Origin: Bacteroidales bacterium
GTDB lineage: Bacteria; Bacteroidota; Bacteroidia; Bacteroidales; UBA10428
NCBI GenBank assembly: GCA_016938235.1
Contig: JAFGVA010000184.1
Location: forward strand, 1 to 63,609
Direction of reading: 5' to 3'
DNA length: 63,609 nt
Part shown: in pieces, positions 1-63,609 of the stretch
Layout of the letters: every line of letters starts with the position of its first letter
How positions within the stretch are numbered: the first letter of the stretch is position 1
Translations under genes and position numbers: made by a program
Notes under the pieces: generated by a model
What the model was told of the DNA's origin: nothing
Databases searched by the model: none
Seen by the model: the letters and a program-made list of their open reading frames with translations, nothing else

Positions 1-357
1 CCCTCGAATTTTTGCTAAGTTATTAACATAATATGTTAATAATCAGGAATATAATCGTATTTTAAGGATCAACTAATTAAATAAAATATAATCGATTACT
101 AAAAAACACAAGCTATTCTATTAATAATCAAGATATCAAAAAATTATCTATCCAAAGGATTTGTCCACTCGAGATATTAACCACAATATTCATGAAGTCT
201 TATTATGATTATTCTGACAAGGAACAATTTAACAGCCTTTCGATTGCAATAAGTTACAAATATTGCAACAATGTCAAAATGAATTTTTAAGTTTTACATT
301 TCGATCTTCCTGACCAACATACTTGCGCTCAAATAATAATATTAAGTAAGTATATAA
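1..357. other. gene-free stretch beyond the locus end
   Basis: This lies 3' of the last minus-strand gene of the polysaccharide locus. It is very AT-rich. I see no convincing ORF, hairpin terminator or repeat here, so the transcription stop of the long operon is not identified. Confidence 0.5.
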
Positions 358-708
358 TTATTGGCTTAGTACAACTACACCTATAACGATTAAAGATATT
401 CCTATAATTTTCGTATAAGTTATTGCCTCATTTAAAAACAGATACCCTAAAAAAAGTGTGAAAATATAACCTAAACTTACCAATGGATATGCTTTACTTA
501 ATTCCATTTTGGAAAGAACATAAAACCACAAAATAAAACTAAACCCATAACAAATCATTCCCGATAAGAGGTGGGGGTTAATTATTCCATATTTAATAAC
601 CTGAGCTACACCTCTCGAATTATTTGAAACGGTAGTTACTCCAATTTTAAATAAATATTGAGCTACAGCCCCAAGAATTATGCTTATAAGTGCGGCAATG
701 TATTGCAT
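358..708 (-). CDS. SMR/EamA-like small membrane transporter, candidate polyprenyl-phosphate-sugar flippase
   Basis: The 116-residue protein has four hydrophobic helices and almost no soluble part, the size and layout of small multidrug resistance (SMR) proteins and of ArnE/ArnF, which move undecaprenyl-phosphate-aminoarabinose across the inner membrane. A Glu/Lys-bearing loop (SKMELSKAYPL) precedes helix 3, as in the DMT superfamily. It is the last gene of the minus-strand locus, 1 bp after the HAD phosphatase gene. Following a UbiA-type prenyltransferase, a HAD phosphatase and a GT-C transferase, a role flipping a polyprenyl-phosphate-pentose is a reasonable inference. A drug or polyamine exporter cannot be excluded from sequence alone. 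Confidence 0.7.
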   Translation of the reverse strand: MQYIAALISIILGAVAQYLFKIGVTTVSNNSRGVAQVIKYGIINPHLLSGMICYGFSFILWFYVLSKMELSKAYPLVSLGYIFTLFLGYLFLNEAITYTKIIGISLIVIGVVVLSQ

Positions 709-709
709 T

Positions 710-1309
710 TTATTTAAATTTATTATAATAGCCTTGATTTGAGAATTCTATAAGTTCCTTATCTCCACGGCTATCCCCATAAGCTATTAGTTTGTATTCT
801 TCTCTGTTTGGAAACATCTCTAAAAGGCGATTAACTTTTTCCTGCCCATAGCAGTTTTCCGAGATAAAAATCCCCGTGAGCAAACCATTTTTGTTTTTAT
901 CAATTTTTGTTGCTAAAACAAAATCAACACCTGCATTTTCTGCCCAAGGGATAATCCAATTCTCAATAGATGCACTAATAATTACAACCCTGTCTCCATT
1001 TTCTTTATGTTGCATAATAGCTTTTATTGCTTTCGGCCGGATTATTTTATCAATTTCTGAACTAAATTCGTTTCCCCAATCATCAAACTGATCAAGAGAA
1101 ATACCCTTATAAAAAAAAGAAAATAAATGCTGTTTTGCTTTCCAATTTGGATAAATTTTGAGTTTCATTGCAATAATCAAAGGCGAAAAAAGCAACAAAC
1201 CAAATAAAAACAACCATTTCCCCCTGCTAAATTTTATAAATTCGAGTAGTGTATCCTTATATGTTATTGTACCATCAAAATCGAATACTGCAATTGTTTC
1301 TCCTGTCAT
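710..1309 (-). CDS. HAD-family phosphatase (HAD-IB-like)
   Basis: The 199-residue protein carries the HAD signature DFDGT at residues 10-14 with both Asp residues, a Ser motif in VVIISAS, and a C-terminal GDSRGD acidic motif. This is a complete catalytic set for phosphoester hydrolysis. The start at 1309 is chosen because it forms an ATGA overlap with the stop codon of the UbiA-like gene. A longer reading from 1354 would overlap that gene by 49 bp and add 15 unconserved-looking residues. By position it probably removes the 5-phosphate from a polyprenyl-phosphoryl-5-phosphopentose made by its neighbour, as a separate phosphatase does in the mycobacterial DPPR pathway. The substrate is inferred. 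Confidence 0.75.
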   Translation of the reverse strand: MTGETIAVFDFDGTITYKDTLLEFIKFSRGKWLFLFGLLLFSPLIIAMKLKIYPNWKAKQHLFSFFYKGISLDQFDDWGNEFSSEIDKIIRPKAIKAIMQHKENGDRVVIISASIENWIIPWAENAGVDFVLATKIDKNKNGLLTGIFISENCYGQEKVNRLLEMFPNREEYKLIAYGDSRGDKELIEFSNQGYYNKFK

Positions 1310-2193
1310 AGATATATTATAATAAAAAAAGAAATTATCCACCCAACTATACACGCCTTTATATAGTGGTCTTTTAACAAGATTTTTGTAGGACTTCCAC
1401 TTTTTGAATACACAATTGTTACTTGAAGGTATCGGATAATTCCTATCAAGACAAATATAGTTGTAATGTACACATATCTGGAATTAAATTGTTCAATAAC
1501 ATTCGGCGATATCGTGTACATAATATATGCTATAATGACAATGGTTGAAATCACTGTCATTACCTGGTTAAGAAAATCGAGATTGTATCGGTGAATATTT
1601 TTTCGAGGCTCAACACCTGTGTTATTAAATAGAATCACATCATCGCGCCGTTTGGCAAAAGCAAGAAATAATGCAAGCAGAAAAGTCATTATCACAATCC
1701 ACTCCGAAAGTATTATTTTAGTTGCGGTTCCACCAACTATTACTCTTAAGACAAATCCCATCGAGATTATGATTACATCAACAATAGGATGTTTTTTCAG
1801 CTTTATACAATAGGCAATGTTCATAATATAATAAGAACCTATTAATGCCATTAAACTATATCTTTGATTACCAGCAAAGAAAAAAAGAATGCTCACAGAT
1901 GCCAAAAAACATAAAAACATAACTATATATGCTGTTTTTATAGAAATTTTGTTCGAAGCAATTGGACGTTTACACTTCTTAGGATGTAATCGATCAGCTT
2001 CAACATCGTAGATATCATTGAAGCAATAAATTGAACTTGCTGCCATTGAAAATGCTAAGAAGGCCACAAAACATTGCATTAACAAGTCGACATTCAAAAA
2101 TTGCCCATGAAAAAACAATGGTAAAAAAACAAATGCGTTTTTTGTCCATTGATGAGGACGAAGCAACTCAATAAAACTTACAAACTTTTTCAT
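1306..2193 (-). CDS. UbiA-family prenyltransferase, DPPR-synthase-like (5-phosphoribosyl-polyprenyl-phosphate)
   Basis: The 295-residue integral membrane protein has about eight to nine helices. It starts with LLRPHQWTKNAFVF and carries the Asp-rich motif NDIYDVEADRLHPKK at residues 59-73 (N59, D60, D63, D67). The combination RPHQWTKN plus NDxxDxExDRxHPxKxxRPIA is characteristic of the decaprenyl-phosphate phosphoribosyltransferase branch (Rv3806c-like) rather than of quinone or heme UbiA enzymes. That branch transfers phosphoribose from PRPP to polyprenyl phosphate. The gene ends in an ATGA overlap with the HAD phosphatase and begins 7 bp after the GT-C gene, so the three look co-translated. 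No DprE1/DprE2-like epimerase is present in the window, so the sugar may remain ribose. Donor specificity is inferred from motif and context. Confidence 0.75.
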   Translation of the reverse strand: MKKFVSFIELLRPHQWTKNAFVFLPLFFHGQFLNVDLLMQCFVAFLAFSMAASSIYCFNDIYDVEADRLHPKKCKRPIASNKISIKTAYIVMFLCFLASVSILFFFAGNQRYSLMALIGSYYIMNIAYCIKLKKHPIVDVIIISMGFVLRVIVGGTATKIILSEWIVIMTFLLALFLAFAKRRDDVILFNNTGVEPRKNIHRYNLDFLNQVMTVISTIVIIAYIMYTISPNVIEQFNSRYVYITTIFVLIGIIRYLQVTIVYSKSGSPTKILLKDHYIKACIVGWIISFFIIIYL

Positions 2194-2200
2194 TTTTTTC

Positions 2201-3466
2201 TTACTCCTTTTCTGTTTTTTTGTTAAGTAAATGTTCTAAACCATAGGCTGCAAAAAGAATTGCTACAAAAAAATATGGGTAATGTAACCTCGGTGTGACG
2301 GCGAAAATACATGATATGGCAGTGCCAGCAAAAAATAACAATAATAATAACCCCCGTTCCGAAAAAATTTCCTTCCGTTTAATCCATAATGATATTAAAA
2401 AAAACACCATGACAATATAATATACAAGGCTACCTAGAAACATATGTATAATTCTAGAAATAAAAGCATCTTTAGAAACATCTCCTGTTGCATACATACC
2501 AACAGCACCCCCTCCCCCTAAAATGGGTCTGTCAGCCCAGGAATCTTCAATATATAATCCAATGTTTTTCTTTACGTATAATCCAATAAATTTACCAGGA
2601 TGTTCCTTAATCCAAACAATGGCTCTCTGTTTCCAAATAGAATCTTTTTGAGTAAAAGTTAACTTACCACTATCTTTAATATATAATGCACTTGTTGAAT
2701 CATGGATTAAATGAGCTTCAATGCCGCCATACGCCTCATCATTAGCTGTCATAATTAAATTAAACCCTGAGGTTGTTGACTGATAAACAAAATGCCCTAT
2801 ATTATTTTTAGTAGTTTTCCCAATAATAAACACACAAATTATAAGTGGTAACAATAAAGTTATATAAGACAAAATCCTCGTTTTATTAATTAATAAATAT
2901 AAAAGACTCACAAATAAAAAAATAATAACCAAAGGGCGCATCCAATTAGCTAGCGCGAATAAAATGCCTGCCAAAATAAACTTTAAATAATGAGGTTTTG
3001 AAACTGTTAAGCAAAAACCTGATAACGAAAGGAATAAAAATGGGACTTCTGTACCTGCAGGAAGTATCACCATAAAATTGGAATATAATAAACAATATAA
3101 AATAACTGATATCAAAGCGACTCTTTTCGAGAAAAACTTTTTCCCCAGATAATAGACCTCAATTAATATTCCTAAGTTCATTAAAAAATTAAAAATCATA
3201 TTTAGATTAACGGTTCCAAATATCTTCAGTTGCAGAATAAGAAAATTGACAAACCCGGGTGCCCAAATATAGTTTGAGTAAATATCTGCATTCATGGGAT
3301 ACCATTCTCCAATTACAAAACATTTTTGAGCCATAGAAATATACAATCCTGAATCGCTGCTTTGAGGCACTCCCCAAAAATGTACAATAAGTACTATTTG
3401 AACAATTGCACATATAGCAATAAGGATACACATAACAGACTTTAATTGTAACTTTTCAATATTCAT
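2201..3466 (-). CDS. GT-C family membrane glycosyltransferase (ArnT/PMT-like)
   Basis: The 421-residue polytopic protein has roughly ten to eleven helices. After the first helix comes the short exposed loop PQSSDSGLY, whose Asp38 matches the catalytic acidic residue of the GT-C fold. The remaining loops are long only around residues 230-320. Such enzymes take sugars from polyprenyl-phosphate donors on the periplasmic face. It is immediately upstream of the UbiA/HAD/SMR genes, so it is the natural candidate to use the lipid-linked pentose on the exported polysaccharide or on another envelope glycan. The acceptor cannot be deduced. Confidence 0.7.
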   Translation of the reverse strand: MNIEKLQLKSVMCILIAICAIVQIVLIVHFWGVPQSSDSGLYISMAQKCFVIGEWYPMNADIYSNYIWAPGFVNFLILQLKIFGTVNLNMIFNFLMNLGILIEVYYLGKKFFSKRVALISVILYCLLYSNFMVILPAGTEVPFLFLSLSGFCLTVSKPHYLKFILAGILFALANWMRPLVIIFLFVSLLYLLINKTRILSYITLLLPLIICVFIIGKTTKNNIGHFVYQSTTSGFNLIMTANDEAYGGIEAHLIHDSTSALYIKDSGKLTFTQKDSIWKQRAIVWIKEHPGKFIGLYVKKNIGLYIEDSWADRPILGGGGAVGMYATGDVSKDAFISRIIHMFLGSLVYYIVMVFFLISLWIKRKEIFSERGLLLLLFFAGTAISCIFAVTPRLHYPYFFVAILFAAYGLEHLLNKKTEKE

Positions 3467-3481
3467 ATCTGTTTTTTTTAT

Positions 3482-4396
3482 TTATTTTATTACTGAAATA
3501 ATTTGTTTTGTATAATCATCTGCTCCTTCTGAGTTTAGGTGAATAGGATCAGCAAAAGATGAAACTTTATAAGTGCTATCATTTAAATAATTATGAACTG
3601 AATATTTATAATTTGATAAACTTTTATTTAAAGTGGAAAACAATGGTTCATTCTCAGTTTGAAACAGTGTAGGAGAGATAAAAAAATCAATTTCAAAATT
3701 ATAGTCTTTAGATAACTGAATAATCTGTTCAAAATAAGTAATCTTCATACTATCTATAAGATATTCAGTTTTTCTATCTACAATTTTAGCTGGTTCTGTA
3801 CTAAACAACCCTACATCTAACTTCTCACCCAAAGGCTGGTAACCAGCTAAATACTCTTTTGGAGAAAGATATGATTTTAAAATTATAAAAACAGTGCTAT
3901 TATACTTATAAGAATTGAACAATCTTGAAATAAATAGTCTGAAAGAGCCTGCATGTTTTTCTAGTATTTTTTCAGCATACTTGTTATGCACTGGCAAAAA
4001 ATACGATAACCGATCATATGTATCTTCACTATATTCGAATTCTGTCTGCGCAACCTCATAGATTACTATTTCTGGAGTATAGCTATCAAGTAACTTTCTT
4101 AATACTGCATAATTAAAAAACACGGATTGACCGTCGCTACCATAATTATAAACAGATTTTCCGGTTTTTGCTGATATTAATTCTGAATTATAATGATGTT
4201 CAGCCCTTGAATCACCCAGGATAATTATTTGTTCTTTGTTTCCTCCTTTATGCCCATAAATCATCTTATTAAACCTGCTTGGACCCTGATTCATATAGAA
4301 TGACTTATAAAAAAACCCAAAAAGAACATCCATTACAATAAAAAGAACTAGAATCACTAGCGCCTTCTTTACAACTTTATGAAATTCTGGTAACAT
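3482..4396 (-). CDS. SGNH-hydrolase-like membrane-anchored protein, partner of MBOAT acyltransferase
   Basis: The 304-residue protein has one N-terminal helix (about residues 10-30) and then an extracytoplasmic SGNH fold. Block I is ILGDSRAEHH (Ser63), and block V near the C terminus is DPIHLN (Asp283, His286), so the catalytic triad is complete. Proteins of this type (AlgJ/AlgX, DltD, PatB) work with a membrane-bound O-acyltransferase and move the acyl group to a polysaccharide outside the membrane. The gene starts 3 bp after the MBOAT gene at 4400-5812, which supports that partnership. A similar pair lies at 10315-12828. Whether it transfers or removes acyl groups cannot be told from sequence. 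Confidence 0.75.
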   Translation of the reverse strand: MLPEFHKVVKKALVILVLFIVMDVLFGFFYKSFYMNQGPSRFNKMIYGHKGGNKEQIIILGDSRAEHHYNSELISAKTGKSVYNYGSDGQSVFFNYAVLRKLLDSYTPEIVIYEVAQTEFEYSEDTYDRLSYFLPVHNKYAEKILEKHAGSFRLFISRLFNSYKYNSTVFIILKSYLSPKEYLAGYQPLGEKLDVGLFSTEPAKIVDRKTEYLIDSMKITYFEQIIQLSKDYNFEIDFFISPTLFQTENEPLFSTLNKSLSNYKYSVHNYLNDSTYKVSSFADPIHLNSEGADDYTKQIISVIK

Positions 4397-4399
4397 ATA

Positions 4400-5812
4400 T
4401 TAAAATTGGAAATAAATAAACTGGCTGTTATTAAAAACACCTGAATTTAAAATGAAAAGAATTGTTACTGCATAAAAGAGATATCTTATTGTAGGTCTTT
4501 TACCTAAAAATACGATTTCTTTTGCTTGGTTATACTCTTCTATAATATCAACGGTTAATAAAGTTACTAAGGCAAGTATACTATAAAAGAATATTGATGG
4601 ATTACCTACAAATAAGGGCTTGGAAAAGTCAAAAGCTCCTTTAATGATATGCATAGCCTGAGATATGTCCTTTGACCGGAAAATTGAAAATGCAACAACT
4701 GCAATAATAAATACAACTACCGGATATACAAATCTGAAAATTTTAAATTTAAACAGAGTTTTAAAGGCATTTTTCTCAAAAACCTGAATTGCCCCATGAA
4801 TAGCTCCCCATAATATAAAAGTCCAGTTAGCACCATGCCATAATCCGCTTATAATAAATGTTGCAAGTAAATTAATACTGACTCTGACTGAACCTGCCCT
4901 ATTTCCTCCTAGCGGAATATATACATAATCCCGAAACCAGGTAGAAAGGGAGATATGCCATCTTGACCAAAAATCTTTGATTGATCTGGCCAGATATGGC
5001 CTATTAAAATTAATCATTAGATCAAACCCGAAAAACTTTGCAACACCTATTGCGATATAAGAATATCCTGCAAAATCACCATATATCTGAAAGGCAAAAA
5101 ACAATATAGCCAGAATATATGTTACTCCTGAATAAGCTTCATAGTTGGAAAATACAGATTCAACATAGATTGCAAGTCTATCTGCAACAACTAATTTCAT
5201 AAAAAAACCTTTGAGCATATATTTTAAGCCTTGTGAAGCATACCCGCATGTAAAAGTCCTATGTCTATAAAACTGGGGTAACAGATTTGATGCTCTTTCA
5301 ATGGGGCCGGCTACTAATTGAGGGAAGAAACTAACAAAAGCAAAAAAGGCGATTATATCTTTTGTCGGTTCTAACTTTCTTTTATAAATATCTATAGAAT
5401 AGCTTAATGTTTGGAATGTGTAGAAACTAATCCCAACAGGCAAAATAATATTTAGCCTGGTAGCTTTAATAGGATGTCCTAACAAGGTAAATGCATCGGC
5501 GAAACTCTCAGCAAAGAAATTGAAATATTTAAAGAAGCCTAAAAAGCCCAGGTTTACAAGTATACTGGTTAATAGCAATAATTTCCGTTTCCTTTTATCA
5601 TCTGTCTGATGCAATCCAATTCCAATAAAGTAGTCAACAAATGAACTAAAAACTATTAATGAAAGAAATCTCCAGTCCCACCAGCCATAAAAAAGATAAC
5701 TGGCTGCAAGCAAAAGAAAGTTCTGCAGTTTTAAGTTTCTATTGGTCACAAACCAATACAAAATAAACACTACAGGTAAAAAGATTGTAAATTCTAACGA
5801 ATTGAAAAGCAT
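4400..5812 (-). CDS. MBOAT-family O-acyltransferase (AlgI-like)
   Basis: The 470-residue polytopic protein is typical of AlgI/DltB-type MBOATs. It shows RWHISLSTWFRDYVYIPLGG around residues 285-303 and the catalytic-His motif SGLWHGANWT with His326. These proteins pass an acyl group from a cytoplasmic thioester donor through the membrane to a periplasmic SGNH partner, which here is the next gene. The first 330 residues align without gaps to the other MBOAT of the locus (11383-12828), including the N terminus MLFNS, so the two are recent paralogs. The acyl donor may be acetyl-CoA or a carrier-bound acyl group; see the E1/E2/ACP module at 16000-20077. Confidence 0.9.
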   Translation of the reverse strand: MLFNSLEFTIFLPVVFILYWFVTNRNLKLQNFLLLAASYLFYGWWDWRFLSLIVFSSFVDYFIGIGLHQTDDKRKRKLLLLTSILVNLGFLGFFKYFNFFAESFADAFTLLGHPIKATRLNIILPVGISFYTFQTLSYSIDIYKRKLEPTKDIIAFFAFVSFFPQLVAGPIERASNLLPQFYRHRTFTCGYASQGLKYMLKGFFMKLVVADRLAIYVESVFSNYEAYSGVTYILAILFFAFQIYGDFAGYSYIAIGVAKFFGFDLMINFNRPYLARSIKDFWSRWHISLSTWFRDYVYIPLGGNRAGSVRVSINLLATFIISGLWHGANWTFILWGAIHGAIQVFEKNAFKTLFKFKIFRFVYPVVVFIIAVVAFSIFRSKDISQAMHIIKGAFDFSKPLFVGNPSIFFYSILALVTLLTVDIIEEYNQAKEIVFLGKRPTIRYLFYAVTILFILNSGVFNNSQFIYFQF

Positions 5813-5867
5813 TTTTTATAGGAATTAAAATTCATTATTCATTTGTGATTTAATGCAAAAAGATTAA

Positions 5868-6908
5868 CTATTTTGAACCAAGAATAACTAATCTCATTTT
5901 TTTTGATCTATTGATAAACAACTCCATAATTATTGGAATTGCAATACCAAGAGATAAACCTGTCATAAAAACAAAAGGCTTATTATCTGATATATGAAGT
6001 GTATCTAAAAAGATTCTACTCGATGCAGTACCAAATTTATGCAATAGAAACACTCCGTAACTATAATATCCGATAAAGACTAAAATTTTTGAAGTAAATT
6101 TTATTCTAAAAAGTACTACAAGTCCAAAAATACCTGTTAGCATAGCAAATAAACTTTGTGGGCCATTAATTATTTCGATAGTATTAAACCATGCATACTG
6201 TTGATAAACAATACCTATAATAAATAACATCAAGGCTATAAAATACACCAAATTGTTTTCTACAATTGTATGATGGTACCTTTTTATTCCACATCCCAAC
6301 AAGAAGAATGGCAGTAAATAGATGGCTTTGTTAAAACTAAAAAAGATGGGAAACTGGATTGCATAGTGAAGTATTAAGGCTGTTATAAACAAGATTAACC
6401 ATTTCCAAAAAGTATTCATGAGATTAAACATATCAAAAAGTCCAACAATAATAAAAACGGCAAATAAAGCCTGAAGATACCAGAAATGGCTATAACTGAA
6501 GAAATATATCCTCCATATGTCACTTAGTGATTTTTCGTTATTAACACCTGGCGCATAACATTGAAATAAGAACTGAATGGTACCAACAAAAACTAAAGGA
6601 AAAAGTAAGCGCCTCGATTTTGCTTTAATTATTTTAAAAAAATTAGAATAATTGCTTTGAACTGGCCTTAAAGAAAAAACATAACCAGAAATAGCAGTAA
6701 ACAGGGGCATTCGCACATATTGAAAAGTAAAAAAAATATATCTTCCAAAAGAATCATCCGCAAGACGCATACCCTCATACGGGCTATTACCAAAAACATG
6801 CCCCATAACCATTAGTATTAGAGCAAGTCCTCTTAAGGTTTCGACGTGTAAATTCTTTTTAGAATGAAATATGGATTCTTTTAATTCTTTAAAATATTGT
6901 ATGTTCAT
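5868..6908 (-). CDS. acyltransferase-3 (AT3) family membrane acyltransferase
   Basis: The 346-residue protein has about ten helices and the AT3 family signatures: LHVETLRGLALILMVMGHVFG near the N terminus (the E-x-LRG-x-A and a conserved His), RMPLFTAISGYVF in the second helical pair, and SHFWYLQALFAVF. AT3 enzymes such as OafA and NodX acylate O-antigen, capsule or other surface sugars from acyl-CoA. It has no fused SGNH domain, in contrast with OafA-type proteins. It sits between the first MBOAT gene and a glycosyltransferase gene in the same orientation, so polysaccharide or precursor acylation is the likely role. Confidence 0.85.
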   Translation of the reverse strand: MNIQYFKELKESIFHSKKNLHVETLRGLALILMVMGHVFGNSPYEGMRLADDSFGRYIFFTFQYVRMPLFTAISGYVFSLRPVQSNYSNFFKIIKAKSRRLLFPLVFVGTIQFLFQCYAPGVNNEKSLSDIWRIYFFSYSHFWYLQALFAVFIIVGLFDMFNLMNTFWKWLILFITALILHYAIQFPIFFSFNKAIYLLPFFLLGCGIKRYHHTIVENNLVYFIALMLFIIGIVYQQYAWFNTIEIINGPQSLFAMLTGIFGLVVLFRIKFTSKILVFIGYYSYGVFLLHKFGTASSRIFLDTLHISDNKPFVFMTGLSLGIAIPIIMELFINRSKKMRLVILGSK

Positions 6909-6968
6909 TGGTGTGATTTGTCATTTATCATCAGTAATTATTATAAAACACATGAAGTAATTATGCAT

Positions 6969-8087
6969 TCAACGTTTATTTGGCTTATTATAAATATGGA
7001 TATAATCTTCTGATATTATTGTCCATTTATAACTTGTCTTTATTTTTAACACAGCTTTTTTACTGTATTCCGACATTTTTTCCTTGTTTGCATATGAAAA
7101 TTCTATTTTATCTTTTAAGTCAACCGAATCTTTCGATTTGAAGAATAACATTTCTTCATTTGTAAAGACTTGTGTGTTTTCTGGAATATCACTTGAAATA
7201 ATTGGAGTCCCTACAGCTGTAACTTCCAGTAACATTATAGACATACCTTCAGTTTCAGATGGAAAAATAAATAGTTCTGCTTTTTTCAGCAACCCCATTA
7301 ATGTAGGTAGTTCAACAAAACCAATAAAAAACAACTTGAGGTTTTTATATTTTTGTTTCAAGCTATTTACATAGGGTTTTGCATGCTCGATATCCCCACA
7401 TACAACAATTGGCTTTGTTGATTTTAAAAGATGTAGTGCTTCCAGCATTGTATGCAAACCTTTTGTGGACATAATTCTTCTAGCTGAAAACATAATAAAT
7501 GGTTCTTCTATCTGATTCCCGGCTAAAATTTCTTCAGCTGCTTTTAAATCGTATATGTCTCTTACATCAATTCCATTAGCAATAAAAGTCACTTTACGGT
7601 TATATTTCTCCTCATAATATTCAGATAAGGGTTTTGATATAGAGGTTAATTTCGCCCCCGAATGAATAAAGAACCATTCCATTAAATGAAAATAGATTCT
7701 TCCTAAAGCACTCCATTTATCCCTTTTATAGGGGGCTTCATGTGATGTTGCAATGATATTCTTAAATTTTATTTTTAAAAGTGGCACGAAGAAAGCACAA
7801 TCGGTCTTGTGCGCATGAATTATGGCTGTTTTTTTCTGTGTAAAAAGCAAATGAATTGCTGTAATAAAAAAATAGATGAAAACACCTGCAGAACCAAAAG
7901 GAAGAGCAGGGAATTCAATAGCATTTACTCCATCGACATTACCTTTCGCTTTAGGATGTTTATAACAATAGATACTGATATCATATAGGATGTTTAAATT
8001 CCTAATCAGGTTCTCTGCAACCCGGCTGGTCCCTCCTTTTGAAGGGAAATACTTAATACCGTAGAAAATTAACTTTTGTTTTGGCAT
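6969..8087 (-). CDS. GT4-family glycosyltransferase
   Basis: The 372-residue protein has a GT-B fold without membrane helices. The N-terminal domain contains a Gly-rich acceptor loop (FPSKGGTSRVAENLIRNL). The C-terminal donor domain shows the GT4 nucleotide-sugar motif EGMSIMLLEVTAVGTPIISSD (Glu-x7-Glu) and FIFPSETEG. It retains the configuration of the donor sugar and adds one residue to the lipid-linked repeat unit on the cytoplasmic face. It follows the next GT4 gene (8089-9255) with a 1-bp gap, so the two are probably co-translated. The sugars involved cannot be deduced. Confidence 0.85.
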   Translation of the reverse strand: MPKQKLIFYGIKYFPSKGGTSRVAENLIRNLNILYDISIYCYKHPKAKGNVDGVNAIEFPALPFGSAGVFIYFFITAIHLLFTQKKTAIIHAHKTDCAFFVPLLKIKFKNIIATSHEAPYKRDKWSALGRIYFHLMEWFFIHSGAKLTSISKPLSEYYEEKYNRKVTFIANGIDVRDIYDLKAAEEILAGNQIEEPFIMFSARRIMSTKGLHTMLEALHLLKSTKPIVVCGDIEHAKPYVNSLKQKYKNLKLFFIGFVELPTLMGLLKKAELFIFPSETEGMSIMLLEVTAVGTPIISSDIPENTQVFTNEEMLFFKSKDSVDLKDKIEFSYANKEKMSEYSKKAVLKIKTSYKWTIISEDYIHIYNKPNKR

Positions 8088-8088
8088 G

Positions 8089-9255
8089 TTATGATAAGAT
8101 ATGCTTGTATTGTTTTATAATTATTTCTGATGCAAATTTTTGAGCATATAAAAACCCATGTTCGGTTTTTAGTTTTAGTTCTTCACTATTTTCAAAGAAA
8201 TAGACAATAGCTTCAGCTAATATTTCAGCATTGTTAACAGGCACCAGCATACCGTATTCAGCTATTTCATACTTATCTGTCAACTGCAAGTTATAATCTG
8301 ATTCAGGCGCAAGTATTTCTCTTGGTCCAGTCGGACAGTCGGTAGATAGGATTGGAACCTTACATATCAATGCTTCAATCACAGCATTAGGCAATCCCTC
8401 ACTTTCGCTTGATAAAACAAATAAGTCAGAACGAGAGATATATTTAAAAGGATTCGAAGAAAATCCCAAAAAATGTACTGCATCAGATATCTTCAACTCT
8501 CTAGCTAAATTTTTCAGGTTAACTATATTTTCACCATCGCCTAATACTATTAATTCCATCTGCTGATTTCTTTGTTTTACAATTGAAAACGCTCTTAAAA
8601 GCATATCGGTTTTTTTTCTATCAACTAACCTGCCGGCTGAAACTATATATTTTTTCTCCGGATTGAAATTGAAATCATTACAACCCTCTTTACTTTTTGC
8701 AACAATTCCTTCAATATCGTGAGGGTTAGGTATTACTATATGTTCAACTTTTTTATCTTTCAGGATCAACTTATCAATATCCATTTTCATTTTTTGACTT
8801 ATGGAAATCAATTTATTGGCTCTTTTATAAGTAAATCGTAAACTGGCTATTTTAAGTTTTCCAACAATACCTGCTGACTTTTCGTAGCTAACCAACATAT
8901 GATTTACAATTTGCACCTCTTGTTTACCACCCAAAATCCTTGCTAAAACATTTAATATGCTTGAAGTAAATAAATGACTTTGAACCACTTTTATTTCCTT
9001 TTCCTTTATTAATTTTATAAATTTAAGAAGTAACTTAGGATAAACTAGTATTTTCTTAACTGATAATCCACGATCTAAATAACTATTTACTGAAAGATAT
9101 ATAATATTAGGAGAATCTACCTGGTATTGCTCTACACTCTTTTTTAATACAATAAGAAGAATATCTTCCCCCTGCGATGAAAGCGATAAAAAAATATTCA
9201 GCGCTATGCGCTCAGCCCCTCCATGTTGTAATGAATTAATTAAGACAGCTTTCAT
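8089..9255 (-). CDS. GT4-family glycosyltransferase
   Basis: The 388-residue soluble GT-B protein starts MKAVLINSLQHGGAERIA, the glycine-rich entry loop of GT4 enzymes. Its donor-site motif is ESEGLPNAVIEALICKVPIL, with a Glu-x7-Glu pair, followed by STDCPTGPREIL. This SEGLPNAVIEAL type is frequent in transferases for GalNAc or related sugars (WsaE/PglA/CapM relatives), but specificity is not predictable here. It is one of four GT4 genes in the locus and would act on the undecaprenyl-linked oligosaccharide. Confidence 0.87.
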   Translation of the reverse strand: MKAVLINSLQHGGAERIALNIFLSLSSQGEDILLIVLKKSVEQYQVDSPNIIYLSVNSYLDRGLSVKKILVYPKLLLKFIKLIKEKEIKVVQSHLFTSSILNVLARILGGKQEVQIVNHMLVSYEKSAGIVGKLKIASLRFTYKRANKLISISQKMKMDIDKLILKDKKVEHIVIPNPHDIEGIVAKSKEGCNDFNFNPEKKYIVSAGRLVDRKKTDMLLRAFSIVKQRNQQMELIVLGDGENIVNLKNLARELKISDAVHFLGFSSNPFKYISRSDLFVLSSESEGLPNAVIEALICKVPILSTDCPTGPREILAPESDYNLQLTDKYEIAEYGMLVPVNNAEILAEAIVYFFENSEELKLKTEHGFLYAQKFASEIIIKQYKHILS

Positions 9256-9319
9256 TTTGTTAAATAAGAATTAGTAAATGATACTTCATAACTAATTATT
9301 TAATAGTTAAAATTTTAAT

Positions 9320-10306
9320 TTAGTGAAACCACCAATACATCCAAGTCAATAGCAAACTTACCCTCCCATCTAAACCTCCTAAAAATGAGACTTCCTTTTT
9401 AACAACAGGGCTTAATGGAATGCAGCCAACCTTCATATTCTTTTCAAGGCAATTGTTAAAATTTATATAAGACCTACGTGAATGATTATTCACTGTAATA
9501 ATATTGATACTTTTAACTTTAGAATTATTGAAATGCTTTTTCGCACCTTTAGCTAATGCAAGAGTCCTATTAAACGAAGCGTAACCTACTTCTATAATTT
9601 TAACTTTTGATGTGTCAAAACCCCGATCACCGATGTAATTTTTTATCTCATTCGTTTTCGGGACATAATTAAAATCTGGCTTTTCAGAATAAGAAATAAA
9701 GAAATTGTCCAACATGATTGAGCCCATATCCTTTCTATCTATTGAAACATCAGAAATAAACAAGGTCTTGTCAGCAAAATTATTATCAAAGTTTATTATA
9801 ACAAAAGCTGATGAATCAGTTGAATTCTTTGATACCGTAAACTGATAAACTGAGTCTTTTTCGCTTACAAACCCACTATTAATTAACTGTTGATTGAAAA
9901 AAATCCGATAATGTGGAAAAAGATTTGCATATCTTTTTCCCCGCATTTTAACTTGCAGGGTGAAGGATTCTTCAAGTTCTTCAATAGGTATTTCAAAACC
10001 TAATATTCCACCCCAATAGAGGATGTACTCATTATTCTTGTTTTTCTTTAACTTTCTGGTCTTATCAAATTCTTTTTTACTTACTGAGGTATTTGGGTTT
10101 TTCATCCCAACAATAAAAATGCTGTCTATGCCATTTTCGACAATATAATTTGTAGCTTCTTCCAAAACTGAGGAGGATATCCAGTCTTCCAACAAAATAT
10201 AAGGTGATTTTATTGGCTTATTAAACGTCAATAATGAACCTGATATAATATACAACAATGTACAAATCAACAATATTCCACTTGCAATAAAAGCTGTTTT
10301 TTTCAT
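9320..10306 (-). CDS. membrane-anchored DUF218 (YdcF/SanA-like) protein with inserted CBM60-like beta domain
   Basis: The 328-residue protein has one N-terminal helix (about residues 5-25). It then has a DUF218-like half beginning ILLEDWISSSVLEEATNYI and continuing SIFIVG, and a C-terminal DUF218 part with ITVNNHSRRSYINF. Between them (about residues 95-190) lies a beta-rich insert ending FVIINFDNNFADKTLFISDV, which resembles the calcium-dependent xylan-binding CBM60 pattern. The same architecture occurs at 35690-36652, so the two are paralogs at opposite ends of the region. DUF218 proteins such as ElyC and SanA act in envelope assembly. A role in handling the secreted glycan is inferred only. 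Confidence 0.6.
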   Translation of the reverse strand: MKKTAFIASGILLICTLLYIISGSLLTFNKPIKSPYILLEDWISSSVLEEATNYIVENGIDSIFIVGMKNPNTSVSKKEFDKTRKLKKNKNNEYILYWGGILGFEIPIEELEESFTLQVKMRGKRYANLFPHYRIFFNQQLINSGFVSEKDSVYQFTVSKNSTDSSAFVIINFDNNFADKTLFISDVSIDRKDMGSIMLDNFFISYSEKPDFNYVPKTNEIKNYIGDRGFDTSKVKIIEVGYASFNRTLALAKGAKKHFNNSKVKSINIITVNNHSRRSYINFNNCLEKNMKVGCIPLSPVVKKEVSFLGGLDGRVSLLLTWMYWWFH

Positions 10307-10314
10307 TAATATAC

Positions 10315-11379
10315 TTACTGGTAAATCAGTGATTGAGAAAAAAGTTGATTTTCAGTAGGTTTTTCATGTAAGCAATTGTTTGCTGTTTTTGGTTGTAAAA
10401 TGGAATCAATCATAAATTTCGAAATATAGGGTTGAAAATGCATCATGTCCGGGTAGTTATATTCATCATTGGTAAATCGGTTAATCCCGGAAAAATCAAA
10501 TAAACGTTCTCCAAATAGTTCCTGCAATATGGTTTGATCATCAAAGCTAAATTTCTTCTGATCATACAATGGGGTTATTACAATATAATAGTTAGATGAA
10601 TGCTTGTTCAGAATATCTTTAATTCTGTTTACCATTTCTTTCTCTGAATCCGAAATCTGATTTTCAAAAAAAGTTTGCTCCGCAGGTCTTTTATACAAAA
10701 TACCTGTTTCTTTCAGGGAGTCTATTATTGCTATTAAACTATCGCTTCTATCAACCTTAGAATAGACAGAAAGTACATGTTCATTACAACGATGTTTGGG
10801 ATCGTTTGTCGCTGGATCAGAATTCCAATAGGGTTGGCCTTCAATCTTTTTATATCCTAAAAGGATTTTTATTTTATCAATGTTAATATGTTTATAAAAG
10901 CTTTTAAAGTGGGATATAATAGCTCTATATCTTTTTTGTTTTGTAATTAAATAATGATCTGAATCGATTTTGCCCTCACCCAGAAAAGTGTTATCTGCAT
11001 CTATATAAATCACTGCATTACTTATTTCGTATCCTAATGTATCTAACAATTCAAGTTTATTTTTTATGCCTTCAATTTTCTCACCCCAATTGGCATAATG
11101 AAAGAAAGATGAATTAGGAATAACTTTATTTAGATAACAGGCATAAAGGCTTACAGTTCTGCTACTTCCAAGAATAAAGGAGTTATATTTATTTTTTGAA
11201 TTTAGAAGCTTTTTTGTTGAGAGATCCCCGAGCCGTTGAAAATCGTACTTCCATGAATAATCTTTTTTTGCACCAAAATCCATGTATGGATCTGCTATTA
11301 TGTATGGTACAATTATTATAATTAAAACTAAGAATGGGAAGGCAATAAACCTTAATATATTTTGAAAAAACTTGTACAT
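10315..11379 (-). CDS. SGNH-like membrane-anchored protein, partner of second MBOAT
   Basis: The 354-residue protein has an N-terminal helix (about residues 10-28) and an SGNH-like periplasmic domain. Block I is FILGSSRTVS, with Ser72 in the nucleophile position (GSSR where the paralog has GDSR). Block V is YPDMMHF, with Asp311 and His314. About 40 residues follow block V, which the 3482-4396 protein lacks. The gene begins 3 bp after the MBOAT gene 11383-12828. This repeats the MBOAT-SGNH order of the first pair, but the SGNH proteins are much more diverged than the MBOATs, suggesting a different acceptor position on the glycan. Confidence 0.65.
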   Translation of the reverse strand: MYKFFQNILRFIAFPFLVLIIIIVPYIIADPYMDFGAKKDYSWKYDFQRLGDLSTKKLLNSKNKYNSFILGSSRTVSLYACYLNKVIPNSSFFHYANWGEKIEGIKNKLELLDTLGYEISNAVIYIDADNTFLGEGKIDSDHYLITKQKRYRAIISHFKSFYKHINIDKIKILLGYKKIEGQPYWNSDPATNDPKHRCNEHVLSVYSKVDRSDSLIAIIDSLKETGILYKRPAEQTFFENQISDSEKEMVNRIKDILNKHSSNYYIVITPLYDQKKFSFDDQTILQELFGERLFDFSGINRFTNDEYNYPDMMHFQPYISKFMIDSILQPKTANNCLHEKPTENQLFSQSLIYQ

Positions 11380-11382
11380 AAT

Positions 11383-12828
11383 TTAAAATTGAAAATAAAT
11401 AAATTCTTGTTGATTCCCACTAAGCAAAATTATTGCTGCAATTATTGCATAATATAAAACAAATCTAAGCGGCCTATTCCGGTTTAAAGCAAGTTTCTCC
11501 AACGCGTATTGATTTTCTCTTCCTAACCATTCAATTACAATAAAGATTATTATAAGAATTATTACTTTTATATACTCCATGTAGATATCTAGCTGAATAT
11601 ATGAAAGCGGATTTTTAAAAATTCCTGTAATATATTGAATCGCATGTTCGATACTCTCAGCCCTGAAAAAAATCCAGGCAAAAACAGTTAAACTAAAGGT
11701 TAAAAGCATAAATAAAAATTCTCTGAAATCCGGAAAAAATTTCCCTTTTGCTACGACATCAATGTTATTCCGGTTTTTCTTTGCTAAAAGAAGAGGTAAA
11801 AAGTAAACGGCGTTTAATGCTCCCCATACAATAAAAGTCCAATTTGCACCATGCCAGAATCCGCTTACAACGAAAATAATAAAGGTATTTCTTATTTTCA
11901 TCCAGAGTCCTCCACGACTACCTCCAAGTGGAATATACAGGTAATCTCTAAACCAAGTTGATAGTGAAATATGCCAACGTCTCCAAAATTCTGCTATATC
12001 CCTTGAAAAATATGGGAAAGCAAAATTTCGCATTAGGTCAAAACCAAACAGCCTTGCTGTTCCAATGGCAATGTCTGAGTAGCCTGAAAAGTCACAATAA
12101 ATTTGAAAAGTAAAGAATAAAGCACCTAACACTAATATACTTCCTGAATAATCAGTTGAATTATTAAAAATTTGATTTGCAAACTCTGCACAATTATCTG
12201 CAATGACAATCTTTTTGAATAATCCCCAAAGGATTTGACGCATCCCATCAGTGGCTTTAGTATAATCAAAACTGCGTTTATTATAAAATTGAGGAAGAAG
12301 GTTTGTTGCCCTCTCAATTGGTCCTGCTACAAGCTGAGGAAAAAAACTCACAAAAGCAGCAAAAGCAATGAAGTCTTTGGTAGGTTCAAGCTTTCTTTTA
12401 TAAACATCGATAGAATAGCTTAATGTTTGAAATGTATAAAAACTAATTCCAACAGGTAAAATTACATTCAAAGAATTTGCATTGATTTCTTTTCCAAAGA
12501 ATGAAAAAGCCGAGACAAAATTATCGAGGAAAAAATTATAATACTTAAAGAACCCTAAAAAGCCCAGGTTAACCAAAATACTTGTCAGTAATAAGAGTTT
12601 TCGTTTTGTCTGATTTTCCTGCTTCAATAAACCTAATCCAACTAAATAATCAACGAATGTACTAAACAGTATCAAGGATAAGAACCGCCAGTCCCACCAT
12701 CCATAAAACACGTAACTTGCCAGTGCTATAAGCAGGTTTTGAGTCTTTAAATTTCTATTTATTACAAACCAATAGAGTATGAAAACAATAGGTAAGAATA
12801 TGGCAAAGTCAATGGAGTTGAATAACAT
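11383..12828 (-). CDS. MBOAT-family O-acyltransferase (AlgI-like), second copy
   Basis: The 481-residue polytopic protein has the same landmarks as the MBOAT at 4400-5812, and at the same residue numbers: RWHISLSTWFRD with His286 and VSGFWHGANWT with His326. It should pass an acyl group across the membrane to the SGNH protein encoded immediately downstream. The two MBOATs differ mainly after residue 330. Two MBOAT/SGNH pairs in one locus suggest two distinct acylation sites, or two acyl groups, on the same polysaccharide. Acyl-donor identity is unknown. Confidence 0.9.
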   Translation of the reverse strand: MLFNSIDFAIFLPIVFILYWFVINRNLKTQNLLIALASYVFYGWWDWRFLSLILFSTFVDYLVGLGLLKQENQTKRKLLLLTSILVNLGFLGFFKYYNFFLDNFVSAFSFFGKEINANSLNVILPVGISFYTFQTLSYSIDVYKRKLEPTKDFIAFAAFVSFFPQLVAGPIERATNLLPQFYNKRSFDYTKATDGMRQILWGLFKKIVIADNCAEFANQIFNNSTDYSGSILVLGALFFTFQIYCDFSGYSDIAIGTARLFGFDLMRNFAFPYFSRDIAEFWRRWHISLSTWFRDYLYIPLGGSRGGLWMKIRNTFIIFVVSGFWHGANWTFIVWGALNAVYFLPLLLAKKNRNNIDVVAKGKFFPDFREFLFMLLTFSLTVFAWIFFRAESIEHAIQYITGIFKNPLSYIQLDIYMEYIKVIILIIIFIVIEWLGRENQYALEKLALNRNRPLRFVLYYAIIAAIILLSGNQQEFIYFQF

Positions 12829-12964
12829 TTAAAATACTATTTAATGGTTTTTACAAGTTGTTTCATATTGATACAAGCAATGTTGAATGAGATATCATTT
12901 GCTGAAATTAAACAATTTATCCCCTCATAAAATTAATGTCGACAGAACAGCCGATCGTAATAGA

Positions 12965-14056
12965 TTAGGTTTCTATTGAATGATAAAGCTCAACCATTTT
13001 TGAACACATTTGGTGAATGCTAAAAACCTCATTTACTCGTTGAAAAGCATTATTTCCAAATTCTTCATTTAATTCCTTATTTTCTATAAGTTGAACAATA
13101 TATTTTTCTAGTTCAACATTTGAAAATTCAGGTATCAGATATCCGGTTTTACCATCTACAATAATTTCTGATGTTCCGCCACCATCTGTCCCAATCACCG
13201 GTATTTTCTGTGCCATCATTTCAAGAATAGCATTGGAAATACCTTCCTGGTGTTTTTTGGGGTTTGTAAGCAAAACACCTACTGTAAATAGTTGAATTAA
13301 AGACTCAACATCATTAATTTTTCCCAGGAATTTTATTTGCGTATTTTGCTGATATTTATTTTTATAAAGTTTAAGCAAAGGTCCATCTCCAATAGCAATA
13401 AATGTAACATCAGTTCTTTGTTTGGTTATATTATCTGCTGCTTTAAGAAAAGTTTCATAATCTTTTCGTGGATGGAATGCAGCAATCATTCCAATTATAT
13501 AATTGGTATTAATCTCATATTTTTCTTTAACTGAGGCAACGGTAGCGAGGGAAATGTTTCTGTCAAAATTATAACCGTTATATATAACTATTGCTTTATT
13601 CTTATTTGCTTTATAAGCAGCAATTCCGGCTTTTGAATTTCCCAATATAATGTCAGAAAAAGGGAAAGTTAGCTTTGAACGAATCCAGTCTTCCGATAAA
13701 ATTGAGCATTTTGCATTTACGATTATTCCATTAATGAATGGAATACGTTTAAAATAGCAAATTGTGCTAATGTAAACAGAAGGCATTGTACCCCAACTAT
13801 GCACCAGATCAGGCTTATATTTATCACATATGGACCAGAGGGTAAAATAAACTGTAGGGTCTTTTTTTATTCTTCTTTTTACTATTACTAGTTTAGCGTT
13901 TTTTAAAGTATGTACAACAGGGTATTCTATACGATCTTTTAAAAGAACTAAAGTAGTTTTTATGGTATCATCTTTATCAATAAAACGCAGGAACTCTAAT
14001 AAACGACGTTCCTTACCCCCTTTGATAAGGTTATCTGTAATAATCAAAGCCTTCAT
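12965..14056 (-). CDS. GT4-family glycosyltransferase
   Basis: The 363-residue GT-B protein opens MKALIITDNLIKGGKERRLL (the Gly-Gly-x-x-R acceptor loop). Its C-terminal donor motif is EGISNAILEMMAQKIPVIGT, followed by DGGGTSEII. It is a standard retaining GT4 transferase of polysaccharide loci. Its start codon overlaps the stop of the preceding transferase gene by 4 bp, so translation is coupled. A 136-bp gap separates it from the second MBOAT gene downstream. Confidence 0.88.
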   Translation of the reverse strand: MKALIITDNLIKGGKERRLLEFLRFIDKDDTIKTTLVLLKDRIEYPVVHTLKNAKLVIVKRRIKKDPTVYFTLWSICDKYKPDLVHSWGTMPSVYISTICYFKRIPFINGIIVNAKCSILSEDWIRSKLTFPFSDIILGNSKAGIAAYKANKNKAIVIYNGYNFDRNISLATVASVKEKYEINTNYIIGMIAAFHPRKDYETFLKAADNITKQRTDVTFIAIGDGPLLKLYKNKYQQNTQIKFLGKINDVESLIQLFTVGVLLTNPKKHQEGISNAILEMMAQKIPVIGTDGGGTSEIIVDGKTGYLIPEFSNVELEKYIVQLIENKELNEEFGNNAFQRVNEVFSIHQMCSKMVELYHSIET

Positions 14057-15234
14057 ACCTTCAGTCCCATAAAATTAAGAAGCGGCGTTGTATAATTCTT
14101 ATAATTGAAATTTTTCATTCCGATTTCATACGATCTTTTGCCCATTTCCTCCAATTCATTACTATTTTGTATTGCTTTTTGCATTTGTTGTGAAAACATT
14201 TCCACATCGTACTCCTCAGCGAAAAAAGCAGATGAATCATCAAAATATTCTACCATTTCACCTATCCGTGTCGAAATAATCGGTCTCTTTGAAGCACAAT
14301 ATTCAGCAACTTTTTGAGGAAACCTTGATGTGTCTTGTTTAGTTGGTCTAAGGGGAATCAGGAGTGCGAATGCATTTTTATAAAGTTGAATTAATTCTTT
14401 ACTATCAACACCCGATAATACTTTCACCTTTGAAGCTAAATTTCTTTTAACAAGAACACTTTCTAAATCTATTATATCCTGATTGTATCCATTTACAACC
14501 AAATACAATGATGTATTATGATCAGAACCTAACCGTTCAAAAGAGTCAAGAATAAAATTAACAACATCCAGATATGATAAAGAACCACAATATAAAAAAT
14601 AATCAATATCGGGATTTCTCGTTAAAGCATCGTATTGATCAAAATCAACAAGAGGTGGTATTTTGATTAAAGAAGTTTTTGCTGATTTGGAACGTACATG
14701 GTTGTTTAAACTTTCACTTATAGTAATTACTCCACTTACAAACTTAAACACTTTATTATCTAGGAAATAGTCATTTATACGTGTTAATAATGAAGAACGA
14801 TAATCTAAACTTGAACGTAACTCAAAATATACTAAATATGAGTTTTTTCTAAACAGCTTAAATATAAAAGAATAAAAAACTATGAAACTAAAACTACAGG
14901 AATAAATAATTAAAGAATCGAATTCTCTAATATTCTTTATTACATAAAAAAACTCATTTATCGTTCCCAAAAACCTGGAATATACCTTTTTCAGATAATT
15001 ATGAGAAGAGAATACGTTTGGTGCAGTTGTTTTATATTTAATCCCATCAATTTCCCCACATTTTTGAAGGTTTTCATTTATAGTATTCTTTCTGACAGAT
15101 CTATCGCTAATTACTGTAAAACCATGATTATCAACTGTAAAAGATTTGCCCATAAGCAATAACTTTTGGATAGGGGCTGTACCCAAAGGAAAGCTCATCA
15201 TTCCAAGGGTTAAAATGTTATACTTCTTTTGCAT
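14053..15234 (-). CDS. GT4-like glycosyltransferase
   Basis: The 393-residue protein has GT-B architecture. The first half is long and variable with a hydrophobic stretch around SLIIYSCSFSFIVFYSFIF, which could be a membrane-association patch. The donor-binding half contains DYFLYCGSL, LLIPLRPTKQDTSRFPQKV and EYCASKRPIISTRIGEM, where the usual Glu-x7-Glu is replaced by a KVAEYCASKRP variant also seen in some GT4 enzymes. It overlaps the upstream hexapeptide acyltransferase gene by 17 bp and the next GT4 gene by 4 bp. Donor and acceptor are unknown. Confidence 0.75.
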   Translation of the reverse strand: MQKKYNILTLGMMSFPLGTAPIQKLLLMGKSFTVDNHGFTVISDRSVRKNTINENLQKCGEIDGIKYKTTAPNVFSSHNYLKKVYSRFLGTINEFFYVIKNIREFDSLIIYSCSFSFIVFYSFIFKLFRKNSYLVYFELRSSLDYRSSLLTRINDYFLDNKVFKFVSGVITISESLNNHVRSKSAKTSLIKIPPLVDFDQYDALTRNPDIDYFLYCGSLSYLDVVNFILDSFERLGSDHNTSLYLVVNGYNQDIIDLESVLVKRNLASKVKVLSGVDSKELIQLYKNAFALLIPLRPTKQDTSRFPQKVAEYCASKRPIISTRIGEMVEYFDDSSAFFAEEYDVEMFSQQMQKAIQNSNELEEMGKRSYEIGMKNFNYKNYTTPLLNFMGLKV

Positions 15235-15817
15235 GTGGTATTAATTTGTAAATATCAATTTCTTTCACCTTTTTCGCGGGACTTCCGGCTAATAAAATAT
15301 TACTTTCTGTAAAAGACTTATTAACAGTACTGTTGGCAGAAACAGCAATATTATTACCTATCTTAATATCTCCAAATATTTTTACCCCGGGAGCAATATA
15401 CACATTATCACCCATCATAGGGGCTTTTGTATTACCCCCACTGGCACCAATATTAACACATACATGGATACGACAATTTTTCCCTATTCTGGTATTTGGA
15501 TTTATTACAATAGTACCGTAATGTGCGATTGATAATCCCGGACCAAATACGTTAGGTGGAATCGAGAAATTAAGTAAGAGTGATAATTTGATAAATTTCC
15601 TGTAAACAAAAAAATATCGGATTTTCCCCAAAACAGAATTGTATTTACAGTTTTTCAAATATTCAACTTTCCGTAGTTGTCTTTGAAACATTAAAATTTT
15701 GTCAGTTTGAAGAAGATGCTTTACCAATAGTTTCAGACGATTATAATAGTCTGTCCCAAGCAAAGCTTTTCTATCCTCTTCTAAATAATATTTATAGCTT
15801 GAAAATGAATCAATCAT
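15218..15817 (-). CDS. serine acetyltransferase-like hexapeptide acyltransferase
   Basis: The 199-residue protein has a helical N-terminal half and then a left-handed beta-helix of hexapeptide repeats. The active-site region is GPGLSIAHYGTIVINPNTRI, with His in the CysE-like position, followed by VCVNIGASGG and VYIAPGVKIFG. CysE-like proteins inside polysaccharide loci usually O-acylate a sugar or sugar nucleotide rather than serine, and context favours that here. It is the first gene after the ACP-AcpS/E2/E1 module, with a 182-bp gap, and overlaps the next glycosyltransferase gene, so it is a candidate acceptor of the module's acyl product. Confidence 0.8.
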   Translation of the reverse strand: MIDSFSSYKYYLEEDRKALLGTDYYNRLKLLVKHLLQTDKILMFQRQLRKVEYLKNCKYNSVLGKIRYFFVYRKFIKLSLLLNFSIPPNVFGPGLSIAHYGTIVINPNTRIGKNCRIHVCVNIGASGGNTKAPMMGDNVYIAPGVKIFGDIKIGNNIAVSANSTVNKSFTESNILLAGSPAKKVKEIDIYKLIPHAKEV

Positions 15818-15999
15818 TTTTATACATTTTTATATATTTTATAACCCAATACTGGGTTAAGATATATCAATTGCAATACCACGTTCATTAACATCTTTTT
15901 AATAAAACAGTTTGTATCAGTTTTTTTATCAATTACTTATATTATCACAATAATAGTACTATCAGGTGTATATAAAATCACTGAATTCTTGTTTTTGGG

Positions 16000-16842
16000 T
16001 TATTTAGTTTTAAGAATTAGATAATTATACAGAAGAAAAGCAATTATCCCAATATTTAATACCAAGGAAATAATAACCCATATATTATTTTTTTTGCTAC
16101 CTGCTTTTTTTATAAGTTTTTCCAATTCTATTTCTTTTTTATTAACCTTACTTTCGAAATTCTTTTGAATGGCTCTAATTTCATCATTTTTTGAACCAGC
16201 TAAATGATTCTCATTTTTAATAGCTATTGCAACAGCGTATTCTTCATCATGTGAAATTGATAATGAAAAATTACCGAAATAGGGTTGCATAAATGTATTA
16301 TATTTTATCTGAATATCTTTAAAAGGCTTACCTTTAAAACTACTGTCTGATTTAACTATGGCTTCTTTCGCAGCAAATTTTCCGGCAAATGAATGAATAG
16401 GGGAGGATTTTAGTAAGCAATAGGAAATTTCTTCCTGACTGAAATTTTCAGTGTAAAAACTATTTTCTCTATAATCATCAACAACAGGTAATTGAACTAT
16501 TTTGATGATATCAATACCTACATTTAAATTATCGCCGATATTACCTGTTATTACCTGCTTGTTTAATGCATCAGCAGAACCAATGTTGACAGACTCAGAC
16601 TGTTTTACACTTTTGGTAATAGTTGAAATGCCATTTATAGTATTCAGCAAATCTCCAAAGGTTGAAATAACTGTAAAATCATCTATTTTATATCCCATAT
16701 CGGCAAGTTCTCCATACATTAAATGGAGTTTAACCGAACCTTGAATCACACTATTGTCAATAGATGTATTCTCTGATAAAACAGTACCGGAAGGTAAAAA
16801 CTTACTTACAACTTGTTGGATCTTATTAATATCTGCTTTCAT
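16000..16842 (-). CDS. membrane-anchored fusion of acyl carrier protein and AcpS-like phosphopantetheinyl transferase
   Basis: The 280-residue protein contains three parts. Residues 1-75 look like an acyl carrier protein: helix-loop-helix spacing with QGSVKLHLMYGELADMGYKI, where Ser36 takes the phosphopantetheine position (GSV instead of DSL), and a TFGDLLNTI third helix. Residues 105-210 match AcpS: NVGIDIIKI (Asp111), SFAGKFAAKEAIVK (Lys159, Glu160) and LSISHDEEYAVAIA. Residues 215-250 are charged and probably coiled, and 254-275 form a single C-terminal helix that would anchor it with the domains in the cytoplasm. It starts 9 bp after the E2 gene. The fusion suggests a self-priming carrier at the membrane. 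That it accepts acyl groups from E2 is my inference. Confidence 0.75.
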   Translation of the reverse strand: MKADINKIQQVVSKFLPSGTVLSENTSIDNSVIQGSVKLHLMYGELADMGYKIDDFTVISTFGDLLNTINGISTITKSVKQSESVNIGSADALNKQVITGNIGDNLNVGIDIIKIVQLPVVDDYRENSFYTENFSQEEISYCLLKSSPIHSFAGKFAAKEAIVKSDSSFKGKPFKDIQIKYNTFMQPYFGNFSLSISHDEEYAVAIAIKNENHLAGSKNDEIRAIQKNFESKVNKKEIELEKLIKKAGSKKNNIWVIISLVLNIGIIAFLLYNYLILKTK

Positions 16843-16851
16843 AACTAATTT

Positions 16852-18150
16852 TTAAAAACCTTCTAAACAATAGTTGCAAAGAATCTTTTCATTTGAGTTT
16901 TGGTCAATTACTTTTAAGAAATGAATATTCTCGTTCATGGATTTTGATACTCTCCGATGACATTTAAAACATTCCCGTTCGCTTTTTTGTTCCAGCTCTG
17001 TTTTTCTGATCTCATTGCTGTAGCTCTCAATGCGGCTTTTTAGTTCTTTAAGAAAAACTGCAGCATATTTACCTTCTGTAACTCTGTGATCGAATGTTAA
17101 GGATAAAGTAAACCGATTAAGTTGCTTATCGATGGAAGAAACTCCCAAAATACCAGAATTATCCATGTTGATTAATGGTGTAAAAAAGCTTATATCTGAA
17201 TCGGATAAATCAGTTATGGTAAAGCTAATTCCGGTTAAATCAGTCGTATCAATTTTTTCTTCGAGATACTTATTGGAAAGAACAAGAACTTCATCCTCAA
17301 TTCCTTTTATGGAAAGCTTATCAGTATCTTTTATTTTTAATACTTTAAGACCCTTATCCATATCCATGGCGATTCCCACATTTACATCATTATATACAAA
17401 TATAGAATCGTCCTGAAAGAAGGAATTGAGTTTTGGATATTTTCTCAAAAGCCTCGAAGTTTCATAAACAATTATCGGAAGTAAAGACTTCTTTAACTGA
17501 AGTTCACTTTCTTTAATAAATTCAAAAATACCGGAACAATTAACGAAGGTGTTAACAACACTATTTAAACCTGCAGATTGTACTGAAGATAGATATTGGA
17601 TTTCCTTCTTCTTCTGTTTCGGAATTTTTTCTTCAGTTACTGCCTCAGTAATTATTTTTGTTTTTTTAGTTTTTGGTTGGCTTATTGTTGCTGGTTTTTC
17701 AATTGTATACTCTATTTCATGGGGATCAATAATATCTTCAAGTGTTACAAAATCTTTGCCTGCAAAGGTTTCTTTACTTAATTTATTTTCTTCGATATAT
17801 TTTTCGGCATTGATAGAAAAAAGCGTAGTTACTACTACTGTTGATTCAGGTTTAACTTCAGTAGCAGGTTTAATAGATTCTTTTGAATCTGATTTTTGTT
17901 CGATATATTTTTCGTTATATATATTTGCAACACAACGTCCAATTTCAACTTCGTCACCAACAGAACAATTATAAATGATATAACCAGTAGTACTTGTTTG
18001 CAACGACATGGTTGTTTTTGATGTTTCAATTTCAATAACTTCAGCATCTTTTTCGACAAAATCATTGTTATTATAATTCATTTCCAGAACCACAACGCTT
18101 TCATCATTCACTGATTCTTGTGGGACAATAATACTAGCTATTGGCTTCAT
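16852..18150 (-). CDS. 2-oxoacid dehydrogenase E2 acyltransferase-like protein with C-terminal zinc-ribbon-like tail
   Basis: The 432-residue protein has an N-terminal lipoyl domain (1-80) with Lys45 in IETSKTTMSL as lipoylation site. A peripheral-subunit-binding-like segment covers about 108-142, then a linker rich in Lys/Pro/Thr, and an E2 catalytic domain covers about 190-375. The active-site motif reads TFDHRVTEG: His355 is kept, but the Asp of the usual DHRxxDG is Glu359. Residues 394-428 hold CFKC and CNYC, a probable zinc ribbon not normal for E2. It overlaps the E1 gene by 17 bp. In the standard reaction E2 passes the acyl group from E1 to CoA. No E3 (lipoamide dehydrogenase) gene is nearby. 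Confidence 0.85.
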   Translation of the reverse strand: MKPIASIIVPQESVNDESVVVLEMNYNNNDFVEKDAEVIEIETSKTTMSLQTSTTGYIIYNCSVGDEVEIGRCVANIYNEKYIEQKSDSKESIKPATEVKPESTVVVTTLFSINAEKYIEENKLSKETFAGKDFVTLEDIIDPHEIEYTIEKPATISQPKTKKTKIITEAVTEEKIPKQKKKEIQYLSSVQSAGLNSVVNTFVNCSGIFEFIKESELQLKKSLLPIIVYETSRLLRKYPKLNSFFQDDSIFVYNDVNVGIAMDMDKGLKVLKIKDTDKLSIKGIEDEVLVLSNKYLEEKIDTTDLTGISFTITDLSDSDISFFTPLINMDNSGILGVSSIDKQLNRFTLSLTFDHRVTEGKYAAVFLKELKSRIESYSNEIRKTELEQKSERECFKCHRRVSKSMNENIHFLKVIDQNSNEKILCNYCLEGF

Positions 18151-20077
18151 AAAAATGTCTTTTTATTGAGTTTACTATTGAATTGCTTGTTGGCAACACC
18201 TGTTCTTCCAATGATTTTGCTGAGGGTATAGGGATAGGCAATGAACCTATCCGAAGTGTTGAAACATAATATGGAATTTTGCTTACAACATTTGAGATTA
18301 TCTCACTTCCAATTCCACCGTCAATACTTCCTTCTTCAACTGTTACAAGTTTTCGTGTTGTTTCGACAGAAGAAACTATATCTAAATAATCAATTGGATG
18401 TAGTTTGGTAAGTATTATCACTTCCGCCTTAAATTCATATTCTAAAAATAATTTCTCGATACTATTTATTACATGATGCGCAACACCTCCATAAGTAACA
18501 ATTGTTAAATTGGGTTGTGATAATACAGGAAGGGCTTTAACAGTGGGGTATTCCTCATTATTAGCAATAAACTTATAATTAGTTATTTGAGGAGGGCCAA
18601 TGTATTTACCGTAATCTGTTTTATTTTCAATTATAATAGTTGGGTGTTTTTCTTTTAATACATTATTAAAAATTATCTCAGGATTAATAAATGTATTAAT
18701 TGCCAACAATTTAACATTATCAATACCAAGAAGAAAGCGTTCTAATGATTGTGAGTGAGTTGGCCCATAGCCTCTTCCACCACCCATTGGTGTTCTTAAA
18801 ACCATAGGGCATGATACTTTCTTATTGTACATGTGGTGAATTTTGGAAGCATGATTTACTATCTGATCAAATGCCAGTGTTACAAAATCACCGAACATTA
18901 TTTCAACAAAAGGCTTAAAACCGGCAAGTGCCAATCCATTTGCAATGCCAGTTATGGCTCCCTCACTAATTGGGGTGGTTAGTACTTGTTGAGGGAAATT
19001 AAATGAAAGATTTTTAGCGACCTTAAATGCCCCCCCATAGGGAGATTTTACATCCTCGCCAATAAAGACAACTTCCTTATTCTTAAGTGCGTTATCAAAA
19101 AACTGGTTCATTAAGTTAACCTGTCTTTGTTTAATATTTTGCAGCTCTGTCCAGGTTTTTTCTTCAGAAACCACCAGGTTATCAGAATAATATTCTTTTA
19201 GGTCAAGTTCATCCTGCCCATCAAAATCAGCTATAATATTATCAACTTTCTTAATGATCGGCTCCATGTATTCATTATACAAATGGGGCTCGTTTTTTGA
19301 GAATTTATTTATAAAGTCTCTTTCTCTATATTTATTTACTTCACTAACATCTCTGTCATCGTCTCCTTTGGAATGCGCATTTAACCGGTATAAATTCACT
19401 AAATGAAATGCCGGTTTCTGATTTTTTCTAATATATTCAATCGATTCGCTTGCATTTTCCAAAAGTTTATTCTCATCCCAAACATCACTATCAAAGGTCT
19501 TAATACCGAATGCTTTAGCTCTATCCACGATATTCCCGGCTAAATTGTCTTTTTGCTCCGTTGATTGTGCATAACCATTATTTTCACATACTATAAGCAA
19601 AGGAAGTTCCCAAAGTGATATTATATTCATTGTTTCATATAAAGCACCTTCTCCTAAGGTACCGTCTCCAATATATACAACTCCTATATTTCCATTGCCG
19701 CGTAGTTTATTTGCAAGAGCATGTCCTGCTGCCATTGGTACTATTCCTCCCTGGATACCATTTGAGTAAAAATTCCCATTTTGTAAATGCTGACTGCTAC
19801 CGATACCACCGCAAATCCCTTTTCCTTTACCCATTAGCTCGCCAATAAGACCTTTGCAGTCTTTAGTAAAAGAAATATAATGTCCATGACAGCGGTGATT
19901 AGAAAAAACAAAGTCCTGTTTTTTTAATTGTCCGGCAAAGGCAACTGCTGATAATTCTTCTCCAACACATGTATGTACCGTGCCATTTAGTTTTCCCCGT
20001 GAAAAAAGATTCAAGAAACTTTCTTCAACATATCTGATTAACAGGGCTTCCTTAATTTGACGATGGTTTATTGCCAT
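18134..20077 (-). CDS. thiamine-diphosphate 2-oxoacid dehydrogenase E1, fused alpha-beta subunits
   Basis: The 647-residue protein joins an E1 alpha part (about 1-320) and an E1 beta part (about 330-647), as in Bacteroidota branched-chain-type enzymes. The alpha part has the acidic/His loop SNHRCHGHYI and the thiamine-diphosphate motif starting GDGTLGEGALYETMN (137-151) and ending ENN (Asn166, Asn167). The beta part has FIGEDV, TTPISEGAITGIANGLALAG and RTPMGGGRGYGPTHSQS. It decarboxylates a 2-oxoacid and transfers the acyl group to the lipoyl arm of E2, encoded next with a 17-bp overlap. Its place in the middle of a polysaccharide locus is unusual. The substrate (pyruvate, branched-chain or other 2-oxoacid) cannot be assigned from sequence. 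Confidence 0.9.
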   Translation of the reverse strand: MAINHRQIKEALLIRYVEESFLNLFSRGKLNGTVHTCVGEELSAVAFAGQLKKQDFVFSNHRCHGHYISFTKDCKGLIGELMGKGKGICGGIGSSQHLQNGNFYSNGIQGGIVPMAAGHALANKLRGNGNIGVVYIGDGTLGEGALYETMNIISLWELPLLIVCENNGYAQSTEQKDNLAGNIVDRAKAFGIKTFDSDVWDENKLLENASESIEYIRKNQKPAFHLVNLYRLNAHSKGDDDRDVSEVNKYRERDFINKFSKNEPHLYNEYMEPIIKKVDNIIADFDGQDELDLKEYYSDNLVVSEEKTWTELQNIKQRQVNLMNQFFDNALKNKEVVFIGEDVKSPYGGAFKVAKNLSFNFPQQVLTTPISEGAITGIANGLALAGFKPFVEIMFGDFVTLAFDQIVNHASKIHHMYNKKVSCPMVLRTPMGGGRGYGPTHSQSLERFLLGIDNVKLLAINTFINPEIIFNNVLKEKHPTIIIENKTDYGKYIGPPQITNYKFIANNEEYPTVKALPVLSQPNLTIVTYGGVAHHVINSIEKLFLEYEFKAEVIILTKLHPIDYLDIVSSVETTRKLVTVEEGSIDGGIGSEIISNVVSKIPYYVSTLRIGSLPIPIPSAKSLEEQVLPTSNSIVNSIKRHFYEANS

Positions 20078-20315
20078 TAAAATATCGTTTTAGGTTTAGA
20101 TTTAATATAACCTTATTTGTTTTTGTGTTATTAAACCAACTTTTATTTAACAATACGAAAATCAAATAATTTATCCCCTATAGATCCATAAAGGGCGTTA
20201 TTGATTTTATTCGCCTTTTGGCTCCTGAACTAAAGGTTCTCTACTCCCTTTAGGGATGGGGTAAGAGAGAAAATCAACAAATCAATACTCTCGTAAAAAT
20301 TTTTCATTATATAGT

Positions 20316-20873
20316 CTAAGTATTTTCTTCAGGCCTCCAGAAGTATCTTTCCACGTTTTCCCTAAACTCTATATCAAGAATTTTATTGGGTACACCCATT
20401 GATATCGATTTTGGAGGAATATCCTTATTCACCATTGTATTAGCTCCGACTACTGAGTTATCACCAATTTTCACTCCGCCAACAATAACAGCACCGGGAG
20501 CAAATCTCACACAATTCCCAATAATAGGAGATCCTCCCCTTTCTGTAGCAAATGTAACGTTGTGGGTTAACATTACATTGTCTCCAATAATAGCATTCTC
20601 GTTTATTACTATCCCGTGACCATGCCATATTTTTATTCCATAACCTATTTTAGTTCGCTTTGGAATTTCAATCCTGACTTTACGTGAAATTATATTGTAT
20701 CTTATTCCGATAACAATGGAGATTATTCTGTTTTTTTTATTTGAATAATGATTCGCTATTCGATACCATACCAGGAAACGAAACAGAGGATTTGTTATGT
20801 ACATTTTAAGAAATGCTTTGAAACCTTTTTTACCATTGTATCTAAACAAATCTGATTTTATGTATTCCCACAT
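20316..20873 (-). CDS. serine acetyltransferase-like hexapeptide acyltransferase
   Basis: The 185-residue protein has a short helical N terminus and a left-handed beta-helix with the CysE-type motif YGIKIWHGHGIVINENAIIG, then MLTHNVTF and CVRFAPGAVIVGGVKIGDNS. It is a trimeric acyltransferase that most likely modifies a sugar or its nucleotide precursor. It is one of three hexapeptide enzymes in the locus. The 238-bp gap between its stop codon and the E1 start is the largest internal gap between 12965 and 25438. Confidence 0.8.
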   Translation of the reverse strand: MWEYIKSDLFRYNGKKGFKAFLKMYITNPLFRFLVWYRIANHYSNKKNRIISIVIGIRYNIISRKVRIEIPKRTKIGYGIKIWHGHGIVINENAIIGDNVMLTHNVTFATERGGSPIIGNCVRFAPGAVIVGGVKIGDNSVVGANTMVNKDIPPKSISMGVPNKILDIEFRENVERYFWRPEENT

Positions 20874-20890
20874 AGTAATTTTTAATTAGA

Positions 20891-21523
20891 CTATTTTATA
20901 TTTCTGATAACTTTACAAGGGTTACCGGCAGCTATAACATTTGCCGGGATATCTTTTGTAACCAAACTATTCGCTCCTATTACTGAGTTTTTTCCAATGG
21001 TAACACCTTTAAGTACCGTCACATTCATTCCTAACCATACATTATCCTCAATAACCACAGGCGCTGAAACATCTGAAGCTGTTTGATTATTCCATCTTTT
21101 ATCCGGATCCAGTTCATGAAAACCATAGTCTGAAATAAAACAATTAGCTCCTACCAGTACTTTTTCTCCAATTGTAATCTTTTCCGCAACAAGTATAACA
21201 GCTCCACTAATGCCGCATCTGTCTCCAATTATTAATTCTGCACCTTTTTGAATGGTAGATATAGTATTTTTTTTGTTTATACCAGCCATATTCATGTAGG
21301 ACGTTGAAATAAAGGTGCAATTTTTACCAATATTCATTTTACTAAACCGAAATCTGATGAAATAAGAATTCCCATAAAATTTGATCGGTTTATGAAATTT
21401 CACACCAAATACTTTAAGTCTGATCCGAATAAAAAATGTCCAGAAACTTCGATTTATTAGTAGCTTAAAATTTCGAATTTTATTATAAGCTACTCCTCTT
21501 AAATCCAATTGATTAATATTCAT
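20891..21523 (-). CDS. WbbJ/MAT-like hexapeptide acetyltransferase
   Basis: The 210-residue left-handed beta-helix protein contains GISGAVILVAEKITIGEKVLV, ISDYGFHELDP, and VVIEDNVWLGMNVTVLKGVTIG followed by GANSLVTKDIPANVIAAGNP. That C-terminal signature is typical of the maltose/galactoside-acetyltransferase branch (LacA, WbbJ, VioB-like). It should O- or N-acetylate a sugar of the repeat unit from acetyl-CoA. It lies 17 bp upstream of the CysE-like gene. Confidence 0.85.
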   Translation of the reverse strand: MNINQLDLRGVAYNKIRNFKLLINRSFWTFFIRIRLKVFGVKFHKPIKFYGNSYFIRFRFSKMNIGKNCTFISTSYMNMAGINKKNTISTIQKGAELIIGDRCGISGAVILVAEKITIGEKVLVGANCFISDYGFHELDPDKRWNNQTASDVSAPVVIEDNVWLGMNVTVLKGVTIGKNSVIGANSLVTKDIPANVIAAGNPCKVIRNIK

Positions 21524-21691
21524 AATACTGTTATATTAAGGCTTAGTTAGCTTTTATTATCAAGAGTAATACCATAGCTTAGTCGAAAGTAGCAATATTT
21601 AAGTTCCTGAAAAGTGACTGTTTGTATTCAGTAATTTGACTCTGATCCTTAGACAAAAAGATCTCACAATAACTCTAATATATTTGTTATT

Positions 21692-22675
21692 TTACTTCAA
21701 ATAGTGATTGTAAAACATCTGTTTCTTTTCATCGAGTTTTATTTTGGCTTTTTTCTGCCTTACGCTCCATGGGATAAAGATTTTCTTGAGTTTTCTCTTT
21801 ATTTTATTTTTTAATTGCTTTTCCTCTGAAATCCTTTTCCAGGAAAAATATTGATCAAAATCATCATTTATGCAAACTGCATTAGGATGATTCATGAAAT
21901 TAAACTCATCATCAATATCCTGAAAATAATGTATCTCATCATAGGTTGGAGAGGTAGTTCCGCAAGGATCAATATTGGAAATCAGGTTCTTTCGAGGAAA
22001 GATACAAACACCGGCATTCATAAAAATAGTATATTGCCATTGATAATCCCATATATTCCTATTCATTTTACTGGCATTGATAAATTTATTTTTCCAGTAT
22101 AAAGCTTCATCCTTCGAAAACCTTAGATCAAGATATTTTCTTTCCAAAACAGAAGGCAAATTACTTAGATTAAAATCATAGTATTTCCAAGCCCTGCGCC
22201 AGGTAGCCCACCCAACATTATTTTGATATCTGCTAAAAAGATAACTATCGGAGTTTTTAAATTTGTAATCTTTATATATTAAGGTGCCGGAAATATGCAT
22301 AATTCTTTCATTGTCGTAATATTTTTCCAGTAATTCAGAGCAATACTCGAAAAACTTCATGGATGGCACACAGTCATCTTCAAGTATAATTGCTCTGTCT
22401 TCCTGTTCAAACACCCAACTGATGCCAGACTGTGGCCTTGGTCCACAACCAAGATTTTTTTCAGATATATTTGTTTTAACTTCACATTCCCAATCTACAT
22501 TTGTCACTATTTCCTTAACCTTTTTAGTGAGTTCTATATCTTCTGCATTGCCTTCCCTGGGTCCATCCATCACTATGTATAATTTAGGGACTTTTGCTTT
22601 ACGAATCCTGTTAAAAACCTGCAGGACTTCATTTGGTCTATTGAAACAGATTAATACGACTGGTGCAATTTCCAT
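21692..22675 (-). CDS. GT2-like / HpnI-type nucleotide-diphospho-sugar transferase
   Basis: The 327-residue protein has a GT-A fold that opens APVVLICFNRPNEVLQVFNR. It has IVMDGPREG, the metal-binding AIILEDDCVPS and NVGWATWRRAW. This family, often labelled hemolytic protein HlpA-like or sugar transferase, is frequent in LPS and capsule loci and probably adds a sugar to the repeat unit. The C-terminal 40 residues are Lys-rich and may associate with the membrane. It starts 4 bp after the flippase gene, so the two are likely co-translated. Confidence 0.8.
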   Translation of the reverse strand: MEIAPVVLICFNRPNEVLQVFNRIRKAKVPKLYIVMDGPREGNAEDIELTKKVKEIVTNVDWECEVKTNISEKNLGCGPRPQSGISWVFEQEDRAIILEDDCVPSMKFFEYCSELLEKYYDNERIMHISGTLIYKDYKFKNSDSYLFSRYQNNVGWATWRRAWKYYDFNLSNLPSVLERKYLDLRFSKDEALYWKNKFINASKMNRNIWDYQWQYTIFMNAGVCIFPRKNLISNIDPCGTTSPTYDEIHYFQDIDDEFNFMNHPNAVCINDDFDQYFSWKRISEEKQLKNKIKRKLKKIFIPWSVRQKKAKIKLDEKKQMFYNHYLK

Positions 22676-22679
22676 AAGA

Positions 22680-23963
22680 TTATTTTTTAAACAGATTAAA
22701 TGGCTTAAATTTTAAATATAAAATAAAAGAAACCTGTGTTACCAGATATAAACATGCAATAGAAATTCGTCCATAGGTTCCACCCATAAAACCATATTGA
22801 TGAATGAAATATTTATAAAGAACAAAACCAATACTTCCGGCTATTATATTAATATAGAGTTGAAACCTGGATTTTCCAAGAGCGATAAGAATGGCATTTG
22901 AAATACTTGTTATATTCATAATAAGAATTGCAACTACATAATAATTAGCATAGATATAAGCCCTTGTGTATCTTCCACTGGTTAAATAATTAACAATAAA
23001 TTCTGAGAATATAAAAAACATTATTGTCATAAATACTAAAACTATGACATACGCCCCTGAAAACAGAAAAAACTTCCCCTTATTATTTTGCGCTACAAAT
23101 TTATAGAAATCAGGCTGAAAAGCACTGAATAAAGCAGCCGCTGCTGTTCCAATATAACCGGCAACATTGGCACCAATTGAATAATAACCAAGCTCAGAAG
23201 TATCTTTAAGTGCTCCTAACAGCAACCTGTCAATATTTGCCATTGGCAAATAAAAATAGGCTGAAAGAAGCATTGGTGATGCCCACCACATTGCCTCTTT
23301 AATTAACTTAAAATCTAATTTAATTTTTAGGTTAAATTTAAATTGTTTAATAAAAATTAAACTGGTAACTATTAATCCAACCAGTGACCCAAACATTCGG
23401 CCGGCAGCACCCCACTTAAAGACAACAACAAATAACAAGCCGAAAGCTATACTGAGTACAGCCAACAGTCCAGTATATAAAAAGTATGTAAAAGCTGCTT
23501 TTTTAAGTTTTAATTCCATTAAAAGGAATATTTGATATACTTCTAAAAACAGTGTAATCAGCATAATAAATGCAAAGGGGTAGAACGGTATCTCAACTTT
23601 TACTATTTTAAAATAAGTGTATAATGCTCCTGCTGAAATAAAAAGAACCAGAATATTAACATAGGTAAGAAAGACTATTATATTTGATAGCAGCTTTTTA
23701 TTTTGATTAGAGTCTTGCTTAAAATATTTAAACAAATAATACCAGGTAAGTGTCATTGTTGTTAATGGAAATACAAACTGTCTTGCGGAAGTAAAATACC
23801 CAAGTATACCAAATTCTTCAGCACTTAAATTTCGGGCAAAAATAGGCGATGTGAAAATAGCAATACAAAGCTGTAAAAACGAGCCACCAAAATATAAAAA
23901 TGCATTTTTAAAATTATCGATAAGCCCTTTATATTTTGTCAAAAAATCAGAGATTTTCTTCAT
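22680..23963 (-). CDS. Wzx-like polysaccharide flippase (MOP superfamily)
   Basis: The 427-residue protein has about twelve helices and the MOP/Wzx N terminus (NAFLYFGGSFLQLCIAIFTSPIF followed by ARNLSAEEFGILGYF). It would translocate the undecaprenyl-diphosphate-linked repeat unit to the periplasmic face for polymerisation. Its start overlaps the end of the upstream polymerase gene by 4 bp, a common Wzx-Wzy pairing. Polysaccharide specificity cannot be read from sequence. Confidence 0.85.
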   Translation of the reverse strand: MKKISDFLTKYKGLIDNFKNAFLYFGGSFLQLCIAIFTSPIFARNLSAEEFGILGYFTSARQFVFPLTTMTLTWYYLFKYFKQDSNQNKKLLSNIIVFLTYVNILVLFISAGALYTYFKIVKVEIPFYPFAFIMLITLFLEVYQIFLLMELKLKKAAFTYFLYTGLLAVLSIAFGLLFVVVFKWGAAGRMFGSLVGLIVTSLIFIKQFKFNLKIKLDFKLIKEAMWWASPMLLSAYFYLPMANIDRLLLGALKDTSELGYYSIGANVAGYIGTAAAALFSAFQPDFYKFVAQNNKGKFFLFSGAYVIVLVFMTIMFFIFSEFIVNYLTSGRYTRAYIYANYYVVAILIMNITSISNAILIALGKSRFQLYINIIAGSIGFVLYKYFIHQYGFMGGTYGRISIACLYLVTQVSFILYLKFKPFNLFKK

Positions 23964-25438
23964 GAATGCACCTGTTTAATTTCTTTAAAACTTCCTAAGA
24001 CAGATGATGAATCCTGCCTGTTATTCTGATTTTCCACCATATATATGGCTGCAAAATAAATTCCTAGCATAGTTCCAAAATCGGCAAATACCTTTGTAAA
24101 TGTTAACTCATAACCTATATAAAAAAACCGGAAGGTAATCATGGCTATAAAGTATGCTCTTAAAGCTATAATTACAATATAAAGAAAACCATTTTGTTCC
24201 ATTTTCGCCCTGTCTTTTCCAATAGCTTTTAAAACGTGTTTTGATAGAGGTAAAAAAAACAAAAACCTGCTATGATAAATTAGCCATCCCAACCAGCCAT
24301 ACATGGCAAGTGTTCCTGTCAATGGAATATCAGACAATCCCCAATCCATGTCAGTTTCGTTATTTCCCCACCACCTGGAGTCATATCCATTTCCTAAAAT
24401 AGGATTCGCACGTATCATACTAAGATGTAAAGGCAATTCATGTTCAGTACGGGTTTGAGTTGTCCCTTCCTCTACTCCACCTATCCCAAATAATTCCTCA
24501 AAAGTTGCAATATAAAGATCCTTCATTCCATTATAAACAGTAGGAGCCATAATAAAAACCACAGCAATCATTAATACTAAAACTTTAATTAATTTCACAA
24601 ATCCGGTAAGGTTTCTATTGAGGTATTTTGACACAAGAAATACAACCAATAAAATGGTCAGAACCTCTGTAACAAGTTCCAGACGATACATAGCAATAAA
24701 AGGAAGCATCATCGTCATAACTCCAGCCATGTAGTAATGAATGTGTGCCTTTTTGCCTCCGAAAAAGACAAAAAAACCAATTGCCACAAATGTTGATATA
24801 TAAAATAAATAGCTTTGAAATAATATAATTCGTGTTGCTCCATTTCGCCAATATGCTCTTACTTTAAATATTTCGAGAGGGGTATAAAGATTAATTAGAA
24901 TGATAAGAGTAATGAAAATTACAGATAAAACAATTGCATTAATAAATTTTTTACCATCAATTTTAAAAATAACATAGGATGGAATAACAAGATAGACACC
25001 CAGATACGTGGGAAAACCTCTATATATTGAATGAAAGATTTCCAGTATATTATCGGGTGAAACCTTTAATAAAAAGCTAATAAAAAATTGGTATAATGTA
25101 AAAAGATATAATACAGGTAGAAACCTTTTTAAATTATAATCTACTTTCCTTTCTTTGACCTGCGGAGAAAACATAACCAAGAAGGAAAAAAAATAAAAAA
25201 TTGTTCCAAAAGGCAATGCTGTTGGAAATCCGAAGGCGAAATACTCCAACAACATTGCCGGATTTGAATCTATAACTGCGCATAATGCAAAAGCCAATAC
25301 AATATCTTTTTTAAACAAAATGAAGTATATTAATATAATAATACCTCCGGCAGTAAGCCCCAGTATTCCACCTCTATTACTAAATAGAGGAATTAATAGC
25401 ATCGCTAAACTAAATAAAATGTAATTTTGCTTAAACAT
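23960..25438 (-). CDS. Wzy-like polysaccharide polymerase / O-antigen ligase family
   Basis: The 492-residue polytopic protein has about ten to twelve helices and one large periplasmic loop, around GIGGVEEGTTQTRTEHELPL and PILGNGYDSRWWGNNE, as in Wzy/WaaL proteins. It should polymerise flipped repeat units. The ATG at 25438 is preferred to a TTG three codons further upstream (25447). It overlaps the flippase gene by 4 bp. Family assignment rests on topology, the loop and gene order, because Wzy proteins share little sequence. Confidence 0.75.
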   Translation of the reverse strand: MFKQNYILFSLAMLLIPLFSNRGGILGLTAGGIIILIYFILFKKDIVLAFALCAVIDSNPAMLLEYFAFGFPTALPFGTIFYFFSFLVMFSPQVKERKVDYNLKRFLPVLYLFTLYQFFISFLLKVSPDNILEIFHSIYRGFPTYLGVYLVIPSYVIFKIDGKKFINAIVLSVIFITLIILINLYTPLEIFKVRAYWRNGATRIILFQSYLFYISTFVAIGFFVFFGGKKAHIHYYMAGVMTMMLPFIAMYRLELVTEVLTILLVVFLVSKYLNRNLTGFVKLIKVLVLMIAVVFIMAPTVYNGMKDLYIATFEELFGIGGVEEGTTQTRTEHELPLHLSMIRANPILGNGYDSRWWGNNETDMDWGLSDIPLTGTLAMYGWLGWLIYHSRFLFFLPLSKHVLKAIGKDRAKMEQNGFLYIVIIALRAYFIAMITFRFFYIGYELTFTKVFADFGTMLGIYFAAIYMVENQNNRQDSSSVLGSFKEIKQVHS

Positions 25439-25600
25439 TAAATGCAATTAGCATATAAATTAGAAATTAATCATTATTCTTAATAAAAGACATTATCCAG
25501 GTCATGAAGAATTGGAACGAAAAACAATATAACCACAAACATCAAAGGAAAGATTGTTTATCAAATTTTTAAAATGGTCTGTTGAAGAACAACGCTTTAT

Positions 25601-27985
25601 TTACTTATCTCCATAATAACCATAGCCATAACGCCCCTTTTTGTCAGCTGGAACATCATTAATAATAATAGCTAAATTCTTCCGTTTTTCATCTTCAAGT
25701 TCATTTATAACTGTTTCTGTTTCCCGAAATAAACTCCGTTTTATTCGAATAACAAAAAGACTTAAATCAGCTATTTCTAACAAAGGAAGTCCGTCCGTTA
25801 CAATTCCTATTGGAGGTGTATCAACAATAATGTAATCATAATCTCCTCGCAACTGCTCAAAAAGTGTTTCAGTAAGAGGTGAAGAAATCAGGGCTGCCGG
25901 ATTTGGTGGTTTTTGTCCAGCTATAATAACATCTAAATTTTCCAATACGCTTTGTTGCTTAATATCTTCATAACCTACCGTCCCGCTATAATAATCACTA
26001 ATACCAGACTGATCAGTAATGCCTAAACTATCAAATATCCTCGGTTTTCGTAAGTCAAAACCTAGTAATACCGTTTTGAAATTGGCTGCAGCTAAAGTCA
26101 CCGCAAGATTCTTGGATATAAAAGATTTTCCTTCCTGGCTAATTGTTGATGATATCGTAATCACCCTCGGGCCAGACTCCGAAATAAAATAGTTAATTTT
26201 ATTACGCACTTTATTAAAAGATTCTAAAACGTGAGGTTCAAGAATTTGGCTAATTTCTTTAGTCCCTTTTTTAGTATTCCGATAAACTCTTCCAATAACC
26301 GGTAGATCAAAACGTTTCTTTATTTCATCCTCATCAGTAAAGGTCTTTCTTAACATCTCCATAAAACCGATTAGTCCAAACGGAATTAAAATCCCTAGAA
26401 CAAATCCGGCAAAAAGAATCACCTTTTTCTTTGGAGCAACGGGGAACGGATATGTATTTGCAGGTTCAAGAACCTCTACTTCACTTTGAATAGATGCTTT
26501 GGCAATCTCAGCTTCCGCTTTTTTCTCCATTAAATACGAATAAAGCTTATCGTTTATATCATATTGCCGTTCATACCCTAACAATTCACGCTGTGTTTTA
26601 GGTAAATCATTAGCTTGCTTGTTAAAATTATCTATACGGGCATTGATATCTTTCAGAGTGCTATTGCTTGTTTTTGTGTAATAGGAAATATTCTCAATTG
26701 CCATTTTTTGCAGATTCTCGATGCGGATGTTTATTTGACGCAAATAAGGACTTTTATCCTGCTGGTTTTCAATAAGGTTTAACTTCTCTGCTTTTAAACT
26801 TATTAATTCATTAATAAGACTGTTTAATCGGTCATCTTCGATTCCCATAGCCGATGGAGCAAGGAGCTCACCATCAGTTCTTTCCTTAAAGTAATCATCA
26901 ATATACTTATAATACCTTAAGTTCATTTCAAGAACAGCCTTCTCTCCCTCCAATCTGGATATCTCGTCATATATTTGTCCTGATTGCCGGGTAATATCAA
27001 CTAATTCACTTGTTGTTTGATATCGCTGTAATTTTGCTTCAGCTGTTTTTAATGAGTTTTGAATAGAATACAATTGATTGTCGATATAATCAATGGCTTT
27101 ATTTGCCATTTCCAGTTTCTTATTATATTCATCATGGGAATAATAATAAGTAAGATTACTAAGAATATCAATTGCTTTTTGTGGCACTGTTGTTTCCATG
27201 CTAAACCCAAGGATATTGTCGGATAAAGTATAAGCTTGAATATCCCATTGAAGCCAAAGTATTATGCTTTTTTGTGTATTTATAGTAAATGAATATGATA
27301 TACCTTTTAAACTCTCTGTGCTAAAGTTACTATTTAATAGTAATTTAAAATCCATATTATCCGTGTGCAATGATTGGTCAAACCTACCTTTATACCTAAA
27401 ATTTAAACTGGGTAATTCTTTTATTTCCTGCTGCTTAGTAAGATTATATATTAAAACTTTATCCCGTTCGTTCACTGAAATCTCAAATTCATTATTATTT
27501 AGAATATTAACTATGAATTCGCATTCAACAGGCTGTGGATAATCTGGCTTTAGAATTACCAGGAAGGGAGCCGTCTCATAAAGTTCTTTTTTTATAAAGC
27601 GGTCATTTTGAAAATAACTTACCTGTAAATCAAGACCTTGTATCGCTTTTTCAAGATAACCGGAAGACTTTAAAACCATTATTTCATTTTCAAGAGGATT
27701 CTCTCCTCTTCTTACTCTTCTTGATTCTGATATAAATTTGATATTATCATCAAGAAGTTGCTCACTTGCTTTTTGCACACTAGTGCTTTCATTTTTTATT
27801 ACAGAAGTGTTTACCTGATAAACATTTGGACTGATTTTTATATAAAAAACAGCCCCTGTAATGGTAGTGAGAACAGAGACAAAAAACCAATACCAGTTTT
27901 TTGTCATTAACTTGAATAAGTTATTGAAATCGAATATATCGAATAAATCATTATTATATGCCATCTTATTTAGATAAAAATTCAT
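25601..27985 (-). CDS. Wzc-like polysaccharide co-polymerase with BY-kinase domain
   Basis: The 794-residue protein begins with a short cytoplasmic segment and a helix (about 32-50). A large periplasmic region with coiled coils (about 290-480) follows, then a second helix near 515-535 and a cytoplasmic tyrosine autokinase. Kinase motifs are Walker A SQEGKS, Walker A' LLGFDLRKPR and Walker B YIIVDTPPIG. The C terminus is a Tyr cluster (RYGYGYYGDK), the autophosphorylation site that controls chain length and export. Met8 is an alternative start. It forms the export apparatus with the Wza-like lipoprotein encoded just upstream. Confidence 0.93.
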   Translation of the reverse strand: MNFYLNKMAYNNDLFDIFDFNNLFKLMTKNWYWFFVSVLTTITGAVFYIKISPNVYQVNTSVIKNESTSVQKASEQLLDDNIKFISESRRVRRGENPLENEIMVLKSSGYLEKAIQGLDLQVSYFQNDRFIKKELYETAPFLVILKPDYPQPVECEFIVNILNNNEFEISVNERDKVLIYNLTKQQEIKELPSLNFRYKGRFDQSLHTDNMDFKLLLNSNFSTESLKGISYSFTINTQKSIILWLQWDIQAYTLSDNILGFSMETTVPQKAIDILSNLTYYYSHDEYNKKLEMANKAIDYIDNQLYSIQNSLKTAEAKLQRYQTTSELVDITRQSGQIYDEISRLEGEKAVLEMNLRYYKYIDDYFKERTDGELLAPSAMGIEDDRLNSLINELISLKAEKLNLIENQQDKSPYLRQINIRIENLQKMAIENISYYTKTSNSTLKDINARIDNFNKQANDLPKTQRELLGYERQYDINDKLYSYLMEKKAEAEIAKASIQSEVEVLEPANTYPFPVAPKKKVILFAGFVLGILIPFGLIGFMEMLRKTFTDEDEIKKRFDLPVIGRVYRNTKKGTKEISQILEPHVLESFNKVRNKINYFISESGPRVITISSTISQEGKSFISKNLAVTLAAANFKTVLLGFDLRKPRIFDSLGITDQSGISDYYSGTVGYEDIKQQSVLENLDVIIAGQKPPNPAALISSPLTETLFEQLRGDYDYIIVDTPPIGIVTDGLPLLEIADLSLFVIRIKRSLFRETETVINELEDEKRKNLAIIINDVPADKKGRYGYGYYGDK

Positions 27986-28018
27986 TAAAACAATTAAAAC
28001 CAGAATATTAACAAACTA

Positions 28019-28786
28019 TTATTTAAACTGATATGTTTCTGTTAGATTTAGTATTAGAACAACAAGTGAAATCGATGAAACTATCGTTCCTATGGGGGTT
28101 GTTATCACCTCCCACCTTACATAGTTTCTACTATTTACCAAAATGATATCTTTATCTCGAATATAATAATTATCAGATAACAAAATATCATCGTCTGTTA
28201 AATCAACCTTTATTTTTCTTGTCTGACCATTATAATCACGAATGACATATACATTATTACGTTTACCGTAAAATGTCAGATCTCCAGCTTCGCCTATGGC
28301 CTCGAATATGTTAAATTTTTTGCTGGCAAAGTTATATTTACCGGGACTATTAACTTCTCCCAATATAGTGTAGGTTTTAAAAGCATATCGGACATCCACA
28401 GTAGGATTGCTTAGATATGATTTAACAATCATTTGAAGTTTTTCAGAACATGCTTCAAGAGTTAACCCGCTTACATTAATTTTTCCTATTACGGGAAGAT
28501 TAACTTCTCCTAATGTATCAACCAGAAATGCACTTTTTGTTAGTGTAAGTTCATCAGTACTGCTAACACTTAATGTTCCAGATCCAGCTGCTGTAAAAAA
28601 GTTTTTCTCATCAGTACTTTCCACTTTTATGGACAAATAATCACCCGGAGCAATTTTTTTTTCCATAGGAACTTTTATGCTATATGCCTCAGGAGAATTC
28701 CTATCTGTTTGTAGGTATTGCAACCTCCGTTGTGGTACACATGAAAAAAGCAAGGACAATAAAATAAGGTATATAAGCTTTTTCAT
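28019..28786 (-). CDS. Wza-like polysaccharide export lipoprotein
   Basis: The 255-residue protein has a lipoprotein signal with lipobox LLFSC (Cys16). A Poly_export domain begins KIAPGDYLSIKV and a SLBB-like domain contains YTILGEVNSPGKYNFA. A C-terminal hydrophobic segment (VVLILNLTE) is typical of Bacteroidota Wza proteins. It builds the outer-membrane portal for the polysaccharide together with the Wzc-like protein 33 bp downstream. It is the first gene of the contiguous minus-strand run, so its upstream region is the most likely promoter of the locus. Confidence 0.9.
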   Translation of the reverse strand: MKKLIYLILLSLLFSCVPQRRLQYLQTDRNSPEAYSIKVPMEKKIAPGDYLSIKVESTDEKNFFTAAGSGTLSVSSTDELTLTKSAFLVDTLGEVNLPVIGKINVSGLTLEACSEKLQMIVKSYLSNPTVDVRYAFKTYTILGEVNSPGKYNFASKKFNIFEAIGEAGDLTFYGKRNNVYVIRDYNGQTRKIKVDLTDDDILLSDNYYIRDKDIILVNSRNYVRWEVITTPIGTIVSSISLVVLILNLTETYQFK

Positions 28787-28811
28787 CTTAGATATATCTA
28801 TTGTTAATATT

Positions 28812-28819
28812 CAAATATA
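28812..28819 (-). promoter_or_regulatory. candidate -7 element for the polysaccharide operon
   Basis: On the minus strand this reads TATATTTG, matching the Bacteroidota -7 consensus TAnnTTTG, 25 bp upstream of the wza-like start codon. No TTG was found at the expected distance upstream, so this is a weaker candidate than the other promoters listed. Confidence 0.35.
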
Positions 28820-29400
28820 TAAATACTATTTGTTAAAAAATCTGTATGGATGCATTATTCCAGAATTCATTAAAACTTACCGTTTTTGCACAGCTTCGCC
28901 CCGTCAGTCCCATGAATACATTGTTTAAAAGACTGTTTGTATACACCTAATAATTAAGGGCTTAGCCCTTATAAATCCAAATTAATATATTGACCGGAAA
29001 ATACTATATAGAAGAATAGTTTTGCTTCAAAGTAATCCTTCTTTGTAAAAATCAGGATTATTTTAACTGTAGCTGAGATAATATCTCGCATAATATTAAC
29101 AATTTGATGTATTCTATAGAGTTTTTTTCAGTCATATGGATATACTCATTTGGATTTTCGAAGCAAAAATATGTATAAAGAAGCTTCGAAATCATAAACA
29201 AATATTAATTTTTGATGAATACTAGTAATCTCGTGAGGAATGTCAAGGATACTATTCCTGGCAATAGAATCTCTCAGTGTAAAAAACATATCAACTATTT
29301 ATGATTTATAATCAGCAAGATGATACTTATTATTGGGTTGGTAATCCACCAAACCGCACAACAATGTTCAGTTCAATGCTGGTAATCCGCTCGAATCATA

Positions 29401-29440
29401 CCAAATAACCGATCCCTGTCTTCACAGGGATGACGATATA
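29401..29440. repeat. solitary half-unit of the palindromic repeat family
   Basis: The inverted repeat ATCCCTGTcttcACAGGGAT lies at 29412-29431. On the minus strand the flanks match those of the unit at 37816-37857 (TCATCCCTGTGAAGACAGGG, then ATCGGTTATTTGGTAT). It is 63 bp beyond the PPTase stop codon. Only one hairpin of the usual pair is present. Confidence 0.8.
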
Positions 29441-29502
29441 GAGAGAAGAGATGACGGAAAGAAGAAACATACTACTATTTTTGCGCAAGTATGTATTCTA
29501 CC

Positions 29503-30171
29503 TTAAAGTTTAGTGTAGATAAGTTCTAATGGCCTCGAAACAGCAACACTTAATACAAAGTTATCCTTTAAACAAGTGTAAATATGTATATTTCTTTTGT
29601 CTTCAGGATTAAAATAGTTTTGAAAGTTTTTCTTACCAGGGTCTACATTTATCTGAAACAGGTTCTCGGTTAAGCCAAATCCCAGCATTTTTAGATAAGC
29701 TTCTTTTCGCGTCCAGATTTCATGAAAACGGATTAAAGCATCCTGCTTACCTTGATATATATAGCTCGCTTCATCCTTATGAAAGTATTGATTCACAATG
29801 GAATCAATCTTACTGTTCTTAATGACTTCAATATCAATCCCAACAATTGTGGCTTCATCATTCGAAATAACAAAAGCAAAATATTCTCCCGAATGCGAAA
29901 GGTTAAAATCGAGCTGTTCATTTTTAATGTAAGGCTTTCTATTATCGAAGTACCGGATATCCAATCTGTTTCGAGTTGTTTTTAATCTATTACTTAGCTT
30001 ACTGTTTAACAAGGCATGCGATAATATATAAACATCCCTGTCTCTATCGAATCTGAACTTTTGAGCTCTTGTAAATTCTTCGGTTGAAAGATTATTATAA
30101 TATTCAGTAACTCTATTACTATACTTTGCTAAATCACCATAATAGATTTGTAGGTAGTTCTCATTCATCAT
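29503..30171 (-). CDS. Sfp-type 4'-phosphopantetheinyl transferase
   Basis: The 222-residue protein has the two-lobed Sfp/AcpT fold. It contains KPYIKNEQLDFNLSHSGEYF, the metal-binding VGIDIEVIKN, and FHEIWTRKEAYLKMLGFGL (WxxKEA-x-x-K). It activates carrier proteins by transferring phosphopantetheine from CoA to a Ser. It lies just upstream of the polysaccharide locus on the same strand. The only carrier-protein-like sequence I see in the window is the ACP-AcpS fusion at 16000-16842, so it may serve that protein, although the fusion has its own AcpS-like domain. A distant carrier elsewhere in the genome is equally possible. Confidence 0.9.
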   Translation of the reverse strand: MMNENYLQIYYGDLAKYSNRVTEYYNNLSTEEFTRAQKFRFDRDRDVYILSHALLNSKLSNRLKTTRNRLDIRYFDNRKPYIKNEQLDFNLSHSGEYFAFVISNDEATIVGIDIEVIKNSKIDSIVNQYFHKDEASYIYQGKQDALIRFHEIWTRKEAYLKMLGFGLTENLFQINVDPGKKNFQNYFNPEDKRNIHIYTCLKDNFVLSVAVSRPLELIYTKL

Positions 30172-30473
30172 ATATCTTTAACAAATGGCTCATCTGATTA
30201 ATCTTCGAGTTTACAATTATTTATCAAAATATCTATATTTTAATAAACTGAAAGACAATAAATCGACACAAATTGTAACAATTACAGAAGTTTTAGTCCT
30301 GAATAATTTGGTCTTTATCAATTAAAATATTTCCCTTGTCAAACTAAAAGACAATAAAACCTTATCTAAATATCTGTTTTTCTGATACATAACGTAATAA
30401 GGTGTGATTGTATAGGCTTGACTCAAATAACTATTAGACATAAATTTGCAACATACCATTAAAAACAAAAGTT
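30172..30473. other. divergent intergenic region
   Basis: 302 bp between the minus-strand PPTase gene and the plus-strand lipoprotein gene. It contains a well-formed plus-strand promoter at 30418-30448. No clear promoter for the PPTase gene was found. Confidence 0.5.
30418..30448 (+). promoter_or_regulatory. Bacteroidota-type promoter for the lipoprotein gene
   Basis: TTG at 30418-30420, then 20 bp, then TAAATTTG at 30441-30448. This fits the TTG-N19..21-TAnnTTTG form. The start codon of the lipoprotein gene is 25 bp beyond the -7 element. Confidence 0.65.
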
Positions 30474-31688
30474 ATGAAAAAATTGTCTTTAATCTTTATA
30501 CTCGTTATGAGTTTCGGCTTTTTTGCCTGCGAAAGAATTGAGAAGCCGGGTAATATCCCCGGAATGGGAGATACTCCGGGAACACTTCAGGCTGAAAAAT
30601 ATGAATTTAATGAGGGGCTTTCCTTTAGTTCATTTACCGGCATAAGCAATAATTCTACATCTTCAATATTAAAGTCAACTGCAACTGATGAAATAATTTA
30701 TGAATTTGAGGAATTCACACAAGGCTCTGGTGATCAGGTAGTATTAAAAGTTACTATTACTAATAATTCTGATGAATGCCGCACTGCATGGTTCAGAGCG
30801 GGAACAGTATTTCAGGTAAACAAGGATGGCTATCAAAATGCAATCTTATTGGCTCCTGTTGCTGTTTGTGTAGATGCAGGTCAATCAAAAACAGTTATCT
30901 TGAATTTATATTGTTTAAATTTAGGAAAAGAAGGCTCCGACGAAACTGCTTCCTACGAATTTCTGGGTGTTACCACATCAGAAACAATGTTACAATTATT
31001 GGATCGCCTTAGGTATAGAATGATTAACTACGAACACCTTGTTGCTTATTATGACCTTGACCTGTATATTCAAATTAAGGACAAACTTCAGGAAATAGTT
31101 TGGGCTATTACAAATGGAACCGGCACTGTAGATGATTATATGGATTTTATAAACACAATTCCTAAAGTTGACGGATTAGGTCTTTATCCTGATGGAATAT
31201 ATAATGAAAACCCCTCTTTACCTGACTGTGATTGGTGTCTGCCCTGTTCAGGAACTGGAGCTTTGAGTTATGTGGCATTTCTGACTGGTTGTGATGGCAC
31301 TCCTGCGCCTTCAAGTGGTTCTTATATAACTAATGGTTTTAACTTTAATGTAGAGACTAATTGGAATTTAAAAATTGGAAAAGGTGAATCGAAAAAGCTG
31401 AAAGGAGCTATCAAATTTGAAGCCACAGGTGACCAGCTGGGTGAAGATGGAGCTGTTGATGAAGGCATTTTTGTTTTTAACACCTCTTGTGAAGTTGAAG
31501 ATCTGGAAGTCATTACAAAAAACAAGGATGAAGAGCACTCAATCATTGAAGATGTGCAAGTAGGTGCAATTTTTAATATGGCCAATGGCTTTACCGTAGA
31601 GTTTGTTAGTGTTGAAGGTGATGATTCGGGTTATATATACACCTTTAAAGTTATGAGTGACAATTGTTCTGGTAGCCAGGAAAATTAA
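30474..31688 (+). CDS. lipoprotein of unknown function (PGNIPGMGDT family, long form)
   Basis: The 404-residue protein has a lipoprotein signal with lipobox GFFAC (Cys19), then ERIEKPGNIPGMGDTPG. The N-terminal half (about 35-245) is shared with the 32182-32988 protein, including a region ending VWAITNGTGTVDDYMDFI. The C-terminal half is extra and begins CDWCLPCSG. It then has Lys/Glu-rich beta-type sequence (KIGKGESKKLKGAIKFEA) and ends with a Cys-containing tail. I do not recognise the family. It lies beside the polysaccharide locus on the opposite strand, has its own promoter at 30418-30448 and is followed by a strong terminator, so it is a separate transcription unit. Confidence 0.75.
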   Translation: MKKLSLIFILVMSFGFFACERIEKPGNIPGMGDTPGTLQAEKYEFNEGLSFSSFTGISNNSTSSILKSTATDEIIYEFEEFTQGSGDQVVLKVTITNNSDECRTAWFRAGTVFQVNKDGYQNAILLAPVAVCVDAGQSKTVILNLYCLNLGKEGSDETASYEFLGVTTSETMLQLLDRLRYRMINYEHLVAYYDLDLYIQIKDKLQEIVWAITNGTGTVDDYMDFINTIPKVDGLGLYPDGIYNENPSLPDCDWCLPCSGTGALSYVAFLTGCDGTPAPSSGSYITNGFNFNVETNWNLKIGKGESKKLKGAIKFEATGDQLGEDGAVDEGIFVFNTSCEVEDLEVITKNKDEEHSIIEDVQVGAIFNMANGFTVEFVSVEGDDSGYIYTFKVMSDNCSGSQEN

Positions 31689-31745
31689 AAACTTTCACAT
31701 GCTTTAATACTGAAAGAAAAACAAGTCTGAAAATAGATTTTTATG

Positions 31746-31777
31746 AGTCCCCGGCGTTCTAGTTGGGGACTTTTTTT
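31746..31777 (+). terminator. rho-independent terminator
   Basis: The stem AGTCCCC (31746-31752) pairs with GGGGACT (31765-31771) and is followed by a T-run to 31777. It is placed 58 bp after the lipoprotein stop codon. Confidence 0.85.
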
Positions 31778-32181
31778 ATGCCTGTATTTTACTTTTTTAG
31801 TCTTAAAAAAAAGTTTCCCAAGTTGTATTACATAATAAGGTTTATCGGAGTTAGGCGACTCTAATCCATTTATCGTAGTGTTTATTTTTAGCCAACAGAA
31901 TTACTCCTATCTCTTTTTCACTAAATTCAATTTTCGATCGTTGATTGAAAAATAAATCATTCTACTTTGACAATCCATCTCTCAATTGAATTAGTCGAAA
32001 GTTTCTTTTAGCTCACGCCCCACAAAACGAAAAAAACTATTTCATTTTCAGTGATATACTTAAACCTAATGAATAAATTGACAGAATGCCGGTAAGTGTT
32101 GATTAATGATTATACTGATACAAAAATTAAGTGGTATTTTTGGTTATAATAGTTTTAGAAAAATATATAAACTTCATAGAA
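31778..32181. other. intergenic region between the two lipoprotein genes
   Basis: About 400 bp without an ORF. A TATTTTTG -7-like element lies at 32135-32142 on the plus strand, 39 bp before the second lipoprotein start, but no TTG stands at the expected distance. Confidence 0.45.
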
Positions 32182-32988
32182 ATGAAAAAAGTAATAACCC
32201 TGCTAAGTTTAAGTTTACTTCTTTTTTCTTGCGAAAGAATAGAAAAAGTTGAAACTCCAGGCAATATCCCCGGAATGGGCGATACTGAAGGAGCCTTGGA
32301 AACTACTCCTTACAAATTTACTGAAGGTATTGAATTTGTTGGAACAATAACCGGATTTGATGAATCCTTGGATACCGAGACCAACCAAGTTGCTCTTAAA
32401 TCTACTGAAACATCTTTAACTGGTAAATCTATTTATGGAAGTGGTGGACAATGGATTAAAGTTTCAGTTACTTTAAAAAATACAACAAATTGGTGGAGAA
32501 CCTTGTTTTTCCCTCCCGGTTTAATTTTTGAAGTTAATAATAAGGAATACCAGAACGCCATACTTCTTCAATGGGCATGGACCAGTCTGGAACCATATGA
32601 AGAGAAAACCATCGTGCTTTATATGTATTGTATAAATAAAGGTAAACTTGGCTCTGACGCATTTAGTAATTTCAATGTGCTAGGTACTACAGATTCTGAA
32701 GAAATGCGGGCATTTTTAAACTTGATAGGATGGAAAAAAATTAATGTTGAGTTTTTTACCACTGGTTCGGGTTTAAAAAACACCTCAGAATTTGAATACA
32801 GCGAAGTAGCAAATGTTTTACAAGAAGCGGTTTGGTCAATCACCAATGGCAGTGGCTTATCTGATGAACATAAAGCATTTATAAAATCATTACCTGATTT
32901 AGAGCCTGGAACTTATCCTGAAGGATTAAATGATGTCAGCGATGAAACTCCTTTATATTTCAAAGAATATAGTGAGCTGGCTGAGTAA
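32182..32988 (+). CDS. lipoprotein of unknown function (PGNIPGMGDT family, short form)
   Basis: The 268-residue protein starts MKKVITLLSLSLLLFSCERIEK; an in-frame ATG 51 bp upstream would add residues before the signal peptide and is rejected. The lipobox is LLFSC. It shares ERIEK, PGNIPGMGDT, the pattern EGxxFxxxxTG and VWSITNGSGLSDEHKAFIKSLP with the lipoprotein at 30474-31688. It ends where the longer paralog begins its Cys-rich second half. It is likely anchored to the outer or inner membrane. Tandem duplication followed by loss or gain of the C-terminal part is the simplest account. Function is unknown. Confidence 0.75.
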   Translation: MKKVITLLSLSLLLFSCERIEKVETPGNIPGMGDTEGALETTPYKFTEGIEFVGTITGFDESLDTETNQVALKSTETSLTGKSIYGSGGQWIKVSVTLKNTTNWWRTLFFPPGLIFEVNNKEYQNAILLQWAWTSLEPYEEKTIVLYMYCINKGKLGSDAFSNFNVLGTTDSEEMRAFLNLIGWKKINVEFFTTGSGLKNTSEFEYSEVANVLQEAVWSITNGSGLSDEHKAFIKSLPDLEPGTYPEGLNDVSDETPLYFKEYSELAE

Positions 32989-33017
32989 TATTAATACCAG
33001 CAGATAATAAAAAATTA

Positions 33018-33049
33018 AGCCTATGGGAAAAATCCCATAGGCTTTTTTT
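33018..33049 (+). terminator. rho-independent terminator
   Basis: AGCCTATGGGA (33018-33028) pairs with TCCCATAGGCT (33033-33043), followed by a T-run. It is 30 bp after the short lipoprotein gene. Confidence 0.9.
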
Positions 33050-34079
33050 CTGCTATTTATTGATAATAAAAAAAACTGAAACAGATAAAATATTTTCGAA
33101 CCGCTTAGCAACAGTTGTTTTGGCTCTTTAAGCCTGTTGCTAATTTTTTTCCCAAAGGTTTATCAACCTTTAATTTAGTAAGGTTTTATTGTTTTCTTCT
33201 CTGCTTCTTTCAATTCAGTCTATTGCTGTAATCTTCGATGTTCAAGCTCGTGTTTGTTTAGTAAAAAAACGAAACTTTTATCACCCGGCAAAGACTAATA
33301 ATTTAAAATATTCCGGTACAAATTCATAGATAACCACTTCTTAACCTGTTAGCTACATTAAAAATGTAACTAACTGAAGAACAAGTTCTCGACTCCGCTC
33401 GAACTGACCTGTATATCGAGTCCCGAGGCATTTATGGAAGATGAAAATCAACGAATTACGAAATAAATTCGCCTGTGCGTTCTTCCTTATTGTTTTTTTA
33501 AGTTTAATCTGGCACCCGTATGTCAGGACAGTGGTATGCATCAATCCCTATCAACTCCGCGCAAGGTAACTATTCGGTTGATCGACTGTTTTTCGTAAAG
33601 AAGGTTGCCGAATTCTGAACTATCCGGGAATTATCATAATAATACTTGAATCAGTCATTGTGAACTTAAGACTCATGAATTAACTACCCTGCTCACCCTG
33701 TTAGAATGCAAGGATTGTTTAGAGTCAATATTTTGTAAAGCAGTATACTGTTTTATTTAAGAAATAACCCGAAACTTTGGGATAACTTATCTTTGCAAAG
33801 ACTTTTACTGCGATACCCTAATGTGATATTAAATGTGCAAAAGCCTAATTCCACTTAGGCCTAAGTAGAAAAAAATTAAAAATATTATGATGATATACTA
33901 TTTTACCATATTGTAAAAAAGTGATTGATATGATACAGGGTGATAAAAGATGTATTCAAACCAAATGAAGGGTTTCATTTAAAACCGAAAAGAAACAACA
34001 GAGTTCATCAAAATCCGGAACAATGATATTCTTTGGTTACTTAAGGATTAACAATAATTTTATGCTGGATTAAAAAACT

Positions 34080-34119
34080 AAAAGGAGCAAAATCTTTTGA
34101 TTCAGATTTTGCTCCTTTT
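34080..34119 (-). terminator. rho-independent terminator of the sugar transferase gene
   Basis: A 16-bp perfect stem (AAAAGGAGCAAAATCT with its complement) surrounds an 8-base loop. On the minus strand it is followed by a T-rich run. It lies 66 bp beyond the stop codon of the gene at 34185-35330 and is nearly symmetric, so it may work in both directions. Confidence 0.8.
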
Positions 34120-34184
34120 ATATATTATTATCTAGGAAAATCCTTCGTTAGAACTTTAGGAAAGAATATAAAATAAATTTTTCC

Positions 34185-35330
34185 TTATGCACTTCTAATT
34201 TTATTTGCCAAAATATTGTAAACTGATTTATACAAATACTTAATATCAGTAGTAAAAGGATGCTGCTCCTTATCTTTCATATATATAACCTCGGCTTCGA
34301 TATTCTGATGCTCGTCGGGCATACACAATGCAACATAAGGAGGGAAACAACCTGGTTTGTGATTTACCCTGGCTTTCTGAACATCTTCAGGCAATTCATT
34401 AAATCGAACTCTGCTCAAAGGTCTCACACCAACCAATTTCATTTCACCTTTTAAAATATTTATAATTTGAGGTGCTTCATCGAGCCAGAGTTTTCTCATC
34501 CATTTACCCCAGGAGGTTACACGAAAATCATTAGCAGGCTTTCCAACTTCGTTGTACCCGTTTAACCTAATTACAAAATCCTGCAGATATTCTGAGTATG
34601 GATGCATTGTTCGCATTTTGTAAACACCAATCATTTTTCCGCCCTTACCTATACGTTGCATTTTAAACAAAGGATGAAAAGATGGTTTTGCGTAATCTGA
34701 TGGCAAGGATGTTTTCATACCAACATAATACATCATGCCGCCAACTTCCTTAAATTCAATAATTTCAAAACCACAATAAACCAAGCGACCTAAGACTTCA
34801 GCCCTGGAATATAGATGGTACCTTTGTCCGGTTACGAAATTATATATTTTATCGAATGGACTAACCTTTGGCGCTACTCTGTTAAATACAAAATCAAGAA
34901 AGTAAAGAAAACGTCCTAAACTCTTTCCATAAGATTTATGAAATCTCGCTTTACGTAAAACGTTTGTTTCTACTTTTCCTATATAAATACCGGCATCGGG
35001 TAATAACCTGTTTACTGCTTTATAGTAATTATTTAGATTATGTATCTTATTAACCTGCTTAAAGTTTACAATAGCACGAAGATTATCAAAGTCAACAGAT
35101 TCAACATACGATTTTGATTCTGTACTTAATAAAATACTTTTGCTGTACTTTTGTAAGTTCAAATGAGAATTAATCCAATCAAATACTTCCTGATCAGACT
35201 CGCCTAATACCGCTTTTTGTAAATCATTAGGCTCAATAATACCTTTTGAATATACTTTTGGAGAATTCTGTCTGTCTCTCAAATACCTTTTTTCTCCTAA
35301 CTCATCTAAATATGTAATGTAGTTCTTCAT
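34185..35330 (-). CDS. atypical polyprenyl-phosphate sugar-1-phosphate transferase (bacterial sugar transferase family)
   Basis: The 381-residue protein has the catalytic half of WcaJ/PglC-type initiating transferases: FKMQRIGKGGKMIGVYKMRTM around 225-245, WLDEAPQIINILKGEMKLVG with the Asp-Glu pair, and VRPLSRVRFNELP. It should load the first sugar-phosphate on undecaprenyl phosphate. Unlike usual members, the hydrophobic re-entrant helix with KRxFD before the catalytic part is missing. Instead about 200 residues of soluble sequence precede it, ending LVYCGFEIIEFKEVGGMMYYVG, reminiscent of the tail of a SAM-methyltransferase fold. It is monocistronic, with a good promoter (35363-35393) and a terminator, 5.4 kb upstream of the main locus. 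Confidence 0.8.
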   Translation of the reverse strand: MKNYITYLDELGEKRYLRDRQNSPKVYSKGIIEPNDLQKAVLGESDQEVFDWINSHLNLQKYSKSILLSTESKSYVESVDFDNLRAIVNFKQVNKIHNLNNYYKAVNRLLPDAGIYIGKVETNVLRKARFHKSYGKSLGRFLYFLDFVFNRVAPKVSPFDKIYNFVTGQRYHLYSRAEVLGRLVYCGFEIIEFKEVGGMMYYVGMKTSLPSDYAKPSFHPLFKMQRIGKGGKMIGVYKMRTMHPYSEYLQDFVIRLNGYNEVGKPANDFRVTSWGKWMRKLWLDEAPQIINILKGEMKLVGVRPLSRVRFNELPEDVQKARVNHKPGCFPPYVALCMPDEHQNIEAEVIYMKDKEQHPFTTDIKYLYKSVYNILANKIRSA

Positions 35331-35689
35331 AAGGTCGAAATATTGTTTTTAATATTCTGAATCAAATGTACGGGAATAATACAGAGAGGGCAATGTAAAC
35401 TTTATTACCTGTCGGTATTTTATGACGAGTAGATAAAAAAACAGGACGAAAGGAATTGGGTATTTATACTCAGATCTTCTTTTAAATTAGCAAATATTTC
35501 AATATAAATCTTAAGTACCTATATTACTGCCATTTAAATATTTATTACAATAATTTTAGAGATCTTAAAAGATAGAACCAAAACCATCATTTTTTGTTGA
35601 ATTTCTCTTTTTTTAGGATGAACAATATAGAAGTAAAATTTATTAATGCATAGTTTTACATAAGCAAAAATCTATATGGAAAATTAAAT
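35331..35689. other. divergent promoter region
   Basis: 359 bp between the minus-strand sugar transferase gene and the plus-strand DUF218 gene. It holds the minus-strand promoter at 35363-35393. No strong plus-strand promoter was recognised. Confidence 0.5.
35363..35393 (-). promoter_or_regulatory. Bacteroidota-type promoter for the sugar transferase gene
   Basis: On the minus strand TTG (35393-35391) is followed by 20 bp and TACATTTG (35370-35363). The -7 element is 32 bp upstream of the ATG. Confidence 0.65.
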
Positions 35690-36652
35690 ATGCTTAAATC
35701 ATACAAAAAGGTGCTTTTCAGCCTTGCTTTACTTGTTCTTTTAATAAATATTATAGACAATAATAATATCATTAAGCTATTTTCTATTGAACAAAAACTA
35801 AATAAGGCCGATGTTTTAATTATTGAAGGTTGGCTGAATCAATACAACAACAACGCTATTTTAAATATCATCAAACAGCATAATTATAAAGCAATTCTTA
35901 TAGTTGGAAGAACAAGCTTAGAAAAGAATATTTTCCTGTTTATGAATGGCGATATCATAATAAAGAACTTTGAAAACATAAATTTCACAACAAAAAATAA
36001 TTTTGTTTTGCATTTGGGCGGATCGAAATCTAAACACGCTTTTACTTTTACTGAAATTTATAAAAACGACAGTCTGGTTACTGCTCAGACTATCAAACGA
36101 AATACAGAGGTGGTATTTAATTCAAACTGGTCTTCATCTGACTCGTTGGTGATAAAATTCACAAATGATGCAAGAGATAAATATTCCGACAGAAACCTGG
36201 TTCTGAAAAACTGCTTTGTTAATGAAAACAGAATTGAGCTTTTAAGCGATAAAAACTTTGTAAGCTATTGGCACTCTTATCAGAATACTGATTACGAAAC
36301 TAATTCAGAACTTATTAAAAACTATTTAGTTCGTAGCCAGATTACAAATATTGAAATATTACCAACCTCAAGAAAAGGAATCTCAAAAACCTATAACTCA
36401 GCTTATGAGGCAATAACCCGGATAAAAAATCAAGGCTACACTTCTGCAAACATTGTTACTGCTGATTATCACTCGCGCAGAACTTTTCTATCCTATAAAA
36501 AAGCTGATAAGAACTTCGATATGGGTGTTATTGCATTGAATGAACAATCCCATAAAGGGAGAATCAGATCTAAACTAAGAATTGTAAAAGAATTATTTGG
36601 CAGTATGTTCATTAAGATCGTTCCAAAGGCCATTTTGGAAAGTCATTATTAA
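35690..36652 (+). CDS. membrane-anchored DUF218 (YdcF/SanA-like) protein with CBM60-like insert
   Basis: The 320-residue protein has an N-terminal helix (about 8-24). A DUF218 start follows (ADVLIIEGWLNQYNNNAILN, AILIVG), and later DUF218 motifs are NIEILPTSRKGISKTYNSAY and IVTADYHSRRTFLSY. Inserted at about 85-175 is a beta domain with FVLHLGGSKSKHAFTF and VIKFTNDARDKYSDRNLVLK. The FTND...DRNL pattern is that of calcium-dependent xylan-binding modules (CBM60). It is a paralog of the 9320-10306 protein inside the polysaccharide locus. The following CotH-like gene is 59 bp downstream on the same strand, so the two may form an operon. Substrate is unknown. Confidence 0.65.
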   Translation: MLKSYKKVLFSLALLVLLINIIDNNNIIKLFSIEQKLNKADVLIIEGWLNQYNNNAILNIIKQHNYKAILIVGRTSLEKNIFLFMNGDIIIKNFENINFTTKNNFVLHLGGSKSKHAFTFTEIYKNDSLVTAQTIKRNTEVVFNSNWSSSDSLVIKFTNDARDKYSDRNLVLKNCFVNENRIELLSDKNFVSYWHSYQNTDYETNSELIKNYLVRSQITNIEILPTSRKGISKTYNSAYEAITRIKNQGYTSANIVTADYHSRRTFLSYKKADKNFDMGVIALNEQSHKGRIRSKLRIVKELFGSMFIKIVPKAILESHY

Positions 36653-36711
36653 AAAGCATAATTTGATTCCTGAAAATAGCTATCTTAGTTGAAGGACTTA
36701 CACTACAATTT

Positions 36712-37782
36712 ATGGGTATCAAACTAAAATGCTTAATTCTATTATTAATTTGTTATAATAGTATTTGTTGTTTTTCACAAGCCGACACCCTTCACCTGAA
36801 TCTCAATAATCCTTTTCCTAACTACTCAACTCTATTCCAATCCGACACAATACTTAATATCACGCTTAAATTTAACATTAAGGAATTTCAGAAGGAAAAA
36901 CTTTCCGGCGATTATGTCCCTGCTGAACTAATTATGGATTCGGGAGAGGAAAATGTAATTAAAAAGGATATTAAGATTAAAGCCCGTGGAATCTACCGCC
37001 TTAATATGTGTAGTTTTCCTCCGCTATGGATTCAGGTTCAGAAAATTAAAAAAACCGATTCAACTAATAAGAGCATTAAAAAAGTAAAACTTGTTACCCA
37101 TTGTAATCCATCCTCAACTTATGACGATTATATTCTCAGAGAATATCTGGCTTATAAAATCTTCAATATAATATCGCCTTATAGTTACAGGGTCAGGTTG
37201 CTCAATATAACATACATTGATACCGGAAGAAAAAACAAAACAATTACTCGTTACGGATATTTTATTGAACCAACCGAAGATATGGCCGGAAGATTGAATG
37301 CAATGGAAATTAAACTCGATGCTGTGGGTTTTTTTGCAACAGACGAACGACAAACCGACTTGGTTTCAATGTGGGCTTATATGATGGGAAATACCGATTG
37401 GTCAGTTACCGGAAGACATAATATCAAGCTTCTTAAAACGAACACAACCGAATCTCATAAATTGATTCCGGTACCATACGATTTTGATTTTACAGGATTC
37501 GTTAATACATCGTATGCCGTTCCAAAGGAAGGTTCGGGTCTGGAAAATGTACGTCAAAGACTCTATACCGGACCCTGCAGAAAACTTATTGAATACAATA
37601 TCGCTGCTCAACACTTATTACTTAAGAAAAAAGAGATCTACTCACTTATTAATGATTTTGAATATTTAGAGGAACATAGTAAAAAAGAACTGATAGATTA
37701 CCTCGAGCAATTTTATATTAATATTCAAAAACCAAATTTCATTAAGTATCATTTAGATATTGATTGCATTGAGGTGAAATAG
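36712..37782 (+). CDS. secreted CotH-kinase-like protein
   Basis: The 356-residue protein has an N-terminal signal peptide ending near CFSQAD. Features resembling atypical CotH kinases are a basic KIKARGIYRLNM segment, YDDYILREYLAYKIFNIISP, a Glu-bearing strand GYFIEPTEDMAGR, GNTDWSVTGRHNIKLL, and VPYDFDFTG in place of the usual PWDLDxTFG. CotH proteins phosphorylate secreted proteins in spore formers and fungi. In Bacteroidota they occur as secreted proteins of mostly unknown role. It follows the DUF218/CBM60-like gene. The assignment rests on scattered motifs and is tentative; it does not look truncated. Confidence 0.55.
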   Translation: MGIKLKCLILLLICYNSICCFSQADTLHLNLNNPFPNYSTLFQSDTILNITLKFNIKEFQKEKLSGDYVPAELIMDSGEENVIKKDIKIKARGIYRLNMCSFPPLWIQVQKIKKTDSTNKSIKKVKLVTHCNPSSTYDDYILREYLAYKIFNIISPYSYRVRLLNITYIDTGRKNKTITRYGYFIEPTEDMAGRLNAMEIKLDAVGFFATDERQTDLVSMWAYMMGNTDWSVTGRHNIKLLKTNTTESHKLIPVPYDFDFTGFVNTSYAVPKEGSGLENVRQRLYTGPCRKLIEYNIAAQHLLLKKKEIYSLINDFEYLEEHSKKELIDYLEQFYINIQKPNFIKYHLDIDCIEVK

Positions 37783-37815
37783 TTCATTATTGACGTCATC
37801 CCTTTTCATTCTTTC

Positions 37816-37890
37816 CGTCATCCCTGTGAAGACAGGGATCGGTTATTTGGTATTATTTGATCGGATACCTGCCTGCGCAGGTATGACGGT
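37816..37890. repeat. paired-hairpin repeat unit 1
   Basis: The unit starts CGTCATCCCTG and ends TATGACGG. Its two hairpins are ATCCCTGTgaagACAGGGAT (37820-37839) and ATACCTGCctgcGCAGGTAT (37865-37884), separated by an AT-rich spacer. It lies 33 bp after the CotH-like gene stop codon. The outer ends CGTCAT and ATGACG are themselves inverted. Confidence 0.9.
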
Positions 37891-37927
37891 ATTATTTAAA
37901 CGCTGGCATGATGGGTTATTCTTGTTT

Positions 37928-38030
37928 ACGTCATCCCTGTGAAGACAGGGATCGGTTGTTTGGTATAATTTGAGCGGATTAACTCCGTTGAGCCCTTCGG
38001 GGTTCCTGCCTGCGCAGGCATGATGGTATT
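37928..38030. repeat. paired-hairpin repeat unit 2
   Basis: The first hairpin at 37933-37952 is identical to that of unit 1. The second is degraded and lies near 38003-38020 (TTCCTGCctgcGCAGGCA), after an inserted stretch containing AGCCCTTCGGGGTT. The trailing GTATTATTTAAACGC is shared with unit 1. Confidence 0.85.
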
Positions 38031-38108
38031 ATTTAAACGCGGGTATGACGATAATAAACAACTGGAATATTTGTTTGAAATTTGTATCTGTATTCTCTAA
38101 ATTGCAAT

Positions 38109-38408
38109 ATGGAAAGAGGCGGGTATGTGTACATAGTATCAAACAAAAAACGAAACGTATTGTATATTGGTGTCACAAGCAACCTGGTAAACCGGATATC
38201 AGAACATGAAAATGGTAAAGGTGGATATTTCACAAAAAGATATGGATGCGTTGATTTAATATATTTCGAAGGATTTACCTCAATCGAAGAAGCGATAATC
38301 AGAGAGAAACAAATGAAAAAGTGGAAAAGAACCTGGAAAGAAAGATTAATAAAGGAAATGAATCCGGATATGAGAAGGCTGAATGATAAGATTGAGGATT
38401 ATAGGTGA
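38109..38408 (+). CDS. GIY-YIG nuclease family protein (single domain, UPF0213/UvrC-type)
   Basis: The 99-residue protein is a single GIY-YIG domain. It has GGYVYIVSNKKRNVLYIGVT (the two strands with Tyr residues), then LVNRISEHENGKGGYFTKRY with Arg and His, DLIYFEGF, and IEEAIIREKQMKKWKRTWK with the catalytic Glu. The ATG at 38109 places the domain at the N terminus; an ATG at 38082 would add nine residues and is less likely. Family members cut DNA in homing endonucleases, repair and restriction systems, but the role of the free-standing form is unclear. It is flanked by paired-hairpin repeats, two before and three after, which suggests that it travels with or acts on them. Confidence 0.9.
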   Translation: MERGGYVYIVSNKKRNVLYIGVTSNLVNRISEHENGKGGYFTKRYGCVDLIYFEGFTSIEEAIIREKQMKKWKRTWKERLIKEMNPDMRRLNDKIEDYR

Positions 38409-38424
38409 TAATTTCTCTCTTATA

Positions 38425-38492
38425 CGGCATTCCTGCATAGGTAGGAATCGACTGAATCCTATGATCGGATGCCTGTCTTCACAGGCATGACG
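38425..38492. repeat. paired-hairpin repeat unit 3
   Basis: It starts 17 bp after the GIY-YIG stop codon with CGGCATTCCTGC. The first hairpin is degraded (ATTCCTGCataggtAGGAAT). The second is perfect: ATGCCTGTcttcACAGGCAT (38469-38488), followed by GACG. Confidence 0.85.
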
Positions 38493-38508
38493 ATTGTGTT
38501 CTTCTTTT

Positions 38509-38582
38509 CGTCATTCCTGCGAAGGCAGGAATCGGTTATTGAGCATACTTTGATCGGATACCTCCCTATGCAGGTAAGACGG
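38509..38582. repeat. paired-hairpin repeat unit 4
   Basis: CGTCATTCCTGC opens the unit. The first hairpin ATTCCTGCgaagGCAGGAAT (38513-38532) is perfect. The second near 38558-38577 is damaged (ATACCTccctatgcAGGTAA) and the unit ends GACGG. Confidence 0.88.
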
Positions 38583-38620
38583 TTATAAAGAGCACAGTCA
38601 TGACGGTAAGTTGTTTTTTA

Positions 38621-38694
38621 CGTCATCCCTGCGGAGGCAGGAATCGGTTTCTTGCTTTACGATGAACGGATACCTGCCTGTGCAGGTATGACGG
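38621..38694. repeat. paired-hairpin repeat unit 5
   Basis: CGTCATCCCTGCGGAGGCAG opens the unit. The second hairpin ATACCTGCctgtGCAGGTAT and the ending GACGG match unit 1. It lies 52 bp upstream of the metallophosphoesterase start. Confidence 0.88.
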
Positions 38695-38745
38695 TTATAA
38701 AGTGCGCAGACATGATGTTAAAATGAACATATAGTTAATATAAAC

Positions 38746-39396
38746 ATGAAAATCCTCCACCTAACCGATATACACGGCAGCTTAAAACACCTCGATAAAA
38801 TAGGGAAAGAAAAACCTTTCGACCTGATACTATTATCTGGTGACAATACTCATTTTGGTAGATTTGAGGAAACAAAGACTGTCATTGAAGCACTTGAAAC
38901 CCTTCAACCCAAAATTTTTGCAGTCTCCGGAAATTGCGATTACCCCGAATCAATAGAATTTCTAAGAGAAAAAGGAATTTTAATTGAAAATGAAATAACA
39001 TTAGTTAACAACATCCAAATCATTGGACTTGGAGGTTCTCTCCCCTGCCCTGGCAGCACTCCAAACGAATATTCCGAAGATTTTTATCAATATCAACTTG
39101 ATACACTAATCAAAAATATTGATAAACAAAAACCTATTATTCTTGTATCTCACCAGCCGCCCTATAAAACCAAAAACGACAAAATACTTCCCGGACTTCA
39201 CGCAGGAAGTAAATCAATCAGAAAATTCATTGAAAAAATTCAGCCTGTGGCTTGTTTAACCGGACATATTCACGAAGGTAAAGGAATTGATTTTATCGGC
39301 GAATGCCCTGTTATTAATCCCGGACCGTTCAGAAATGGTCATTTTGCACTAATTAACATAATCGGCGAACATGACCCCGAAATAAGCTTATTCTAA
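38746..39396 (+). CDS. calcineurin-like metallophosphoesterase
   Basis: The 216-residue protein has a full set of metallophosphoesterase motifs: LTDIHGS (Asp7, His9), LLSGDNTHFG, AVSGNCDYPE, ILVSHQPPY and CLTGHIHEGKG. It ends with CPVINPGPFRNGHFALINI, the usual closing strand of YfcE-like or MPPED-like small phosphodiesterases. It is a soluble cytoplasmic enzyme; substrates in this group include cyclic nucleotides, phosphodiesters and proteins, and none can be assigned. It follows the repeat cluster and precedes the DUF2953/GerW genes on the same strand. Confidence 0.9.
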   Translation: MKILHLTDIHGSLKHLDKIGKEKPFDLILLSGDNTHFGRFEETKTVIEALETLQPKIFAVSGNCDYPESIEFLREKGILIENEITLVNNIQIIGLGGSLPCPGSTPNEYSEDFYQYQLDTLIKNIDKQKPIILVSHQPPYKTKNDKILPGLHAGSKSIRKFIEKIQPVACLTGHIHEGKGIDFIGECPVINPGPFRNGHFALINIIGEHDPEISLF

Positions 39397-39502
39397 TCAC
39401 CGGGAATTTATCGGAACTCACCTTACTGCTTTCTTGCTTTGTCTATTTAAGCTTTTCTGTTCTTGGTTGACAGTATACATTTGATTCAAAATTCAGCCAA
39501 TT

Positions 39503-40018
39503 ATGGTAACACTGTCAATAATATTAATCATTCTCCTGCTTTTCATAGCCGGAATTCTTTTTATCCCTATGAGGCTGGTTATTAACACAAATAAAAAAGA
39601 ATACTTTTTGTCTCTGCCGGGGTATTTCAGGGCTGACTTAATATTTGCCGGGAGTCTTGTTCCCAGGTTAAAATTCAGGGTTTTCTTTTTCACATTTAAA
39701 ATTGAACCAGGTAATCATAAAAAAAAAGCAATTGATGAGAAGCCAATAAATAAAACCAAGAAACAAGCTATTAAAAACCCTTTCAGACTAATGAAAAAAA
39801 TTATGAGAAACATAAATATAAAGAAACTTCATGCTGACATAGATACCGGAGATTTTCCTTTGAATGCACAATTAATTCCGGTTACACAGACTATAAACGG
39901 TAAAAATATCAATGTAAACATAAACTTTGAAAACAGAAATAATCTTGAATTCAAGGCTGTAACACGAATTTTTAATATCCTTTGGGTAAGTATAAAACAC
40001 ATATTGTTTAATAAATAA
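39503..40018 (+). CDS. DUF2953-like membrane protein (YtfI-like)
   Basis: The 171-residue protein has one N-terminal helix (about residues 3-22), a short beta-rich segment (SLPGYFRADLIFAGSLVPRL) and a basic linker. A C-terminal part follows with FPLNAQLIPVTQTINGKNIN. In Firmicutes the DUF2953 protein YtfI is encoded next to the GerW-family protein YtfJ. The same order is seen here, with only 11 bp to the next gene, and this supports the assignment despite weak sequence signals. Function is not established in non-sporulating bacteria. Confidence 0.6.
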   Translation: MVTLSIILIILLLFIAGILFIPMRLVINTNKKEYFLSLPGYFRADLIFAGSLVPRLKFRVFFFTFKIEPGNHKKKAIDEKPINKTKKQAIKNPFRLMKKIMRNINIKKLHADIDTGDFPLNAQLIPVTQTINGKNINVNINFENRNNLEFKAVTRIFNILWVSIKHILFNK

Positions 40019-40029
40019 ATTTAGAAATC

Positions 40030-40437
40030 ATGGAAACAAATTTTGAAAACATTTTCGACAAAGTATCTCAAAACATTAAAGATTTAGTAAAAACCGAAAC
40101 TGTTGTAGGTGATGAATTTACAATGGGCGACTACACCTGCAAACCAGTTATGAAAGTTGGTCTTGGTTTCGGAACTGGCAACGGCACAGGTACCGATCCA
40201 AAATCGAAAGCCAATGGCACTGGTGGCGCAGCAGGTGCTGGCATAGGCATGGCTCCCATCGGTTTCTTAATTTCAAACGGCAAAGAAATCTCCTTTATTC
40301 CGGCCAACAATAAAAACGGACTTTCAGCAATAATTGAAAAGGTGCCGGATATTGTTGATAAGTTTATGGAAATGAAGAAAGAAAAAGAAAGTAAGGAAGA
40401 AACAAAAGACTCAAAAAAAGAGGATAAGAAAAGTTAA
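40030..40437 (+). CDS. GerW/YtfJ family protein
   Basis: The 135-residue protein starts METNFENIFDKVSQNIKDLV, then VVGDEFTMGDYTCKPVMKVG. It contains a Gly-rich stretch (GGAAGAGIGMAPIGFLI), and the tail is a charged Lys/Glu run. This is the layout of the GerW family, including the central glycine-rich region. In Bacillus a member is needed for spore germination, but homologs are widespread in bacteria that do not sporulate, and their role is unknown. It is co-oriented with the DUF2953 gene 11 bp upstream and followed by a terminator at 40464-40503. Confidence 0.85.
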   Translation: METNFENIFDKVSQNIKDLVKTETVVGDEFTMGDYTCKPVMKVGLGFGTGNGTGTDPKSKANGTGGAAGAGIGMAPIGFLISNGKEISFIPANNKNGLSAIIEKVPDIVDKFMEMKKEKESKEETKDSKKEDKKS

Positions 40438-40463
40438 TTATTCAGGTTTAGATAGTTTTGTAA

Positions 40464-40503
40464 AAAAGCCGGTTATCACATTTTGTGGTGCCGGCTTTTG
40501 TTA
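40464..40503 (+). terminator. rho-independent terminator of the GerW operon
   Basis: AAAAGCCGG (40464-40472) pairs with CCGGCTTTT (40491-40499), and the inner ATCACA pairs with TGTGGT around a TTTT loop. A short T-rich tail follows. Confidence 0.85.
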
Positions 40504-40764
40504 TTTTATTCCATACTTTTAGGAGAAGCGCTGCGACTTCAGGCGATCTCCACAGTAAATGAACGTCATCCTCGTGCGAGGAACGAGTTTCGCAAGCTTT
40601 CGGAACGGGATCTTCAAACCAACGCACACCGTCATCTTCGGGCGAACGCAGTGATACACGGAGATCTCCGAACTCCAGGTCAGTATTATTGTTATGCGTA
40701 TGTGAGAGATTACCTACGGTGAAGGCTTCGCCGTTCCCGCCTTCGCGGGAATGACAATTTAATA
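40504..40764. repeat. degenerate dispersed repeat region
   Basis: This contains GTCATCCTCGTGCGAGGAAC near 40564-40583 and a perfect hairpin TTCCCGCcttcGCGGGAA at 40734-40751 followed by TGAC. It resembles the GTCATTCCNGC...GCNGGAAT family of 37.8-38.7 kb, but the units are decayed. A 79-codon reading frame across it is not a gene. Confidence 0.65.
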
Positions 40765-43323
40765 CTAAAATCCCATATCCATTTCTTCACCTCCGCCTCC
40801 TTCATCCATACCTCCATGATCGCTTTGTCCGTTTCTCTTTCTATCGTTGTTTTGGTTCAATTTAAAGTTAACCGATAAAACAAACTGAGGACTCTTGCGA
40901 TACCGTTCACTATAAACTGTATAATCGCTTGTAATGGAAGTTTCTTTTTGTTTCCTGGTTCCAAACATATCATCAACCCGCAATGTAACAGTAAGCTTAC
41001 GATCCATAAAGTCCTGCCGAACAGCTGTCGATAACCAGTACATAGCTTCGTCCTGATCATCAATTTCATTCTCTGCCCCCCGGTAATAAGCCATTAACTG
41101 AATACGCGATTTTGATGACAACATGATATTGGTAAACAACCGTGCATCGAAAGTTGAACTCTTTACCAGTGTGTCTTTGTATTCATAATTGTATTCGGTT
41201 TTGAATTCATTTTCTCCGGTAAGAGCATTAAAGTTTGCAACTGAATCTAAATTCAGATATTGGTATTTTCCATCAAGCACATAATAATAAGCCGTAATAG
41301 TTGGATTAAACGAAAGCCATTTGTTTACTTTTATTTGTCCCCCCAATTCGCCGCCATATCGTTTATCGCTTCCAAGGTTTGTCATAGTATGTACAATGGT
41401 ATCGCCTCTGAATTGCTTGATACGTTCCATTTTGTTTTCTGTGTTGTTGTAAAAGGTTTCGACAGAAACAAAAGATGGCCCCCAACTTTTCTGATAGTTC
41501 ATTTCATAAGCCGAAGCATATTCCGGTTCTAATTCGGGATTTGGTAAAAACTGAGTGTAACCGTCTGATAATCTTGGAAATGGATTTAAATGCCAATCGC
41601 GCGGACGGTTAATTCTTTTACTGTATGTGGCTTGAAGTGTATTTTCCTTGCCTAAATTCTTTGAAATGGCAAAGGATGGATAATATCCCCATTTATTGTA
41701 ATTAAAATCGTAGTCGTCCTTGACAGTATTCAACTGCCTGTCGGTATGTTCAACTCTTAAACCAGCGCTTAGGTTAAAGCTTTTTACTTCACCCTTTACC
41801 AATGCCCAACCGGCATTTATTGTTCTAGAAAAAGAAGATTCATCGGCATAATCCTGCATCCAGTCATCGCTGTTGGTAAAGTGAGAAAACTGATTATACT
41901 TCTGATTATCATTATCATTTCGAAGTGTGTAGCCGGTTTCAAAAATAATTTTATCCGTTATTGGCCGCTGATAATCAACTTCGAGGCGAAATTCGCTCAG
42001 GGATTCAGTAACATCAGATTTTTCATTTGAATAATTTGTGTCGGCCGGATCAAATTCCCAATCCAAGATAGTTCTGCCTGTTTCAATCACATCGTTACTC
42101 GTTCCGCTTGAAGGCTGATATGTGGCATCAATTGTCAGGTAATGTTTTTGATTGTCATTAAAAACATGCCTGTCTCCAATATTAAACTGAAGCCCATTAT
42201 GGGTATGATCAGAACTACTAAAACTTATATTGTTAATTTGGGAATTATCGTAATAACTCGAAATTTCAGAATTTGAACCTCGTCCAAAAGCAAATGTATT
42301 ATAACTTGTTCCAACTGTCAGCACATTGCCTTTGAAAAGTTCATAATCAAAACCCAGTTTAAATGACGAACCACCGTGTTTCATGTTACCTGTTGCATTA
42401 TTCAACCTGCGAATAAGGGTATCTAAACCTGTTCCGGTCTGTACATCTTCATTCATAAGCTGGTCAGAGGTTCTGTGCATTTCACCCTGGTAATTTCTGT
42501 AATTTATACCTCCTGTAACCGTCATCTTATTTTTACGGTAAGAATAGTTCACAGCAGCAGAATACATAGGACTTGTACCGGCACTTAAATTAGTAACGAG
42601 TGAATGACCTTTTAATTTGCCTTTTTTCGATATAATATTTATTATACCTGTAGTACCATCGGGATCATATTTTACCGATGGGTTTGTAATAATTTCAATT
42701 TTATCTATTGCGCTGGCCGGAACCTGGTTAAGTGCATCTGTACCGGTTATCAGGCTAGGCCGGCCATCAATTAAAACGGTAAAATTGGAACTTCCGCGCA
42801 GGGTTACATTTCCTTCCATATCGGTTTGAATAGATGGAACATTTTCCAGTGCTTCGACAGCCGTACCTCCCTGCGCAGCGGGATTTCCGCTTACATCAAC
42901 AACTTTTTTATCCAACTGATAACTAATAAAAGGTTTTTCCGCAACAACTTCAACCTCTTTAATTCCAACCCGCGCTGGGTTCAATTTTATCTCACCGGCA
43001 TCGTAGGTCTCACTTCCGGGCCTTAATAGTACATTATCAATTATTTGTTTTTCGTACCCGATAAAATCAACAGTTATATAATACTTCCCTGGAGACTTCA
43101 TGATAATTTCAAATGAACCGTCGGATTGTGATATAGTACCTGTTACCATAGATGAATCTCTGGCACTGTATACAACAACATTAACATACTCCATAATCTG
43201 TCCGGTTTCGCTTTCTGAAACTTTACCTTTTATAGAAAATTTTTCTGTTGTTGGAATTGGCGCCTGGGCCTGCACAACAACCGGAAATATCAGAAACAAC
43301 AACAAAAAATTTACAAATCTCAT
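40765..43323 (-). CDS. TonB-dependent-receptor-like outer-membrane beta-barrel protein
   Basis: The 852-residue protein has a signal peptide ending VVVQAQA and an N-terminal carboxypeptidase-regulatory-like beta-sandwich (about 28-115). A plug-like domain includes NVPSIQTDMEGNVTLRGSSN and VLIDGRPSLITG, and a long barrel belongs to the OMP_b-brl_3 type. The C terminus is a Gly/Glu/Met-rich tail (GGMDEGGGGEEMDMGF) after the last barrel strand, an odd ending. Such proteins are widespread in Bacteroidota; ligands are mostly unknown. It is monocistronic. It is not a SusC: there is no SusD-like neighbour. Confidence 0.88.
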   Translation of the reverse strand: MRFVNFLLLFLIFPVVVQAQAPIPTTEKFSIKGKVSESETGQIMEYVNVVVYSARDSSMVTGTISQSDGSFEIIMKSPGKYYITVDFIGYEKQIIDNVLLRPGSETYDAGEIKLNPARVGIKEVEVVAEKPFISYQLDKKVVDVSGNPAAQGGTAVEALENVPSIQTDMEGNVTLRGSSNFTVLIDGRPSLITGTDALNQVPASAIDKIEIITNPSVKYDPDGTTGIINIISKKGKLKGHSLVTNLSAGTSPMYSAAVNYSYRKNKMTVTGGINYRNYQGEMHRTSDQLMNEDVQTGTGLDTLIRRLNNATGNMKHGGSSFKLGFDYELFKGNVLTVGTSYNTFAFGRGSNSEISSYYDNSQINNISFSSSDHTHNGLQFNIGDRHVFNDNQKHYLTIDATYQPSSGTSNDVIETGRTILDWEFDPADTNYSNEKSDVTESLSEFRLEVDYQRPITDKIIFETGYTLRNDNDNQKYNQFSHFTNSDDWMQDYADESSFSRTINAGWALVKGEVKSFNLSAGLRVEHTDRQLNTVKDDYDFNYNKWGYYPSFAISKNLGKENTLQATYSKRINRPRDWHLNPFPRLSDGYTQFLPNPELEPEYASAYEMNYQKSWGPSFVSVETFYNNTENKMERIKQFRGDTIVHTMTNLGSDKRYGGELGGQIKVNKWLSFNPTITAYYYVLDGKYQYLNLDSVANFNALTGENEFKTEYNYEYKDTLVKSSTFDARLFTNIMLSSKSRIQLMAYYRGAENEIDDQDEAMYWLSTAVRQDFMDRKLTVTLRVDDMFGTRKQKETSITSDYTVYSERYRKSPQFVLSVNFKLNQNNDRKRNGQSDHGGMDEGGGGEEMDMGF

Positions 43324-43659
43324 CTTACTATTAATTATTATTTTTTACATAAAAAAAGCTTGTCCAAAATGCTATTAACTGTCATTCAGAACTTATAACA
43401 AGATCTGTTAAATGACTGTTTAGTAACAAAAGATTCCATAATAATTCCGATTACTATCGGAATGGAATAACACCTTTGAGGACATTTTGGACAACCTCAA
43501 CAGTTCTTTTGACACAACTGTATAACAAAACTTGCGATGGTTTGATTTTTTTTAGCAAAATTTTAACATTTAACTGTGCTTTAAATACGGTTGAGGTTTA
43601 GCTTAAAAACCTTAGTCTTTTGGAGGGAAATTGTAAATACTGAATCTCATAATTCTTCA
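43324..43659. other. intergenic region with a MITE-like inverted repeat pair
   Basis: The 12-bp sequence TTGTCCAAAATG at 43360-43371 is repeated in exact inversion as CATTTTGGACAA at 43483-43494. Between them are two smaller hairpins: GTCATT...AATGAC (about 43381-43416) and ATTCCGATtactATCGGAAT. No ORF is present. See the finding on this element. Confidence 0.55.
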
Positions 43660-44169
43660 TTATTTCAAGTCATAATAATCTTTCTTAAGCTTTATAATTT
43701 TATCGCATTTTTCGTATAACTCATCCTGCTTGCAACGTTCGAATAAAAAATCGATATATTCTTTATTAATTAGCAATGGATTGTTTTCATCGATAGGCAG
43801 ACTACCAGAAATAGTCTGTTCAATCCAATCTGAAATACACTCTTCAGAATTATTTATGCTTTGCAAATGATTTTCACTATTATTTGAGTTTTCAGATTCT
43901 TTAAACGTAAATCCACCAACGAAATACTGATTATGAGCTGTTAGAAGGTTGTTAAATAAACTCAGCAATTGATTATTTTCTGACGTCAATTTTGAAATAT
44001 CTGAATTTATCCGGTTAATGCTGGTTTGGTTTGAATTAGCAGTTGTTTTCTTCGAACGCATACCATTTAACTCATTTATCTCTGAATTTATGGCGTCCAC
44101 ATTTTTTTTAACCTTCGACTTCAGGTAATTCAGAAGTTCCCAAACGGTCATCTTTTTGTAGATATCCAT
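43660..44169 (-). CDS. coiled-coil protein of unknown function (paralog of the next gene)
   Basis: The 169-residue protein starts MDIYKKMTVWELLNYLKSKV; the ATG at 44169 is preferred to a TTG at 44217. Residues 20-80 are predicted coiled coil (Asn/Ser/Lys-rich heptads), followed by a variable acidic middle. The C-terminal motif is NPLLINKEYIDFLFERCKQD, then ELYEKCDKIIKLKK. The same architecture and C-terminal pattern occur in the protein at 44364-44930, so these are tandem paralogs. No signal peptide or membrane helix is seen. I do not recognise the family. Confidence 0.65.
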   Translation of the reverse strand: MDIYKKMTVWELLNYLKSKVKKNVDAINSEINELNGMRSKKTTANSNQTSINRINSDISKLTSENNQLLSLFNNLLTAHNQYFVGGFTFKESENSNNSENHLQSINNSEECISDWIEQTISGSLPIDENNPLLINKEYIDFLFERCKQDELYEKCDKIIKLKKDYYDLK

Positions 44170-44363
44170 GGCTATTCCATTTTGAAAGTTGAAACGATAA
44201 AATGACACTCGTAACAAATGTACAAATGAGCCCCCTCATAATCAAATAATTCGCCAATTCTTTATAAGCATAAGTCAAAATGGGTATTTACGCCTATTTA
44301 TTTTGAAGTACCTGGTATAGAGAAATGTATTCTAACTTCTATTTGGTATAAAAAGTAAAGGAA

Positions 44364-44930
44364 TTACTTCTTGCCGAATAATTTAGAAGACATTCCAAAA
44401 AGTTTGAATAAGATTTTTTCGGTATCGGAACCCTGAGCATTACGGTGCTCATTTCTCGATTGCAATTCTTTAATTAATTGACATTCCTCATAGCGTTCGA
44501 GAGTCAGCAGCTCTTTATAAACCGCATCAATAATTTCCTTTTTACATAAACACGGATTGCCCTCCTTTAACTCAAGCTTTCCTTCTTTTGCCTTTTTTAC
44601 ACAAAGTTCAATGCTTACTTCTTCTTTAGGCTCGGGCTTTGCATCAGCAGGAGTATTCAAATCATCACTCGAAATCCATCCATATTGATCGTTGATTTTT
44701 AAAATCTTGGAATGAAGTTCAAGCAGGATAATATTTTCTTCACTCAGTTGCTTATTTTTACTTCTGACCTCATCCATAATTTGTTTTAACTTTTCGTGGT
44801 TGTCAGAATTACTGTTTGTATAGTTCTGCAATGCATCATTATTCTTTTTAATAATCGACACATTGTATTTTGCTTTTTCCTGAACAAATTCGAGGAACTC
44901 TTTTATTGTTGTTTTTGCTAACCCGTTCAT
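44364..44930 (-). CDS. coiled-coil protein of unknown function
   Basis: The 188-residue protein has an N-terminal KTTIKEFLEFVQEKAKYNVS, matching MTVWELLNYLKSKVKKNVDA in the neighbour. It then has a coiled coil to about residue 75 and a Pro/Glu linker. A helical C-terminal part follows (NPCLCKKEIIDAVYKEL, then ERYEECQLIKEL, with Cys residues) and a Gly/Phe tail (KLFGMSSKLFGKK). It is soluble and cytoplasmic by appearance. It lies 194 bp from its paralog. Function is unknown. Confidence 0.68.
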   Translation of the reverse strand: MNGLAKTTIKEFLEFVQEKAKYNVSIIKKNNDALQNYTNSNSDNHEKLKQIMDEVRSKNKQLSEENIILLELHSKILKINDQYGWISSDDLNTPADAKPEPKEEVSIELCVKKAKEGKLELKEGNPCLCKKEIIDAVYKELLTLERYEECQLIKELQSRNEHRNAQGSDTEKILFKLFGMSSKLFGKK

Positions 44931-45354
44931 ATCGCACTCATTTAATTACTATCAAAATAAAAACTTATATCAATTTTTACTTGGTTTGACAGTAAATTGT
45001 TAGGGGTTCGGCCTTATGTTTGATAAAGATATGAAAGTCATGTATGAACAAATAAAAACCACAGGCGACATACCGACAAGACTTAAAAATTTATACGCAA
45101 TTCTGCCTGCGTAGTCACCTGTAAACCCCGACAAATAAAGTGTTTTCTGATACTTAATGCAGCTTTCCCTGTATAGGTTAACCTTGTTTTTTGCCATTTG
45201 TTGATATTAAAAATTCCAAACTATAGTTATCTGTTTTATTTTTATACACATAATTAAAGCCTTTGATTTCTTAGAAAAGAAGATATAGCATATTTAAATA
45301 TTTTGTAACTTCTTACCTAATCTGTTTTTATAAAACGTACAAATTCAGATATTT
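44931..45354. other. intergenic region, no feature seen
   Basis: 424 bp between divergent genes. A 65-codon minus-strand frame at 45000-45197 has no recognisable feature or neighbour support and I do not call it. No clear TAnnTTTG promoter was found. Confidence 0.45.
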
Positions 45355-46524
45355 ATGGATTATTACCTGGAAAGAATTAAAACCGAACTCACCAGAATTA
45401 TGAACTTCTGGATGAATCATCTTATATCTGAAACTCAAAGTTCTGTTTATCCTGAAATTGATATAAACAACAGCCCGAATACTAAGGCTGATATGGGTTG
45501 TTTGTTTTTAGGCCGGGTAATGTATGGAGCAAGTGCGGCCTGCAGATTTCTCAACACAAACGAATATAAAATACTTGCAGATCTGGCCTTTAAAACGCTT
45601 TACGAACAGTTTAAAAACCCGGCCGGTGGTTTTTATTGGTCAAAAAACATGCATGGAGAGGTTATACACGACAGCGACAATGTAAATATGGGGCAGGCTA
45701 CGGTTTTATATGGCCTTGCTGAATACGCTCACCTAACAAAAAATCCTGTAGTTGAAGCAGAACTTAAAAAATTGTCGCAATTTATTAACCTTACATTACA
45801 CGACAATAATAATGGTGGATTTCTGGATGGATACGACAGGGACTGGAAGCAGGAGAAAAACTTTACCAAAGCGCTTGCAACACATATACATGTTTTAGAG
45901 GCTCTTGTTAAAAAGTATGAATTTACCGGAAATGAAACCCTCATAATTCAGATTAATGAACTTGTAGATATTATTGTTGAAAGGTTTATCGACAAATCAA
46001 ACCTGGAATGTTACCACCGCTTAAGTCCCGGTTGGGATAAACTGAAAAACGAAAACTGGGCCGGACATAATGCGGAAATCTCGTGGATTTTATACCATTC
46101 AATAGCTGTAATAAAATACAAAGAGCAAAAAAAAGCAATTGGCGAATTAGCCGTCAGAATGACTCAAAAGGTACTTGATGTAGCCTTTGATAAACAATAT
46201 GGAGGGGTATTTAATGTAATTTCAGATAATCAGGCTGCTTTCACAACAAAAGACTGGTGGCCCCAGGCCGAAACAGCAATTGCCTGTTTAAATGCGTACG
46301 AAATATCAAATGATAAAAACTTCCTGAGCTATGCCTTAAGACTAATTGAATATATCGAAAACACATTTTATTGCAGTAATGGTGAATGGTTTACCTCTGT
46401 TTCCCGTGAAGGACAACCGGTAAGTGAAATTCCAAAAATTCACTTCTGGAAATCGATGTATCATAATGTCAGGTATTGTATCGAGATACATAATCGTATC
46501 AGCTTACTTTCTAAAAAGCCCTAA
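45355..46524 (+). CDS. AGE-family epimerase (cellobiose 2-epimerase / N-acylglucosamine 2-epimerase-like)
   Basis: The 389-residue (alpha/alpha)6-barrel protein has the AGE catalytic pattern: TKALATHIHVLEALVK (His near 187), WAGHNAEISWILYHS (His on the barrel rim), DWWPQAETA and HFWKSMYHNVRYC. These four groups supply the paired histidines that shuttle the C2 proton between epimers. Length is usual for the family. Substrates range from mannose and GlcNAc to cello-oligosaccharides, and the GHxxExSW motif leans toward the cellobiose/mannose branch. No transporter or glycosidase is adjacent, so the substrate is open. Confidence 0.88.
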   Translation: MDYYLERIKTELTRIMNFWMNHLISETQSSVYPEIDINNSPNTKADMGCLFLGRVMYGASAACRFLNTNEYKILADLAFKTLYEQFKNPAGGFYWSKNMHGEVIHDSDNVNMGQATVLYGLAEYAHLTKNPVVEAELKKLSQFINLTLHDNNNGGFLDGYDRDWKQEKNFTKALATHIHVLEALVKKYEFTGNETLIIQINELVDIIVERFIDKSNLECYHRLSPGWDKLKNENWAGHNAEISWILYHSIAVIKYKEQKKAIGELAVRMTQKVLDVAFDKQYGGVFNVISDNQAAFTTKDWWPQAETAIACLNAYEISNDKNFLSYALRLIEYIENTFYCSNGEWFTSVSREGQPVSEIPKIHFWKSMYHNVRYCIEIHNRISLLSKKP

Positions 46525-46626
46525 GCTCCTTTCGATATGAATTTTAAATTTTATTAAATTTCAAGTCATGTTGTTTTAAGCAGATGTACTATCTTGCTTC
46601 AAATTTCATCCAAATCAAAACCCTAT

Positions 46627-47667
46627 ATGCCTTTTAAATATCAATTAACATTATTACTCACCCTGATTTTTTCGATAAGGCTATATTCCCAGAATATCAC
46701 AACCGATACAATATTTATTGATTTTACACCGGATTCCCTTATCCCTGTAAATTTCTGTTTTAAGAATATTACAGACAACAGAAAAATCAACGAGAAGGCT
46801 TTGGGCTACTCCCAGAAGAAGAAATATATACTTATCCCTGTTGAACAGGCAATTTGTCTTAACAAACCTCTAAATAAGAGCTTACTAACCAAGTCGGGTA
46901 CAAGTTGCAAAAACGAACTAAACCTGGAAATCGACCAGTTTCATATTGAACATTACGATGGTTTTCTGCTTAAGCAACACATTCTGATTGCCAATTTTCC
47001 CGTATATAAATGCTCAACCGACAGTTCACAGTTTCTTGGTACTCTTGCCTACAATTTCGAACACCAGCCGAGAAATAAAAAAGCTTCTCAAACTGCAGTT
47101 TACGAAGAATTATTACCCCTATGGCACCAACAGTTTAAGCTTGATATGCTTCAGGTATCCACCTTTGCTCAGACAGGAAATGATAAACCTGAAAATCTGT
47201 TAACGCAAGAATTTAAACGGCCAAAATATTTTAACATTATCACAAGCGGAGTAATAAGTATCGACTTCTGGCAACTTGACGGAGAAATATATTTCTCCAG
47301 ACCCGAGACAAATTCAACACACTGGTTTTTAAGTAAAATGGTCAGGTATCAGAGCGCAAGTGATTTTGAACTATTTGCAATGGGCAGAAAAGCCGAACAC
47401 TATTATAAAAGATTTAATGAAAACTGGAATTTTGATATCAATTCAAACTTTTTAATAGGTTTTGTGAAATGGAGGAATCCTGATGAGATAAAACTATATC
47501 AATTATTACAATTGTCTCTTTCATCGTATCAGAACATCGTTTATGAACCTCTTAACAGAAATGGCTTAATATTTAAGTTTGGAGTATTTGAGAACATGTA
47601 TTATATGGTGGAATATCCACTAGGATTTCAACTTGGACTAAGTTTAAGTTGTGGATATAAATTTTAA
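46627..47667 (+). CDS. secreted protein of unknown function, first gene of a receptor operon
   Basis: The 346-residue protein starts MPFKYQLTLLLTLIFSIRLY, with a signal peptide ending YSQ. The ATG at 46627 is preferred to a TTG at 46594. The rest is beta-rich with several Trp-containing strands (ISIDFWQLDGEIYFS, STHWFLSKMVRY) and ends GYKF, a terminal Phe common in outer-membrane beta proteins. I recognise no family. The TonB-dependent receptor starts 4 bp after its stop codon and a DUF4249 gene follows, so it is probably a component of the same outer-membrane system. Confidence 0.7.
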   Translation: MPFKYQLTLLLTLIFSIRLYSQNITTDTIFIDFTPDSLIPVNFCFKNITDNRKINEKALGYSQKKKYILIPVEQAICLNKPLNKSLLTKSGTSCKNELNLEIDQFHIEHYDGFLLKQHILIANFPVYKCSTDSSQFLGTLAYNFEHQPRNKKASQTAVYEELLPLWHQQFKLDMLQVSTFAQTGNDKPENLLTQEFKRPKYFNIITSGVISIDFWQLDGEIYFSRPETNSTHWFLSKMVRYQSASDFELFAMGRKAEHYYKRFNENWNFDINSNFLIGFVKWRNPDEIKLYQLLQLSLSSYQNIVYEPLNRNGLIFKFGVFENMYYMVEYPLGFQLGLSLSCGYKF

Positions 47668-47671
47668 ATAA

Positions 47672-50050
47672 ATGGGAAAGATTTTAAAAATATCGGCCTT
47701 ACAAATTTTAATACTCGTCCCGGGCATTCTAATAGCACAAAATTACTCAGTTTCTGGGTACATTACCGATAAAGACTCCAGAGAAACCCTTATTGGTGCT
47801 ACTGTTCAAATCGAAAAAGAAAATAAAGCTGTGGTAGCCGATAAATATGGTTATTTTATCATTACCGGCCTTAAAAGCGGTAATTACACTCTTTCCATAT
47901 CTCACATTGGTTATACAACAAAACAAATAGATATAAATATCGAAAAAAAAGGGTATGTACTTCCCGAAACTAAACTGGAACAAGCACCCTTTAGCCTCGA
48001 CCAGGTAACCATTGTGTCGGTTAAACCCGATATGGTTGGCGATCCCAGCATTGAAACAAGCCATATCTCGCTAACTCCGCAAATGATCCAATCAATTCCA
48101 ACAGCAGGGAAAGATGTTTTTGCCGCCATCAAATACCTTCCCGGAATTGAACGAACAGAGCCCTATTCTCCTTTATACTCGGTACGCGGAGGTGACCCCG
48201 GCGAAAATGGTGTTTTACTCGATGGAGTTATGATTTACAATCCATACCACGCAAGCATTAATTCAGGAATTTTCAATACACAAACCATTAAGAATGTCGA
48301 CTTGCTGGTGGGTGGATATGGCGCAGAATTCGGTGGCAGAAACTCATCCTTCATGTACATTAGCACAAAAGACGGAAATGTAAATGAATTGCATGGAGAA
48401 ATAGAGCCAAGTTCCTATTTCAGTAAGGCATTTCTTGAATTTCCGGCAGGAAAAAACGCCTCCATGACTATTGCCGGAAGATATCTATACGATATACCCT
48501 ACAACTTTATGTTTAGCAATGAAAATTATTTCTACGATATCAATCTTTCGTACACCAACAGAATAAACGACCGCAACCGATTAACTTTCAAATATTTCGA
48601 ATCAAAAGATTATATGGGGTATAATTTTAATACCTTCTTTAAGTATATTGGCAATACTTTCGATGAAATAGATTTTTACGACAACTTTATTTTAAAACAA
48701 AGAATAAACTGGGTAAACAGGGCATCTACTATTATTCATAAACTGGTTGTATCTCCACGCTTGTATATCAGAACACAGGCATATTATTCATTTCATAATT
48801 CAAGCAGTTCTTCAAGTCTGGATTTTAAGCTCGAATTTTCCGAAGAAAATAAGGATACCATTAGAATGAACTGGTCTTCGAGTAACAGTCTCCAAAGTAA
48901 AATTGCAGATGCCGGAATTAAGTCAAGTGTTAACCTTAAGATTAGCAACTTCAATAGTCTTCAGCTGGGTGTTGAGTATAATTACTACGAATTTGTAAAT
49001 CGCATCAACCTGAATGAAGTAAACAATGGAGATTTTCATCAGTATCCTGATTTAATTGCCGCCTATGCCGAAGATAAATTTACTAGCCGGTATTTCAGTA
49101 TCCGTCCCGGACTTAGAATAACAAACTACCAACAAACGGGCTGGCAATATGAACCCCGAATCAATCTAAATATAAATCTTCCCGGAAAAATAAAATTTAA
49201 AGCAGCATACGGAAATTACCTGCAGTACATTATCAGCATGAATACTGCTGAACTTGAAATGAACCAGATAGTTGATTACTATTATCCGCTAAAAAACCTT
49301 GAACCTACAAAAGCTACCCATTACATTATTGGTTTTGAGAAGAGAATTACAAATACGCTGTTGTTAAGTCTTGACTCGTACTATAAAGATATGCCTAATG
49401 TGTATGCCTTTGATATGAATAACCTGGTTGGATTCTCAAATAAGCTTAAAGAAGGAACCGGTTATGCCTATGGACTGGAACTGACAATTGAGGGAAAATA
49501 CAGGAATATCTCGGGGTGGGCTTCCTATACCTATTCAGCAGCCAAAAGGCAATATAATAATTCGTTAATAAACAACGGAGAAGAATATGTGTTTGAATAT
49601 AACAGACCCCATGCAATTAAAGCTGTGGGCAGCGTTCAACTAACAACAGATTTTGCTCTCAATGGCTCCTTTGTATTTTTGTCTGGCTCAAAAAGAAGTA
49701 TCGAAACCACCATGGAAAGCTATTTCTATTATAATCCGGCATCGAATGAAACATCGTACTTCCCCATGTGGACAACCGACAAAAAGAATAATGCCCGCAT
49801 GCCCCCCATAATCTCTCTCGATTTAGGTATAAAAAGAAGGTTAACAAGTGGCTTCGGTAAAGATTTGGCAAACTTTCTTCGTGCCGATGAATCATTTGTC
49901 AGCATTTCTATTCGCAATATTCTCTTTTTATACCGGAATATTGATATGTATATTCCAACCAGTGGTATTCCAAGATTTGAGAACAAGTATTTGCCATTTG
50001 GCTCAAACTATTATCCACAAGTAGGTTTTAGTTATACTTTAAAGTTTTAA
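47672..50050 (+). CDS. TonB-dependent receptor with carboxypeptidase-regulatory-like domain
   Basis: The 792-residue protein has a signal peptide (cleaved near ILIAQ) and a CarboxypepD_reg-like domain (about 25-110; SGYITDKDSRETLIGATVQI). The plug domain contains YLPGIERTEPYSPLYSVRGG, VLLDGVMIYNPYHAS and VGGYGAEFGGRNSS. A 22-strand-type barrel ends YTLKF. The neighbouring DUF4249 lipoprotein gene starts 6 bp later, a recurring Bacteroidota pair. Its plug region is clearly related to the receptor at 59037-61310. Ligand unknown. Confidence 0.93.
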   Translation: MGKILKISALQILILVPGILIAQNYSVSGYITDKDSRETLIGATVQIEKENKAVVADKYGYFIITGLKSGNYTLSISHIGYTTKQIDINIEKKGYVLPETKLEQAPFSLDQVTIVSVKPDMVGDPSIETSHISLTPQMIQSIPTAGKDVFAAIKYLPGIERTEPYSPLYSVRGGDPGENGVLLDGVMIYNPYHASINSGIFNTQTIKNVDLLVGGYGAEFGGRNSSFMYISTKDGNVNELHGEIEPSSYFSKAFLEFPAGKNASMTIAGRYLYDIPYNFMFSNENYFYDINLSYTNRINDRNRLTFKYFESKDYMGYNFNTFFKYIGNTFDEIDFYDNFILKQRINWVNRASTIIHKLVVSPRLYIRTQAYYSFHNSSSSSSLDFKLEFSEENKDTIRMNWSSSNSLQSKIADAGIKSSVNLKISNFNSLQLGVEYNYYEFVNRINLNEVNNGDFHQYPDLIAAYAEDKFTSRYFSIRPGLRITNYQQTGWQYEPRINLNINLPGKIKFKAAYGNYLQYIISMNTAELEMNQIVDYYYPLKNLEPTKATHYIIGFEKRITNTLLLSLDSYYKDMPNVYAFDMNNLVGFSNKLKEGTGYAYGLELTIEGKYRNISGWASYTYSAAKRQYNNSLINNGEEYVFEYNRPHAIKAVGSVQLTTDFALNGSFVFLSGSKRSIETTMESYFYYNPASNETSYFPMWTTDKKNNARMPPIISLDLGIKRRLTSGFGKDLANFLRADESFVSISIRNILFLYRNIDMYIPTSGIPRFENKYLPFGSNYYPQVGFSYTLKF

Positions 50051-50056
50051 TGTCCT

Positions 50057-50854
50057 ATGAGATCCAGATTCTGCATATTATCTCTGCTTTTTCTCCTCAC
50101 CTTAACTTCGTGCAATAAAATGGTAGACTTTTACCTGGGTGTGCCCTATCAGCCAAAATTTGATGAAGACAGCTTTGTTCCGGGACTAAATATTTTTGGT
50201 GTGATTAGAACAGATTCAACCATGGCTTATAACAACTCCTTTGTCGAAGTTCAGAAAGTTGTCCCTGCTAACGATTTTGAGGATAGCATATTTGTAGATA
50301 CCATTGAGATTATTGTTGAACTTTTTCACTCGCCTTTTGAATCTGAATCTTACGGTTTTTACCTTACAAATTCCGAGAATATATTCTCACAGACAAACTA
50401 CAGGCCTTCGGGCAATTTCAGGCCTAATGCAGGAGATGTACTTAACATAGAATGTTACCACCCCGATTTACCTGTATTAACTGCTCAAACCATTGTTCCT
50501 AACCATGCTCAGCTGATTCCGGGTTCTCTTAAAGAAACCGATAAGCAAATATTTTTCGAACTGGCTTCAGATTCAAGTATCTATATGTTCGATATTTACA
50601 GCTATTCTTCCGGCATAACAACCGGTATAGTAAGGCTTCCAACCTCAAAAAATCAAAATACTTCTATTGAAATTCAGAACCATTTTGCAATTGATTCTGT
50701 TGTAATTTATAGTTACGATTATCACCTGGCCAATTATTACTTAAGTTCGAATACTTCGTTGAACTTTAATAAGTACAAAGTTTCATTCAGCGAAGTTGAA
50801 GGTGGCTATGGGGTATTTGGAGCATTAAACAGGGCTGTTCTAAATTTGAACTAA
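50057..50854 (+). CDS. DUF4249 family lipoprotein
   Basis: The 265-residue protein has a lipoprotein signal with lipobox LTSC (Cys19). A beta-sandwich-rich domain contains FVPGLNIFGVIRTDSTMAY, NAGDVLNIECYHPDLPVL and TAQTIVPNHAQLI, the usual DUF4249 landmarks. DUF4249 proteins are almost always encoded beside a TonB-dependent receptor and are thought to be surface partners of it, by analogy with SusD. Here it is the third gene of the operon after 46627-47667 and 47672-50050. The gene for MnmA follows 11 bp later and may be co-transcribed. Confidence 0.85.
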   Translation: MRSRFCILSLLFLLTLTSCNKMVDFYLGVPYQPKFDEDSFVPGLNIFGVIRTDSTMAYNNSFVEVQKVVPANDFEDSIFVDTIEIIVELFHSPFESESYGFYLTNSENIFSQTNYRPSGNFRPNAGDVLNIECYHPDLPVLTAQTIVPNHAQLIPGSLKETDKQIFFELASDSSIYMFDIYSYSSGITTGIVRLPTSKNQNTSIEIQNHFAIDSVVIYSYDYHLANYYLSSNTSLNFNKYKVSFSEVEGGYGVFGALNRAVLNLN

Positions 50855-50865
50855 GAATTAATTGA

Positions 50866-51912
50866 ATGCCTAAGATTGTTGTTGGTATTAGTGGTGGAGT
50901 CGACAGCGCTGTTACAGCCAGCCTGCTTAAAGCTGAAGGTTATGAAGTTGTTGGCGTTCATATTGTTACCACTACAATTAATTCGGAGGAAGTAGAGAGA
51001 CTTAACTTCATTGCAGACAAAACAGGTATTCCAATTGAAATTATTCATGCAGAGAAAGAGTTCAACGACTCTGTAATAGCCTATTTTGTGCACGAGCATC
51101 TTGCAGGTCTTTCTCCCAGTCCTTGTGCTTTTTGCAATCCGGAATTTAAGTGGAAAATCCTGAAAGATCAGGCAAAAAAACTGGGAGCAGTGATGATAGC
51201 TACCGGTCATTACATACAAAAAACCAAATGGAAAGAAAAATGGTTTCTTAAAGCCGGTAATGATGACAAAAAAGACCAATCGTACTTTTTGTGGGGGCTT
51301 GATCAGGAAATTATAGAGATGATTCATTCGCCACTTGGGAAAATAACCAAGGAACATACCCGCAAAATAGCAAAAGAGTTGGGACTAATCAATCTGCTTA
51401 CACAAAAGGAAAGTATGGGACTGTGTTTTGCTAATAAATTATCATACAATGAACTTTTAAAAAAGTTTATTCCTGAATGCCTGAATATCTCTACAGGTAA
51501 GGTAATGGACATACAAGGAAACCTGATAGGCAGACATAAGGGCTACATTTATTACACTGTTGGACAGAAAAAAAATATCGAATTTTTTGACGGAATTGAA
51601 AGGTATGTATTATCTGTGAATCCTGCTGAAAACAAACTTGTTGCAGGACCTAAAGAATTGCTGTGGCACAGTAGTTTTGAGATTGACAGATTCAAGTTCG
51701 TTGATAAAGAATTTGCCCTTTCCAACACAGAAATAAAAACCAAAATCAGGGGTTTTGGGTGGAATCCTGAAGGTTCCACAAAACTTTCACTCAAAGAAGA
51801 TGGGATTATTCAGGTTGAACTGGAAAATCCGGCCTGGGCAATTGCTCCCGGACAACCAGCAGTTTTCTACTATAATGACTTACTTCTTGGCGGAGGATTT
51901 ATTGTAAAATGA
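50866..51912 (+). CDS. mnmA: tRNA-specific 2-thiouridylase MnmA
   Basis: The 348-residue protein has the PP-loop SGGVDSAVTASL (9-20), the tRNA-binding ATGHYIQ and the KDQSYFLWGL motif. The second catalytic Cys is in KESMGLCFANK (Cys187), and the C-terminal beta-barrel ends AIAPGQPAVFYY. It thiolates U34 of Lys, Glu and Gln tRNAs. Around the first catalytic Cys the sequence is SPSPCAFCN (Cys87, Cys90) instead of the TPNPDxxCN of E. coli, so an extra Cys is present, as in variants thought to carry an iron-sulfur cluster. The sequence is diverged, so a second mnmA elsewhere is possible. Confidence 0.88.
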   Translation: MPKIVVGISGGVDSAVTASLLKAEGYEVVGVHIVTTTINSEEVERLNFIADKTGIPIEIIHAEKEFNDSVIAYFVHEHLAGLSPSPCAFCNPEFKWKILKDQAKKLGAVMIATGHYIQKTKWKEKWFLKAGNDDKKDQSYFLWGLDQEIIEMIHSPLGKITKEHTRKIAKELGLINLLTQKESMGLCFANKLSYNELLKKFIPECLNISTGKVMDIQGNLIGRHKGYIYYTVGQKKNIEFFDGIERYVLSVNPAENKLVAGPKELLWHSSFEIDRFKFVDKEFALSNTEIKTKIRGFGWNPEGSTKLSLKEDGIIQVELENPAWAIAPGQPAVFYYNDLLLGGGFIVK

Positions 51913-52065
51913 TTATAGAATTCCAGCGTTCGTATTCGTACATATGATGTACGCACTTATACATAAATTCAAAATTAAAATATAACTATAGCGCTGATTT
52001 ATTTTATATTACATATTTTTGGCGCGATTCATGATAAAACAGATAAAACTTTAATCATCCAGGTA

Positions 52066-54726
52066 ATGCTTAACCTTAAACCTAAGATTGTAAACCTAAT
52101 TCTTTTGTTTTGCTTGATATTTCCAAATTATATTCTTGCTCAGCAAAAATCATACGAAACCAGACAAATAAGCTCTACCCCACCCCATATCGATGGTATT
52201 TTATCGGAAAATACCTGGAATGATATTGAATGGGAAGATAATTTCACACAGGTCTATCCATACGAACAAAAAGAACCTTCGCAACAGACAAAATTTAAAA
52301 TCCTTTACGACAACGATAATTTATACGTTGCCATTAAAGCTCTTGACAGTGCTCCTGACAGCATTGAGAAAAGAATGTCAAGAAGAGATGAATTCAGTGG
52401 CGATTTAGTTGAAATAATTTTTGACAGCTATCACGACAAACTCACTGCTTTTTCATTTAGTGTAAGCGCTGCCGGTGTAAAAGGCGATGAAGCGGTAACT
52501 AACAACGGAAACTGGGATTCAAACTGGGATCCAATCTGGTACGTTAAAACCAGTATCGATAATGAAGGATGGGTTGCAGAAATGAGAATTCCCCTTACCC
52601 AACTTAGGTTCGGCAAAAACGACGAATATGTTTGGGGCTTGCAGGTTAATCGTTACATATTCAGAAAAGATGAACGTTCATCATGGAAATTTATCTCACC
52701 AACTGCATCGGGTTATGTTCATAATTTTGGCGAACTAACCGGCATTAAAAATATCATTCCAAAAAAACAAAAAGATCTTACCCCCTATGCTGTTGCTAAA
52801 TACGAAAGCTACCAGAGACAAAGCAGTAATCCTTTTGCCGATGGCAGAGATTTCAGCCCATCGGTGGGTTTGGATGGAAAAATTGGTATTACCAATAATC
52901 TTACACTTGATTTTACTTTGAATCCCGATTTTGGTCAGGTTGAAGCAGATCCTTCGGAAGTAAATCTTACAACCTTTGAAACCTATTTTTCGGAGAAGCG
53001 AGCCTTTTTTATTGAAGGAAAAAATATTTTAAGTCACCAGGTATTAATGGGCGACAGTGAGCTATCCCAAGACAACTTATTTTATTCAAGGCGCATTGGG
53101 AGAAGGCCTACACAGTATCCCGATTTTGAACCCGATAGCGGAGAATACGCAAAAATTCCCGATAACACAACCATTTTAGGTGCATTTAAGCTCACGGGCA
53201 AAACACCAAAAGGCTTATCAATAGGAATTATGGAAAGCCTTACCCAGGAAGAAAATGCCAATATCGATGATGCAGGCGAACGCAGAGAACAGATTGTTGA
53301 ACCCCTGACAAATTATTTTGTTGCCCGGGTAGAGAAAGATTTGAACCAATCAAACACCCAGCTTGGCGGTATGATTACCTCAACCAACAGAAATCTGTCA
53401 ACAGAGAGTCTTAGGGGCAATATGATAAATGATGCCTATACAGGAGGAATAAACTTCAGGCACCACTGGAAGGATAAAACATATTATGTTGATTTTAATG
53501 CAGTATTCAGCCAGGTTAACGGTAGCAAGGAAGCTATTACCAGACTGCAAACAAGTTCGCCGCATTATTTTCAAAGACCCGATGCAAAGAATCTTAGTGT
53601 AGATTCAAATCGCACCTCTCTGGAAGGCTTTGGCGGAACTCTTGCTGCCGGGAAAAACGGAAATGGAAAGTTTAGCTTTATTACCTGGCTTACCTGGCGA
53701 TCGCCGGGTTTAAACCTTAACGATGTTGGCTTCATGCGCCGTAACGACGAAATTATGGAGGTAGTGTGGGTAGGTTTCAATCAAACAGAACCTTTCTTGT
53801 TTTTCAGAAATGCAAACATTAATGTGAATCAGTGGGTAGGTTTAACCTACGATCTCGGACACAGATACCACGGCGGTAACATCAACGGGCACGTTCAGTA
53901 TAAAAACTATTGGTGCACAGGCTTTGGAATCTCCCGCGATGGAAATTCAATTTCAACAGAAACCTTAAGAGGCGGGCCTGCATTAGTCTATGATGGCTAT
54001 ACAAATTATTGGGGCCATGTGGGTACTGACACACGCAAAAAAGTACGTTTTGTTGCCATGTACAGCGGAGGCTGGAGAGATTACAGAACTGCTAAAAGCA
54101 GAAATTATGCACTCAGTGCAGAACTACAGATTTCGGATGCCTTCAGGCTCTCGATGGAACCATCGTACAGTACAAACTACGACGAAATAGCATATGTTGG
54201 AACAGTGGATATAGATTCTATTGATTCTGAGCGATATATCAGGGGTACTTTAAATCAGAAAACTACTGCTATGACTTTTAGATTCACTTATAACTTAAGT
54301 CCCGATTTTACTATACAGTTTTACGCCATGCCCTTTATCTCAGCAGGCAAATACGATGATTTTAAATACATCTCAAATCCCAAAGCAGAAGAGTACAAAG
54401 ACAGGTATATTAGCTATGGCGATGAATTCGTGCGCAATGAAATAACAGAAGATGAAAACCTGTACTTTGCTGATGAGGATAAGGATGAAAATGATGATTA
54501 TTCGTTTGGTAATCCCAATTTTAATGTGATGGACTTTAATTCAAACTTTGTCTTGCGTTGGGAATACCAACCCGGATCTTCGCTTTACCTTGTATGGTCG
54601 CAAAACAGAAACAAACACAAAAATATTGGAACATATTCATTTACAGACGATTCGGGAGATTTAATCCGAAAGACATACCCATACGATGTATTCCTGATAA
54701 AATTCTCTTACAGATTCGGTTTATAG
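52066..54726 (+). CDS. DUF5916 outer-membrane protein with N-terminal CBM9-like domain
   Basis: The 886-residue protein has a signal peptide ending ILAQQ. Residues 30-220 form a CBM9-like beta-sandwich with PPHIDGILSENTWNDIEW, FKILYDNDNLYVAIKA, SGDLVEIIFDSYHD and EGWVAEMRIPLTQLRFG. A long DUF5916 barrel-type region follows (LDFTLNPDFGQVEADPSEVN, FSEKRAFFIEG) and ends FLIKFSYRFGL. Such proteins are common in marine Bacteroidota, often described as putative hydrolases or membrane-associated receptors. No catalytic residues are established. It is monocistronic, with a TATTTTTG -7-like element at 52014-52021 but no matching TTG. Confidence 0.88.
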   Translation: MLNLKPKIVNLILLFCLIFPNYILAQQKSYETRQISSTPPHIDGILSENTWNDIEWEDNFTQVYPYEQKEPSQQTKFKILYDNDNLYVAIKALDSAPDSIEKRMSRRDEFSGDLVEIIFDSYHDKLTAFSFSVSAAGVKGDEAVTNNGNWDSNWDPIWYVKTSIDNEGWVAEMRIPLTQLRFGKNDEYVWGLQVNRYIFRKDERSSWKFISPTASGYVHNFGELTGIKNIIPKKQKDLTPYAVAKYESYQRQSSNPFADGRDFSPSVGLDGKIGITNNLTLDFTLNPDFGQVEADPSEVNLTTFETYFSEKRAFFIEGKNILSHQVLMGDSELSQDNLFYSRRIGRRPTQYPDFEPDSGEYAKIPDNTTILGAFKLTGKTPKGLSIGIMESLTQEENANIDDAGERREQIVEPLTNYFVARVEKDLNQSNTQLGGMITSTNRNLSTESLRGNMINDAYTGGINFRHHWKDKTYYVDFNAVFSQVNGSKEAITRLQTSSPHYFQRPDAKNLSVDSNRTSLEGFGGTLAAGKNGNGKFSFITWLTWRSPGLNLNDVGFMRRNDEIMEVVWVGFNQTEPFLFFRNANINVNQWVGLTYDLGHRYHGGNINGHVQYKNYWCTGFGISRDGNSISTETLRGGPALVYDGYTNYWGHVGTDTRKKVRFVAMYSGGWRDYRTAKSRNYALSAELQISDAFRLSMEPSYSTNYDEIAYVGTVDIDSIDSERYIRGTLNQKTTAMTFRFTYNLSPDFTIQFYAMPFISAGKYDDFKYISNPKAEEYKDRYISYGDEFVRNEITEDENLYFADEDKDENDDYSFGNPNFNVMDFNSNFVLRWEYQPGSSLYLVWSQNRNKHKNIGTYSFTDDSGDLIRKTYPYDVFLIKFSYRFGL

Positions 54727-54796
54727 GAGTCAACAAACCCTGGGAATCAAGAAAATGAAATTAGTTATTTCCTTCATTACGAGTCCCGAGACTTCG

Positions 54797-54841
54797 GGAC
54801 GAAGCAATCCGTAGTTATTATAATAACAGATTGCTTCGTCC
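54797..54841. repeat. inverted repeat between convergent genes
   Basis: GGACGAAGCAATC (54797-54809) is the exact complement of GATTGCTTCGTCC (54829-54841), with an inner TTATTATAATAA. It is preceded by another small hairpin, GTCCCGAgacTTCGGGAC. It lies between the DUF5916 gene and the convergent TMEM43-like gene. It lacks a T-run, so it looks like a dispersed repeat rather than a terminator. Confidence 0.7.
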
Positions 54842-54891
54842 TTTGACCTCTTAATGACTATCTTTAATATCTCTTGAGAAACTCTTTAAAT

Positions 54892-56043
54892 CTATTCAGA
54901 AACAGCAAGCTTCTTTTTTCGCGATCTGATAATTGACCACACAAGCAAAGCTGCTGCTCCAACAAGCAATGGTATCGCAACAATAGGCCTGTAAGCAATC
55001 CAGGCTAAAGCCATGGTCACTAAACCAATTATTAATCCCAGTATAAACGACAGGAATCCGGTACCAGCTCTCACAATCCTTCCGAAGAAAGGCACCACAT
55101 CAGACAATACTGCTATAGGCCTGAATATAAAATTAAATCCTGCTATAAGCAATACCAGTCCGAGTAACCGCAACAAATAGCCAGTAATCTTGTTCGATTT
55201 CTTTGCCTTTGTAAACATCTCATCTGCAGTAAGATTACCTACATATAACATCGAAATATCCTTGCCATTTGAAACGGTAAAGGAACTAATTGTACTAGCA
55301 GTCTGTTTACCAACCGCACTAACAACCTTGGGACTGACAATCGAAAAATTGATTCTCACATCACCAATTTCGGGGCTGGCTTCCGAGCCCTTTCCAATAA
55401 ATATTCTGTTACCTTCCAGTTTGGCATCTGGTATATTTGAAACGTTCAGAGAACTTATATCCAGGGGTTCATACCCCGAAATACTGGAAATGAGATTAGT
55501 GCTTAGTTTGTATTTGCCAATAAAGACATCGGCAGCTGAAACCATATCATCGTCATAAGGCATAGCTGATGGATTAGTATGTCCTTCGGGTTTTTTAAAA
55601 TCGGAAGAATTACTTAACGAACCGCTCCACTCCTTTTTATAGGTATAGGTTGTTGAAGTTTCTTCAGCCCCGCCGACTTTCTTTTCTGATTTCGATTCAG
55701 AATCTTCAACCCACTGATACATTTCAACATCTCTCTTCAGGTGTATGGCATTTGCTGAAACACCAAATTTACTATCTGTAAGCGTTACGCTGGTTTCTGC
55801 CATTCCACTTATATGAATTAACAGATTTTCGTTACCGGGAAGAATTGTTGACGCATCAACACTTACAACCTGTTCTGCTCCCTCATTAAGGGCGCGTTTA
55901 GTTTTAATGGTTCTGCCTTCATTCCACGAAAGCAACCAGATGCCGCCAATGATTAGGATTAATCCAAATAAAATCCCACCAAATGCACCTTTTATCCTGC
56001 TTCCGTATGATTTACGGGTAACCTCTGTAAATGTATCACTCAT
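54892..56043 (-). CDS. TMEM43 family membrane protein
   Basis: The 383-residue protein opens TEVTRKSYGSRIKGAFGGIL, a helix (GLILIIGGIWLLSWNEGR), and then a large soluble domain (about 45-275) beginning TIKTKRALNEGA. Three closely spaced C-terminal helices lie at about 285-375. The WNEGR motif after the first helix is typical of the TMEM43/LUMA family (PF07787), which is found in bacteria and eukaryotes. In bacteria its function is not established. It is divergent from the HerA-like gene with a 195-bp intergenic region. Confidence 0.88.
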   Translation of the reverse strand: MSDTFTEVTRKSYGSRIKGAFGGILFGLILIIGGIWLLSWNEGRTIKTKRALNEGAEQVVSVDASTILPGNENLLIHISGMAETSVTLTDSKFGVSANAIHLKRDVEMYQWVEDSESKSEKKVGGAEETSTTYTYKKEWSGSLSNSSDFKKPEGHTNPSAMPYDDDMVSAADVFIGKYKLSTNLISSISGYEPLDISSLNVSNIPDAKLEGNRIFIGKGSEASPEIGDVRINFSIVSPKVVSAVGKQTASTISSFTVSNGKDISMLYVGNLTADEMFTKAKKSNKITGYLLRLLGLVLLIAGFNFIFRPIAVLSDVVPFFGRIVRAGTGFLSFILGLIIGLVTMALAWIAYRPIVAIPLLVGAAALLVWSIIRSRKKKLAVSE

Positions 56044-56238
56044 ATTAGGTATGTGTTGGTAATTAAATAATTTTTTTAAACTTAATAAAAAACAAATAAA
56101 CTGAACCTGGTAGTTGTAAAAATCTATCAGCCAACATGTGCATCGGTAATCATATAAATTAAGCCGACGAGTAATTCAGGATATATTAATTAGAAAATAT
56201 TGCTACATTTAGAATAATAATCTATAGCATAAAACAAC

Positions 56239-57747
56239 ATGATATCTCCAGCTGGCCTACCCCTGATTGGTAAAAACCACGAAGGTAAAGAGCTCTTCAT
56301 TGTACCGGAAATGGCAAACCGCCATGGATTAATAGCCGGAGCTACCGGAACCGGAAAAACCGTAACCCTGCAAGTGCTTGCCGAAACTTTTAGCGATTTG
56401 GGTGTACCTGTTTTTGTAACAGATGTTAAAGGTGATCTTTCAGGAATAGCTTCACAGGCAAAATCGCACCCTAAGATTTCTGAGAGAATTGAAAAGATGC
56501 AACTTAATAATTATATTTCAAAACCTGTTCCGGTTTGCTTTTGGGATATTTTTGGAGAAAAGGGGCATCCTGTGCGTACCACCATTTCCGAAATGGGACC
56601 GGTATTGCTTGCCCGATTATTAAACCTGAATGACGTTCAGGCTGGAGTGTTAAACCTCGTATTTAAAATAGCTGACGACAACAACCTCCTTCTTCTTGAT
56701 TTAAAAGATTTAAGAAAAATGCTTGAGTTTGTTGCCGGTAAAAAAGCTGAATATACCGCCAGCTATGGGACCATTTCAACGGCCAGTATCGGGGCTATTC
56801 AACGTGGCTTATTACTGCTCGAAGAACAGGGAGCCGATATGTTTTTTGGAGAACCTGCTTTTGAAATTTTCGATTTTATACAAACCGACCAGGGTAAAGG
56901 AATTGTAAATATTCTTGCTGCCGATAAATTAATGCTTTCGCCGGGCTTATACTCAACTTTTCTGCTTTGGTTACTTTCTGAACTTTTTGAGGAACTTCCC
57001 GAGTCTGGTGACCGGAATAAACCTAAACTGGTTTTCTTTTTCGATGAAGCGCACCTTTTGTTTGATGATGCCCCTAAAGCCTTGATGGATAAAATCGAGC
57101 AGGTTGTCAGACTTATTCGTTCAAAAGGGGTTGGAATTTATTTTATAAGTCAGAATCCGCTGGACATACCCGACGAAGTTCTGGGACAGCTTGGTAACCG
57201 GATACAGCATGCTCTCAGGGCATTTACTCCAAGGGATCAGAAAGCGGTAAATGCAGCGGCAGAGACCTTCAGAACAAATCCCAGGCTGAATGTTGAAGAA
57301 ATTATAACTCAATTAGGTGTTGGCGAAGCACTTATCTCTTTTTTAGATGAAAAAGGAATACCTAACCCTGTTGAAAGGGCACTAATTGTTCCGCCTCAAA
57401 GCCAGATTGGACCAGTTGATGACAGCACACGCCAGGAAAAAATAAAACAGTCGCTGGTATATGGTGCATACGAAACTAAGGTTGACAGAGAATCGGCGTA
57501 TGAAGTACTCAATAAAAAATTTGCACTCGAAACTGCTCAACTTGAAGAGGAAAAAATCCGGGAACAAGAAAAGAGTCAATCGAAAAAAACAACGGATAAT
57601 GAATTGTTCGATGACCTGAAAAAATATGCTACGCGAAATATGTCACGACAAATCGGGAATGAACTGGGCAGGCAGCTTGTTCGCGGACTTCTGGGTAGTT
57701 TCCTCGGGACAAGTTCAAGCGGTAGCCGTAAAAGGAGACGATATTGA
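56239..57747 (+). CDS. HerA-like ATPase (DUF853 family)
   Basis: The 502-residue protein is a RecA-fold ATPase. It has Walker A GATGTGKT (34-41), then [16 protein letters not shown], Walker [14 protein letters not shown], and the sensor/arginine region [21 protein letters not shown] and [13 protein letters not shown]. The C-terminal tail is Glu/Lys-rich (about 415-465) and then Gly/Arg-rich, and may bind nucleic acid. DUF853 proteins resemble the HerA/FtsK DNA-pump group; their role in bacteria is not clear. No NurA-like nuclease is adjacent. Length is normal for the family. Confidence 0.88.
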
Positions 57748-57812
57748 CGATCGTTCATCCTTCGGTAAATATATAGAGGTACTTATCTAAAATAATAAAT
57801 AAATTCGTTCGA

Positions 57813-57841
57813 TTGCTTTAAGTTAATTTACGTTATCTTTG
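57813..57841 (+). promoter_or_regulatory. Bacteroidota-type promoter for ricT
   Basis: TTG at 57813-57815, then 18 bp, then TATCTTTG at 57834-57841, 25 bp upstream of the start codon. The spacer is slightly short of the usual 19-21 bp. Confidence 0.55.
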
Positions 57842-57866
57842 TTTAGACTAAACACAAATAAAGATA

Positions 57867-58979
57867 ATGGCTTGTGCAAATTGTCCCGCCAGGGAGCATC
57901 TAAATATATCTCAGGGTGAATCAGACTTGTCTTGCGGAAAACTTAATACCTACGATTGGTTAAAAGATATTCCGGACACCAATGAAACTGATGGTATAGT
58001 AGAGGTTCGATTTAAAAACACACACAAAAATTTTTATCTGAATAAAAACAAGCTTCAGCTAAAACAAGGCGATTATGTTGCTGTTGAAGCAGATAAAGGG
58101 CATGATATCGGGCAGGTGGTTCTTACCGGACGATTAGCAAGAATGCAATTAGAAAGGAAAAAACCAAAGCACCCAATAGATAAAGAAATTTACCGGAAAG
58201 CAAATTTTAATGACCTTGAAAAATGGCAGATAGCAAGGTTAAAAGAAAAACCGATCATGTTAAAGGCCAGACAAATTGCAACTCAACTTAACCTGGAAAT
58301 GAAAATCAGCGATGTTGAATTCCAGGGTGATGGTAGCAAAGCAATTTTCTATTATATATCAGAAGGAAGAGTAGATTTCAGAGAGCTCATTAAAAGGTAT
58401 GCACGTGAATTCAGCATAAGAATAGAAATGAAGCAGATAGGTGCCCGTCAGGAAGCTGCAATCGTAGGCGGAATTGGTTCTTGTGGCAAAGAACTTTGCT
58501 GCTCAAGCTGGCGAACTGATTTAACTACTGTAATAACAAATGCAGCCCGTATTCAAAACCTGCCTCATAATGCTCAGAAATTAACCGGACAATGCGGAAA
58601 ATTAAAGTGTTGCCTTATGTATGAGCTCGATTCCTATCTTGAAGCTCAAAATGATTTCCCTGATATTTTACTGGAACTGGAAACCAAAAAAGGCATTGCA
58701 TACCCAAAAAAGAAAGACCTTCTAAACCGAATAATTTTTTACAGCTATTCAGAAAAAGATATGGAAAATGCTGTACCAGTGCATTTGAATAAGGTAAAGG
58801 AAATAATTAATCAGAATAAAAGAGGCATTAAGCCCGATGATTTGATTGAGATAACAGTTGAAGAACCAAAACTTGATTTTGTTTCATCATCCTCCTATTC
58901 CGAACCACTCAATGCACCAAAGAAAGATAAGCGAAAAAAGAAAATCATAAAAAAAACTGGCAACTCATCCAGAAGCTAG
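57867..58979 (+). CDS. ricT: RicT/YaaT-like PSP1-domain protein
   Basis: The 370-residue protein has an N-terminal Cys motif MACANCPARE and a further Cys23. A PSP1 domain (about 45-260) contains VVLTGRLARMQL, FYYISEGRVDFRELIK and RIEMKQIGARQEAA. Cys clusters are GSCGKELCCSSW and GQCGKLKCC. In Bacillus, YaaT (RicT) acts in a Y-complex that carries Fe-S clusters and affects RNA maturation and development. The Cys clusters here could ligate such clusters. The C terminus is Lys/Arg-rich. In Bacteroidota ricT is a widespread housekeeping gene. Confidence 0.88.
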   Translation: MACANCPAREHLNISQGESDLSCGKLNTYDWLKDIPDTNETDGIVEVRFKNTHKNFYLNKNKLQLKQGDYVAVEADKGHDIGQVVLTGRLARMQLERKKPKHPIDKEIYRKANFNDLEKWQIARLKEKPIMLKARQIATQLNLEMKISDVEFQGDGSKAIFYYISEGRVDFRELIKRYAREFSIRIEMKQIGARQEAAIVGGIGSCGKELCCSSWRTDLTTVITNAARIQNLPHNAQKLTGQCGKLKCCLMYELDSYLEAQNDFPDILLELETKKGIAYPKKKDLLNRIIFYSYSEKDMENAVPVHLNKVKEIINQNKRGIKPDDLIEITVEEPKLDFVSSSSYSEPLNAPKKDKRKKKIIKKTGNSSRS

Positions 58980-59036
58980 AGTGAGAGCAGACTTTAAATG
59001 CTATTAGGGTTTTTAATAAAAAGTCGTTCAATAATC

Positions 59037-61310
59037 TTAAAACTCAATTCTCACACCACCTGCTGGTAAAAATGGTGTGGAATAATATTTGTTTTCTTTA
59101 ACATTATTGTCAAATTCTGTTCCATATTGGTAAGTTCTCCCCAGCAGATTTTTATGGTTATATACATTCCAAACCTCAAAGAATGATTTCACCTTTACTT
59201 TGTTATTATCCTCATTTAACCAAATTACTTTTAACGAAAGGCTATGAAAGGATGGATTTCGCTTTGAATTTTCCTCTCCTCTTACCTGTTGCCAGCCATT
59301 GTCAGTTAATACAGCTCCGGTTACCGGAGTATATGGATTCCCCGCCTCGTAGCGAAATTGCATAGATACCTGGTGTGGAATATACCAACTCACTTTTTGT
59401 GAAAGTTCATACTCTGCTGCAAGATTTAGCATATGTGGGCGGTCATACTCAAAGAAATATTCTTTATCATGTAAGGATTGTTGTCTTTTGGCAATTGAAT
59501 AGGCATAAGAAATCCAGCTGGTTAATGATCCGTGTTTCCTCATCAGAAATAGTTCTGCTCCTTTCACATGACCAGTTCCAAGATTCGAGAATTCCAAATC
59601 ATCGGTATTATTATCACTGGTATTGAAAACAACCAGGTTGCTATAATCTTTATAATAAATTTCAATCCATCCTTTGAAATGGGCGTTAAAGTTTTGTTCA
59701 ATTCCTGCAATATAATGTTTACACAGATTGGACTTCAGATTGGGGATATTCGTTAAAGCCTCATCATCGGGAAACTGGTTAAAATACCCAAAGGATGCCC
59801 TTATGTTGGTTTTTGGCAGCAATTTATACTTCATAGAAAACCTGGGAGAATAATCGCTGTGTGCATGGTTATATTCGTAAAAAAGAAAATCGCCTCGTAA
59901 ACCTACAGTCATTGACAATTTGTTGGTTATATCACCCGTATATGAAAAATATAAAGCACTAAATCCTGATTCTGAATTAAAATCAAATTCACGTAAAAGA
60001 ATTGTAGTATCGTTCATATCTAACTCCAGTGGATTAAGAGGGGTATTCCCTTTGTTTCTATACATGCCAAATCCTGTTTCAATTCCAAAATCAATTTTAT
60101 GGCGCCTGTTTATTTTATAGGTTAAATCCTCCCGTAAACCTATTTCATGACCCTGTAAATCCATACGTAAGTTATTACCAATATTAAATGTACTTTGGTT
60201 GTATGAAAAATAAACGGACAGGTTGGCATATAATTTATCTGACCACATACTTTGTAATTGTAAACTCTGGCTGTTGCTTTTAGTCTTTAAATTGATTTCA
60301 TCAGGCATTCCGGGTTGTGGATCAAATGTCATGAAATTCATTGTTTCCCTTGAACTCAACCCACTAAATGAGAGTTTATGTTTTTCATTAATTTTCCAGC
60401 TTATGCGATACGTGCCGTCAAGCATATTGTTAACAGGAAACTCTGGGCTATTGCCTAATATTAAATCCAGGTAAGTTTTACGAACAGATAATAAGGCTGA
60501 AACCTTATCTTTTTCAAAAGGGCCCTCAAAGGTTGTTTGCATTCCTGACAGGCCAACCGTGAAATTACCTGCAAATTCATTAAAATTACCATCCCGGGTA
60601 GTAATATGAACAATTGATGACATAGCATTTCCGTATTTAGCGCTAAATCCGCCTGTCAGCAATTCCATTTTATCAATAATTTCGTTATTAAATACCGATT
60701 TGATCCCACCCGAGTACCAAGGCCAATAAACAGTAACATTGTTATACAAAAAGCGATTTTCTTCAGGACCGCCACCTCTTACATATAACTGGGTACTCGA
60801 AAATAAATCGCTGTTACCTTTTGTAATACCGGGCATAAGCGTGAGTACATTAACCGGATCTTCCTGCAAACCTTTAAAAGATTCAATCTGTGGTGCAATC
60901 ATTGATATATCGCTAACCGAGGTTTTATCAATTAAGCGATCAGAAACAATGCTAACACTTTCCAGAGTAAGAGCAGAGGCGTGCAATTGAATATTAATTT
61001 CCAGATTTTTGTCTACTGTAATCTCCTGCTTATATTGTTCGTATCCTAAGTATTGTGCAACTAACAAGTATTCTCCCTGTTTTATGTTTTTAAGCTGATA
61101 ATTGCCTGAGAAATCTGTTATTGTACCAGAAAAAACAGAATCGAGGTACACCTGAGCCCCAGCGGAATTATGAATACTATCCGAAAATGTGATATGTCCG
61201 GATATAGTATATCTCTCTTTTGTTTCACTTGAAGATTTACTTTCTTGACATAATATTAATTGTGAAAAAAACAGGTGAAATAAGAATAAAAAATAAAATT
61301 TAATATTCAT
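59037..61310 (-). CDS. TonB-dependent receptor with carboxypeptidase-regulatory-like domain
   Basis: The 757-residue protein starts MNIKFYFLFLFHLFFSQLIL, a signal peptide ending LCQE. An ATG 120 bp upstream is rejected because it would bury this signal. A beta-sandwich domain (about 35-115) has SGHITFSDSIHNSAGAQVYL. The plug has VLTLMPGITKGNSDLFSST, YVRGGGPEENRFLYNNVTVY and LLTGGFSAKYGNAMSS, and the barrel ends FLPAGGVRIEF. It is related to the receptor at 47672-50050, but no DUF4249 or SusD gene is adjacent. It lies convergent to ricT, with 57 bp between stop codons. Confidence 0.92.
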   Translation of the reverse strand: MNIKFYFLFLFHLFFSQLILCQESKSSSETKERYTISGHITFSDSIHNSAGAQVYLDSVFSGTITDFSGNYQLKNIKQGEYLLVAQYLGYEQYKQEITVDKNLEINIQLHASALTLESVSIVSDRLIDKTSVSDISMIAPQIESFKGLQEDPVNVLTLMPGITKGNSDLFSSTQLYVRGGGPEENRFLYNNVTVYWPWYSGGIKSVFNNEIIDKMELLTGGFSAKYGNAMSSIVHITTRDGNFNEFAGNFTVGLSGMQTTFEGPFEKDKVSALLSVRKTYLDLILGNSPEFPVNNMLDGTYRISWKINEKHKLSFSGLSSRETMNFMTFDPQPGMPDEINLKTKSNSQSLQLQSMWSDKLYANLSVYFSYNQSTFNIGNNLRMDLQGHEIGLREDLTYKINRRHKIDFGIETGFGMYRNKGNTPLNPLELDMNDTTILLREFDFNSESGFSALYFSYTGDITNKLSMTVGLRGDFLFYEYNHAHSDYSPRFSMKYKLLPKTNIRASFGYFNQFPDDEALTNIPNLKSNLCKHYIAGIEQNFNAHFKGWIEIYYKDYSNLVVFNTSDNNTDDLEFSNLGTGHVKGAELFLMRKHGSLTSWISYAYSIAKRQQSLHDKEYFFEYDRPHMLNLAAEYELSQKVSWYIPHQVSMQFRYEAGNPYTPVTGAVLTDNGWQQVRGEENSKRNPSFHSLSLKVIWLNEDNNKVKVKSFFEVWNVYNHKNLLGRTYQYGTEFDNNVKENKYYSTPFLPAGGVRIEF

Positions 61311-61485
61311 AATAATAATTTTTAAAAAAGACAGACAGGATATAAATTGGTTGCATAATTCGGAACAACGTTTTTGTAAAATATTAATTACCTGGTAATT
61401 ACAGACATTAATTTTCCCCTGACTTTTCAATTATCCACCTGATAAACCTTGTCTTGCAAGGTCAGACTCTCCGGGTCAATATAGG

Positions 61486-61617
61486 GCTTAACGGTTCGCT
61501 GGTAAAAAATCACTGGGGATTGCGGGCTTCGTTCGTGTCCACCGACACAAACTTTGATGCGAGTTAGTGCGACTCAATAACCACCTAAACCCCAATTTTT
61601 TATACACGATGTTGTGC
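61486..61617 (-). other. attC-like cassette recombination site C
   Basis: This 132-bp imperfect palindrome directly follows the methyltransferase stop codon. On the minus strand it starts GCACAAC (61617-61611) and ends GTTAAGC (61492-61486), the latter fitting the integron core GTTRRRY. The arms pair around TATAAAAAAT and GGTAAAAAAT with unpaired bases, as in attC sites. The starting GCACAAC is complementary to GTTGTGC at the other end of this cassette (62609-62603). Confidence 0.6.
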
Positions 61618-61622
61618 GTTCG

Positions 61623-62273
61623 TTATTTTTTATCATCAATCTTTTGTGCTACTATAAAATAATTGGGCTGATTATGATTTATGTAACTTTCTGTCTCTAT
61701 AATCCGAAATCCACAATTAATTATCTGTTTTTCAATTTCTTTTGTTTTATAAAATCTCATATATGGAGCTATTCCTAACTTAATTAATATAAACACAAGG
61801 ATATTTAGTGGAGCTCTCTTATTCTCTCCAGCACATTCGGTTGAAGTAATAAAATATCCGTTAACCTTTAACAATTCATATATTCTGGCAATTGTATTAT
61901 CAGAATCTTTGAGTAAATGAAGTATATTAAATGCTAGTACTACGTCAAATTGCTGGATATTAAACTTTTCATCAAATATTGAAATCTTCTCAAATTTTAT
62001 ATTGTCAATTCTACGATTAATAGCTTTGCTATTTGCTATCTCAATCATTTTAGAGGAAATATCAACTGCATGAATCATTGCAACTTTTGAAGCAATCTCG
62101 TTACATACTAATCCAGTACCACATGCAAAATCTAAAACAATATCGTCAGACTTGAGGTAATTTTTGGTTCTTTCTATTGCTTTGGAATAGGTCTGTTCAA
62201 ATTTCATGGCTATCTTATCAGTTTTACTTGACAGCATATCCCAGAATTTTTCAGTTCTCTTGCTTGTTTTCAT
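61623..62273 (-). CDS. class I SAM-dependent methyltransferase
   Basis: The 216-residue protein has the SAM-binding motif IVLDFACGTGLVCNEIA (motif I), then MIHAVDISSKMIEIA, the acidic FDVVLAFNILHLLKD and a C-terminal beta hairpin. The closest general class is the UbiE/Methyltransf_11-type small-molecule methyltransferase. The substrate is unknown. The gene is followed after 5 bp by attC-like site C and preceded by site B and an IS30-like remnant, which marks it as cargo of a cassette array rather than a member of a pathway. Confidence 0.85.
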   Translation of the reverse strand: MKTSKRTEKFWDMLSSKTDKIAMKFEQTYSKAIERTKNYLKSDDIVLDFACGTGLVCNEIASKVAMIHAVDISSKMIEIANSKAINRRIDNIKFEKISIFDEKFNIQQFDVVLAFNILHLLKDSDNTIARIYELLKVNGYFITSTECAGENKRAPLNILVFILIKLGIAPYMRFYKTKEIEKQIINCGFRIIETESYINHNQPNYFIVAQKIDDKK

Positions 62274-62358
62274 ATTATCTCATCCTATGATTTTTTATAA
62301 ATAAGACGCTTAAATTTATTCTTTTGTTACTCGGTCATTAGTGTCGCTTATAATTCTG

Positions 62359-62424
62359 ACTAACGGCAAAAACACAAAATCATAAATTACAGTAAATCAA
62401 AATTTTGTGTTTTTATCGTTGGCA
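62359..62424. repeat. palindrome inside the methyltransferase cassette (site D)
   Basis: A 13-bp perfect stem, AAAAACACAAAAT (62368-62380) with ATTTTGTGTTTTT (62402-62414), is flanked by AACG (62362-62365) and CGTT (62417-62420), with a two-base internal bulge on each side. It resembles a small attC, but its end 7-mers do not follow the pairing rule seen for sites A-C. It may instead be a terminator-like or decayed site. Confidence 0.5.
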
Positions 62425-62535
62425 ATAGAAATTAATCAGCTCTTTAGGAATAGATATCTTCTTTCTAGCATTTAGATAAGCTTCAATTTTAACCCGCTCT
62501 TCGTAGCATATTCTTGTGTAAGCTGTTTTATTCAT
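62413..62535 (-). pseudogene. IS30-like transposase N-terminal fragment
   Basis: A 40-codon frame reads MNKTAYTRICYEERVKIEAY followed by LNARKKISIPKELINFYCQR and a stop. The pattern xYEERVKIExYLxxxKxIxxIAxEL is the N-terminal helix-turn-helix of IS30-family transposases. The remainder of the transposase is absent, and the reading frame stops inside palindrome D. It is a remnant and too short to be active. Confidence 0.5.
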
Positions 62536-62602
62536 AGATACAAATCTAAAAAATCGATTTGTAACGCTAGATTATTGAACTTTCACCGATGTGTGGAATG
62601 CG

Positions 62603-62731
62603 GCACAACGGTGATAATATGAAACGGTTGGGTTTTCGGGCTGCGTCCTTATCCATCAAGGAAAAAGTTGGAGCGGGAACTAAAGTCCCGCAAACCACTG
62701 AACCCCAACCGTTTTATATTGTGTGTTGCCA
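62603..62731 (-). other. attC-like cassette recombination site B
   Basis: This 129-bp imperfect palindrome follows the PIN-domain gene stop codon by 10 bp. On the minus strand it starts TGGCAAC (62731-62725) and ends GTTGTGC (62609-62603). Long arms pair: plus-strand ATATGAAACGGTTGGG (62617-62632) with CCCCAACCGTTTTATAT (62703-62719). TGGCAAC is complementary to GTTGCCA at the 5' junction of the same cassette (63482-63476). Confidence 0.65.
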
Positions 62732-62741
62732 ACTGGCCTTA

Positions 62742-63152
62742 TTATATTGTTTCAATAAATTGTTTAGCCGTCATTGTCAGCAACTTTGAATTTTTAAAAT
62801 CCTTTAAATTTCTTGTAATAATAAATTCTTGCTCATCTTCGATTGCCGTAAAATATTGAAGTCCATCCTCAAAATCAGAAAAAGTCTCATCATTTAAAGC
62901 TAATCCAATAATCTTATCATCCAACGGCAATATCTTTAGAATCAACCTAAGTTTTCTCAAAACCGACTTCGCTTTATTCGAATCCATTTGTCTTAATGCA
63001 TAACTGGTATTTGCAATAGTCAAAGATGAAACTGATAATTCCACTTGCTTTTTGTCTGCAAGGGAAAATAATTCCGCTGCTTCTTCAAAAAAGGGTTCTC
63101 TCCGTGATAATAAATCTATCACAATATTAGTATCTATGAATAACTTTTTCAT
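62742..63152 (-). CDS. PIN-domain toxin (VapC-like)
   Basis: The 136-residue protein has the PIN-domain acidic residues: FIDTNIVIDLLSRRE (Asp7 and Asp13), a central acidic segment with DDKIIGLAL and DFEDGLQYFTA (Asp pair), and FIITRNLKDF at the end. VapC-type toxins are metal-dependent ribonucleases that cut RNA, often tRNA. The start codon overlaps the antitoxin stop by 4 bp (ATGA), the usual toxin-antitoxin arrangement, and the two are cassette cargo. Confidence 0.88.
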   Translation of the reverse strand: MKKLFIDTNIVIDLLSRREPFFEEAAELFSLADKKQVELSVSSLTIANTSYALRQMDSNKAKSVLRKLRLILKILPLDDKIIGLALNDETFSDFEDGLQYFTAIEDEQEFIITRNLKDFKNSKLLTMTAKQFIETI

Positions 63153-63400
63153 TTATACTTTTCATCTATATAATCACGGTACTCTTTCTTATAATCAAAG
63201 TCAGCAGGCAAATCTATCACTCCGCTCAAACTCTCTACAAGTGGGGTAATTGAAATCTTTTTCACATCTTCTTTTTGTTTAGTTATGCTATCAAGATAAG
63301 TTTCAATCATTTTTGAAAGACTAATCTTATGACTACGAGCATAGTTTTTAGCTCTCTCGATAACATTATCATTTAGTCGCAATGTTAATTTAGTTTCCAT
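63149..63400 (-). CDS. DUF6364-family antitoxin (ribbon-helix-helix type)
   Basis: The 83-residue protein begins METKLTLRLNDNVIERAKNY, then ARSHKISLSKMIETYLDSI, the beta strand and two helices of a ribbon-helix-helix DNA-binding domain. An acidic, basic-mixed C-terminal tail (DLPADFDYKKEYRDYIDEKYK region) would wrap the toxin. DUF6364 proteins accompany PIN toxins in Bacteroidota. It likely represses its own promoter at 63423-63453 together with the toxin. Confidence 0.87.
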   Translation of the reverse strand: METKLTLRLNDNVIERAKNYARSHKISLSKMIETYLDSITKQKEDVKKISITPLVESLSGVIDLPADFDYKKEYRDYIDEKYK

Positions 63401-63422
63401 AATCGTTAAATTTAATTACGTA

Positions 63423-63453
63423 CAAATATAACAAATCAATACGTCATTTCCAA
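63423..63453 (-). promoter_or_regulatory. Bacteroidota-type promoter inside the toxin-antitoxin cassette
   Basis: On the minus strand TTG (63453-63451) is followed by 20 bp and TATATTTG (63430-63423), 22 bp upstream of the antitoxin ATG. The cassette therefore carries its own promoter and does not depend on an upstream array promoter. Confidence 0.7.
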
Positions 63454-63475
63454 TGATTTCGTTTTCTCGGCTTGT

Positions 63476-63578
63476 TGGCAACGGCTTGGTATATGAAACG
63501 TTTGGCATTTCGAAGCGATTTTCTGTCAAGACTGTATGTTTGTAAAAGCATAAGCAAACATGGCCATCTTTGTTGTGA
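63476..63578 (-). other. attC-like cassette recombination site A
   Basis: On the minus strand the site starts near TCACAAC (63578-63572) and ends GTTGCCA (63482-63476). Its right arm (plus strand TATATGAAACGTTTGGC) is closely similar to the arm of site B (ATATGAAACGGTTGGG), but its own palindrome is weaker than at sites B and C. The gene that belongs to it would lie beyond the window end. Confidence 0.5.
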
Positions 63579-63609
63579 TAATATTAATTCAACAAAAACC
63601 AATTGCTTA

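Follow-up and report, generated by a model that had tools for sequence, protein, structure and literature searches.

The window analysed here is a 63,609-nucleotide stretch of DNA from a Bacteroidales bacterium (contig JAFGVA010000184.1). It contains a trio of genes for a fused E1, an E2, and an ACP-AcpS fusion, which together form a conserved cassette. Located within a polysaccharide locus, the trio is probably a glycolyl-S-ACP synthesis module whose membrane ACP serves hexapeptide glycolylation, a reading drawn from sequence comparison. The chemistry would be known and the setting new, with a self-activating, tail-anchored carrier. The initial annotation had proposed that polysaccharide loci house a module dedicated to charging a membrane ACP, and this is still the best reading; the cassette is conserved and non-housekeeping.

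The trio is encoded on the minus strand, as are the domains, hexapeptide genes, and MBOAT genes given below, in the order E1 (18134..20077), E2 (16852..18150), and ACP-AcpS (16000..16842). Neighbors overlap or abut, and the coordinates confirm the 17-bp E1/E2 overlap and the 9-bp gap between E2 and ACP-AcpS described earlier. E1 is indeed fused, being a single 647-aa ORF with the Pfam domains E1_dh, Transket_pyr, and Transketolase_C. E2 contains Biotin_lipoyl and 2-oxoacid_dh domains (Pfam), and the lipoyl K45 and catalytic H355 named in the initial annotation are both present. An E3 is absent beside the trio, as had been stated; contig C211 carries the sole lipoamide dehydrogenase that exceeds the family cut-off.

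The ACP-AcpS protein was assigned by Pfam, fold prediction, and hydropathy, in agreement with the fusion and C-terminal membrane anchor first described. The N-terminal ACP domain (residues 1-75; 16618..16842) has no Pfam match and is recognized from Ser36, profile, and fold. Ser36 (codon 16735-16737) is invariant in 17/17 aligned ACP-AcpS sequences, is kept also in the divergent Sphingomonadales variant L058, and opens helix II in the predicted fold. Profile-profile alignment (HHalign) with canonical ACPs scored 24.9, where the maximum over 100 shuffles was 15.8, at a probability of 45 and with Ser36 on the DSL serine. The AF2 model of the domain has a pLDDT of 82, and almost every one of the best 50 of its 134 Foldseek matches is an ACP or a carrier domain, with a top E of only 0.04. 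A PDB profile search returned one ACP in five matches (E 1.2). The match to QncM-like ACPs is weak (22 columns, probability 4.6), and 0/100 shuffles were equally high. It is profile and fold that suggest a dedicated ACP with a phosphopantetheine serine in the trio.

The AcpS-type phosphopantetheinyl transferase domain (about residues 107-208; 16219..16524) matches PF01648 (residues 108-206, E 2e-7) and TIGR00556 above cut-off and does not reach the acpS equivalog cut-offs. Its best structure and sequence matches are to the PPT domain of fungal FAS (2wat, 2was), and AcpS was matched in the PDB too. In the alpha subunit of fungal type I FAS, carrier and PPTase share one polypeptide. The trio protein is alike in having ACP and PPT in one chain but is 280 aa long and has no FAS domains. 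A single predicted C-terminal transmembrane helix provides the tail anchor (16006..16083; model helix 254-279), with a hydropathy maximum of 2.54 and a peak at residues 254-272. Such a hydrophobic segment is present in 17 of 18 ACP-AcpS sequences, the window included, the exception being L058.

E1 is assigned as a ThDP enzyme of the two-component-transketolase type, with alpha and beta in one chain (Pfam; 45% identity to RenH; tree). In the E1 tree, 14 trio rows and 4 natural-product rows (RenH, two actinomycetes, and Paenibacillus, Nap and Qnc themselves not being among them) split at 100/100 from an outgroup of 9 aco/pdh-type rows that holds no BCKDH of known function. The tree excludes the Nonomuraea E1, represented by its alpha chain only. 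The natural-product E1s do not form a single clade, and RenH is adjacent to the trio at only 83/67. The motifs G(I/V)QG, HSKGDD, and GYGPTHSQ are found in all 18 trio and natural-product rows and in 0/9 aco/pdh-type rows. With these 9 reference rows, and with NCBIfam cut-offs not reached, E1 does not fall within the PDH/Aco clade. At the position of Q109 (codon 19751-19753), the outgroup carries V in seven rows, L in one, and T in one, and the five human PDH chains shown carry V in four and M in the fifth. H61 was dropped as a diagnostic residue because several Aco-type rows carry it too.

E2 is made up of lipoyl and acyltransferase domains followed by a C-terminal CxxC..CxxC tail. Among 15 aligned E2s (14 trios and L058), K45 (codon 18016-18018), H355 (codon 17086-17088), and the four cysteines of the zinc-ribbon-like tail (residues 394-428; 16867..16971) are present in 15/15. 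None of the 10 comparison E2s in the alignment (4 natural-product, 6 housekeeping-type) has the Cys4 tail, a putative zinc site. The E2 tree places trio, L058, and RenI together at 99/98 and joins the trio with all natural-product rows at 90/88; the tree program gave a warning about long branches. The lipoyl motif is SK in 14/14 trio and 4/4 natural-product rows and DK in 6/6 housekeeping-type rows. In place of the D of HRxxDG, the 15 E2s, L058 included, have E in 13 cases, T in one, and A in one. The 2-oxoacid dehydrogenase E2 signature, lipoyl DK plus HRxxDG, is thus not found in trio E2s. One stretch of E2 resembles a PSBD by eye and is not reported as such by Pfam.

By tree and motif, E1 and E2 group with enzymes of natural-product clusters and not with pyruvate- or acetoin-dehydrogenase-type rows. 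Among the 651 plasmid records that E1 matched, RenH, from the renieramycin cluster, ranks first (45% identity, 653 columns), and its E2 partner RenI is 32% identical to E2. Like the trio, RenH and RenI are a fused E1 and an E2 that overlap in the same order; RenI differs in having no Cys4 tail, and an ACP-AcpS match is absent in the 19 kb read. The ACP-AcpS of Niastella populi (L057) had no match among plasmid records. Streptomyces sp. NBC_01136 has an ACP-E1a-E1b-E2 set adjoining condensation-domain and MbtH genes, and in Paenibacillus polymyxa YT9 an E2, an ACP, E1a, and E1b are close together.

The original paper on the glycolicacyl-S-ACP "two-component transketolase" platform reportedly appeared in PNAS in 2012. 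Enzymes of the NapB/NapD, QncN/QncL/QncM, and SclQ1-4 type are reported to convert a ketose phosphate to a glycolyl unit on an ACP (PMC6335953, PMC7570522). The trio most likely makes glycolyl-S-ACP because its E1 and E2 group with enzymes of this type, a kinship that runs via RenH/RenI and clusters recognized by architecture, with no Qnc, Nap, or Scl sequence compared in the trees. The earlier identification as a 2-oxoacid dehydrogenase therefore gives way to the glycolyl-transferring type of antibiotic clusters. Nor does the statement that no system of this composition had been described hold, since the same two papers already describe the E1/E2/ACP logic for NapB/C/D, QncN/L/M, and SclQ1-4. 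The platform (QncN/QncM/QncL, NapB/NapC/NapD, SclQ1-4) shares with the trio a ThDP E1-like alpha/beta pair, a lipoyl E2-like partner, and a dedicated ACP. Particular to the trio are the polysaccharide context, the fused E1, the Cys4-tailed E2, and the tail-anchored ACP fused to AcpS; the platform feeds an NRPS, and a Pfam scan of 24 window ORFs showed none. In a literature search of open-licence papers (titles, abstract starts, and partial listings), no description of such a trio was found; a search on glycolylated polysaccharides listed two papers.

The cassette was found 14 times in the order E1-E2-ACP-AcpS; the spacing ranges from -17 to +4 between E1 and E2 and from -28 to +16 between E2 and ACP. 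The 14 include one near-duplicate pair, whose E1s are 98% identical, and a second pair at 91% identity; in L163, a contig edge truncates the start of E1. The AcpS-only matches L165 and L166 and the ACP-AcpS locus L160 were not counted, nor were L060 and L099, which were judged to be ordinary acpS genes. In G1205, ACP-AcpS and E2 are not adjacent. Among 244 genomes of the family of Niastella populi, which itself carries the trio, a full-length ACP-AcpS is encoded by 10 and the special E2 by the same 10 (467-673 bits; next best 152). Across 395 genomes of the window's class, an E2 profile at 1e-50 matched no genome but the one from which the window comes. From at least 189 relatives, 80 loci were compared by tblastn with E1, E2, and the ACP domain; L053-L059 were used, and among the others only L108 matched, weakly and by E1. 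A single-sequence scan of genome contigs (29 stretches) found no relative. L058 has E2 and ACP-AcpS without E1, adjoined by FkbH and a free ACP. Its E2 carries both the lipoyl domain and the Cys4 tail, its surroundings are polysaccharide-type genes, and within the 246 genomes of its order this E2 is found only in its own (1/246).

The window also contains Wzx-, Wzc-, and Wza-like genes. A hexapeptide acyltransferase gene (20316..20873; PF00132), a candidate user of acyl-ACP, is directly upstream of E1, where hexapeptide genes are also found in other loci. A second (20891..21523) is distantly similar to L055's WcaF-type protein (31% over 110 columns), and a third (15218..15817; PF00132) is downstream of ACP-AcpS. 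Two MBOAT genes are alternative candidates for the acceptor enzyme, one at 11383..12828 (PF03062) and one at 4400..5812 (PF03062) beside an SGNH-like DUF1574 gene (PF07611). Of the at least eight acyl-modifying genes originally counted, the two MBOAT, one Acyl_transf_3, three hexapeptide, and one DUF1574 gene stand; the second SGNH gene (10315-11379) is unconfirmed because it has no Pfam match. In related loci, where most genes were labeled by BLAST or eye only, the trio is repeatedly surrounded by GT, hexapeptide, and GDP-fucose genes. Of the 12 trios with a visible upstream side, 10 have a WcaF-type hexapeptide gene as the next gene upstream or the one after it, and the other two, the window and L059, lack this subtype there and have another hexapeptide gene. 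The recurring acyltransferase partner of the trio is a hexapeptide enzyme.

In the proposed pathway, the AcpS domain would place phosphopantetheine on Ser36 of its own ACP, as domains and invariant residues suggest. By kinship with the NapB/QncN type, the substrate of the ThDP E1 would be a ketose phosphate, either xylulose-5-P or fructose-6-P, although it may instead be hydroxypyruvate; cleavage would yield dihydroxyethyl-ThDP, and E1 would hand glycolyl to the E2 lipoyl. E2 would then pass glycolyl to the holo-ACP, and the host lipoamide dehydrogenase would re-oxidize the lipoyl. Gene order suggests that the tail-anchored ACP keeps glycolyl at the inner face of the membrane, within reach of a hexapeptide transferase (of WcaF type in most loci) that may glycolylate a sugar of the growing polysaccharide.

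An ordinary 2-oxoacid dehydrogenase E1/E2 pair, which would use pyruvate or a branched-chain 2-oxoacid in a decarboxylation and charge the ACP with the resulting acyl group, would fit the placement of both proteins in the PDH superfamily by Pfam and NCBIfam and their PDB sequence matches, which are PDH-, OGDH-, and BCKDH-type. This is unlikely, as trees and motifs set E1 and E2 apart from PDH/Aco-type rows, scores for the NCBIfam PDH and SucB models are far under cut-offs, and Q109 replaces the residues of the outgroup and human PDH chains. The trio is also distinct from the host's housekeeping complex, the role that the initial annotation had weighed against its own proposal. CoA is the usual acceptor of E2s. 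E1 and E2 could accordingly make acyl-CoA while ACP-AcpS serves another thioester of the same pathway, as co-regulated genes and not one relay; L058, with its E2 and ACP-AcpS beside FkbH and a free ACP, would suit such an arrangement. The complete co-occurrence and tight gene order of the trio, and the action on ACP reported for related natural-product sets in PMC6335953 and PMC7570522, make it decidedly improbable.

The acyl-ACP may be made as proposed and used by an MBOAT, as in Dlt, instead of a hexapeptide transferase. Both MBOAT genes of the window speak for this, as does Dlt D-alanylation (DltA-DltC-DltB, AcpS), where, according to PMC9338922, a cytosol-charged carrier passes its acyl group to an MBOAT and a membrane enzyme acylates a surface polymer. 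It is nevertheless rather unlikely: hexapeptide genes recur beside the trio and are a more constant partner than MBOAT, and the window MBOATs have no tblastn match at 1e-3 in 21 related loci, a search that a divergent or more distant MBOAT could escape. The trio further differs from Dlt in its carrier, fused to AcpS and a membrane helix, and in that no adenylating ligase (DltA) was seen by Pfam in 24 window ORFs (710 to 28786; four without a match above cut-off). That the product is a glycolipid or other small molecule is very unlikely. Relatives make small molecules, L051 has a PS_Dcarbxylase gene after the trio, and in G087, where the upstream side is cut, the following genes do not look glycan-related; against this stand the recurring GT, hexapeptide, and GDP-fucose genes and the Wzx-, Wzc-, and Wza-like genes of the window.

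The L058 variant resembles the tetronate set, described in the literature as a glyceryl-S-ACP synthase (FkbH-like), an ACP, and an E2-like acyltransferase (AbmA2-A4, Agg4). L058 differs in the lipoyl domain and Cys4 tail of its E2 and in its polysaccharide-type neighbors. Tentatively, and with somewhat more doubt than belief, the glycolyl-S-ACP trio and L058 may belong to a general bacterial carrier-protein system for hydroxyacylating surface polysaccharides. Its self-activating ACP-AcpS, usually tail-anchored, would be charged via the Cys4-tailed E2, with glycolyl from ketose phosphate (trio) or glyceryl via FkbH (L058), and would deliver, at the membrane, to hexapeptide transferases. The acyl decoration would then draw on the same sugar phosphates as the sugar nucleotides do.

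If the glycolyl-S-ACP reading is true, C2 loading chemistry of the antibiotic type moves into cell-surface polysaccharide biosynthesis, where the trio brings in a carrier that has a PPTase and a membrane anchor of its own. The idea is directly testable in a named strain, Niastella populi. The trio would be a genetic marker of glycolylated exopolysaccharides.

The trio is composed of a fused E1 (18134-20077), an E2 with a Cys4 tail (16852-18150), and an ACP-AcpS protein with a C-terminal membrane helix (16000-16842), all on the minus strand. ORFs and Pfam matches place the three genes where the initial annotation had them, with the same 17-bp overlap between E1 and E2 and 9-bp gap between E2 and ACP-AcpS. 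That annotation allowed for the E1/E2 pair being the organism's housekeeping complex. This does not hold because the other E1- and E2-like genes of the genome are on other contigs (C219, C235, C154, and C79) and are only distant matches to the trio (≤30% identity for E1, ≤35% for E2), and the sole lipoamide dehydrogenase above the cut-off is on contig C211. Contig C106 encodes ORFs of 2329-2685 aa with several phosphopantetheine-binding domains; therefore, an NRPS/PKS-like cluster is present elsewhere in the genome. The polysaccharide locus ends in two overlapping genes, one for a HAD phosphatase and one for a UbiA prenyltransferase (710-2193).

By phylogeny and motifs, E1 and E2 fall with natural-product-cluster enzymes. 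The top plasmid match of E1 by tblastn is RenH from the renieramycin symbiont (44% across the full length), and RenI, encoded beside RenH, is the E2. Streptomyces sp. NBC_01136 has an ACP-E1a-E1b-E2 set (89, 311, 334, and 359 aa) that adjoins condensation-domain and MbtH genes and has the same gene composition as SclQ1-4 (76, 305, 338, and 386 aa). A similar E1/E2/ACP set is present in Paenibacillus polymyxa YT9. The E1 tree separates the 14 trio rows, together with four natural-product rows (RenH, Streptomyces, S. cattleyicolor, and Paenibacillus), from nine aco/pdh-type rows with 100/100 support. The motifs G(I/V)QG, HSKGDD, and GYGPTHSQ are found in 18/18 of the former versus 0/9 of the latter. 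A Nonomuraea E1, left out of the tree as an alpha chain only, carries GVQG as well. The E2 tree agrees, though with long branches; the trio E2 has SK instead of DK in its lipoyl motif and has lost the Asp of HRxxDG. In two papers (PMC6335953 and PMC7570522), the scleric acid work derives SclQ1-4 from QncN/QncM/QncL and assigns them the conversion of a ketose phosphate to an activated glycolic acid unit, and the dnacin work gives napB/napD homologues much the same role.

Pfam recognizes only the AcpS domain of the third protein and not the N-terminal ACP. Residues 1-75 are nonetheless identified as an ACP by sequence and predicted structure. Ser36 is invariant in 17/17 aligned sequences and in the variant locus L058. 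HHalign against canonical ACPs gives 24.9 (maximum of 100 shuffles, 15.8), with Ser36 on the DSL serine, and the predicted fold places Ser36 at the N-terminal end of helix II. Among the 50 of 134 Foldseek matches listed for this fold, almost every one is an ACP or a carrier domain, with query TM of 0.57-0.74 and E values of 0.04 at best. A PDB profile search with eight sequences found one ACP, at an E value of only 1.2. For the PPT domain, the nearest matches in structure searches are the PPT domain of fungal FAS and bacterial AcpS. A hydrophobic C-terminal segment is present in 17/18 ACP-AcpS sequences, the window included, and absent in L058. Loci L165 (8943-9275) and L166 (8139-8462) each carry a free-standing AcpS-like gene (about 107-110 aa) that closely resembles the fusion's AcpS domain; neither locus has E1/E2, and the neighbors look like polysaccharide genes by eye.

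Apart from the window's own genome, full-length ACP-AcpS is found in one of 98 other relatives (G087), and four more have AcpS-domain-only matches. Among the matches listed for a phylum sample of 395 genomes, the only other full-length copy is in G168, an Ignavibacteriae MAG whose contig is locus L059; under that scheme the window and this MAG therefore share a phylum. A genome-contig scan recovered the full trio in L059, L053 (Bacteroidales MAG), L055 (Chitinophagaceae MAG), and L057 (Niastella populi, Chitinophagaceae); in L054 and L056, it is cut by contig ends. Among 244 genomes of the L057 family, the ACP-AcpS profile matches 11, with full length in 10. E1 and E2 are directly upstream in nine of these, counting G1248 (locus L163), whose E1 is cut off by the end of the contig. 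The tenth, G1205, has its E2 at the border of a different contig, and its ACP-AcpS gene comes after two other ORFs. The E2 profile selects the same 10 genomes (467-673 bits; next best, 152). Fourteen trios were read in total, with a median E1 identity of 62% (closest pair, 98%).

The upstream side is visible in 12 of the 14 trios, being cut in G087 and L163. WcaF-type genes, defined by BLAST match (49-77%) to an L055 protein that passes the NCBIfam WcaF-family cut-off, are hexapeptide acyltransferase genes. One lies directly upstream of E1 in 7/12 (L055, L057, L156, L158, L161, L162, and L164) and one gene away in 3/12 (L053, L157, and L159). The window has a different hexapeptide gene directly upstream, and L059 has a non-WcaF-type one with two genes between. 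Of the acyltransferase types named in the initial annotation, the hexapeptide type recurs, on all 12 visible sides; relatives of the window's MBOAT genes did not turn up among 21 related loci. L163 carries a WcaF-type gene on the opposite strand, beyond the ACP end. By BLAST labels, a GT2 gene directly follows the trio in 9/14, and GDP-mannose dehydratase and GDP-fucose synthase homologues both occur further downstream in 7/14. The genes after the G087 trio do not resemble glycan genes by eye. A TylF-type methyltransferase, which could methylate a sugar or the acyl group, separates E1 from the hexapeptide gene in L053 (6114-6797) and L159 (2474-3175); in a third case, a fragment identified by eye is upstream of E1 (L016, 1-540). 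B12-binding radical SAM and ATP-grasp genes are directly upstream of the Ignavibacteriae trio (L051, 13573-16221).

In the simplest reading, the trio would make glycolyl-S-ACP and hold it at the membrane; the substrate, product, and acceptor are inferred. The chemistry is already known. No description of the setting or the carrier architecture appears among the open-licence papers that the literature searches listed.

Locus L058 (4667-10845), from the Sphingomonadales MAG UBA2369, encodes E2 and an anchorless ACP-AcpS with no E1, and other E1 matches in that genome are ≤32% identical. With neither E1 nor the PSBD-like stretch present, the L058 E2 still has the Cys4 tail, which may therefore dock to the ACP-AcpS partner instead of E1. 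Neighbors include a divergently transcribed FkbH gene, a free ACP, and hexapeptide gene(s). Sphingans, e.g., gellan, bear glyceryl esters. FkbH enzymes are reported to make glyceryl-ACP. The L058 set may make glyceryl-ACP rather than glycolyl-ACP, and this one-genome variant, with its gene set, the reported FkbH product, and the sphingan esters, suggests a wider hydroxyacyl-ACP theme.
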